Positions 1 through 35,813 of a DNA stretch of 35,813 nucleotides are shown here, piece by piece. A program made the position numbers and the translations under genes. This DNA is from Synergistaceae bacterium (GTDB lineage Bacteria > Synergistota > Synergistia > Synergistales > Aminobacteriaceae): assembly GCA_031280635.1 (NCBI GenBank), contig JAITGK010000099.1:1-35813 (forward strand), in the 5' to 3' direction. Position 1 is the stretch's first letter. Each line of letters opens with the position of its first letter. Under the pieces are notes generated by a model. It saw only the letters and a list, made by a program, of their open reading frames with translations, had not been told where the DNA came from and ran no database searches.

Positions 1-1
1 A

Positions 2-114
2 AGAGCTCCTAACATAACCCACCTGTTTGGGCCTTCAGGCTATAAAGCAATTTTTATAAATGCAGTATTTCAAAGTAAACTTTATCAAGATAGCATGGTT
101 ATGATAGATACTCT
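2..114. repeat. Dispersed element A, copy 1
   Basis: A 113-bp sequence almost identical to 6716-6827; the two differ by one small indel and a single substitution or two. Its ends form an imperfect inverted repeat: the left end reads AGAGCTCCTAACATAACC and the reverse complement of the right end reads AGAGTATCTATCATAACC (14 of 18 match). It encodes no protein. The right boundary falls inside the engB stop codon. Size, inverted ends and intergenic position suggest a non-autonomous, MITE-like element, which is inference. The sequence left of the element lies outside the window. Confidence 0.85.
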
Positions 115-769
115 AAGCGTGATGTTCATGCGTTTGTCCCGTTGGGTGAGGGGGTCGCCCTTGGCTTGCGTATCCCTCCAAAAGCGCTTGTAGATCGGCG
201 ATGCCAAAGGGTTCTTCGGCAGAGGTAACGAGGGGCGCGTCAATAGAAAGAAGGCCGTCGCGGACGTACTGCTGCAACACCACACGCCTTTTACTTTTCG
301 CGGTCTTGTCGGCTTTGGTGAACACCACCAAAATGGGCCGGCCCTGCTCGGAGAGCCAGCCTTGCAAGGCCCGGTCGTTAGCTAGAAGCCCGTGACGGAA
401 GTCCACCAGGTGGCAGACCAACGCCAGGGATTTTCTTTTCTCGACGTAGGAAGCCGTGAGCCGCGACCAGCCCCGCCGCTCGGCCTTGCTCCGCTGGGCG
501 TAGCCGTAGCCCGGCAGGTCCACCAAGCGGAAGACCGCGCCGTCCCCCGCCACAGAGTAGAAGTTGACGCTCCGCGTCTTGCCCGGCGTTGCTCCTACGT
601 GAGCCAGCCTCGCGCCCAAAAGAGCGTTCACCAGGCTGGATTTCCCCACGTTGGAACGTCCCGCCACAGCGACCTCCGGCACGAGGGGCGCTCCATCAGA
701 GGAGAAGGTCTCCAGGGGAAACTGCCCGGCGTCGAAACAGGTTGCCTCGACCTTGGCCTTCCAAGACAT
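113..769 (-). CDS. engB: Ribosome-biogenesis GTPase EngB (YsxC/YihA)
   Basis: A 218-residue TrmE-Era-EngA-YihA class GTPase acting in the cytoplasm in late 50S subunit assembly. G1 GRSNVGKS is at residues 37-44, G3 DLPGYG at 84-89, G4 TKAD at 151-154 and a G5-like SAEE near 183; the threonine of the G2 loop (ATPGKT) is present. Length is normal for the family, with a His-rich tail. It is the last gene of the tig-clpP-clpX-lon-engB run and its ATG follows the lon TGA directly, so translation is probably coupled. The lon-engB order is common in many bacteria. The stop codon TAG is formed at the junction with repeat element A, so the extreme C-terminus may have been set by that insertion. Confidence 0.95.
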   Translation of the reverse strand: MSWKAKVEATCFDAGQFPLETFSSDGAPLVPEVAVAGRSNVGKSSLVNALLGARLAHVGATPGKTRSVNFYSVAGDGAVFRLVDLPGYGYAQRSKAERRGWSRLTASYVEKRKSLALVCHLVDFRHGLLANDRALQGWLSEQGRPILVVFTKADKTAKSKRRVVLQQYVRDGLLSIDAPLVTSAEEPFGIADLQALLEGYASQGRPPHPTGQTHEHHA

Positions 770-3184
770 TCAGGCGGCCAGAACCTTTTTGAAGACCATT
801 CTAACCTCGGAGGCGTAGTCGAACTCCATCCCGCTCAGAATATCGTCCGGAATCTCCTCCACGTCCACCCGGTTCGCCTCGGGCAGGATAACGCGGTAGA
901 TCCCATAGCGCCTGGCAGCCAGCAATTTCTCCCGGATGCCCCCTACGGGAAGCACGTGACCCCGCAGAGAAATCTCGCCCGTCATGGCGACGTCAGGACT
1001 CACCTTGCGCCCGCTGACCGCGGACAGAATAGCTGTGGCCAGCGTCACCCCGGCAGATGGGCCGTCCTTGGGCACCGCGCCCTCGGGAACGTGAACGTGA
1101 ATGTCCACGGCCTTCCAGTTGAAGTCCCCTATCCCCAACGCCTCGCTCTCTGAGCGGAGAAATCCCACGGCCGCCCGCGCGGACTCTCGCATCACGTCTC
1201 CCAAATTGCCAGTCAGGGACAGCTCTCCCTTGCCCTTCATCGTTACGGCCTCCACTAAAAGCACGTCTCCGCCCGACTCCGTCCAGGCTAGTCCCACCAC
1301 GTTGCCTTTCTGGGGTTTTTTCGGTATCTTTGTGTCGAAGAGCTTTGGCGGCCCCAGGTATTCTTTTAGGTCTCCGGCCTTCACCTTCACCGGCAGCTTA
1401 AACTTTTCGCCCCTGTCTGAAGCCTCAACCATTTTCCGCGTGATCTTGCGGGCGATGGTGGACAACGACCGCTCCAGTCCTCGCACGCCGGCCTCCCTGG
1501 TATAGGCGGAAATGACCTTTGACACCGTGGTAGTCGCCATTATCAATTGCGCGTCTTTTAAGCCGTGTTCCTTCAAAACCCGCGGCATCAGGTAGCGGAG
1601 GGCGATACAGGTTTTTTCCTGGTTCGTGTAGCCCGAAAGGGGAATGACCTCCATGCGGTCCAGAAGGGGCTTGGGTATCGTGTGGGCCACGTTGGCCGTG
1701 GTGATGAACAGCACTTCGCTGAGGTCGAAGGGAACCTCCAGGTAGTGATCCGCAAAGTTGCAGTTCTGACGGGGGTCTAAAACCTCTAATAGGGCCGAGG
1801 CTGGGTCTCCGCGGAAGTCGTGTCCCAGTTTGTCTATCTCGTCCAGCAGAATGACGGGGTTGCAGCTTCCCGCCCGCGCCAGTTTCTGGATGATGCGCCC
1901 CGGCAGGGAGCCGATGTAGGTTCTGCGATGCCCGCGGATCTCGGCCTCGTCTCGTACCCCACCCAACGACACGTTGACGAAATTCCGCCCCAGCGCACGA
2001 GCAATGGAGCGCCCCAGAGAGGTTTTACCCACGCCAGGTGGTCCCACAAAGCAGATGATCTGGGCTTTCATCTTATCCCCCGCCTGGCGCCGCACCGCGA
2101 GAAACTCCAAAATACGGTCTTTGACCTTTTCCAGCCCGTAGTGGTCTTCCTCTAAAAGCCTCGCCGCGTGAGCGATGTCCAGGTTGTCCATGGTGCGCGT
2201 CTCCCAGGGCAAGTCAAGCAACCAATCCAAGTAGCTCCGCACTACGGCAGCCTCCGGCGACATGGATGGCATCTTGGCGAGGCGCTCCAGCTCCCGCATG
2301 GCCTTGACGCGAGCCTCCTCGCTCATGGACGAATCCGAGATTTTTTTCTCGTACCGGGCGCAATCCCCAGCGTCGTCACTCCTGCCCTGTCCCAGCTCGT
2401 CTTGGATGACGCGGAGTTGCTCGCGGAGGTAGTACTCCTTTTGCTGTTTGTCTACCACGGAGCGGACGCGGTCCTGTATGTCGTGCTCCAGTTCAAGGAT
2501 ATGGATCTCCTCGGTCAGCATTTTCAGCAGCACGCTCAAGGCCGCTTCCAAGTCTGTTGTCTCCAAAAGGCGCTGTTTGGACTCTGGTTTCACCGAGATG
2601 TGCGAGGCCACCAGGTTAACCAACTGCCCCACGTCCTCAATGCTCAGTATGGAGGACATAACTTCGCCGGGAATGCGGGGCTGAAGGACGTTGTAGCGCT
2701 CAAAGCTGTCCAGCACCCGGCGCTTCAGGGCTTCTACATTGGGGGACTCCGGACTGCGCCAGGGCATGGGAGAAATCCGGGCCTCCAGCACGTCGCCCTC
2801 CACATCCGCGCTCACCATTCTCATGCGAGCTATCCCCTCCACCAATACTTTGGTTGTGCCATCGGGGATACGCACCATCTGTAAGATGTTGCACAGCGTT
2901 CCTGTGACGCACAGGTCTTCCAGGCCGGGGTCGTCCACGTCCACCTTCTTCTGCGCCGCGACAAAGACCTTTTTGTCGTGCAAAAGCGCGGTCTCAATGA
3001 CCTTCAGGGAGCGGGGTCGCCCCACGAAAAGCGGGATGATGACGCCAGGGAACAGCACCACGTCGCGAATGGGTAGCACAGGGTAAACTCCGCCGTCCAT
3101 GACGATCTCCGCCTCGGTGTTCTCAGGCTTTGGGCCTTCTTGGCCCTGACTATCCCTCTCCCGGTTTCTTTCCGGGGAAAACAC
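770..3184 (-). CDS. lon: ATP-dependent Lon protease (LonA)
   Basis: A soluble hexameric AAA+ protease degrading misfolded and regulatory proteins. The 804 residues contain an N-terminal substrate-binding domain (about 33-240), a coiled linker, an AAA+ module with Walker A GPPGVGKT (381-388) and Walker B ILLDEID (445-451), and a C-terminal serine/lysine protease domain. Catalytic Ser710 lies in KDGPSAG and Lys753 in GGIREK; the 43-residue spacing equals that of E. coli Lon (S679/K722). The start is GTG at 3184, one base after the clpX TAA, with GGAGG nine bases upstream; the same reading frame offers no better start. It is co-directional with clpX and engB. No heat-shock operator was recognised. 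Confidence 0.97.
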   Translation of the reverse strand: MFSPERNRERDSQGQEGPKPENTEAEIVMDGGVYPVLPIRDVVLFPGVIIPLFVGRPRSLKVIETALLHDKKVFVAAQKKVDVDDPGLEDLCVTGTLCNILQMVRIPDGTTKVLVEGIARMRMVSADVEGDVLEARISPMPWRSPESPNVEALKRRVLDSFERYNVLQPRIPGEVMSSILSIEDVGQLVNLVASHISVKPESKQRLLETTDLEAALSVLLKMLTEEIHILELEHDIQDRVRSVVDKQQKEYYLREQLRVIQDELGQGRSDDAGDCARYEKKISDSSMSEEARVKAMRELERLAKMPSMSPEAAVVRSYLDWLLDLPWETRTMDNLDIAHAARLLEEDHYGLEKVKDRILEFLAVRRQAGDKMKAQIICFVGPPGVGKTSLGRSIARALGRNFVNVSLGGVRDEAEIRGHRRTYIGSLPGRIIQKLARAGSCNPVILLDEIDKLGHDFRGDPASALLEVLDPRQNCNFADHYLEVPFDLSEVLFITTANVAHTIPKPLLDRMEVIPLSGYTNQEKTCIALRYLMPRVLKEHGLKDAQLIMATTTVSKVISAYTREAGVRGLERSLSTIARKITRKMVEASDRGEKFKLPVKVKAGDLKEYLGPPKLFDTKIPKKPQKGNVVGLAWTESGGDVLLVEAVTMKGKGELSLTGNLGDVMRESARAAVGFLRSESEALGIGDFNWKAVDIHVHVPEGAVPKDGPSAGVTLATAILSAVSGRKVSPDVAMTGEISLRGHVLPVGGIREKLLAARRYGIYRVILPEANRVDVEEIPDDILSGMEFDYASEVRMVFKKVLAA

Positions 3185-3185
3185 G

Positions 3186-4493
3186 TTAGGCGACCTCCTT
3201 CTCCGTGCCTAGAAGCTCGAAGAGGGGGATTTTGTTGTCCACGAACTCCGCCGTTATCTCTATAAAATCTATCTTTTTCTCAGACGAAGGAAGCTCGTAC
3301 ATAATGTCGAGCATCAGGTTCTCCATGATGGAGCGTAGGCCGCGCGCGCCCGTTTTTTTCTTAACGGCCAGGGCGGCCACGCGGGAAAGGGCCCCTGGGG
3401 TGAAGTTCAGTCGGACGTTTTCCAAGGCCATGATCTTCTTGTACTGCTTGAGCAGGGAGTTACGAGGTTCCTGCAAAATACGCACGAATGCCTCCTCGTC
3501 CAGATCCTCCAGGGCCACTAGGACGGGGATGCGCCCAATGAGTTCAGGGATGAACCCAAAGGACATTAGGTCTTCCGGCTGGACTTTGCTGACGATCTCA
3601 TAGCGTTTTGCGGTGGTTTTGCTTGTCAGCTCCCCGCCGAAGCCGATGGTGCGCTTGCTCTCGCGCCGCGCCACGATATTCTCAATGCCCTCGAAGGCCC
3701 CGCCGCAGATAAAAAGGATGTTGGTGGTGTTCATCTGGATGAACTCCTGGTGCGGGTGCTTGCGCCCGCCCCTGGGGGGAATGTTGGCTAAGGTACCCTC
3801 CAGAATCTTCAAGAGGGCCTGTTGCACGCCCTCACCGGACACGTCGCGGGTGATGGAAGTGGACTCGGACTTGCGCGCTATCTTGTCGATCTCGTCAATG
3901 TAGATGATACCGCGCTCGGCGGAAGGCAGATCGTAGTCGGCCGCCTGTAGAAGACGCACCAGGATGTTCTCCACGTCCTCCCCCACGTAGCCCGCTTCGG
4001 TCAACGTGGTAGCGTCGGCGATGGCGAAAGGCACGTTGAGCTTGTGCGCCAGAGTCTGGGCGATCAGGGTCTTTCCCGACCCTGTGGGCCCCAGAAAAAG
4101 CACGTTGCTTTTTTGAAGCTCCACATCTAGGTCTTGAATGTCGATGTTGTTCCGCACCCGCTGGTAGTGGTTGTAAACCGCCACGGACACCACCCGCTTG
4201 GCCCGCTCCTGCCCAATCACGTACTGATCCAAAAAGGCTCTAAGTTCTTTAGGCGTACATGTTACCAGCTCCCGCACTCTTTCAGATCTCGTGATGTTTC
4301 TCCGGTTGTTGGACGCCAAGGCGTCCACCGCGGATTTCTCGTCCGCTAGGATGATGTTGCAGAGGTTCACGCATTCGTCACAGATATAAGCCCCCTGTCC
4401 GGAGATCAGGCGGTAAGTATCATCCTGCCCCTTGCCGCAGAACGAACAACGCACCCCATAATGCCCATTGTCGCTCCTGTTGAATTTGTTCAT
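3186..4493 (-). CDS. clpX: ClpX, ATPase subunit of ClpXP
   Basis: An AAA+ unfoldase that feeds substrates to ClpP. The start chosen is ATG at 4493 (MNKFN), seven bases after a GGAGG; an in-frame TTG at 4505 overlaps that ribosome site and is rejected. The N-terminal zinc-binding domain has Cys16, Cys19, Cys38 and Cys41. Walker A GPTGSGKT, the GYVGED pore loop, Walker B IIYIDEID and the IGF tripeptide (in RTIGFGG) that docks on ClpP are all visible. Length (435 residues) is typical. It lies between clpP and lon, and its product is expected to work with the ClpP encoded 111 bp upstream. Confidence 0.97.
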
Positions 4494-4513
4494 AAGTCCC
4501 TCCAAACATGTAT

Positions 4514-4530
4514 ACGGGAAAGCGTCCCGT
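4514..4530. other. Hairpin in the clpP-clpX spacer
   Basis: The spacer between clpP and clpX (4494-4604) contains a perfect six-base-pair stem, ACGGGA and TCCCGT, closing a five-base loop. A second imperfect GC-rich stem (about 4542-4571, CCGCCG with CGGCGG) is present closer to clpP. Neither is followed on the minus strand by a clear T-run, so they look more like mRNA processing or stabilising structures than terminators. Role unproven. Confidence 0.4.
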
Positions 4531-4604
4531 CAGTCGGCCAAGCCGCCGCGCTTTTTCCAAAAAACGGCGGGCAAGAATAAGCGCGCATGGCGCGAAACTC
4601 CAAC

Positions 4605-5192
4605 TCACCGGGACTCGATGACCTTGTCAATGAGTCCATAAGCCAGGGCCTCGTCTGCCGTCATGAAGTTGTCTCTGTCCGTATCGACCGCTATTTTCTC
4701 GATGTTTTGGCCGGTGTGAACCGCCAGTATCCCGTTGATCCGGTCGCGGGTGCGCAGGATGTTGCGGGCGTGGATTTCAATGTCGCTGGCCTGACCCCGC
4801 GCGCCGCCCATGGGTTGGTGGATCATCACCTCGGCGTTGGGAAGGGCGATGCGCTGGCCGGAGGTCCCCCCCGCCAAAAGCACCGCGGCCATGCTGGCGG
4901 CCAGGCCCACGCAGATGGTGGACACGGGGCACTTGATGTACTGCATTGTGTCGTAGATAGCAAGCCCCGCTGTAACGCTTCCGCCGGGACTGTTGATGTA
5001 CAGATGGACGTCCTTCTCTGGGTCTTCGCTCTCTAAAAAGAGAAGCTGGGCGACGATAACGTTGGCAACGTCGTCTTGCACCTCCGTGCCCAGAAAGACG
5101 ATCCTGTCCTTCAACAGGCGGCTGTAAATGTCGTAGGCCCGCTCGCCCCGTCCCGTCTGCTCAATGACATAAGGAATGCTGAAATAAGCCAT
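4605..5192 (-). CDS. clpP: ClpP, proteolytic subunit of Clp protease
   Basis: A 195-residue serine peptidase forming the tetradecameric barrel used by ClpX. The catalytic triad is Ser100 (GLAASMAA), His125 (MIHQPMG) and Asp174 (DTDRDNF), in the spacing of the E. coli enzyme. A GAGGGG ribosome site lies within the end of tig, 13 bases from the ATG, so translation may be coupled. It is the second gene of the tig-clpP-clpX-lon operon, an order conserved in many bacteria. The N-terminus is short, with no long propeptide. Confidence 0.97.
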
Positions 5193-5199
5193 AGCGCTG

Positions 5200-6555
5200 C
5201 TATTCCCCCTCTTCCTGGGCGGACAGCCCGTCCGCGTCCACGTCTCTGAATCTAACTTTATCCCCCAGAGCCAAGACGGCTTTGCGGTGGCGCAGGTCGC
5301 TCGACAGCTGCGCCATGAGGTTCTCGTTTTTGTAGTACATCGCCTTCACCTTCGCGAGCTCTATGTTGTAGGTCTGAGCGTAGGCGATAAACTCGACGTC
5401 GATGTCTTCTTTCGTCACCTCGACGCCGAACTTGTTCGCAAGTTCTTCAAGCACCAGCGTCCGCCTCACCAGAGCCTCCGCCTTTTGAAGCGAGTCCCGC
5501 GTGTACGCTTCGGGGCTGATGGAGTTGTTGCGGAGGTATTTTTCGAGGCTCATGCCGAAGCGCTTTTGGCAGTCTTCCTCGTCGTGGCTCCTCTGCAACG
5601 CCGCCTGCCGCTTCAGCAAAGTGCCGGGAAGCTCCAATTGAGACAAGGACACGACTTGAGCCACGGCTCTTTCGAGGGCCTGATTCCGGTATTCTTCCTC
5701 CAGACGCGTGGCCATGCGTTGTCTCAGCTCGGTACGGAACGCCTCTGCGGTTTCAAACGCGCTATCCCCTTGGGGGTCAAGCACCTGCTTGTAGAACTCC
5801 GGTTCCATCTCCGGGAATATCTTTTCCAGAACGTCCTTGACGGTCATGTCGTAGCAGAGCTTTCTGCCCTCCGTGTTTTGGATTTGAGGCTTAAGCTCCG
5901 CTGAAACCGAATCGCCCTTGAATTTTCCCAGAAGCGCGTTCTTGATCTCGGGCTGAACGGTGGGGTTGGACATATCGACCAAGCTGTCCTGCGGGGGCTC
6001 TGTTTTTTCGTCGCTTCCGTCAGGGTTCACAATGTGGGCGGTAAAGGTCATGAAAACCACGTCGTTCTCTTCCACCGCGCGCTCTATGGAGTTCAGCTTC
6101 GCCAGGTTGTTCCTGAACTTCTCCACCGTCTGATCGAGAAGTTTGTCCGTTACGTTCACTCGAAGCTTTTCCACCTCAATGTCTTGGAACTCGGGCAAGG
6201 AGACCTCCGGCGCTACTTCGAACGTTAGCTCGCAGGTCAGGGGTTCTCCTTCTCGAATGTGAATACGATCGGCGTCATACGAGGGGGGAGCGATTGTATC
6301 CAGATCATAATCACCCACAACTTGTGTTGCCGCCTGCTTGAGCATCTGGGAGATGACCTCATTGTAAAGGCTTTCCCTGCCGAAGCGCATCTCTATCGCC
6401 TTGCGGGAAGCGCGCCCTTTGCGGAATCCAGGGATATTGATTTTTTGAGACAATTCCTGAAGGGTTTTGTTGAGGCTCGCCGCGATTTCTCCCGCATCGA
6501 ACTCCACTTTTACCTTGACGATGTTTTTTTCCTGCCCCAGCAACTCCGTTTTCAT
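5200..6555 (-). CDS. tig: Trigger factor, ribosome-associated chaperone
   Basis: A cytoplasmic chaperone that binds nascent chains at the ribosome exit tunnel. The 451 residues fit the family. The N-terminal ribosome-binding domain carries the GFRKG signature ([11 protein letters not shown], about residues 40-50); the middle (about 160-250) corresponds to the FKBP-type prolyl isomerase domain but is divergent; the rest is the helical chaperone domain. The ATG follows a GGAGCAGGG ribosome site. It leads the tig-clpP-clpX-lon-engB operon. A -10-like TATAAT pair upstream lies at and just outside the end of repeat element B, so this mobile-looking element may supply part of the promoter. The PPIase domain is weakly conserved, so isomerase activity is uncertain. 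Confidence 0.95.
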
Positions 6556-6596
6556 TATCGTTTTCCCTGCTCCTTTCGACCTACTGACCGGACGTA

Positions 6597-6610
6597 ATTA
6601 TACCATTATA
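6597..6610 (-). promoter_or_regulatory. Probable extended -10 promoter of the tig operon
   Basis: On the minus strand two TATAAT hexamers lie eight bases apart (plus-strand 6605-6610 and 6597-6602). The nearer is preceded by TGG, giving TGGTATAAT, a perfect extended -10 element, about 42 bases from the tig ATG. No good -35 is visible. One hexamer is inside the end of repeat element B copy 1. The promoter call is inference from sequence only. Confidence 0.5.
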
Positions 6611-6699
6611 GCGGGTTGCGTAATCACGCGCGGAAATAAGAGACCAAAAGCCGGATATAAACGGCAAAAACTTTGCGCAGAAAAGAGCCAACGACTTTA
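6605..6699 (+). repeat. Dispersed element B, copy 1
   Basis: About 95 bp, closely matching 11633-11726 and, inverted, 27336-27430. It contains three short stems in order: GCGT-AATC-ACGC (6618-6629), GCCG-8 bases-CGGC (about 6650-6665), and a degraded form of the terminal AGAGCC/GGCTCT stem. Its ends are loosely inverted (TATAGCGGTTTGC-type against TAGAGCCGTTGGC-type). It has no coding capacity. Its left end faces the tig start codon 50 bp away. Probably a structured, non-autonomous repeat. Confidence 0.85.
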
Positions 6700-6715
6700 G
6701 AAAAGGTATACCCTT

Positions 6716-6827
6716 AGAGCTCCTAACATAACCCACCTGTTTGGGCCTTCAGGCTATAAAGCAATTTTTAAAATGCGGTATTTCAAAGTAAACTTTATCA
6801 AGATAGCATGGTTATGATAGATACTCT
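6716..6827. repeat. Dispersed element A, copy 2
   Basis: The second copy of the roughly 113-bp element at 2-114, same orientation, intact at both inverted ends. It sits 16 bp from element B copy 1. The ten bases TTAGAAAAGG occur on both sides of the copy (6697-6706 and 6827-6836), the left one seven bases further out than the terminus; this could be a remnant of a duplication or chance. Confidence 0.85.
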
Positions 6828-6895
6828 TAGAAAAGGCGCGGGGCGCGCGAAAACGGAAAAGCCCCCACTAACGATTCATCGCTCATAGGGACCCC

Positions 6896-6931
6896 TATAC
6901 CATAGCGGTTTGCGTCATCGCGCACAAAAAT
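6896..6931 (+). repeat. Element B, partial copy (left end only)
   Basis: The segment TATACCATAGCGGTTTGCG followed by the GCGT-CATC-GCGC stem (6912-6923) and CACAAAAAT matches the first third of element B in the same orientation as copy 1. The rest of the element is replaced by an unrelated hairpin at 6934. It is either a solo end or a deletion derivative. Confidence 0.65.
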
Positions 6932-6933
6932 CA

Positions 6934-6960
6934 CATACCACCATTTCAAGTGGTGGTATG
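6934..6960 (-). terminator. Probable intrinsic terminator of cobD
   Basis: A perfect ten-base-pair stem, CATACCACCA with TGGTGGTATG, closes a seven-base loop. Read on the minus strand it lies 54 bases after the cobD stop and is followed by TGATTTTTG, a short T-rich tract. It would separate the cobD transcript from the tig promoter. Confidence 0.65.
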
Positions 6961-7013
6961 TTAGACGCCTTATTTTATGATTCGTTCTCTATTGGCATAC
7001 TCCATAGCAAGCG

Positions 7014-8057
7014 TTATGGGAGGGAAACAATCTCTCCTAAGGCTTGGCTCAAGAGGTCGTTTTCCCGCGGCAGGCGCGTGGCGGCGCGGATGTACCGACC
7101 GTCCAGGCCGGGGAAGTTGCGGGTATGACGCACGACCAGGCCCCGTTCCAACAACGCGCGAATGACCTCTTCGTCTCCCGGCTTGGATACGTCGATCAAA
7201 AAAAAATTCGTCCGAGTGGGTAGGACGCCAAAACCCGCCTTCTCCACTTCCGCCATGAACCGGGGCGTCTCTGTGGTGTAAAAAGCGCGTGTCTCGCGGA
7301 CAAAGTCCTCGTCGCGCAGAAACGCCGCCGCCGCGGTCTGGGCTAGGGCGTTGACGCTCCAGGTGGGCTGGCGGTTTTTTAGACGCGCGAGCCACTCGTT
7401 GGCCGCTAAAACGTAACCGGCGCGGACTCCGCACAGGTGAAAAATCTTCGTTAAAGAGCGAAGGATCACGACATTACCGTGTCGGAGAAAGTCGATTTTC
7501 CGGTGTTCTCCCATCAGAAAGTCGATGTAGGCTTCATCGATGACGAACAGCACACGTGGATGATCGGCAAAAAGCTTTTCCAGTTTCCCGCTTTCGATGT
7601 ACGCTCCTGTCGGATTGCAGGGGTTACAGAGAAAGAAGGCCTCCACGTCCTCCGGCAGACGCTCCGGGGCCGTCACGCCGCATATGTCCGCGCCGTAGGC
7701 CGAGAGGGCCCGCAGGTACTCCCCGTAGGCGGGTTGCAAAACGGCCGCCTTTTTGCCAGCGAAAAAAGAGGCGAGCAAAAAGATGGCCTCGTTTGACCCG
7801 TTGACGACCAGCACGTTTTCGAGTGGGCAGTTTTCGAACCCAGCGATAACCGAGCGCAACTCCTCCGCCTCATCATCAGGGTAGGCGGAAAGGAGGCCGG
7901 GTAGGTCGGGCGCAAAGGCCTTCCACCCTCGCCAGGGCAGGACGTTGACGTTTGTGCTGAAATCGACAACCCTTTCCGGCATGGGAACCCCCATTGCCCG
8001 ATACAGCTTGTCGGGGTTCGCGCCATGCCGCCGTCCGGCGAAAGAAGCGGAGGTCAC
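7014..8057 (-). CDS. cobD: L-threonine-O-3-phosphate decarboxylase-like PLP enzyme (CobD)
   Basis: A class I/II PLP enzyme of the HisC/CobD group, 347 residues. In cobalamin synthesis CobD decarboxylates threonine phosphate to (R)-1-aminopropan-2-yl phosphate, the linker of the nucleotide loop. DFSTNVN (32-38), CNPCNPTG (144-151), DEAYIDF (174-180) and the Schiff-base Lys204 in SLTKIF are visible. Alone it could be read as histidinol-phosphate aminotransferase; the cbiB gene whose stop lies one base before its start makes CobD the better call. The start is GTG with no clear ribosome site, so translation is probably coupled to cbiB. A hairpin terminator follows. Confidence 0.85.
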   Translation of the reverse strand: MTSASFAGRRHGANPDKLYRAMGVPMPERVVDFSTNVNVLPWRGWKAFAPDLPGLLSAYPDDEAEELRSVIAGFENCPLENVLVVNGSNEAIFLLASFFAGKKAAVLQPAYGEYLRALSAYGADICGVTAPERLPEDVEAFFLCNPCNPTGAYIESGKLEKLFADHPRVLFVIDEAYIDFLMGEHRKIDFLRHGNVVILRSLTKIFHLCGVRAGYVLAANEWLARLKNRQPTWSVNALAQTAAAAFLRDEDFVRETRAFYTTETPRFMAEVEKAGFGVLPTRTNFFLIDVSKPGDEEVIRALLERGLVVRHTRNFPGLDGRYIRAATRLPRENDLLSQALGEIVSLP

Positions 8058-8058
8058 G

Positions 8059-9003
8059 CTAGAATAAAAAGAAAATCACAAGAAGTGAGGAGAGACCCAC
8101 CGCCGCGTCCAGAATCGAATGGGCGCGCAGAATGTCAAAGGGGTCAGGTTCACGGAAGTCGTCGTAGCCTATCAAGGGCCTTTCCTCAAAGACCCCGTCG
8201 TAAAAGGCCCCGCCTCCCAGTCGCACCCCCAGCAATCCGGCAAAGGCGCTTTCCCCATGAGCGCTGTTGGGGCTTTTGTGTTTTTTACGGTCGCGCAGGA
8301 ACACCTGCACCCCCCTTAGGAAGGGGCAACCCAGGCACAGTCCAGCCACGAGGATCACTACCCCACCCAGGCGCGCGGGGATAAAGTTCAGAGCGTCGTC
8401 AAGACGGGCGGCGGCGCGTCCAAAATCGCGGTAGCGTTCGTCGTCGTGCCCCACCATGGAGTCCAGGGTGTTCACTGCCTTGAAAAGCCACGCCGCCAAG
8501 GTGGCCCCCGCGACGCCCTCGCACATATACCCCAATGTCATAAAGAAAAGGACGGAAAAAACGCCATCGATGAAGTTCTCCCCCACTGTTTCAATTGAGG
8601 CGCGGATGATGTCGGTCCGATCCAGCTTCTCCGTGTCACGCCCCACAATGTGGGAGAGGGCGACGCGGGCGGAGTCCATATTGTCTCCAAACAGCGCCTG
8701 GACCACGGGTAGGGACTGGTCTTTTAGCGAGCGCCACGCTAAGGCCGCGTACAGAAGATAAAGTGTCGTCAGCTCGTAAAGCCATTTGTAAAAGGAGGCG
8801 CACAGCAACAAAAGCCCCGCCATGGCGACCGTAGTCCCCAGCACGGCGAGGCAGAGCAGCATACCCCCCTGCCCTTTGTTGGGGTTGGGGTACAGGCGTT
8901 TCTCCCAGAACCGGACAATGCCTCCCACTCCGCCCACAGGATGGGGGAGGCGCTTTGGGTCGCCCAACAGGGCGTCGAGAAAAAGGGCCGCGAGAATGTA
9001 CAT
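8059..9003 (-). CDS. cbiB: Adenosylcobinamide-phosphate synthase CbiB
   Basis: An integral membrane enzyme joining adenosylcobyric acid to the aminopropanol (phosphate) arm made by CobD. The 314 residues start with the family's LDALLGDP segment and continue with HPV, the SIETVGENFIDG block (about residues 134-145), VNTLDSMVGH and the FAGLLGVRLGG block near 249. Several hydrophobic segments are visible (about 47-70, 75-90, 147-175, 210-225, 297-314). It is co-transcribed with cobD. No other cobalamin gene is in the window, so the pathway must be completed elsewhere, or the pair serves corrinoid salvage. Confidence 0.93.
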   Translation of the reverse strand: MYILAALFLDALLGDPKRLPHPVGGVGGIVRFWEKRLYPNPNKGQGGMLLCLAVLGTTVAMAGLLLLCASFYKWLYELTTLYLLYAALAWRSLKDQSLPVVQALFGDNMDSARVALSHIVGRDTEKLDRTDIIRASIETVGENFIDGVFSVLFFMTLGYMCEGVAGATLAAWLFKAVNTLDSMVGHDDERYRDFGRAAARLDDALNFIPARLGGVVILVAGLCLGCPFLRGVQVFLRDRKKHKSPNSAHGESAFAGLLGVRLGGGAFYDGVFEERPLIGYDDFREPDPFDILRAHSILDAAVGLSSLLVIFFLF

Positions 9004-9031
9004 CGAAATAACCTGCCTTATATTTGTTTAT

Positions 9032-9049
9032 AAAAAAGCCGACGGCTCC
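9032..9049 (-). terminator. Weak intrinsic terminator after the aminotransferase gene
   Basis: On the minus strand AGCC-GTC-GGCT is followed immediately by six T residues, 28 bases after the stop of the aminotransferase gene and 33 bases before the cbiB start. The stem is only four to five base pairs, so it is at best a modest terminator. Confidence 0.45.
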
Positions 9050-9075
9050 AGAATAATTTTTGCCTCACAAAACGG

Positions 9076-10293
9076 TCAGGCCGAAATCTTCATCTCCTCA
9101 ATGGCCTGGGCGAGGCGGCTCACGCCCTCCTCGATCAGATCGGGCTTGCTATAGGTGTAGTTGATTCGAGCCGCGTGAATCCCGGCCTCCGGGTTGATGC
9201 AAAAGGGTGCGCCGGGAAGGATCGCCACCTTCTTTTCAAGGGCGCGCCGGGCCAGCTCGCTGCTGTCGATGGCTCCTGTGTTCAGCCAGTAGAAAAAACC
9301 TCCCTCCGGCTTCACCCAGGTGATCCCCAAGGGCGACAGGTGCTTCTGGAAGCTCTTTTCCATCGCGTCGCGTTTGACGCGGTAGTTGGCGATGATACTA
9401 GGAAGGTGAGAGTCGAGGTAGCCCTTGCGGCAATACTCGTAGGTCAGAGCCTGGGTGATGGGGCTGGAACAGAGGTCGAGCGATTGTTTGAAGACGACCA
9501 TCTGCCGGACGATCTCTTTCGCGCCGCTGACCCAACCGACGCGGACGCCAGGAGAGAGTATCTTGGAGAAAGACCCCGCGTAGAGTGTGTTCCCCGCCTT
9601 GTCGAAGGAAAAAATGGAGGGCAGGTGCTCGCCATCGAAGCGCACGTAACCGTAGGGGTCGTCCTCGAAAACAGTGACGCCGTAGCGCTCCGCTATGGCG
9701 GCCAGTTCTTTGCGGCGCTCCACGGACATTGTCGCCCCCGCCGGATTCTGAAAGTTCACGATGGTGTAGACGCACTTGATTTTCCTGCCCTGCTTTTGCA
9801 GGTTCTCGATCAAAGGCGGCAAGTCAGAGATCACCATGCCCTCCCCGTCCACGCGAACGGAGGCGAACTCCGCGCCATGGTTGCCAAAGGTGGTCAGCGC
9901 CGCCATGTAAGAGGGGTCTTCCGTGACGACCATGTCGCCGGGGTCGATCATGGCCCAGGCGAAAAGGTCTAGCGCTTGCTGCGAGCCGGAGGTTAGGAGA
10001 ATCTCGTCCAGCTCCACCTGGCGTCCCAGACGCGGGGCCGTCCACTTGGCCAAAAACTCGCGCAGGGGAACGTGTCCCTCCGTGGTACCGTACTGCAAAA
10101 GGGATGTCCCGTTGGTTTTCAGCAGCTCCGCCCCCTCGGCGAACTGGTCGATGGGAAATACCTCCGGGGCGGGCATTCCCCCGGCGAAGGAGATCATGCC
10201 GGGCTGCCCCACCACCTTAAGAAGCTCGCGGATCGGCGACGGCCTCGTCTTGTGCGCGGTGGCGCTGAAGTTCTTCTTCCAGTTGTTGCTCAT
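9076..10293 (-). CDS. PLP-dependent aminotransferase, LysN/2-aminoadipate type
   Basis: A fold-type I aminotransferase, 405 residues, of the subgroup containing LysN and stand-alone MocR-like catalytic domains. SFAGGMPAPEVFP (35-47), SGSQQALDL (102-110), NFQNPAG (180-186), DDPYGYVRF (211-219) and the Schiff-base Lys244 in SFSKILSPGVRVGW are present. There is no DNA-binding domain. The substrate is probably an aliphatic, aromatic or 2-aminoadipate-type amino acid with 2-oxoglutarate; sequence alone does not decide. The ATG is preceded by GGGAGG. In an amino-acid-fermenting organism it would supply 2-oxo acids for oxidation. It is followed by a weak terminator. Confidence 0.88.
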   Translation of the reverse strand: MSNNWKKNFSATAHKTRPSPIRELLKVVGQPGMISFAGGMPAPEVFPIDQFAEGAELLKTNGTSLLQYGTTEGHVPLREFLAKWTAPRLGRQVELDEILLTSGSQQALDLFAWAMIDPGDMVVTEDPSYMAALTTFGNHGAEFASVRVDGEGMVISDLPPLIENLQKQGRKIKCVYTIVNFQNPAGATMSVERRKELAAIAERYGVTVFEDDPYGYVRFDGEHLPSIFSFDKAGNTLYAGSFSKILSPGVRVGWVSGAKEIVRQMVVFKQSLDLCSSPITQALTYEYCRKGYLDSHLPSIIANYRVKRDAMEKSFQKHLSPLGITWVKPEGGFFYWLNTGAIDSSELARRALEKKVAILPGAPFCINPEAGIHAARINYTYSKPDLIEEGVSRLAQAIEEMKISA

Positions 10294-10345
10294 GTCGTTT
10301 CCTCCCCAATATAGCGATTATAGATTGAAAACCTTAAGGCTCTCA

Positions 10346-11008
10346 TCATTTGCCGGACTCGATTTTTTTCGCGCGGTTCTCCAAGTGCTTCAGGCGACGG
10401 TCTGTGGGCGGGTGCGAGTTGAAGCCGCTGGGCTCGGTCTTAAAACCGTTGTCTTTGAAGTTCTTCATGGCGTGGTAAAGCCCCCAGGGGTTATACCCAG
10501 CCTTGACCGCCAGGTCCATTCCATAGTCGTCGGCCTCGACTTCCTGTTCGCGGCTGAAACCGCTTTCCGCCAGGTTCATGCCGATGCCCCCCGCGAGCTC
10601 GGCTACACCCCCCGCTTTGCCCAGGACGATGCTCAAGAGGGACCAGCCCACATTTCGCGTTACGCTCTGGCTGTAGTGCCCCAGCTTCACATGCCCCACT
10701 TCATGCCCCAGGACGCCCGCGATCTCGTCGGGCGTGGAAAGCACCTTCATCAGACCCTCCGTCACGTGGACGGAATAATTATCTGAGGACTGAAACCGGA
10801 CCCAGGCGTTGGGGGCGCTTTCCTTTTCGTAGGTGATGGCGATGGGCTTCATTTTCGCCGCGGCGGCAACCCGCGCCCAGGCGCTCTCCACGGCTCCCTT
10901 GTCAATACCAGCGTAAAGCGGCGGCGCCCACAAGGTAACGAACAAAAACACGCTCCCCCAAAGGGCGGTTGCCCTCCAAAAACAAAAACCTTTTCCAATC
11001 TTCTTCAC
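10346..11008 (-). CDS. Secreted or periplasmic M48-family zinc metalloprotease
   Basis: A peptidase of the M48 (Ste24/HtpX/BepA-like) superfamily, 220 residues. The start chosen is GTG at 11008, nine bases after AAGGAGG; an upstream in-frame start at 11044 lacks such a site. A signal peptide is visible (MKK, hydrophobic 14-28, cleavage near PLYAG). The zinc motif HEVGH is at 102-106 and the third-ligand helix is EVEADDYGMDLAVKAGY. The C-terminal SHPPTDRRLKHLE is the usual M48 ending. Unlike HtpX it has no multi-helix membrane anchor, and unlike BepA it has no TPR extension. Likely a quality-control protease of the envelope. Confidence 0.87.
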   Translation of the reverse strand: MKKIGKGFCFWRATALWGSVFLFVTLWAPPLYAGIDKGAVESAWARVAAAAKMKPIAITYEKESAPNAWVRFQSSDNYSVHVTEGLMKVLSTPDEIAGVLGHEVGHVKLGHYSQSVTRNVGWSLLSIVLGKAGGVAELAGGIGMNLAESGFSREQEVEADDYGMDLAVKAGYNPWGLYHAMKNFKDNGFKTEPSGFNSHPPTDRRLKHLENRAKKIESGK

Positions 11009-11043
11009 GTCACTGTGCCTCCTTCCCCAGTCTTCATATGCCA

Positions 11044-11061
11044 CGTACTCTACGTACTCTA
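11044..11061. repeat. Perfect 9-bp tandem duplication
   Basis: CGTACTCTA occurs twice without a gap, directly next to the Nudix stop codon. On the minus strand the unit TAGAGTACG repeats the TAG stop in the same frame, so read-through meets further stops. Probably a replication-slippage product. Confidence 0.75.
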
Positions 11062-11511
11062 CTACAGCGCAACGGAGACCTCGACGGGAAGATTACCCCT
11101 CAAAATATCGGGGAATAGGCGTACATAAAAAGGATGAATCCCCGGCAGGGAAAGGCTCTCTCCGACGTCCGCCCACAAGAGCTCGCCCTCGTCTGAGGCC
11201 CTCAGCTTCCCCTCGAAGTCGCGACAGACGAAGTAGTGGGAAAGGTACTCCATGGCGTCCCCTGAGCGGTAAGCGTGCAAGACCCCGGCAAACCCCATTG
11301 TTTTGAGGACGTAGCCAGTCTCCTCGAACATCTCGCGGGCGCAGGCGTCTCTCAGGCTCTCGCCCTTTTTCTTGCGCCCGCCGGGCACGGTGATCTCCCC
11401 TTTGTAGGGTTCGTTGGCCCGGCGGATCAATAAAATTTTATTGTCTTTTATCAAAAAACAAAAAACAATCAACGCGGTATAGGCGTAACTGTCCCACGAC
11501 TCCGCGCTCAT
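11062..11511 (-). CDS. Nudix-family hydrolase
   Basis: A cytoplasmic pyrophosphohydrolase with a complete Nudix box, G-5x-E-7x-REMFEETGY (GGRKKKGE...REMFEETG, about residues 44-67). The second ATG, at 11511, is chosen because it lies nine bases from GGAG; the ATG at 11520 overlaps the ribosome site. Length is 149 residues. Substrate cannot be told from sequence; mutT-type nucleotide sanitation or an ADP-sugar or CoA substrate are all possible. The gene sits downstream of an element B copy and a pair of hairpins, and upstream of the M48 gene, probably co-transcribed with it. Confidence 0.87.
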   Translation of the reverse strand: MSAESWDSYAYTALIVFCFLIKDNKILLIRRANEPYKGEITVPGGRKKKGESLRDACAREMFEETGYVLKTMGFAGVLHAYRSGDAMEYLSHYFVCRDFEGKLRASDEGELLWADVGESLSLPGIHPFYVRLFPDILRGNLPVEVSVAL

Positions 11512-11576
11512 GCCCTTCATCTCCTTTTGAGCCCCTGGCGCCCCTATGCTGTGGAAAGGAAACGCCGATCAAACAC

Positions 11577-11624
11577 TTTGGGGCCTCGCCCCAAACCCCG
11601 ACTTAGGGGTCGCGGACCCCTAAG
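11577..11624. repeat. Pair of perfect GC-rich hairpins between the amidase and Nudix genes
   Basis: Two exact inverted repeats follow each other: TTTGGGGC-CTC-GCCCCAAA (11577-11595) and CTTAGGGGTC-GCG-GACCCCTAAG (11602-11624). Both have three-base loops, and each is followed by a short A/C tract (ACCCC or AACCCC). There is no T-run on either strand. The unit arrangement recalls palindromic intergenic repeats found in many genomes. It could stabilise 3' ends after the amidase stop or be a mobile palindromic unit. Confidence 0.7.
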
Positions 11625-11632
11625 AACCCCAT

Positions 11633-11726
11633 TTATAGCGGGTTGCATAATCATGCGCGGAAATAAGAAACCAAAAACCAGATATAAACGGCAAAAACTT
11701 TACGCGAAAAAGAGCCAACGGCTCTA
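11633..11726 (+). repeat. Dispersed element B, copy 2
   Basis: About 94 bp matching copy 1 (6605-6699). The first stem reads GCAT-AATC-ATGC (11645-11656), preserving pairing with different bases from copy 1. The right end carries the intact AGAGCC-AAC-GGCTCT stem (11711-11725) and overlaps the stop codon of the M20 amidase gene. The left end points toward the Nudix start about 120 bp away and holds TATAAA on that strand. Confidence 0.85.
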
Positions 11727-12971
11727 ATCAGCGCTTTCGAAAGGCCCCGTCAGCTCCAAGACACATTGCAGAAGGACGTCTGCCCCGTTACCCATGTCTT
11801 CTTGGGACGTAAACTCCTCAGGGCAGTGACTTCTTCCGTCCTTTGAAGGGACAAAAATCATTCCGGTCGGACAAAGGCCATGCAAGATCTGCGCGTCGTG
11901 ACCAGCCCCGCTGGACATTCGCTTTGTGCTGTAGCCAAGCTCACGCGCCTTTCTCTCCACCAGAGACACCATCTCCTCTGAAAAAGCGGCGCGCGCCGTT
12001 TGGACCAGCGTCTCCACTTTCACCGCGACGCCCTCCTGCTCCCCGGCCGTTCTCACTACTTCCTTCAACCGGTTGACGCCGTGTTCCAATGAGACGGGAT
12101 CAAACTGACGGATGTCCACGGTCAGTACGACCTCCCCAGGCACGATGTTGGGCAGGTTCGGATGCTGGTTGAGCTGTCCTGGCGTGATCACGGCGCCCTG
12201 CCCCAGCTCTAAGGCCAAGCGGTTGAGTTCCACCACGGCGCGCGCGGCGGCCAGACCCGCGTCGTGCCGCCGGTTCATGGGGAACGCTCCAGCGTGGTTC
12301 GCCTCGCCTCGGAAGGTGACGCGCAACCAAGATATCCCAACGACGCCCCGCACCACTCCGATCTGGATGTTCTCGTCCGCTAGCGCCGGCCCCTGCTCGA
12401 TGTGGTATTCCAGGTAAGCGTGCGGCTCCAGTCGGCCATTGCCAACAAAACCACTTTCGTTCAGCGCGTCCACCCAGCTCTTCCCTTCAGGGCTGCGCTT
12501 GGTTTTCAGTGTCTCAATGTCGGTGAGTCCCGCCAGCGCCCGACTCCCGGCCAAACCTCCGGACAGGAAGCGCCCGCCCTCCTCGTCGGTGAAGGAGATA
12601 ACAGCCACGGGGCGCTCCGTCTCCACCTTCGCCTCGTTCATAGCGCGAACGGCGGCAAGGCCAGAGAGAACCCCCATGACGCCGTCAAACATTCCCGCGT
12701 CTCGCACCGTGTCGATGTGCGACCCCACGACGACGGGGCGCGCCTTCGCGTCTCGCCCGGCCCGAACTCCCCAGATGTTGGCGTAAGCGTCCGTCTGAAC
12801 GTCTAAGCCCAAGTCCTCCATCCACCGCGCCAGGAGCCGGCGCGCCTCCAGGTCCTCCCAACTCAGGGCCAAACGGGTGCGGCCGGCTGCGCCCTTCCCG
12901 ATCTCCCCCATTTCCGCGATCATATTCCAGAGTTTTTCCCTATCGATTCTGAGAGTCGTTCCGCCTGTCAT
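11724..12971 (-). CDS. M20-family Zn amidohydrolase (N-carbamoyl-amino acid hydrolase/allantoate amidohydrolase type)
   Basis: A cytoplasmic di-metal hydrolase that releases ammonia and carbon dioxide from N-carbamoyl amino acids, or acts on allantoate or ureidoglycolate. Metal and substrate motifs GSHIDTV, MFDGVMGV, SFTDEEGGRF, HIEQGP and SSGAGHDAQ are all present in the correct order. The start at ATG 12971 is favoured by an AGG eight bases upstream; GTG at 12980 is possible. Length is about 415 residues. It ends the ftsE-to-ybgC gene run, six to fifteen bases after ybgC. A hydantoinase is not nearby, so the source of the substrate is unknown. The stop codon overlaps the end of element B copy 2. 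Confidence 0.88.
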   Translation of the reverse strand: MTGGTTLRIDREKLWNMIAEMGEIGKGAAGRTRLALSWEDLEARRLLARWMEDLGLDVQTDAYANIWGVRAGRDAKARPVVVGSHIDTVRDAGMFDGVMGVLSGLAAVRAMNEAKVETERPVAVISFTDEEGGRFLSGGLAGSRALAGLTDIETLKTKRSPEGKSWVDALNESGFVGNGRLEPHAYLEYHIEQGPALADENIQIGVVRGVVGISWLRVTFRGEANHAGAFPMNRRHDAGLAAARAVVELNRLALELGQGAVITPGQLNQHPNLPNIVPGEVVLTVDIRQFDPVSLEHGVNRLKEVVRTAGEQEGVAVKVETLVQTARAAFSEEMVSLVERKARELGYSTKRMSSGAGHDAQILHGLCPTGMIFVPSKDGRSHCPEEFTSQEDMGNGADVLLQCVLELTGPFESAD

Positions 12972-12986
12972 TCTCAACACCTGCCC

Positions 12987-13418
12987 TCAATCGGGGGTCT
13001 TCTCCACCAACGAGCGGAGTAGTTCATAGAGGTCAGGGATGGCCTTTTTGAGGGAAACGGGGCGGCCGTCCTCTTTCCTGAAAAAGTAGTGACTGGTTTC
13101 GCCCATAGTCCTTGGCTCTCCCGTAAGCGCGTCCGCCACCCGGTAGCCGATGGTCATCCGGGAGTGCCCGCAGGAGGCGAAGTTCACGAAAATATGCACC
13201 ACATCTCCAAAACGTACCGGGGACTTGTAGTCACAGGAGAGTCCTAACACGGCGAAGGTGACGCCCAGGGCTTCCACGCGCTCATAGGGAAAGCCTATCT
13301 TCTCCAGATAGTCCAGACGAGACTCCTCAAACCACCGGATGTAGTTGGAGTGATGGATCACCCCCATCTGGTCGGTCTCGTAATACTGCGCCTTGCGGGC
13401 GTAGGGTGCGACGTTCAT
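12987..13418 (-). CDS. ybgC: YbgC-type acyl-CoA thioesterase (hotdog fold)
   Basis: A 143-residue hotdog-fold thioesterase of the 4-hydroxybenzoyl-CoA thioesterase/YbgC group. The signature ETDQMGVIHHSNYIRWFEESR lies near the N-terminus (about residues 14-34), with the catalytic Asp in TDQMG. The start at ATG 13418 overlaps the previous stop (ATGA), and homologues begin at this point; a longer in-frame extension upstream is overlapped by the preceding gene and rejected. Substrate may be a short-chain or phospholipid-linked acyl-CoA. The usual Tol-Pal neighbours are absent. Confidence 0.88.
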   Translation of the reverse strand: MNVAPYARKAQYYETDQMGVIHHSNYIRWFEESRLDYLEKIGFPYERVEALGVTFAVLGLSCDYKSPVRFGDVVHIFVNFASCGHSRMTIGYRVADALTGEPRTMGETSHYFFRKEDGRPVSLKKAIPDLYELLRSLVEKTPD

Positions 13419-13675
13419 ACTCTCTCGACTTCTTCCTTTTCCTTCGAATAGACTCGTTTCATTTCCTTCTCTCTGCGCTGGCGGTATTCCCTCCACCAGA
13501 CGGCCTCCAAGGCCCTTATCACTTCTTCGCGTCGTTCGCGCCAAAGCTGCGCGGCGATGCTCTCGGACAACGCGCTCAGGTCGGCGTCGATGTCGATAGG
13601 CCTTCTATGAATCGTGAACTGTTTCCCGTCGTAGGAAACGGCAGAGCCGTCGCCGAAGGGGATGTAGGCCCTCAT
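13415..13675 (-). CDS. Small conserved-position protein of unknown function
   Basis: An 86-residue reading frame fitted between rimI and ybgC with ATGA overlaps at both ends, which supports real translation. The N-terminal third looks like a short beta-rich segment (about 1-30). The remainder is strongly charged and helical (RERREEVIRALEAVWWREY and a Lys/Glu-rich tail). There is no signal peptide or membrane segment. I do not recognise the family. The position suggests a housekeeping partner of neighbouring genes rather than an accessory function. Confidence 0.72.
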   Translation of the reverse strand: MRAYIPFGDGSAVSYDGKQFTIHRRPIDIDADLSALSESIAAQLWRERREEVIRALEAVWWREYRQRREKEMKRVYSKEKEEVERV

Positions 13676-14136
13676 TTCAGCGTCCTCAAACTCAGGGGCA
13701 GCCTGACGCTCATGTACCGCGCTGGGTCCCCGTTGCTGTAGAAACGCTCCTGCATGGCCCTGGTCTTGAACCCCAGACTTTTGTAGAGCGCAATGGCCGC
13801 GGAGTTGGCGACGCGCACCCTCAGGGCCAGTAAAGAGAACCCCAAGTCTGAGGCGAACTCCGCTGCCGCCACTACGAGCTGAAGCCCCAATCCTAAGCGA
13901 CGACGCTCTGGCGCAACCAACAGATTCATCAGAAGACCGCTTCCTCTCTCCTCCCCTAGAGCCGCGTAACCCAGCAGTTGCCCCTCCGCCGCAAAGGCCC
14001 CCAGGTAGGAAATACGACCCCCGCAGAGGTCACTGACAATAACCCGCTCCGGCCAGGGGTGGGGGGAAAGCTGGTCAAGCTCTAGCACTTGGCTGAGATG
14101 CTCTTCCGCGCAGAAACGGATATCCGCCAAAAACAC
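13672..14136 (-). CDS. rimI: GNAT acetyltransferase, RimI-like
   Basis: A 154-residue GCN5-related N-acetyltransferase, probably acetylating the N-terminus of ribosomal protein S18 or other proteins. The acetyl-CoA loop motif RRRLGLGLQL (motif A, about residues 78-87), the NSAAIALYKSLGF block and the YMSVRLPL end are typical of RimI. Start GTG at 14136 shares one base with the purA stop (TAGTG). The assignment to RimI rather than another GNAT rests on similarity of these blocks, since no tsaB/tsaD neighbour is present. Confidence 0.78.
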   Translation of the reverse strand: MFLADIRFCAEEHLSQVLELDQLSPHPWPERVIVSDLCGGRISYLGAFAAEGQLLGYAALGEERGSGLLMNLLVAPERRRLGLGLQLVVAAAEFASDLGFSLLALRVRVANSAAIALYKSLGFKTRAMQERFYSNGDPARYMSVRLPLSLRTLK

Positions 14137-15416
14137 TAAAGCCCTCGGTTGATGGTTTGGTTCCTGTCCGGGCCGGTACCGATCAGCTTCACGGGCGCGC
14201 CCACGTTCTTTTCAATATACTCTATGTAGCTTTGGGCCGCCGCGGGCAGCGAATCGAACGTCCCGCAGTTCGAGATATCGGTCCCCCAACCCGGCAGGGT
14301 CTCGTACACCGGGCGGCACTCCTCCAAAACGAGGGTATTGAAGCGATCCGTTTTCGTCCCGTTTCGCTCATAGGCCGTGCAGACTTTGATTTCTTTCATT
14401 CCCGTCAGAACGTCCATCTTCGTCAGGGCAATCACACTGACCCCGTTCAACCGCATGGAGTAGCGCAACGCCACCATGTCCAGCCACCCACAACGCCGCG
14501 GGCGACCTGTCACTGCGCCGAACTCCCCGCCCTTATCACGTAGGCGGTCCCCAACTTCTCCCTTGTCCTCCGTGGGCATGGGGCCCTCCCCCACCCGCGT
14601 GGTGTAGGCTTTGACGACGGCGATCACGCGATCCAGGCGCGTCAAGGGCAGCCCCGTGCCCGTGAAGCCTCCAGGCGCGGAGGTAGAAGAGCTGGTGACG
14701 TAAGGGTACGTTCCATGGTCGATGTCCAGCAGTACCCCTTGCGCTCCCTCTAAAAGGACGCGCTTTCCGCTTTCAACCGCGTCGTTGAGGAGTTCCGGCG
14801 TGTTTCCCACGTAGGGAGCCAGGTTCTTGCCCCACTCCACGGCCGGCGTCAGCACCTCATCCAGGGGCAGGGGCTTTTCGTTGTAGAGTTTGGTCAAAAT
14901 CCGGTTCTTTTCTTCCAACACTACGGTGAGCTTCTCGCGAAGACGGTCCGCGTCCAGCAGGTCCTCCACCCGCAGGCCGTTTCTCGCGTACTTGTCCACG
15001 TAGCAGGGCCCGATGCCGCGCCCAGTGGTACCGATCATACGCCCTTTGCCCCGAAAGGCTTCCTGGGCCTTGTCCAGGATTTTATGGTAGGGCATAACCA
15101 CGTGGGCTAGGGAGCTGACCACCAGGCATGCCCGATCCTGCCTGTGTTCGCGCAGCTCCTGCACCTCTTTCAAGAACTGATCCGGATCGACGACAACGCC
15201 GTTGCCGATCACGCACAGCTTCCCTGGGTATAGCATCCCCGACGGCAGGAGCTTGAAGACGACCTTCTTTCCGTCCACAATGACGGTGTGCCCCGCGTTG
15301 GCTCCGCCCTGATAGCGGACGAACACGTCCACCTCCGGCCCCATCGTGTCCACGACCTTACCTTTGCCCTCGTCACCCCATTGGGCCCCAACGAGTATGT
15401 CCACTTTACTTTTCAA
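14136..15416 (-). CDS. purA: Adenylosuccinate synthetase PurA
   Basis: A cytoplasmic GTP-dependent enzyme that converts IMP and aspartate to adenylosuccinate. The 426 residues carry the P-loop GAQWGDEGKGK (10-20), GGANAGHT (37-44), GTTGRGIGPCY near 129, EGAQG, and RRCGWLD. The first codon is TTG at 15416 with GGGAGG eight bases before it. It lies within the cell-division/envelope gene run between ctpA and rimI, so its expression is probably tied to growth. No purine riboswitch was recognised upstream. Confidence 0.97.
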   Translation of the reverse strand: MKSKVDILVGAQWGDEGKGKVVDTMGPEVDVFVRYQGGANAGHTVIVDGKKVVFKLLPSGMLYPGKLCVIGNGVVVDPDQFLKEVQELREHRQDRACLVVSSLAHVVMPYHKILDKAQEAFRGKGRMIGTTGRGIGPCYVDKYARNGLRVEDLLDADRLREKLTVVLEEKNRILTKLYNEKPLPLDEVLTPAVEWGKNLAPYVGNTPELLNDAVESGKRVLLEGAQGVLLDIDHGTYPYVTSSSTSAPGGFTGTGLPLTRLDRVIAVVKAYTTRVGEGPMPTEDKGEVGDRLRDKGGEFGAVTGRPRRCGWLDMVALRYSMRLNGVSVIALTKMDVLTGMKEIKVCTAYERNGTKTDRFNTLVLEECRPVYETLPGWGTDISNCGTFDSLPAAAQSYIEYIEKNVGAPVKLIGTGPDRNQTINRGL

Positions 15417-15431
15417 GAGAGCCGCCTCCCT

Positions 15432-16694
15432 CTAGCTCTTCTGCTGCTCTTCAGAAGCCACGGCAGCCGATTTTAGAATTTTTTTCTTCACCTCAGAAAC
15501 CGCGCGCTGCAACTGCGCGTCCTTCACGTGGTCTTTGTTCGGATACCCCTCCACCTCAATGGTGGGCGTAAGCCCCACGTGGTCGAGCATCTTGCCCGAA
15601 GGCGTGTGGTAGCGCGCTATGGTTACGTAGATGCCGGAGCCATCCGTAAGGTTAAACAGCGACTGCACCGATCCCTTGCCAAAGCTCTTCTTGCCAACCA
15701 TGATCGCTCGGTCTCTATCCGCTAGGGCTCCGGCCAAGATCTCCGACGCGCTGGCGCTCCCCTCGTTGATCAGGACAGCCATGGGCATGTCGGTCAGGTA
15801 ACGCTTGGGGTCCGCGTGGTACTCCTCGTTGGACTTTTCGGACCGCCCCCGCGTCCCCACCACCAGACCGTCTCGCAGGAACATGCTGCTGATGTTGACG
15901 CAAGCGTTGAGCAGGCCCCCGCCGTTATTGCGCAGGTCCAGCACCAGGCCCTTGGCCCCTCGAGCGAGAAGGTCCCTCATGGCCTCCTCCGCCTCAGTGT
16001 CGCTTCTTTGCTTAAACTGGGTCAGCTTCAGGTAACCGATATCGTCCGAGAGCATTTCATACTGCACTGACTTTATCGTGACAAGCTCGCGGACCATGTC
16101 GAACTTCAGCAGCGCGTCCTCACCTCCCCGACGCACCCAGATAGTCACGGCGGTGTTCGGCTTGCCTCTCAGCCGCCTCATGACCTGATCGGCGCTCCAA
16201 CCCTGCGCTACCTCGTCCCCCACCTTGACGATCTGATCCATAGCCTTTACTCCGGCCCTTTCCGCGGGACCGCCCTCAATGGGGCCAAAGACCAGGATTT
16301 TGCCGTCCCGGTCCGCGATATACATCCCCACGCCCACGTACTGCCCCTCCAGATCGGACTCATCTTCTTTGAGCTGCTCCGGCGAGATAAAGCGGGTATA
16401 GGGGTCTTTCCAAGACTCCACCATGCCCTTAATCGCTCCATGAACTAGCTGCTCCTCCGTCACGGGAGTCTTCTCCGCGTCCACCTGGTAGGCCTCAATG
16501 ATTGACTTCGCCTGCCGCACAAGCCACAGCGATTCGCTACTAAAGGGAGATATTCTTCTGAAGTCGGCTGTATCCGCGGCTCCAGCGGCGCCCACCGCCA
16601 GTCCCCCTAACCTCAGCGCGGCCAGAAGAACGACCGCCGCAAGCGCCCCATACAGCAACAACACCTTGCCCTGAACGTTTCCCTTCATTTTCAA
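15432..16694 (-). CDS. C-terminal processing peptidase CtpA (S41 family)
   Basis: A membrane-anchored or exported serine protease, 420 residues. Residues 9-40 form a signal anchor or signal peptide; a PDZ domain covers about 112-205; the S41 protease core follows. The catalytic serine lies in NEGSASASEI (310-319) and the lysine is Lys340 in FGKGSVQ. The start is TTG at 16694 or ATG at 16688. In Gram-negative bacteria Prc/CtpA enzymes degrade LytM regulators and murein endopeptidases. Placement next to two EnvC-like genes and ftsEX suggests the substrate is one of them, which is inference. Confidence 0.93.
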   Translation of the reverse strand: MKMKGNVQGKVLLLYGALAAVVLLAALRLGGLAVGAAGAADTADFRRISPFSSESLWLVRQAKSIIEAYQVDAEKTPVTEEQLVHGAIKGMVESWKDPYTRFISPEQLKEDESDLEGQYVGVGMYIADRDGKILVFGPIEGGPAERAGVKAMDQIVKVGDEVAQGWSADQVMRRLRGKPNTAVTIWVRRGGEDALLKFDMVRELVTIKSVQYEMLSDDIGYLKLTQFKQRSDTEAEEAMRDLLARGAKGLVLDLRNNGGGLLNACVNISSMFLRDGLVVGTRGRSEKSNEEYHADPKRYLTDMPMAVLINEGSASASEILAGALADRDRAIMVGKKSFGKGSVQSLFNLTDGSGIYVTIARYHTPSGKMLDHVGLTPTIEVEGYPNKDHVKDAQLQRAVSEVKKKILKSAAVASEEQQKS

Positions 16695-16727
16695 AAAGCA
16701 CCTTCTCCCCTAAATAACTATACTTCT

Positions 16728-17972
16728 TCAGGTCTTTCTCAAGTAGTTCAACGGATTTTTCGCGTTTGCCCCCTCTCGAACTTCGAAGTGCAATCCGTAA
16801 CCGGCGCCCGTACTGCCTACTGTGCCGATGATCGTTCCCGTCTGTACCGCATCCCGTTCCTTCACCTTGGTGGAGGCCAAATGAGCGTAGACGGTGGACA
16901 GGTTCCGTCCATGGCTAATGATGATCACCTGCCCGAAGTCGTCGAGCCATCCTTCATACAAGACCTCACCGGGGCCGGCCGCCCTGACCGCCGTACCCGA
17001 CGTCGCGCTGATGTCAACACCGGAGTTGAAGGTCTTCGTCTTGAGTTCCGGATGCACACTGACGCCATACGGGGAGGCGATGGGACCCCGAACGGGCCAC
17101 TCCAATGGACCGTTTCCCAAGGTGGGAGCGGGAACCGTCGGAGCCGCCGTTTCGGTCTCTCTGGGCGCGGGGAGGCGGTCTCTTTTTTGCCGCGAGAGGG
17201 CCGTAATGGTGCGCCCAATCTCCTGCTGGGCCTGCTCCATGTTCTTGGCAGCTTGTTCCACCCTCCCGCGATCCCTCTGGACGTTAGAAAGAAGCGCGCT
17301 AGTCTCACCGATGACGGCGCCGTACCTTTCGCGTTGGGAATTTATTTCTTGGACCTGCTCCATCAGTCGCGCACTGCTCTTTTCTAGATCGCGCCTAGCC
17401 CGATCCAACTCAGAGACCTGGTTCAACAGATCCTCGACCGCCGCTTGGTCGGAGCGCGCCAGCCGTCCCAGAAGATACGCGGACGTGACGGCGTCGTGGG
17501 TATTTTCCGCGGAGATCAGAAGGTGCATTTCCTCCTGTGGGCCATACTTATACATGTTGAGCAGGCGTCCCCGCAGTTCCCTAACAAGGACGCTCACCTT
17601 GAAAGCGGCCTCCTCCAGATTCGAATTCAGCTCCGTCACAGACTTCTGAAGCCTGCCCGATTGCAGTTCCAGTATCCTAAGTTGCTGTTGAGCCATCTTG
17701 AAATCCTGCCGCAGGTTTGTGAGGCGCCCCTGAAGGCTTTGGGCCTGGCGGGCTTTCTGCCCCGCCATCTCGTTATATTGTTTTATTTTTTTGTCCAGTT
17801 CGTCACGCGCTTTCTGCTGGGCGGCAATCTCACCGTCCAGCGAGCCCGGAGCGCTCCACCCTCCAAGCGGGAAGCAGAAAAGAGCCAGCGACGCCAGAAA
17901 AGCTGTGAAAAGCCTTCGCGCTATTTTTATATGGCCTTCCATATTTATATGAGCTTCCATCCAGGCTTTCAT
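16728..17972 (-). CDS. EnvC-like LytM factor with degenerate zinc site
   Basis: An exported coiled-coil protein with a C-terminal M23/LytM domain, 414 residues. A signal peptide covers about 16-41, a long coiled coil 45-265, a Pro-rich linker 266-287 and LytM 289-414. Compared with active enzymes and with the adjacent paralogue, the first ligand His is Asn316 (TFNSGVDIS) and the first His of HxH is Gly393 (GYGLHFEV); Asp320, His364 and His395 remain. Loss of ligands is the hallmark of EnvC/NlpD-type amidase activators controlled by FtsEX. The start ATG 17972 has GGAGG ten bases upstream. An 18-base tandem repeat encodes MEAHIN-MEGHIK at residues 5-16. Confidence 0.92.
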   Translation of the reverse strand: MKAWMEAHINMEGHIKIARRLFTAFLASLALFCFPLGGWSAPGSLDGEIAAQQKARDELDKKIKQYNEMAGQKARQAQSLQGRLTNLRQDFKMAQQQLRILELQSGRLQKSVTELNSNLEEAAFKVSVLVRELRGRLLNMYKYGPQEEMHLLISAENTHDAVTSAYLLGRLARSDQAAVEDLLNQVSELDRARRDLEKSSARLMEQVQEINSQRERYGAVIGETSALLSNVQRDRGRVEQAAKNMEQAQQEIGRTITALSRQKRDRLPAPRETETAAPTVPAPTLGNGPLEWPVRGPIASPYGVSVHPELKTKTFNSGVDISATSGTAVRAAGPGEVLYEGWLDDFGQVIIISHGRNLSTVYAHLASTKVKERDAVQTGTIIGTVGSTGAGYGLHFEVREGANAKNPLNYLRKT

Positions 17973-18004
17973 CGGGCCGCACCCTCCTTTGATAATTCAT
18001 CTAC

Positions 18005-19237
18005 TCAGCGTTTGAGGTAGTCTAAGGGGTTTTTTGCCGTGCTGCCAACGCGGACCTCGAAGTGGAGGTGGTAGCCTGTTGTCGTGCCAGTGTCGCCTAC
18101 CGTGCCGATGTCCACCCCCGCCCTCACCACCGTTCCCTCCCTGACCCGCGTGGAGGACATGTGAGCGTAGACGGTGGAGTAGTCCCGTCCGTGATCAATG
18201 ATAACCACCTGCCCGTAGCCCCTCATCCACCCCTCGAACAGTACCTCTCCCGGAGCGGCCGCCTTGACGGGCGTGCCCTTAGGGGCAGAGATGTCCAGGC
18301 CAGAGTGGAAAGACTTTGTTTTGAACACCGGATGAACTCGCGGCCCAAAGGGACTGCTGACGGGGCCGCGCAGAGGCCAGTCGAACATTGAGCCCCTTCC
18401 CTGCTCCATCCTGCCCGCCAGGTAGTCCGTGCCGCCCTTGCTTTCCGCCGACGTCCCACGTTCCCTTTTGCTGCGCATCAGGGTCAGGATGGTCTGCCCC
18501 ACCTCTTTCTGGGCCTCTTCCATCTCCCTGGCCGCCCTCTCGGCTAGGGTCCTTTGGCGGCGAATATCGTCCAGGTACGTGTTCGTCTGTTTCGTCATGG
18601 AGTTGTATCTCTGCCGTTCCCGATTCAGAGACTGCGCTTGGGCCTTCAGACGATCGCGCTGCTCCTCCATGGTTCGCTGAGAACGCTCTATCTCCAGCTT
18701 TTGTACCTGAAGCTGCTCGATCAAAAATTGGTCGTGCTGGGCCAACCTACCCAAAAGGTGGATGGACTCCAAGACCTCATGCGTGTCCTGGGCCGAGAAG
18801 ACCAAAAGCAGCTCCTCTGTCGTCCCATATTTGGACATATCCACCAGCCGCCGCCTGAGGGCGCGCGCCAGGTCGTCGATCTTGCCCCGCATCCGCGCCG
18901 TCTCCCCCTCCAGAGCGTTGATGGATTTCTGGAGCTTGGCGATTTGGTATTCCAAAATCGTCATTTCCTGTCGGGCCTTCTCCGTGGCCTGCTGGGACTG
19001 GTCGATGCGCACGAGGAGGTCGTCCTCTTTTTTCTTCATCTGACGGATTGTATTTTGGTACGACTCCATCTTCTGATCCAGCTCTTTGCGCCTGCGTTCC
19101 TCCGAGGCGATCTGAGCGTCCAGGTCAGGCTCCGCCGCCCAGACCAGGGGCGTCAGGGCCGAGAACCCCCCATCTAGGAAAACCGTAGCCGCCCAAATCG
19201 CCGCGAGAAACGACCGCAGCGCCCCGTGCTTCCGCAA
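18005..19237 (-). CDS. envC: EnvC-like murein endopeptidase/activator with intact LytM site
   Basis: A 410-residue paralogue of the downstream gene with the same plan: signal peptide (about 1-35), coiled coil (38-260), linker and M23/LytM domain (285-410). All zinc ligands are present: His311 and Asp315 (SFHSGLDIS), His390 and His392 (YHLHFEV). It should therefore be able to cleave peptidoglycan cross-links, or keep that capacity under control of FtsEX through the coiled coil. The start is TTG 19237, 21 bases after the ftsX stop, with a weak AAGGGG site. The name follows the family; E. coli EnvC itself is catalytically dead, so this copy is closer to active PcsB/MepM-like members in its active site. 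Confidence 0.9.
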   Translation of the reverse strand: MRKHGALRSFLAAIWAATVFLDGGFSALTPLVWAAEPDLDAQIASEERRRKELDQKMESYQNTIRQMKKKEDDLLVRIDQSQQATEKARQEMTILEYQIAKLQKSINALEGETARMRGKIDDLARALRRRLVDMSKYGTTEELLLVFSAQDTHEVLESIHLLGRLAQHDQFLIEQLQVQKLEIERSQRTMEEQRDRLKAQAQSLNRERQRYNSMTKQTNTYLDDIRRQRTLAERAAREMEEAQKEVGQTILTLMRSKRERGTSAESKGGTDYLAGRMEQGRGSMFDWPLRGPVSSPFGPRVHPVFKTKSFHSGLDISAPKGTPVKAAAPGEVLFEGWMRGYGQVVIIDHGRDYSTVYAHMSSTRVREGTVVRAGVDIGTVGDTGTTTGYHLHFEVRVGSTAKNPLDYLKR

Positions 19238-19257
19238 GACCGGAGTGCCCCTTCCCC

Positions 19258-20142
19258 CTACAGTGGCCTCGTCGCGGAGTTCATGAAGCGTGTCACCACG
19301 ATGTAGCTACACACCCACCCCAAAGTCGCGCCGAAGCCAATGAGCAACACCCCGAACTGGGCGATAGTGCCAGGGTCTTCCACCAGGCTAAGGAAGGGCA
19401 AGTTTTCCTGCAAAAGGCGTACCCCAGGAAAGTAGGCCGACGTGATGCCTCCTACCGCGATAAGGGAGCCCAAGAGGGCCAGAAAGGTGCCTTCCAACAC
19501 GAAGGGCGTCGAGATATAGCCTCTGGTCGCGCCCACCAGAAACATGATAGCGATCTCCTCGCGCCGGGAGTAAAGGGAAATATGAATGGTGTTGTAGACC
19601 ACGAGAGAGGTTATCAGGATCGACAAGATGAACATGGCCATGGCAGCCTTGGAAGCCACCCGTGATATAGCGGCGACACGCTCCACTACCATTCCCGCGT
19701 AGACTACGTCCTCGATCTCCGGCATTGCCATCAAGGAGCGCACTAGGGGCGCCACCTGAGACGCGCTTTTCACGCGGACCTCGAAGTTCCACGGCATGGG
19801 GTTTTCCCCGATCAAGTCCAAGGCGCGGGCTTGACTGCCCATCCTAGCCTGGAGCTTCGCCAGGGTCTCCTCCGGCGAGAGTGCCCTCAGGGATGCCACG
19901 GATGGCAGCGCCCGTATTTTATCAGCGGTGGCGGCAACCTCGCTGCCCCGCTTTACGTAGGCCTGAACTACCAGCTCACTTTCTAGCTTCAGAAGCAGGT
20001 TCTGGACGTTCATCGAAAAAAGCGTCGTCAGGCCCAGAATCCACATCATCACCGCCGCTGTCACCAGGGTCAGGATACCTAGGAACCAGTGACGGAACAA
20101 AAGCCGCCCCGTGTCCCTCAGGATGTAGCTAAAGGTTGTCAT
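19258..20142 (-). CDS. ftsX: Cell-division ABC-transporter-like membrane protein FtsX
   Basis: An inner-membrane partner of FtsE that relays ATP hydrolysis to periplasmic LytM/EnvC proteins. The 294 residues show a TM helix near 20-42, a periplasmic domain about 43-165, and three C-terminal TM helices (about 168-192, 215-240, 260-283), with YSRREEIAIMFLVGAT between TM2 and TM3. ATG 20142 overlaps the ftsE end by 14 bases. The gene directly precedes the two EnvC-like genes, which fits the known FtsEX-EnvC system. Confidence 0.95.
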   Translation of the reverse strand: MTTFSYILRDTGRLLFRHWFLGILTLVTAAVMMWILGLTTLFSMNVQNLLLKLESELVVQAYVKRGSEVAATADKIRALPSVASLRALSPEETLAKLQARMGSQARALDLIGENPMPWNFEVRVKSASQVAPLVRSLMAMPEIEDVVYAGMVVERVAAISRVASKAAMAMFILSILITSLVVYNTIHISLYSRREEIAIMFLVGATRGYISTPFVLEGTFLALLGSLIAVGGITSAYFPGVRLLQENLPFLSLVEDPGTIAQFGVLLIGFGATLGWVCSYIVVTRFMNSATRPL

Positions 20143-20824
20143 CCGGCGCGTACCCCCCCGCGCGCTCGTCTCGCACGACCTTGCCGGCGTCCAGCTCCAC
20201 CACCCGCTGGCGGTAGTTGTTCACGATGTACTGGTTGTGCGTGCTCATAAGCACCGTCACCCCCGCCGCGTTGATCGACAAGAGGATCTTCATTACCTCC
20301 GCAGAGGTTCGGAAGTCCAAATTTCCCGTGGGCTCGTCCGCCACAAAAAGCGAGGGCGAGTTGGCTAGGGCCCTGGCAATGGCCACGCGCTGCTGTTCCC
20401 CACCCGAAAGTTGGGGGGGATTCATGAAGCGCCTCCGCCCCAGTCCTACCTGCTCAATCACCCTGTTGGCTCGGTACTCCACCATCTTGGAAGGCACGGA
20501 CATGGCCTCCATCACGAAGGACACGTTTTCGTACACCGAGAGGTGGGGGATGAGCTTGAAGTCCTGCGCCACCAAGCCCACGTCCCGCCGGTAGTACGGT
20601 ATGTCCGAGGCGCGCATCTTCTTGAGGTTCACGTCGCCTACCGACACGATGCCCTTACTGGGCAACACTTCCCGCGTGATCATGCGGAGCAGCGTGGACT
20701 TGCCGGAGCCTGTTGGCCCCACCACGTAGACGAACTCCCCTTTCTCAATGTCCAGGTGAACGTCCCGCAGGGCAATAATGTCGGGCTTGAAAATCTTGGT
20801 CACGCCCGAAAATTTTATGTTCAT
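20129..20824 (-). CDS. ftsE: Cell-division ATP-binding protein FtsE
   Basis: An ABC ATPase paired with FtsX, 231 residues. Walker [10 protein letters not shown] (36-44), Q-loop VAQDF, signature LSGGEQQ and Walker [10 protein letters not shown] are visible. The start ATG 20824 (MNIKFSGV) follows AGGAAAGG; an upstream in-frame extension is outside the normal family boundary. It heads the run ftsE-ftsX-envC-envC-ctpA-purA-rimI-orf-ybgC-amidase, whose genes overlap or are separated by at most a few tens of bases. An extended -10 site lies about 78 bp upstream. Confidence 0.95.
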
Positions 20825-20901
20825 TGATTCCCTTTCCTCTTTTCGACAAGCGTTTCCAAAAAACTTTTGATCCCTCCAAGGCATTCATCCCATACTCGCT
20901 T

Positions 20902-20910
20902 ATCATATCA
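20902..20910 (-). promoter_or_regulatory. Possible extended -10 promoter of the ftsE operon
   Basis: On the minus strand TGATATGAT fits the TGn-TATnAT extended -10 pattern. TTGATT lies upstream but only 14 bases away, so it is a poor -35. It is the best candidate for the start of the ten-gene run. The call is weak. Confidence 0.35.
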
Positions 20911-20927
20911 CACTGGAGCGCAATCAA

Positions 20928-20970
20928 GGGCGGAGCCGGCGAGGATACGCATGTCGGCCAGGCTCCGCCC
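20928..20970. terminator. Long GC-rich inverted repeat between the permease gene and ftsE
   Basis: Perfect ten-base arms GGGCGGAGCC and GGCTCCGCCC enclose 23 bases with partial inner pairing. It lies 22 bases after the KdgT-type permease stop on the minus strand. No T-run follows, so it is at best an atypical terminator or a processing hairpin for the larA-permease transcript. Its lower-coordinate edge adjoins the proposed ftsE promoter. Confidence 0.45.
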
Positions 20971-20992
20971 CCTGAGTTTGAGTGGTTTGGAA

Positions 20993-22012
20993 CTACAGAT
21001 TTGCGCCGATGTTCTTGATGCCTTCCGGGGACGTCTCCGCGGACAGACCTTGTTTTTTCCTCTCGTACCTCGCGAGGAAATCAACGAGGATCGGGCAAAG
21101 GAGCGCTGTGATAACGATAGAAGCGCTCACCTGGATGGTGGCCGCCGCCGCGTAGGGCGCGAAGGAGGCGTCCACGTTGGCAAAGGCCGTGGGCGTCATG
21201 GCCGCGTTGCCCGCCGTTGTTCCCACCGCCGCGCCGACCGCGTCGTTTTTGCGCGTGGACTTTGGCACAAAAAGCTTATAGGCGAAGTAGCTGCCCACCC
21301 CGGTCAACAGCAACGTGAAGAGACCCAAGACGATCCCAGGCAGACCGGCCTCCACAAGCTGATTCAGGTTGAGCCCCGCTCCCAGCGGAAACGCGAAAAA
21401 TGGAATGGAGATCATGACGCCAGGCGCTAGAAACTTGCGGATGTCCTCATCCAGGTTCCCCAGGATCATGCCGATGATGATGGGCACCACCACTGCCACC
21501 AGGGCGATCCAGGGGATATCCGCCAGGCCGGAGAGACCCATGAAGGCCATCTCGAAGAACGGACCGTCGTTGCTGGATATGACCGCCAGCGCCCCCACGT
21601 CCGAGTCGTCGCCGTACCTTGACGCCAAGGCCGCGTAAAGCCCCCCGTTGGAGTTGGACATCGCGGAGATGAACGCCAAGGGCGTGAGGCCCAGCCAGGT
21701 CGCGTGGGGTCCAAGGATCTTGCCGACGATGATGGCGACCGAAATGCCCAGGAGAACCTTGCTGGTGTTCAACACCATACCCTTCCAGAGAGCGATTCCG
21801 GCGGTTCTGATGGTGATCTGCGCCCCACTGCAAAAAAGCATCACGGCGATCAGCGGCAGAGCGCCGTTCTTGAAAAGCGCCGTCGTAAAGCTCCCGATCA
21901 TAAGCGACTGAGGCGCAAAGGTGTTCACCAAGCACCCCAACACCAAAAACATCACCATGAGACCACCTGGAACTTTGTGAATCGTTTTGAGAATCGGAAC
22001 GCGACCCAACAC
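20993..22012 (-). CDS. 2-keto-3-deoxygluconate permease family transporter (KdgT type)
   Basis: A polytopic inner-membrane carrier of about 339 residues in the KdgT family, which in enterobacteria imports 2-keto-3-deoxygluconate with protons. The HKVPGGLM opening, NTFAP, SNSNGGLYAAL, GAGLNLNQLVEAG and GTTAGNAAMTP blocks match the family. The start is uncertain: GTG at 22012 has AGGTGG nine bases before it and matches the homologous N-terminus, whereas an ATG at 22054 would overlap larA by 26 bases. Placed next to a LarA homologue, it probably imports a 2-hydroxy or 2-keto acid that is the racemase substrate; the exact compound is unknown. Confidence 0.85.
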   Translation of the reverse strand: MLGRVPILKTIHKVPGGLMVMFLVLGCLVNTFAPQSLMIGSFTTALFKNGALPLIAVMLFCSGAQITIRTAGIALWKGMVLNTSKVLLGISVAIIVGKILGPHATWLGLTPLAFISAMSNSNGGLYAALASRYGDDSDVGALAVISSNDGPFFEMAFMGLSGLADIPWIALVAVVVPIIIGMILGNLDEDIRKFLAPGVMISIPFFAFPLGAGLNLNQLVEAGLPGIVLGLFTLLLTGVGSYFAYKLFVPKSTRKNDAVGAAVGTTAGNAAMTPTAFANVDASFAPYAAAATIQVSASIVITALLCPILVDFLARYERKKQGLSAETSPEGIKNIGANL

Positions 22013-22028
22013 TGCCAACACCCACCTT

Positions 22029-23300
22029 TCACTTAACGATAACGGAAACCCCATCCGGTATAACAGTCACAGAGGCGTCGCTCTTACCTAGAATCTCTTC
22101 CGCCTTCCTCAGGGCCGCGTCCAGCGACGAGGCTGGGATCATCCCCAGATGCTCGATCATCTCCGGCGGCACGGAGGCCACCATGATCACCTTGTGCTTT
22201 AGCAGGACGCGCAGGAAGATCTGCGTCTGCCACTGGTCCGGCAGTGTTTCACCGCGTTTCCGAGCGAGGATCGCGCGCATCAGGTCATCAGCGGAGCGCG
22301 TCTCTTTAAAGGTGTCGTAGAACGCCTCCCCCCCGTGCCCGTCGCGGCACTCCGCCGCCATCACGATAACCCCGCCGGGGAGGATACTCGCCTCCGCCCC
22401 GGTCATGCCCTTGACGGCCTGGTAAAGGTTCTGATCCAGAGGGTAACCCCCATTCCCTGTGATGACGATATCCGCCCTCACGGGATCGATGCCGGCCAGG
22501 TCGTTCAAGAAATCGCACCCCCGGCGGTGAGTCTCGTCCGCGTCCCCTGCGAAGGCGGCGATGATCTTTTTGTCCGCGTCCAGGAGCACGTTCAGAATAA
22601 AGGCCAGTTTAGCGGTCCTAGCGGCGAAGACCATGTCCTTATGGATGGGGTTGCCGTCCAGTATCCCCGTCCTCGCCTGGTCGTGGGCGATGAACTCCGC
22701 GCAGTGGTTGGCCAAGACGGTGGGGTACCCGGCCACTCCAGGAAGGACGGCCTTGCGCCCGCCGCTAAACCCCGCGAAAAAGTGTGGCTCGATGAACCCC
22801 TCCGAGACCAAAAGGTCGCACTCCACCGCCAGTCGGTTGACTACCAATTCGCCACCTGACGGCAGGGTTCCCAATGACGTCATGTTCGCGTCGTCGTGGC
22901 AGTCGTGCACGACGATCTTTTCGCGGGAGGAAACCTCCGGGCCGAAACGGGCGGCGATCTCATCCCGCGCCATATGGCGGTGCATCCCCGTGGCCACCAG
23001 TATCGTCACGTCCGCGTTCGGGTTACCCGCGCGTATCTCCTCTAGCAAGAGGGGCATCGTGACGCGGCTGGGCACGGGGCGCGTGTGGTCGCTGGTGATA
23101 ACGACGACGCTCTTTTTCCCTCTCGCAAGCTCGCGCAAGGGCGGGGAGCCGATCGGGGAACTCAAGGCTTCCCGCGCCAATTGAGTTTCAGGGGCCTTTG
23201 CCTTGAAACCATGCGCGCGGGAGTGAAGCACCCCCTTCAACCGACTGTCGGGAATTTCGCAGGAAAGAGCGTTATCCCCATACGGAACGCTGACCTTCAT
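22029..23300 (-). CDS. larA: LarA-family nickel-pincer 2-hydroxyacid racemase
   Basis: A 423-residue homologue of lactate racemase LarA, which uses a nickel-pincer nucleotide for hydride transfer. The pincer Lys183 (GGRKAVLPG) and ligand/catalytic His107 (TGMHRH), His173 (EPHFF) and His199 (ANHC) match Lactiplantibacillus LarA K184, H108, H174 and H200 with a constant one-residue offset; SDHTRPVPS is also present. Substrate may be lactate or another 2-hydroxy acid, since LarA homologues are diverse. AAGGAGGAG precedes the ATG. It is transcribed with the KdgT-type permease. The cofactor genes larB, larC and larE are not in the window. A decayed GntR regulator lies just upstream. Confidence 0.9.
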   Translation of the reverse strand: MKVSVPYGDNALSCEIPDSRLKGVLHSRAHGFKAKAPETQLAREALSSPIGSPPLRELARGKKSVVVITSDHTRPVPSRVTMPLLLEEIRAGNPNADVTILVATGMHRHMARDEIAARFGPEVSSREKIVVHDCHDDANMTSLGTLPSGGELVVNRLAVECDLLVSEGFIEPHFFAGFSGGRKAVLPGVAGYPTVLANHCAEFIAHDQARTGILDGNPIHKDMVFAARTAKLAFILNVLLDADKKIIAAFAGDADETHRRGCDFLNDLAGIDPVRADIVITGNGGYPLDQNLYQAVKGMTGAEASILPGGVIVMAAECRDGHGGEAFYDTFKETRSADDLMRAILARKRGETLPDQWQTQIFLRVLLKHKVIMVASVPPEMIEHLGMIPASSLDAALRKAEEILGKSDASVTVIPDGVSVIVK

Positions 23301-23317
23301 TTTATCTCCTCCTTAAC

Positions 23318-23595
23318 TTATGTTCGAGTCGCCGGTCCTTTCCTGGAGGTCGCGTCCACGTCCTCCAGATGTTCCCTCATAACTTTGCTCGCTCCGTTGG
23401 CGTCGCGCGCTTCCGCGCTTCCATGAGGTCGAGAATTTTTTTGTGAAAACCGTAAGCTCACCGGGTAAAGCCAGGGAGTTTTTGCACGTAGAGCCGCTGC
23501 GCCAACATCACGTCGCGCAAGGTTTACGTCATGAAAACAAAAGCCTAATTGCGGGTGAGTTCGTTGATCTTCATGTGAAACTCTAAGTCAAGCAT
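23318..23595 (-). pseudogene. Decayed GntR-family (FadR/FCD) regulator, C-terminal part
   Basis: Reading the minus strand gives LDLEFHMKINELTRN, then in-frame stops TAG, TAA and TGA interrupting AFVFMT, TLRDVMLAQRLYVQKLPGFTR and AYGFHKKILDLMEAR, and after a frameshift ANGASKVMREHLEDVDATS to a TAA. This is the helical FCD ligand-binding domain of GntR/FadR regulators; the metal-binding Asp and three His positions (DLEFH, FH, REHL) are still readable. The frameshift coincides with an exact tandem duplication of eight bases (23406-23413 and 23414-23421); removing one unit restores MEARDANGAS. The winged-helix domain is missing. It ends 18 bp before larA, so it probably once controlled larA and the permease. 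Confidence 0.85.
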
Positions 23596-23629
23596 GGAAA
23601 ATCCTCGCTCACGGCGTCAAACGATGTGA

Positions 23630-23667
23630 AGTATGAAGATACTATCATCAGGCGCGAGGCCTGTCAA
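23630..23667 (-). promoter_or_regulatory. Strong sigma-70-type promoter with overlapping inverted repeat, driving the regulator remnant and larA
   Basis: On the minus strand TTGACA (23662-23667) and TAGTAT (23639-23644) are separated by 17 bases. The inverted repeat AGTAT-CTTC-ATACT (23630-23643) overlaps the -10, the usual place for a repressor operator, and its size fits GntR-family sites. The regulator next to it is a pseudogene, so the site may now be unoccupied or bound by another regulator. Motif calls are direct; function is inference. Confidence 0.65.
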
Positions 23668-23802
23668 ATTTTTAACAGCGATTTTTTATAGGAGACGGAA
23701 GCCCGTGGAGCGAAAAAAATTATGGAAGCCTTGGTTTGCCGCCTTGTCCGTCCGTTTCCTGATACAATCAAGTCAAAAAGAGGCGGGGAAGGGGGGGAGA
23801 AA

Positions 23803-24783
23803 GTGGAAGAAACAAAGACTTTAGAGCCACCTTTTGCGAAGCGGGAACTTGTTCCTGTAGTGGCGCTTATTGGGCCGACGGCGGTGGGCAAGACAGCTTT
23901 GAGTTTGGAGCTGGCGTCCCTCTTAAACGCCGAGGTGATCTCGGTGGACTCGCGCCAGGTTTACCGTTATATGGACGTGGGAACGGACAAGGTCTCCCCG
24001 TCGGAGCGACGCGGGGTGCTCCATCACCTCATCGACGTGGCGGACCCCGACGAGGTGTTCACCGTCGCCTCCTTCGTAAAACTGGCCCGCGAAGCAGCCG
24101 CGCGGATACGCTCACGGGGACGCGCGCCGCTTTTCGTGGGAGGAACGCCGTTTTACTACAGCGTTCTTTTTCACGGGGTAATGAACGAGGGGCTACCGGA
24201 GGACAGGGAGACCCGTGCCCGCTTCGAACGACTGGCGGAGGCGGAGGGTTCGGAGGCGCTCCACCGGATGCTGGCGGAGGCCGACGCCAAGACCGCGGCG
24301 CGATTGCATCCCCACGACGTGAGGCGCGTCTCGCGGGCGCTGGAGCTTCACGCCCTCACGGGGACGCCGCCCTCCCACCTCTTCGCCCAGGGGGGGAAAA
24401 TGCGCTCAGATATGAATGTGCTCTATATCGGACTCAACCGACCCCGGTCGGAGCTTTACGAAAACATCGCCTCCCGAGTTCGGCGACAGTTCGCTTCGGG
24501 TTACCCTGAGGAGGTGGAGTGGCTCTTGAAGCACGGGTTCGATGAAAGCTGTCCCTCCATGCGGGGCTTTGGGTACAGAGAACTGGCCGCGTGGCGGCGG
24601 GGGAAAATGACCCTAGAGGAGGCGCTGAAGGGAGATATTCGGCGGACGAAAGTTTTTTGCCGTCGTCAAATGACTTGGTTCTCGAAATTTTCCACAACCT
24701 TGTGGTATGATACATCCGCTCTAAGTATTGATAAATTACGGGAAGCCGTTTTCGAGGCAGCGAGAAGACATTTAGGGCTTTGA
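23803..24783 (+). CDS. miaA: tRNA dimethylallyltransferase MiaA
   Basis: Transfers a dimethylallyl group to A37 of tRNAs reading UNN codons. P-loop GPTAVGKT, SVDSRQVYRYMDVGTDK, DVADPDE and GGTPFYY motifs are visible, as is a C-terminal MRGFGYRE block. The start GTG 23803 is preceded by a purine-rich GGGGGGGAG; an ATG 81 bases upstream (23722) lacks a ribosome site and would add a low-complexity extension. About 326 residues, normal for the family. It is first of the plus-strand group miaA-ispH-rpsA; all three gene products serve core metabolism or translation. The region 23668-23802 upstream shows no other gene. Confidence 0.95.
   Translation: MEETKTLEPPFAKRELVPVVALIGPTAVGKTALSLELASLLNAEVISVDSRQVYRYMDVGTDKVSPSERRGVLHHLIDVADPDEVFTVASFVKLAREAAARIRSRGRAPLFVGGTPFYYSVLFHGVMNEGLPEDRETRARFERLAEAEGSEALHRMLAEADAKTAARLHPHDVRRVSRALELHALTGTPPSHLFAQGGKMRSDMNVLYIGLNRPRSELYENIASRVRRQFASGYPEEVEWLLKHGFDESCPSMRGFGYRELAAWRRGKMTLEEALKGDIRRTKVFCRRQMTWFSKFSTTLWYDTSALSIDKLREAVFEAARRHLGL
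24702..24711 (+). promoter_or_regulatory. Possible extended -10 inside the 3' end of miaA
   Basis: TGTGGTATGAT contains TGG-TATGAT, an extended -10 pattern, about 165 bp before the ispH start. No convincing -35 is seen. It might give ispH-rpsA an own transcript in addition to read-through from miaA. Weak. Confidence 0.3.
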
Positions 24784-24874
24784 ATAAACGGGATTCTCAA
24801 GAGACCTTGTTCTCCTGTACGGGTTTTTTGGAGTGTTGGTGAAGCAGTGAGTTTCCAAATATAAAGGACGGTCG

Positions 24875-25714
24875 ATGGTGAAGGAAATCGTCGTGGCCGA
24901 GAAAGCTGGTTTCTGCTTCGGGGTAAAGCGGGCTGTGGACGCTATTGAGGACGCCTTGGCAGAGAGCGGGGCATTGTGGTCAATTGGGATGCCGATCCAC
25001 AACCTCCAAGAGGTGACCCGGCTGCGGGCAATGGGGTTGAAAGTGGCGGAGAACGTGGACGAAGTTCCCGGCGAGGCCAGGGTATTGATACGTGCCCACG
25101 GCGAGTCCAAGGCCGTCATGGAGGTCCTCGCCGCCCGCGGGACACAGATTATCGACACGACCTGCCCTTTTGTCCATAGGGCCCAGAAGTATGTGGAGGA
25201 GTTTTCCTCGCTGGGGTACGCCGTGGTGCTTCTGGGAGACGGGCGGCACCCGGAGATACGGGCGATGATGGGGTACGCTAAGGAATCTATCGATGTGGTG
25301 GAGAGCGCGGAAGAGGCAGAAAGGTTGCCAAAGCGTCCTCGTGTCGTGCTTATTTCCCAGACCACCCAGAGGGAGGACCTTCTCACCTCCGTGGCCGCCA
25401 CATTAATACCAAGGGTGGGGGAACTTCACGTCTGTAACACCATCTGCCGCGCCACGCTGGAACGGCAGAGCGCTGTGCGCCGACTGGTGGGAAAGGTGAA
25501 CGGCCTCTTGCTCATTGGGGGCAGGAATAGCGCCAACACCGCAAAACTACGGGACATAGCGGAGGCGGGCGGCCTGGATGTTCTGTGGATAGAGACCCCT
25601 AGCGAGCTGGGGCGGGGGTGGTTTGAGGGAAAAAATCGGATTGGAGTGGCCGCGGGGGCCAGCACGCCTCAGTGGCTCATCAATGAAATTTGCAGTGAAA
25701 TCGCGAGAATGTAG
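24875..25714 (+). CDS. ispH: 4-hydroxy-3-methylbut-2-enyl diphosphate reductase IspH (LytB)
   Basis: Last enzyme of the methylerythritol phosphate isoprenoid pathway: a [4Fe-4S] protein reducing HMBPP to IPP and DMAPP. The 279 residues carry the three cluster cysteines in AGFCFGVKRAVD (about residue 14), DTTCPFV (about 97) and NTICRATLERQ (about 190), and the substrate-binding histidines in PIHN, RAHGE and GDGRHPE. AAGGA lies seven bases before the ATG. It is followed 22 bp later by rpsA; the ispH-S1 pairing is a known arrangement, and in some Firmicutes the two are fused. Here they are separate. Confidence 0.96.
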   Translation: MVKEIVVAEKAGFCFGVKRAVDAIEDALAESGALWSIGMPIHNLQEVTRLRAMGLKVAENVDEVPGEARVLIRAHGESKAVMEVLAARGTQIIDTTCPFVHRAQKYVEEFSSLGYAVVLLGDGRHPEIRAMMGYAKESIDVVESAEEAERLPKRPRVVLISQTTQREDLLTSVAATLIPRVGELHVCNTICRATLERQSAVRRLVGKVNGLLLIGGRNSANTAKLRDIAEAGGLDVLWIETPSELGRGWFEGKNRIGVAAGASTPQWLINEICSEIARM

Positions 25715-25736
25715 GCAGTCAAGGGGGCTAGCGGCA

Positions 25737-27251
25737 ATGGATCAGGTTACGGAGTACGAGGCGACACAGGAAACGGCGGCGCAGGAAACGATGGAGAGCA
25801 TGATGGATCAGATCGCGCTCTCCGACCTCCGCAAGGGGGAAATACGAACGGGTACCGTTATCGGCGAGACGGAAAACGGGTGGCTGGTGGACGTCAGCTA
25901 CAAGTGCGAGGGGTACCTTCCCGGCAAGGAGTGGTCGCACCGCATCCTGGTGGGGGACACGGAGAAGCCCGGTGTTGGTGACAGCATTGAGGTGCAGGTT
26001 GTCAGCATCCGGGAGGGCGAGGAGGCGCAGCTCCTCCTGAGCCGCTGGCGTCATGAGTTCGACCGCCGGTGGAGCGAATTTGAAGACAAACTCGCCCAGA
26101 ACGAGATCATCCAAGTGAAGGGCCTTCGCAAGGTCAAAGGAGGGTTGATGGTCGATTGTTGCGGGCTGGAGGGCTTCATCCCCATCTCACATCTCTCCGC
26201 CGACGGCAGAGGGGTCAACCTCAACAAGTTCGTGGGCGAGGTTTTCGACGTTAAATTGCTAGAAAAAGAGCGCAAGAAGCACAGGATCGTCTTCTCTCGG
26301 AAGTCCCTGGTTGAGAAGGAGGCCGCTGAACAACGCGCCAAGTTCTATGAGGAGGTCAAGGAAGGCAGCGTCATCGAGGGCGAGGTCAGCAGCCTGACCG
26401 ACTTTGGGGTTTTCGTTAACATCGGAGCCGTGGATGGACTGGTGCACATGAGCGAAATATCCTGGAAACGCAGCGTCCGCATCAAGGACGCCTACAAGAA
26501 GGGCGACAAGGTCACGGTGAAGGTGATCGGCATTGATCGCGCCAACAACCGAATTTCTCTCAGCATCAAGCAAGTGGATGGCGATCCATGGAACACCGTG
26601 CGCGAACGTATCCAAAGGGGCATGGTGCTCTCTGGCCCCGTCACCAACGTCACGGACTTCGGCGCTTTCGTGGAGATCGAGCCAGGGGTAGAGGGACTCA
26701 TTCATATTGGGGACATCAGTTGGGTTAGGATTCGCCATCCGAAGGAGGTCTTTCGCAAGGGGCAGGAGGTGCGGGCGCAGGTCTTGGAGATCGACACGGA
26801 CAAGCGCCGGATCAGCCTGGGCTTCAAACAGCTCAACGACCCCTGGAAGGACATTGGAGACCGGTACAAGAAAGGTCAGGACATCACGGTGAAGGTGGTG
26901 CGACTGGCGGACTTTGGCGCTTTCGTGGAGGTGGAGGACGGGGTGGAGGGCCTCATTCACATCTCCCAGCTCAGTACAAAGCGCGTGGACAAACCCAGCG
27001 ATGTGCTTCAGGAGAAGCAGGAGATCACGGCTCGCGTGATCGAGGTCAATCCCGAACAACGCAGGATGCGTCTTTCTCTCAGCGCCTTGGAGGAGCGAGG
27101 GGGCGGGCGCCCTCCCCGCGAGCGCGAGGAAGACGGCGGCAGAAAGCGCGGCCCGGCTCGGACGGAGCACGACAAGCAGGTTATTCCGGAGGAAACAACC
27201 AACTACACTTTGGCCGACCTTTTCAAGGACCAAAACATCAGCCAAGAATGA
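25737..27251 (+). CDS. rpsA: Ribosomal protein S1 with five S1 domains
   Basis: An RNA-binding protein of the 30S subunit that helps load mRNAs. The 504 residues contain five S1/OB-fold repeats at about 35-104, 121-190, 209-278, 295-365 and 380-449, followed by a charged disordered tail; E. coli S1 has six. Domains 3-5 have the canonical TDFG-x-FV and GLVH/GLIH signatures, whereas 1 and 2 are divergent, as is usual for ribosome-binding repeats. ATG 25737 is preceded by AAGGGGG; an in-frame extension overlapping ispH is rejected. A GC-rich hairpin follows the stop. Confidence 0.93.
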   Translation: MDQVTEYEATQETAAQETMESMMDQIALSDLRKGEIRTGTVIGETENGWLVDVSYKCEGYLPGKEWSHRILVGDTEKPGVGDSIEVQVVSIREGEEAQLLLSRWRHEFDRRWSEFEDKLAQNEIIQVKGLRKVKGGLMVDCCGLEGFIPISHLSADGRGVNLNKFVGEVFDVKLLEKERKKHRIVFSRKSLVEKEAAEQRAKFYEEVKEGSVIEGEVSSLTDFGVFVNIGAVDGLVHMSEISWKRSVRIKDAYKKGDKVTVKVIGIDRANNRISLSIKQVDGDPWNTVRERIQRGMVLSGPVTNVTDFGAFVEIEPGVEGLIHIGDISWVRIRHPKEVFRKGQEVRAQVLEIDTDKRRISLGFKQLNDPWKDIGDRYKKGQDITVKVVRLADFGAFVEVEDGVEGLIHISQLSTKRVDKPSDVLQEKQEITARVIEVNPEQRRMRLSLSALEERGGGRPPREREEDGGRKRGPARTEHDKQVIPEETTNYTLADLFKDQNISQE

Positions 27252-27253
27252 AA

Positions 27254-27293
27254 ACAGAGGCCGCCGGAGCTAGGACAAAACCGGCGGCTCTGT
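27254..27293 (+). terminator. Hairpin terminator after rpsA
   Basis: ACAGAG-(G)-CCGCCGG pairs with CCGGCGG-CTCTGT around a 13-base loop, a 13-base-pair stem with one bulged G, two bases after the rpsA TGA. The following sequence GTATGTCTGTT is only mildly T-rich, so it is a strong stem with a poor U-tract. It likely ends the miaA-ispH-rpsA transcript. Confidence 0.65.
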
Positions 27294-27335
27294 GTATGTC
27301 TGTTAGGAAATAGTAACTAAAACAATAGTTTTTAC

Positions 27336-27430
27336 TAGATCCGTTGGCTCTTTTATGCGCGAGGTTTTTACCGTTTGTATCCGGCTTTTGGTCTCTTATT
27401 TTTGCGCACGATTGCGCAAACCGCTGTAAT
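27336..27430 (-). repeat. Dispersed element B, copy 3 (inverted)
   Basis: The reverse complement matches copies at 6605-6699 and 11633-11726 over about 95 bp. Its first stem reads GCGC-AATC-GTGC on the minus strand (27406-27417), again paired but with different bases. Here the element is inverted, and so is the downstream gene: the same end faces the Ca2+-ATPase start codon, 55 bp away. Left of it is a small imperfect inverted repeat AACTA-AAACAA-TAGTT (about 27316-27331). Confidence 0.85.
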
Positions 27431-27485
27431 CACTAACCACTATCACTGTTCGCTAAGAATTATGCCTTAAGGGGGGCGTATTACG

Positions 27486-30089
27486 ATGGCTTATGGTTTG
27501 ACCACCGCACAGGTTGAGGAATCAAAGGCGAAGTACGGTGACAACAGGCTGACGGAGCAGGAAAGCGAGGGTTTTTGGAGCAAACTGAAGGACAACTTCG
27601 GCGACCCGATGATCCGCATCCTCTGCGTGGCGCTGGTCATCAACGTCGTCCTCTTTTTTCTGGGACAGACCGAGTGGTACGAGTCCGCCGGTATCGCTGT
27701 GGCGGTGGTTCTGGCGACTTTCGTCTCCACCTTCTCCGAGTACCGCAACGAGAACGCTTTTCAAAAATTGCAGGAGGAGGCTTCTCGAATCAAGTGCAAG
27801 GTGTATCGGGATGGCAAAATTATCGACCTGCCCATTGACGACATTGTGACGAGGGATTGCGTCCTGCTCCAGTCGGGCGATAAGGTGCCAGCCGATGGGG
27901 TGCTGCTTGAAGGGGAGGTCAAGACCGACCAGTCCGCCTTGAACGGAGAAAGTCATGAGGCGAAAAAAATTCCTATGCCCTCCGACTACCAAGACCAGGA
28001 GGTCCAAATGGACTTTTTGAACCCATACAAGATATTCCGAGGTTCCGTGGTTTGTGGCGGCAACGCTGTGGCGGAGGTGCGGGCTGTGGGCGACGCGACA
28101 GTGTACGGCGCGATCGCCAGCGAGCTGCAAATCGACGACGACAGAGACTCCCCTCTTAAGGTGAAGTTGAGCAAGCTGGCCGGAAACATCAGCACTTTCG
28201 GCTACATCGGAGGCGCCACTATCGCGTTGGCGTTCCTCTTCCAGCGGGTCATGTTCCACGATTCCCTGACGCTCTATAGCGCCAACTGGTTGATGGCGGT
28301 GCAGGACGTGGTTCGGGCCGTGATGCTGGCGGTCATCATTATTGTCATGGCCGTGCCCGAGGGACTGCCCCTGATGATCGCTCTGGTCTCCGCTCTGAAC
28401 ATGGGAAAAATGCTCAAGGACAACGTGCTTGTGCGCAAGATCGTCGGCATTGAGACGGCGGGCAGCCTCAACATCCTTTTCAGCGACAAGACCGGCACCA
28501 TCACCAAGGGGCAGCTTGAGGTCGTCACCTTCGTGGACGGAAACGGGAAGGCCTACGACAGCCCCAGCGGCGTGGAAAGCGAACTGGGGAAGCTCCTGTC
28601 CCTTTCCATCCACTGCAACATGGATGCCGTGGTCTCCGGTGAATCCATCATTGGCGGCAACGCCACGGAACGCGCCGTCCTGAGCTACGGCGCTCCTATC
28701 GCGAAGAAATTCAACGTAACCAAGGTCGTCTCCATCCCCTTCAACAGCGAGAACAAGTACTCCGCCGCCACCGTCGAGGGCGAGTACACGCTCACCCTTA
28801 TCAAGGGCGCTCCGGAAAAAATCCTGGCGCGGTGCAAGACCCGCTATGACGAGGCGGGCCGAGAGGTTCCTCTCTCCAACGCGGTGGTGGAGGAGAAGGT
28901 CAACGAGCTAGCGGGGCGGGCGATCCGCGTACTGGCCCTGGCGGTCTCACCCGTCCGGATCAACGGGGAGGCGCTGCCAGAGGGCGATTGGGCGCTGGTG
29001 GGTATTCTGGGCATTCGCGACGAGGTGAGGTCGGAATCCATTGGCGCTATCCGCGAGGTGCAGAGCGCCGGGGTGCAAGTGGTGATGATCACAGGCGACC
29101 GGAAGGACACGGCGGTGGCCATCGCCAAGGAGGCGGGTATCCTCAAGGACGACGCTGACATGGTGCTGACCAGCGACGAGCTTGCCGCCATGAGTGACGA
29201 GGAGGTCAAGGGCAAGCTGGAAAAGTTTCGGGTGGTGGCCCGAGCCCTGCCCAGCGACAAAAGCCGCCTTGTTCGACTGGCCCAAGAGCTGGACAAAGTG
29301 GCGGGCATGACGGGAGACGGGGTGAACGACTCTCCCGCTCTAAAGAAGGCCGACGTGGGTTTCGCCATGGGCGGTGGCACCGAGGTGGCCAAGGAGGCCA
29401 GCGACATCGTCATCATGGACAACAACTTCGCCTCCATCGACAAGGCCATCCTGTACGGCCGCACTATTTTTAACAGCATTCGCAAGTTCATCATCTTCCA
29501 ACTCACCATCAACGTTAGCGCGGTGCTCATCTCTTTCGCGGCGCCCCTTCTGGGCATGGAGCCCCCCTTGACCATCACCCAGATCCTCTGGGTCAACCTG
29601 GTGATGGACACCCTAGCGGCCCTGGCCTTCGGCGGCGAGCCGGCCCTGGCGCGCTTCATGCACGAGAAGCCGAAGCGCCGGGACGAGAGTATCGTCAGCG
29701 GATACATGTGGAGCGCCATTTTGACGGGGGCGCTGTGGACGTTCGGCGTCAGCATGTTTCTGCTGTTGGCCCCCGCGGCTAAAAGCTGGTTCCGCGCGGA
29801 CGCGGAGAACAGGTACCTACTTACCGGCTTTTTCGCCTTCTACATCCTGCTGGCGGTGTTTAACGCCTTCAACGCCCGGACCGAAAAATTGAACCTCTTT
29901 GACCATATTGGGGGCAACAAGGGATTTCCCCGCGTGATTTTGCTGATTGTGGTGATTCAGGTTGTCATGACCTACTATGGGGGAGCGATACTGAGTTGCT
30001 ATGGACTCACGATGGGAGAGTGGCTCGTCGTCGCGCTGTGCGCGTTCTCGATCATCCCCGTGGATTTGGCTCGAAAGAAAATCAGCTGA
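27486..30089 (+). CDS. P-type Ca2+-ATPase (IIB/PMCA-like)
   Basis: An 867-residue P-type ATPase that should export calcium from the cytoplasm. The phosphorylated Asp334 is in SDKTGTIT; NGES (153-156) replaces the usual TGES of the actuator loop; PEGLP (291-295) is M4; KGAPE (440-444) and TGDGVNDSPAL (609-619) bind nucleotide and Mg; M6 has Asn704 and Asp708 (WVNLVMD), the Ca2+ ligands of IIB pumps. No autoinhibitory calmodulin tail is seen. The ATG follows AAGGGGGG. The terZ ATG begins 13 bases after the stop, so the pump heads the Ter operon. TerD-family proteins bind Ca2+, which makes a shared calcium role plausible. Confidence 0.93.
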   Translation: MAYGLTTAQVEESKAKYGDNRLTEQESEGFWSKLKDNFGDPMIRILCVALVINVVLFFLGQTEWYESAGIAVAVVLATFVSTFSEYRNENAFQKLQEEASRIKCKVYRDGKIIDLPIDDIVTRDCVLLQSGDKVPADGVLLEGEVKTDQSALNGESHEAKKIPMPSDYQDQEVQMDFLNPYKIFRGSVVCGGNAVAEVRAVGDATVYGAIASELQIDDDRDSPLKVKLSKLAGNISTFGYIGGATIALAFLFQRVMFHDSLTLYSANWLMAVQDVVRAVMLAVIIIVMAVPEGLPLMIALVSALNMGKMLKDNVLVRKIVGIETAGSLNILFSDKTGTITKGQLEVVTFVDGNGKAYDSPSGVESELGKLLSLSIHCNMDAVVSGESIIGGNATERAVLSYGAPIAKKFNVTKVVSIPFNSENKYSAATVEGEYTLTLIKGAPEKILARCKTRYDEAGREVPLSNAVVEEKVNELAGRAIRVLALAVSPVRINGEALPEGDWALVGILGIRDEVRSESIGAIREVQSAGVQVVMITGDRKDTAVAIAKEAGILKDDADMVLTSDELAAMSDEEVKGKLEKFRVVARALPSDKSRLVRLAQELDKVAGMTGDGVNDSPALKKADVGFAMGGGTEVAKEASDIVIMDNNFASIDKAILYGRTIFNSIRKFIIFQLTINVSAVLISFAAPLLGMEPPLTITQILWVNLVMDTLAALAFGGEPALARFMHEKPKRRDESIVSGYMWSAILTGALWTFGVSMFLLLAPAAKSWFRADAENRYLLTGFFAFYILLAVFNAFNARTEKLNLFDHIGGNKGFPRVILLIVVIQVVMTYYGGAILSCYGLTMGEWLVVALCAFSIIPVDLARKKIS

Positions 30090-30102
30090 GGAGGTTAGAA
30101 GA

Positions 30103-30669
30103 ATGGCCGTCAATCTTGAAAAAGGGCAGCGTATTTCTTTGGAGAAAGAAGCGGGGAAGTCCCTGACGAAGATCGTCATGGGACTGGGCTGGGACGTGGC
30201 CAAGAAAGGGTTTTTTGGCGGCGGCGGCATTGACCTAGACGCTTCCTGCGTGATGTTCGGCGCCAACAAGGAACACAAGGACACGGTTTGGTTTAGGCAG
30301 TTGAAAAGCAGGGACGGCAGTATCGTCCACACAGGAGATAACCTCACGGGCGCGGGCGAGGGCGACGACGAGCAGATCATCGTTCAGCTCGACAAGGTGC
30401 CATCGGACGTCTCCACCCTTGTTTTCACGGTCAACAGTTTCCAGGGTCAAACGTTCAACAAGGTGGCAAACGCCTTTTGCCGTATCGTTGATGACGCGAC
30501 TCAGGCGGAGATCGCGCGCTACAATCTGAGCGGCGGCCACGACAGCACGGGCATGATCATGGCCAAGGTCTACAAGCACAACGGGGAGTGGAAGATGCGC
30601 GCCATTGGCGAACCGGCCAGCGGCCGCACATTTCAGGACATGATGCTGGCCATTCAAAACGTTCTGTAG
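30103..30669 (+). CDS. terZ: TerZ-type TerD-family stress protein
   Basis: A 188-residue cytoplasmic TerD-domain protein. Two Ca2+-binding acidic motifs are visible: IDLDAS (43-48) and DGSIVHTGDN...GEGDDE (71-90). The Gly-rich GFFGGGG insertion (36-42), DTVWFRQL and VNSFQGQTFNKVANAFCRIVD match enterobacterial TerZ rather than TerD. The ATG at 30103 is preceded by GAGGAGG; a longer in-frame reading starting inside the ATPase gene is rejected. Ter proteins are linked to tellurite, phage and colicin resistance and to membrane-associated stress responses; the molecular activity is not known. Confidence 0.9.
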   Translation: MAVNLEKGQRISLEKEAGKSLTKIVMGLGWDVAKKGFFGGGGIDLDASCVMFGANKEHKDTVWFRQLKSRDGSIVHTGDNLTGAGEGDDEQIIVQLDKVPSDVSTLVFTVNSFQGQTFNKVANAFCRIVDDATQAEIARYNLSGGHDSTGMIMAKVYKHNGEWKMRAIGEPASGRTFQDMMLAIQNVL

Positions 30670-30947
30670 AAACACGGGCCGAAGGAGGGTGAACCCCAAC
30701 AAATCGAAGGGTTTATACTATAAAAATACAAGAAAGAAGGTGAAGTCCGCTACTGGAAAATTCGCGAACCTAAGCAAACAGCGTATTAAGGTTCAGAAAG
30801 CCTTGTACCATGGACTGAATTGAAACCTTCGGAATTCCGTAAAAAAACTCAAGTAGCTTCGGCAAAAGAGGGAAGGGTGAACGAGGAAAACTCTGAACCG
30901 CAATACAAGATACATGTTTGTACTAGGTTTTCAGTAGCAGAAAGCGT
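30670..30947 (+). other. AT-richer spacer between terZ and terA, no supported gene
   Basis: These 278 bases are clearly lower in GC than the flanking genes. Short open stretches (for example YWKIREPKQTAY then a stop) are not convincingly coding, and I recognise no family. TTTATACTATAAAAATAC (30712-30729) resembles a -10 region without a good -35. The terA start at its end lacks a ribosome site. It could be a remnant of an inserted sequence or an internal promoter region. Searching for copies elsewhere in the genome would decide. Confidence 0.4.
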
Positions 30948-32081
30948 ATGGAGCTCATTCGAGGCCAGAAACTCAAGTTCGCTGACGTGGCCGCTTCGGG
31001 AGTCTTTGAAGTGTTGATTGATATCCAATCAAATCTTGTTGTGGATACGAGCTGTTTTGGCCTCGACGAGGCCCGGAAACTTTCCGACGACCGTTATTTC
31101 ATTTTTTACAATCAGAAGGCGTCTCCCTGTTCCTCTATTGTGCTGCAAAAGTCCCCACTATTCGCGGGCAAGGAGGTTTTCAAGTTGAACCTGTCCACCC
31201 TTCCTTCAAGCATCAAAAACATCGTGTTTGCCGCGACAATAGACCAGGAAGGGGCGATGAGCGCTATTGGCCCCAGTGCCCTCAGGCTTGCCGAGAAGGG
31301 GGAGGAGCGTCTGATTTTTCCGTTTTCAGGTCGGGACTTCTCCTCGGAAAAGGCGGTTATGGTGGCGGAACTGTACTTCAAGGATCAGTGGCGCTTTTCA
31401 GCGGTGGGGCAGGGATTTAACGGAGGACTGAGCGCCCTTTTGAAGCATTTTGGCGGAGAGGAAATAACGCCCCCTCCAGCATCCAAGGTCAACCTGGGGA
31501 AGGTCACGCTGGAGAAAAGAGGGGCGGCTCAAAAGGTCGATTTGGCAAAACACGCGACGCCCGTCCACATTAACTTGCAGTGGAACGCGCCCCAGCAGGG
31601 AAAAGGCTTTTTTCAGAAGAAATCGTCCGACGTCGATCTCGACCTGGGTTGCATGTACCGACTGAAGAACGGGAACATGGGGGTTATACAGCCCTTGGGC
31701 GGGAATTTCGGCTCGCGGAACGGGTCGCCTTACATTTACCTTGATAAAGACGACCGTTCGGGAGCAGCCGCTGACGGTGAAAACATGTATGTTTTTCACC
31801 CAGAAGAGATTGAGCTGATGGTGATTTTCGCGATGATCTACGAGGGAACGGCGGAGTTCACAGCCGTCAGCGGCCGAGTCACGATCGAGCGCGAGGGAAA
31901 TTTTGAGATCGCGGTTCCCCTCAACAACCCCGAGGGAGGAAAGAGGTTTTGCGCCGTCGCCAGAATTGAGCCCGACGGGGATTCGATCCGAGTCACTAAA
32001 GACGAGCTGTATTTTCCAGGTCACAGAGAATGCGATACGCATTATGGGTTTGGCTTTCAGTGGAAGCCAGGGAGAAAATAG
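30948..32081 (+). CDS. terA: TerA-type protein, two TerD-like domains
   Basis: A 377-residue protein. Residues 1-170 form a divergent TerD-like domain (RYFIFYNQKASP, VAELYFKDQWRFSAVGQGF) that lacks most acidic Ca2+-binding residues. Residues 181-377 form the TerA-specific domain with VDLDLGCMYRLKNG (229-242), a GVIQPLGGNFGS block and YIYLDKDDRSGAAADGEN (262-279). The order of domains equals enterobacterial TerA. The ATG 30948 lacks a clear Shine-Dalgarno sequence, so the exact start is uncertain; no longer in-frame alternative with a site was found. It follows the AT-rich spacer and precedes the AIM24 gene by 54 bp. Confidence 0.87.
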   Translation: MELIRGQKLKFADVAASGVFEVLIDIQSNLVVDTSCFGLDEARKLSDDRYFIFYNQKASPCSSIVLQKSPLFAGKEVFKLNLSTLPSSIKNIVFAATIDQEGAMSAIGPSALRLAEKGEERLIFPFSGRDFSSEKAVMVAELYFKDQWRFSAVGQGFNGGLSALLKHFGGEEITPPPASKVNLGKVTLEKRGAAQKVDLAKHATPVHINLQWNAPQQGKGFFQKKSSDVDLDLGCMYRLKNGNMGVIQPLGGNFGSRNGSPYIYLDKDDRSGAAADGENMYVFHPEEIELMVIFAMIYEGTAEFTAVSGRVTIEREGNFEIAVPLNNPEGGKRFCAVARIEPDGDSIRVTKDELYFPGHRECDTHYGFGFQWKPGRK

Positions 32082-32135
32082 CGCGCTCAGAGGGTGGGGC
32101 AAAAGGTTTTTTTCAGCGAAAGGAGGAAGGCGGGG

Positions 32136-32831
32136 ATGGAGTCGGCCTATGGAATAAACTACGAAATTCTCTATGGAAACAGCGCGTTTTCAATGCTTCG
32201 GCTTGGAATGCGGCGTGGAACGTCTATAAAGGCTCAATCAGACGCGATGGTCACGATGGACACCACGCTGAGGGTCGAGGGAAAACTTGAAGGCGGGGTT
32301 TTGGGAGGGCTGGGACGCCTTTTGTCTCGCGAGAATTTTTTCTTTCAGACCATAAAAGCTGTGGACGGCGACGGCGAAACCCTGCTTGCGCCGGCCAGCC
32401 CCGGTGACATCGCTGACCTGGAAATGGACGGCACGCCCTATTACATCCAAAAGGGAGGTTTTTTCGCGGCGACCGAGGGCGTCGCTATCAGCACGAAAAT
32501 GCAGAACTTGACTTCCGGCTTGTTCAGTGGAGAAGGTTTTTTTGTGTTGGAGGCGTCGGGGCAGGGACTCCTTTTTGTGGAATCCTTCGGCGCGATTCAT
32601 ATCGTAGACGTTCCCGCTGGGAAAGAGATCATCATCGACAACCAGCACCTTGTGGCATGGCCTAAAAATATCCGCTACAACCTGGAAAAGGCATCCAAGG
32701 GGTGGCTTTCCAGCATGACGTCGGGGGAGTTTCTCGTTTTTCGTTTTCAAGGGCCGGGGAGAATTTTAATTCAGTCCCGAAACAACGCCAGTTTCGGTCA
32801 ATGGATAAAACAACTCCTGCCCAGCGCGTAA
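32136..32831 (+). CDS. AIM24/TIGR00266-family protein
   Basis: A 231-residue beta-rich protein of the AIM24 family. ATG 32136 (MESAYGINYEILYGN) follows AGGAGG ten bases upstream. FSMLRLGMRRGTSIKAQSDAMVTMD, the Gly-rich GGVLGGLGRLLSRENFFFQTIKA and AFGAIHIVDV-type strands (FGAIHIVDVPAGKEIIIDNQHLVAWP) are family hallmarks. There is no signal peptide; it probably forms an oligomeric trimer-like beta fold in the cytoplasm. Function is not known in bacteria; yeast Aim24 is mitochondrial. Its place between terA and terD suggests it belongs to the Ter response. Confidence 0.86.
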   Translation: MESAYGINYEILYGNSAFSMLRLGMRRGTSIKAQSDAMVTMDTTLRVEGKLEGGVLGGLGRLLSRENFFFQTIKAVDGDGETLLAPASPGDIADLEMDGTPYYIQKGGFFAATEGVAISTKMQNLTSGLFSGEGFFVLEASGQGLLFVESFGAIHIVDVPAGKEIIIDNQHLVAWPKNIRYNLEKASKGWLSSMTSGEFLVFRFQGPGRILIQSRNNASFGQWIKQLLPSA

Positions 32832-32855
32832 AATAACAAAAGGGGGGTTTTTGTG

Positions 32856-33431
32856 ATGGCGGTTTCTTTGACTAAAGGCGGGAACGTTTCCTTGAGCAAG
32901 GAGGCTCCAAATCTCACGTCGATTTTGATCGGACTGGGATGGGACGCGCGCTCGACAGACGGCGAAGACTTTGACCTGGACGCGAGCCTTTTCATGCTTG
33001 GGGAAAACGGTAAGGTACGTTTCGACTCGGACTTCATCTTTTACAACAACCTGAAATCAGCGGACGGCTCCGTGGTACACACGGGAGACAACCGCACCGG
33101 GGCGGGAGAAGGCGACGACGAGGCCATAAAAGTGGAATTGACGAAAGTCCCTGCCAACGTTGGACGCCTCGTGGTGGCTGTGACGATTCATGAAGCCAAT
33201 GAGCGCAAGCAGAACTTCGGCATGGTGTCGAACGCCTTCATTCGCGTCGCCAACCAGGCTGACCAGAAAGAAATCGCCCGGTATGACCTGTCCGAGGACG
33301 CCAGCGTCGAGACGGCGATGGTCTTCGGCGAGGTTTACCGTCACGGAGGAGAATGGAAGTTCAAGGCCATCGGACAGGGCTATCAAGGCGGCTTAAAACC
33401 CCTGGCGAGCGGTTTTGGGGTCAACGTCTAA
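32856..33431 (+). CDS. terD: TerD-family stress protein
   Basis: A 191-residue protein almost collinear with enterobacterial TerD/TerE. Ca2+-binding motifs FDLDAS (39-44) and [10 protein letters not shown]...GEGDDE (70-89) are complete, and the [11 protein letters not shown] opening is typical. The ATG 32856 (MAVSLTKGG) follows AGGGGGG by eight bases; a GTG three bases earlier is less likely. It ends four bases before the CitE-like gene, so the stress-protein part and the biosynthetic part of the Ter locus are in one transcript. Confidence 0.93.
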
Positions 33432-33435
33432 ACTC

Positions 33436-34410
33436 GTGAGTTTTTATACCGCGGAGGAACTGCTCCCCTATCAAGTCGGCGCGCTCTTGTATATCCCGGC
33501 CATTCAGGAAAACGCCGCGGAAAAAATTTGTTCCGGCGTGTTTCCCTGCGTGGATTCTGTGGCGTTGTGCCTGGAGGACGCTATCACCCATCAAGGGGTG
33601 GAGCGGGCTGAGGAGCAGTTGTGTTTGACTTTGTCTCGTGTGTCCGCGCAAAGCGCCGCGACGCCTTTGCCTTTGATCTTTATTAGGGTGCGCGACTGCC
33701 GGCAGGCCGCGAAAATCACGAAACTCCTCGGAGAGGCGACGAGCGTGCTGATGGGCTTCATTTTCCCCAAGTTCGACCTCTCTAACGCGGAAGAATATTG
33801 CGAGTTTATTCAGACGGTAAACCAAAGACGCGACTCACCTCTGTATTTTATGCCCATCCTAGAGAGCGAAGAGATCATGAGCCTCGCCTCGCGGGAGCGT
33901 TCCTTGTTGGGCGTCAAGGCGTTATTGGACGCCTGCGGTCGCGTCTTGAACGTGCGCGTGGGCGTCATGGATTTTTGCCGCCTCTACGGCCTTCGCAAAA
34001 CGGTGAAACAGACCATTTACGACATCGGCGTCGTGAGGAACGTCTTAGCGGATGTTTTGACCGTATTCGCGGGAGATTATGTCGTTTCGGCGCCAGTCTG
34101 GGAGTATTTTCATAGTCCAGACGGCGGAGATGAGTGGGCGCGGGGCTTGGAAAAGGAACTTGAGCTTGACTTCGCGAACGGATTTGTGGGCAAAACGGCG
34201 ATCCATCCGTCGCAGTTGGAGCTGATTCATCGCTTTCTCAAACCATTGAGGGCGGATTATGCCGACGCGCGGAGCATTCTGGATTGGGGCGGGGGCGACC
34301 TTGGCGTCGCCAAGAGTTTTAAGGGGGATAGGATGAACGAGGTCAGCGTCCATAACCGGTGGGCGAGAAAGATTTTGATGCTGGCCGAAATCTATGGAGT
34401 GAGTGGCTAG
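33436..34410 (+). CDS. CitE/HpcH-like aldolase-lyase of the Ter biosynthetic module
   Basis: A TIM-barrel enzyme of about 324 residues in the HpcH/HpaI-CitE superfamily. LLYIPA (opening strand), VDSVALCLEDAI with the conserved Glu-Asp, LIFIRVRD with the catalytic Arg, FIFPKFD and YFMPILESEE are in order, and GKTAIHPSQLELI is the typical C-terminal block. The start is GTG 33436, four bases after terD; TTG 33415 overlapping terD is an alternative. Such enzymes occur in ter loci beside a phosphoribosyltransferase and ATP-grasp enzymes that are thought to make a nucleoside-like metabolite (Anantharaman, Iyer and Aravind). Substrate is unknown. Confidence 0.82.
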   Translation: MSFYTAEELLPYQVGALLYIPAIQENAAEKICSGVFPCVDSVALCLEDAITHQGVERAEEQLCLTLSRVSAQSAATPLPLIFIRVRDCRQAAKITKLLGEATSVLMGFIFPKFDLSNAEEYCEFIQTVNQRRDSPLYFMPILESEEIMSLASRERSLLGVKALLDACGRVLNVRVGVMDFCRLYGLRKTVKQTIYDIGVVRNVLADVLTVFAGDYVVSAPVWEYFHSPDGGDEWARGLEKELELDFANGFVGKTAIHPSQLELIHRFLKPLRADYADARSILDWGGGDLGVAKSFKGDRMNEVSVHNRWARKILMLAEIYGVSG

Positions 34411-34416
34411 CGGCTT

Positions 34417-35538
34417 GTGAAGACAGAGAACGGCTTTCTTGACGAAGATACTGGTTTTCTGTCCGCCGCCCTGCGCGACAGCCGTCAAGCGAAAAGGCCT
34501 GTGCTGCTCTGCAATGGACTGCTGGCCAAGCATATCCCCTGCTCTCCCCGCGCCGCGCTGGATTATTTTCGGCGACTGGGGACCCTGGCCGCCGAAACGT
34601 GCCAGGGCGAAAAGGTTTTGGTGGTCGGCTTTGCGGAGACAGCCACGGCGGTGGGTGCGGCGGTGGCGGCGGAGATCCCTGGAGCGGTTTACTGTCACAC
34701 GTCCAGGGAGCCTCTATCGTGCGCGCGTCTAGTGGTTGATTTTTTGGAAGAGCACAGCCACGCGGTGAACCAAGCGCTGTACCTACGTCAGGCGTTTCGG
34801 GACTTGCGGCGATACGACCGGATCGTTTTTGTGGAGGACGAGATCACCACCGGCAAGACGATCCTGAATTTTCTGCGGGCCCTGCGCGAGAGGGAAGAGA
34901 TCGGCTCCGAGCAAGGCGTTACCGTGGCGGCCCTGGTGTTCAACGCCTGTGATGAAACCGTATTTTCGGCGTTCAACGCCTGTTGCTGTCACTTGACCCG
35001 ACTGGACGGATTTTTACCTGTCCCCGCCGGACGTCTTGGCCCCACGGTTTCCTTTTCATCAAAGTTGGAAGAGCCCATGAGTGCCCTTGCTATCTCAGGG
35101 GCGCCGGACCCTCGTCTGGGCGTCTGGGCGGAGGAGTATCGCGTCAAGTGCGCTGTTCTGGCCCACGAAGCCGCCGCGCGCATTGGTGAAGGCAACGTAA
35201 CGGGCAAGCGCGTTCTTGTGCTGGGCACGGAGGAGTGCATGTACCCCGCGTTGGCGTTTGGCGCCGAAATTGAGGGCGTCGCCGCCCACGTCCGCTCTCA
35301 CTCCACCACCCGCACCCCGATATTACCCCAGAACGGGGAGGGCTATCCCATACGCGCGCGATACGCCTTCCCCAGTCTTTACGACGAAGAGCGAACCACG
35401 TATTTGTACAACGTGGACGTTTACGACACTGTGGTGATTGTGACTGACGCTCCTTCTAGCTCGGGCGGCCTTCTCCGTCTGCTGCGGAGTCGCGGCAACG
35501 AAAACGTTTACTTTATCAGCATGGTGAGCAGTGAATAG
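34417..35538 (+). CDS. Phosphoribosyltransferase with TRSP-type C-terminal domain
   Basis: A 373-residue two-domain protein. The N-terminal part is a type I phosphoribosyltransferase with the PRPP-binding motif VFVEDEITTGKTI (137-149). The C-terminal half (about 220-373) has LVLGTEECMYPALAFG and HSTTRTPIL (295-303), corresponding to the TRSP domain with Thr in place of Ser in its namesake motif. Start GTG 34417, six bases after the lyase stop. In ter loci this protein is coupled to the CitE-like enzyme and ATP-grasp/HAD partners. It is the last gene seen on this strand; those partners are not within the window. Confidence 0.82.
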   Translation: MKTENGFLDEDTGFLSAALRDSRQAKRPVLLCNGLLAKHIPCSPRAALDYFRRLGTLAAETCQGEKVLVVGFAETATAVGAAVAAEIPGAVYCHTSREPLSCARLVVDFLEEHSHAVNQALYLRQAFRDLRRYDRIVFVEDEITTGKTILNFLRALREREEIGSEQGVTVAALVFNACDETVFSAFNACCCHLTRLDGFLPVPAGRLGPTVSFSSKLEEPMSALAISGAPDPRLGVWAEEYRVKCAVLAHEAAARIGEGNVTGKRVLVLGTEECMYPALAFGAEIEGVAAHVRSHSTTRTPILPQNGEGYPIRARYAFPSLYDEERTTYLYNVDVYDTVVIVTDAPSSSGGLLRLLRSRGNENVYFISMVSSE

Positions 35539-35813
35539 TGGGAGTGTGCCAAACAGCGCGGCGAAACGTGAAACGCCTTGGATTTGTCCTTTCTGTTGGA
35601 GGAGTGAGGAAACGAAGGAAAAGCAGAAAACAAGACAACCGAGACCCACCGTAAGCCTCAATTTAGGAAAATAAGTAAGTCCATTGACAAAAGAAAATTT
35701 GAAAGTGTTGCCCAAGTAATGATCATATTGCGACAAATCCGCGTGTCATATGGTTTTTCAACACGTGTGTCATTATTTTTGAAAATCATTGTGCTGCAAG
35801 TGTTTAGTTTAAA
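35539..35813 (+). other. Non-coding, AT-rich tail of the window
   Basis: No supported gene in 275 bases. GGCG-10 bases-CGCC (about 35561-35578) may form a weak hairpin after the phosphoribosyltransferase gene. Composition turns strongly AT-rich from about 35660. TTGACA at 35684 lacks a fitting -10. Two similar stretches, CGTGTCATATGGTTTTTCAA and CGTGTGTCATTATTTTTGAA, follow one another near 35742-35782. A short open frame begins at 35719 and runs off the edge, but has no ribosome site. Confidence 0.5.

Follow-up and report, generated by a model that had tools for sequence, protein, structure and literature searches.

The interaction helix of E. coli amidases binds the groove of the LytM domain of EnvC. 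In E. coli and Vibrio cholerae, EnvC is a coiled-coil hairpin with a C-terminal LytM domain and FtsX as its partner, and one E. coli EnvC chain binds two FtsX periplasmic domains (PMC7668044). LytM (M23) enzymes such as E. coli MepM carry five characteristic residues, HDHHH. Three of them bind zinc, for example His169, Asp173 and His252 of Helicobacter pylori Csd1 (PMC5053510), while the first histidine of the HxH motif activates water and is not a zinc ligand (PMC9662197).

Dead LytM regulators depart from this site in more than one way. At the five columns E. coli EnvC reads -VYSY, and NlpD and ActS, which are amidase activators combining LysM with a dead LytM domain, both read N-D-H-R-H (read from MG1655). 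ActS keeps three of the five MepM residues, and the purified protein does not cleave peptidoglycan but activates AmiA, AmiB and AmiC (PMC8360153). The pattern described for NlpD is NXXXD, (K/X)XH, the EnvC site being lost otherwise, and independent inactivation of EnvC and NlpD has been inferred (PMC8416486). Caulobacter DipM, which has LysM domains, works in a network described as separate from the LdpF-FtsEX hub (PMC10336132). Live and dead M23 proteins can also be paired: in H. pylori, zinc-bound Csd1 and degenerate, metal-free Csd2 heterodimerise by their helical domains (PMC5053510). Csd1 and Csd2 are, however, cell-shape proteins with another helical domain, and what is available of that report describes neither an EnvC-type coil nor linkage to FtsEX.

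Here we describe a locus of a Synergistaceae bacterium in which an EnvC with a complete M23 site is followed by one with a degenerate site. The window, that is the whole stretch of DNA analysed, comprises 35,813 nucleotides of contig JAITGK010000099.1 (assembly GCA_031280635.1). By title and abstract, no account of an EnvC duplication in Synergistota was found in the literature searched, which mostly excluded subscription papers.

The tandem EnvC locus

On the minus strand of the window the gene order is ftsE-ftsX-envC1-envC2-ctpA-purA. The ftsE gene (20129..20884; Pfam ABC_tran) encodes the ATPase partner of FtsX, and ftsX (19258..20142; FtsX_ECD and FtsX) provides the sole FtsX_ECD match in the genome. 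The FtsX-proximal envC1 (18005..19237) starts with TTG and encodes a 410-aa EnvC-type protein with an intact M23 (LytM) site; its tandem paralogue envC2 (16728..17972) starts with ATG and encodes 414 aa with a predicted dead LytM domain. On the far side lie ctpA (15432..16694; S41 and PDZ), encoding a carboxyl-terminal processing protease, and purA (14136..15416), a neighbour that served solely as a synteny marker. The original prediction had placed the EnvC pair at 16728-19237, beside ftsEX and ctpA, and we confirm it. Because the gaps among ftsX, envC1, envC2 and ctpA are 20, 32 and 33 bases, the locus reads as one operon. Across the tandem genomes described below, the median spacing of the two envC genes is 16 bp (57 pairs). 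One genome (G071, L110:4149-5363) has a 404-aa gene lying between them, with a STAS-like start and a phosphotransferase-like remainder as read by eye.

Both proteins match the M23 family (PF01551) and have the makeup of EnvC, namely a signal region, a long antiparallel coiled coil and a LytM domain. AlphaFold2 models (mean pLDDT 87.1 for EnvC1 and 84.8 for EnvC2) show a two-helix coil and a C-terminal LytM domain in each, and the top Foldseek matches of both are 8tzl (V. cholerae FtsE/FtsX/EnvC) and 6tpi (E. coli EnvC with FtsX). As the two models share these matches, fold comparison was dropped as a means of separating enzyme from activator.

Column alignment places H311, D315, H359, H390 and H392 of EnvC1 in the five columns of the MepM HDHHH, so that EnvC1 has the full site that E. 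coli EnvC lacks. In the same columns EnvC2 has N316, D320, H364, G393 and H395. The original prediction had four of these positions right in each copy (H311, D315, H390 and H392; N316, D320, G393 and H395) and overlooked the fifth, the YAH histidine (H359 and H364), which both retain. It had also called the second copy zinc-site-degenerate. That description fits the change of His to Asn, which removes one of three zinc ligands, and does not fit the change of His to Gly, which removes one of two catalytic histidines; active-site-degenerate is the better term.

Distribution and conservation in Synergistota

We searched 185 Synergistota genomes and retrieved 100 stretches surrounding the best matches: 74 came from 73 genomes of the window's family (f1), the other 26 from families f3-f8 and f10. 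With the window, coverage of f1 reaches 74 of 81 genomes (left out: G027, G028, G068, G088, G098, G103 and G104); the ftsEX loci of families f2, f9 and f12 lie outside the fetched set. The one contig scan reaching beyond the phylum kept 80 of 133 relatives, all of them Synergistota by title.

A single active-type gene is the arrangement in all seven of these non-f1 families, where 26/26 loci read ftsE-ftsX-envC-ctpA with one HDHHH EnvC, and in six other f1 genera (g2, g3, g6, g7, g9 and g18), where 14/14 genomes have the same order and a single intact HDHHH EnvC. At both fetched loci of f11, ftsX is followed by a single EnvC with no ctpA after it. Linkage to ftsX, a further mark of EnvC, is thus found in the window, at 26/26 non-f1 loci and at 2/2 f11 loci. 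The FtsX-linked EnvC of one f11 genome (G004, L237:4285-5517) reads HDHHY, with Tyr as its last zinc ligand position, and perhaps represents a further, separate inactivation.

Within one f1 clade, copy 2 (the orthologues of EnvC2) occurs in some form in all 60 fetched genomes. It is readable at all five columns in 55, frameshifted in one (G037), at a contig end in two (G044 and G080) and relocated in two (G033 and G099), the relocated copies being more eroded (NDCAH and NDNTH, respectively). Both copies are intact in 49 loci. The genes are unlinked in G033, G075 and G099; in the first two the split leaves copy 1 beside ftsEX and copy 2 beside ctpA-purA. Fretibacterium fastidiosum (NC_021038.1) is one of the tandem genomes; in this complete sequence a frameshift, either a sequencing error or a real loss, splits copy 2 (L077:2944-4103).

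With 8 fragments excluded from the counts, copy 1, readable in 55 of the 60 genomes, is HDHHH in 55/55 intact orthologues. Position 1 of copy 2 is Asn in 55/55 intact copies from 10 genera; Asp is retained in 55/55, the YAH histidine in 52/55 and the last histidine in 54/55, and position 4 is G in 41, S in 8, A in 5, N in 1 and His in 0/55. This pattern of Asn at position 1 and a residue other than His at position 4 is more than chance. A degenerate LytM site is accordingly absent from copy 1 and present in copy 2 in every intact orthologue. A lack of conservation in relatives would have counted against the original prediction, and the occurrence of copy 2 in 60/60 fetched genomes of the clade shows the reverse. 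In one genome (G102, L139:2946-4187) copy 2 reads NDNSR, both the YAH and the last histidine being gone while the rest of the domain is retained.

Phylogeny suggests how the pair arose. A tree of 96 EnvC sequences, built like our other trees by a quick method with SH-aLRT support only, unites copy 1 sequences in one clade and copy 2 sequences in another (SH-aLRT 99 each); the two clades are sisters (SH-aLRT 100) and stand beside the single-copy f1 genera. From genus g11 this tree includes roughly one locus in five and four more; it omits rows below 330 aa and those of G070, and the L134 copy 2 reading frame, which is overlong, entered it without its first 200 residues. The topology supports derivation of the tandem pair from a single duplication in the ancestor of one Synergistota clade.

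Copy 2, as judged by substitution rates, is under purifying selection, with a dN/dS of 0.057-0.272 in 13/13 close pairs. Its dN/dS exceeds that of copy 1 in 12/13 pairs, the exception having saturated dS. Within the LytM domain, the mean majority-residue frequency is 0.83 for copy 2 and 0.81 for copy 1. Outside it, the two copies differ in conservation at sites such as 46, 64, 67 and 231 (copy 1 numbering). Mapped by position only, these would fall in the N-terminal heptads and in the helix that precedes LytM, segments proposed to act as the switch of the restraining arm in E. coli EnvC (PMC7668044).

Copy 2, N-D-H-[GSAN]-H, fits the inactivation pattern of NlpD and ActS, which have lost the same two of five positions, the first to Asn, and retained the other three. 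It differs from the proteobacterial EnvC pattern, (W/X)XXX, XXY (PMC8416486); E. coli EnvC and copy 2 have thus been inactivated by different substitutions. Unlike NlpD and ActS, copy 2 matches no LysM domain (PF01551 is its only Pfam match) and has EnvC architecture and ftsX linkage. In a tree of LytM domains only, copy 2 groups with copy 1 (SH-aLRT 99), and NlpD and ActS group with E. coli EnvC. Because the copy 2 domain clusters with copy 1 and not with NlpD/ActS, the likeness, judged from matching substitution patterns and this tree, is best read as convergent; the tree lends no support to horizontal acquisition of this domain from NlpD. The best PDB sequence match of copy 2 is the LytM domain of DipM (7qrl), which aligns with it in having Asn at position 1, the YAH histidine and a residue other than His before the last His, and differs in its LysM domains and in a second Asn at the second position.

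Candidate roles of the two copies

The original prediction placed both proteins under one FtsEX, and exactly one FtsX_ECD match is indeed present in 22 of 23 genomes tested, with none in G077, which is 79% complete. Given one FtsX and the 1:2 binding seen in E. coli, the two EnvC types would therefore alternate or compete, unless they are paired in the manner of Csd1 and Csd2.

We hold with about even confidence that copy 1 is an endopeptidase controlled by FtsEX and copy 2 a dead LytM regulator, most likely an FtsX-gated amidase activator. The division of labour originally proposed is thus sustained as far as an intact copy beside a conserved dead one is concerned, and hydrolase and regulator are the best reading of their roles. 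Copy 1, from its complete site, would hydrolyse peptidoglycan, and copy 2, by the precedent of ActS, would have lost this activity; we infer that both bind FtsX and that copy 2 activates an amidase. The steps are best pictured as follows. A single active-type EnvC on FtsEX was duplicated once in the clade ancestor. Copy 1 kept its M23 site and most likely acts as a peptidoglycan endopeptidase under FtsEX, and copy 2, which lost a zinc ligand (His to Asn) and a catalytic histidine (His to Gly, Ser, Ala or Asn), would have ceased to hydrolyse and been maintained as a LytM regulator. Its dead groove would take up the interaction helix of an autoinhibited AmiB/AmiC-type amidase, and this binding would free the amidase of its blocking helix, with gating through the common FtsX.

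A candidate target exists in the window's own genome (G000), which has one Amidase_3 gene (C4, encoding 708 aa). Its regulatory insert aligns with that of E. coli AmiB: a segment bearing Glu falls where the blocking helix lies and a hydrophobic helix where the interaction helix lies, both as defined in PMC10268282. Of the PF01551 proteins found in this genome, copy 2 alone has a broken site; the remaining four, L002-L004 among them, are HDHHH. The presence of an amidase was rejected as an explanation of the tandem, since Amidase_3 occurs in 175/185 genomes, tandem and single-copy alike, and the same regulated type is present in single-copy genomes. Among the latter, G030 and G112 have only HDHHH at their PF01551 matches, and no dead LytM protein was found in them in this survey; regulated AmiB-type amidases are encoded in G030 and G170 (L325 and L329), genomes without a detected dead LytM protein. 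In such genomes either the active EnvC itself or something unseen activates the amidase. Because regulated amidases also occur in single-copy genomes, some of them without a detected dead LytM protein, copy 2 is not generally required.

The occurrence of regulated amidases in genomes without a dead LytM protein also leads us to favour an ancestral EnvC with two jobs. We propose, tentatively and as rather less than evenly probable, that a bifunctional ancestor was split, so that one FtsEX, depending on which EnvC it engages, would have as its output either the endopeptidase copy 1 or the amidase activator copy 2; the activator would have arisen separately, the NlpD/ActS pattern having converged in an EnvC body. 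E. coli EnvC needs Trp/Tyr substitutions to activate AmiB (PMC8416486), and copy 2 is without them. The amidase insert is nearly alike in tandem and single-copy genomes (24/28 regions gave a row); a change of the insert along with the tandem was considered and set aside, the differences being weak (such as an Asn-to-Asp change in the interaction helix) and confounded by descent.

Three of the single-EnvC genera, g2, g6 and g9, encode another protein in which two LysM-like stretches, recognised by eye, accompany a highly degenerate LytM domain (L199:4425-5588, L200:4556-5725 and L201:3565-4659), a possible NlpD-like activator judging from its makeup. Matches to its family (A3) at E <1e-79 occur in 3/5 g2, 1/1 g6 and 5/5 g9 genomes, with weaker ones in 3/4 genomes of family f4; in the tandem clade the best is 6e-35, with none of comparable strength among the matches listed. 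Copy 2 as a replacement of such a protein is unsupported, as no A3 member was found in single-copy g3, g7 and g18 either.

The main rival to copy 2 as an amidase activator, possible in our view but doubtful, leaves the amidase without a direct part: copy 2 would be the dead member of a Csd1/Csd2-like pair with copy 1 and, by way of the helical parts, would position or gate the active LytM domain. The H. pylori heterodimer is a precedent (PMC5053510), and the two copies share the EnvC coiled coil and are encoded adjacently, mostly 16 bp apart. Yet a single E. coli EnvC chain already binds two FtsX domains (PMC7668044), so that it is not obvious where a second EnvC would fit in one complex, and the genes are unlinked in three of the clade genomes. 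Competition of the two for FtsX, with copy 2 as a dominant-negative brake on the hydrolase, accords with the single FtsX of 22/23 genomes, six of them single-copy controls (from g2, g3, g6, g9 and g18), but a groove domain conserved as well as that of the enzyme would be unneeded in a brake; we regard this as improbable.

Greater doubt attaches to the idea that copy 2, still binding metal through its Asn, Asp and His, is a hydrolase of altered activity. Retention of Asp and the last His in nearly every copy speaks for it; ActS, with the same three residues, is nonetheless inactive (PMC8360153), the catalytic His is found in no copy and G102 has lost a further ligand, which makes this reading very improbable. 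That copy 2 is merely a decaying duplicate we find hardly credible. The faster evolution of copy 2, the frameshift in F. fastidiosum and the greater erosion where the genes are unlinked point that way, but dN/dS at or below 0.272 in every pair, presence throughout the clade and the invariant Asn largely refute it.

For CtpA, which had been suggested as a possible turnover protease, the comparison is unfavourable. In 40/40 fetched single-copy loci outside f11, ctpA comes immediately after the one EnvC gene, so the envC-ctpA linkage is older than the duplication, and its adjacency is no evidence for turnover or regulation of the pair. Pseudomonas aeruginosa has an envC-ctpA-PA5135 operon, and EnvC is not among the five known CtpA substrates given for that species, MepM, PA1198, PA1199, PA4404 and PA1048 (PMC12569750).

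Implications for dead LytM regulators

The EnvC pair is real, conserved and of single origin, and falls among known kinds, dead LytM regulators and active/dead M23 pairs; its mechanism is a matter of inference. The route by which dead LytM activators arise from LytM enzymes is unsettled, and here the live parent type and its live and dead daughters survive in one phylum. With both daughters in one operon, the step from enzyme to activator is open to direct comparison with the single EnvC of outgroups. The convergence of copy 2 with NlpD and ActS on a first-position Asn suggests that this residue does something specific in dead LytM regulators, and one FtsEX motor may run two different cell-separation tools.
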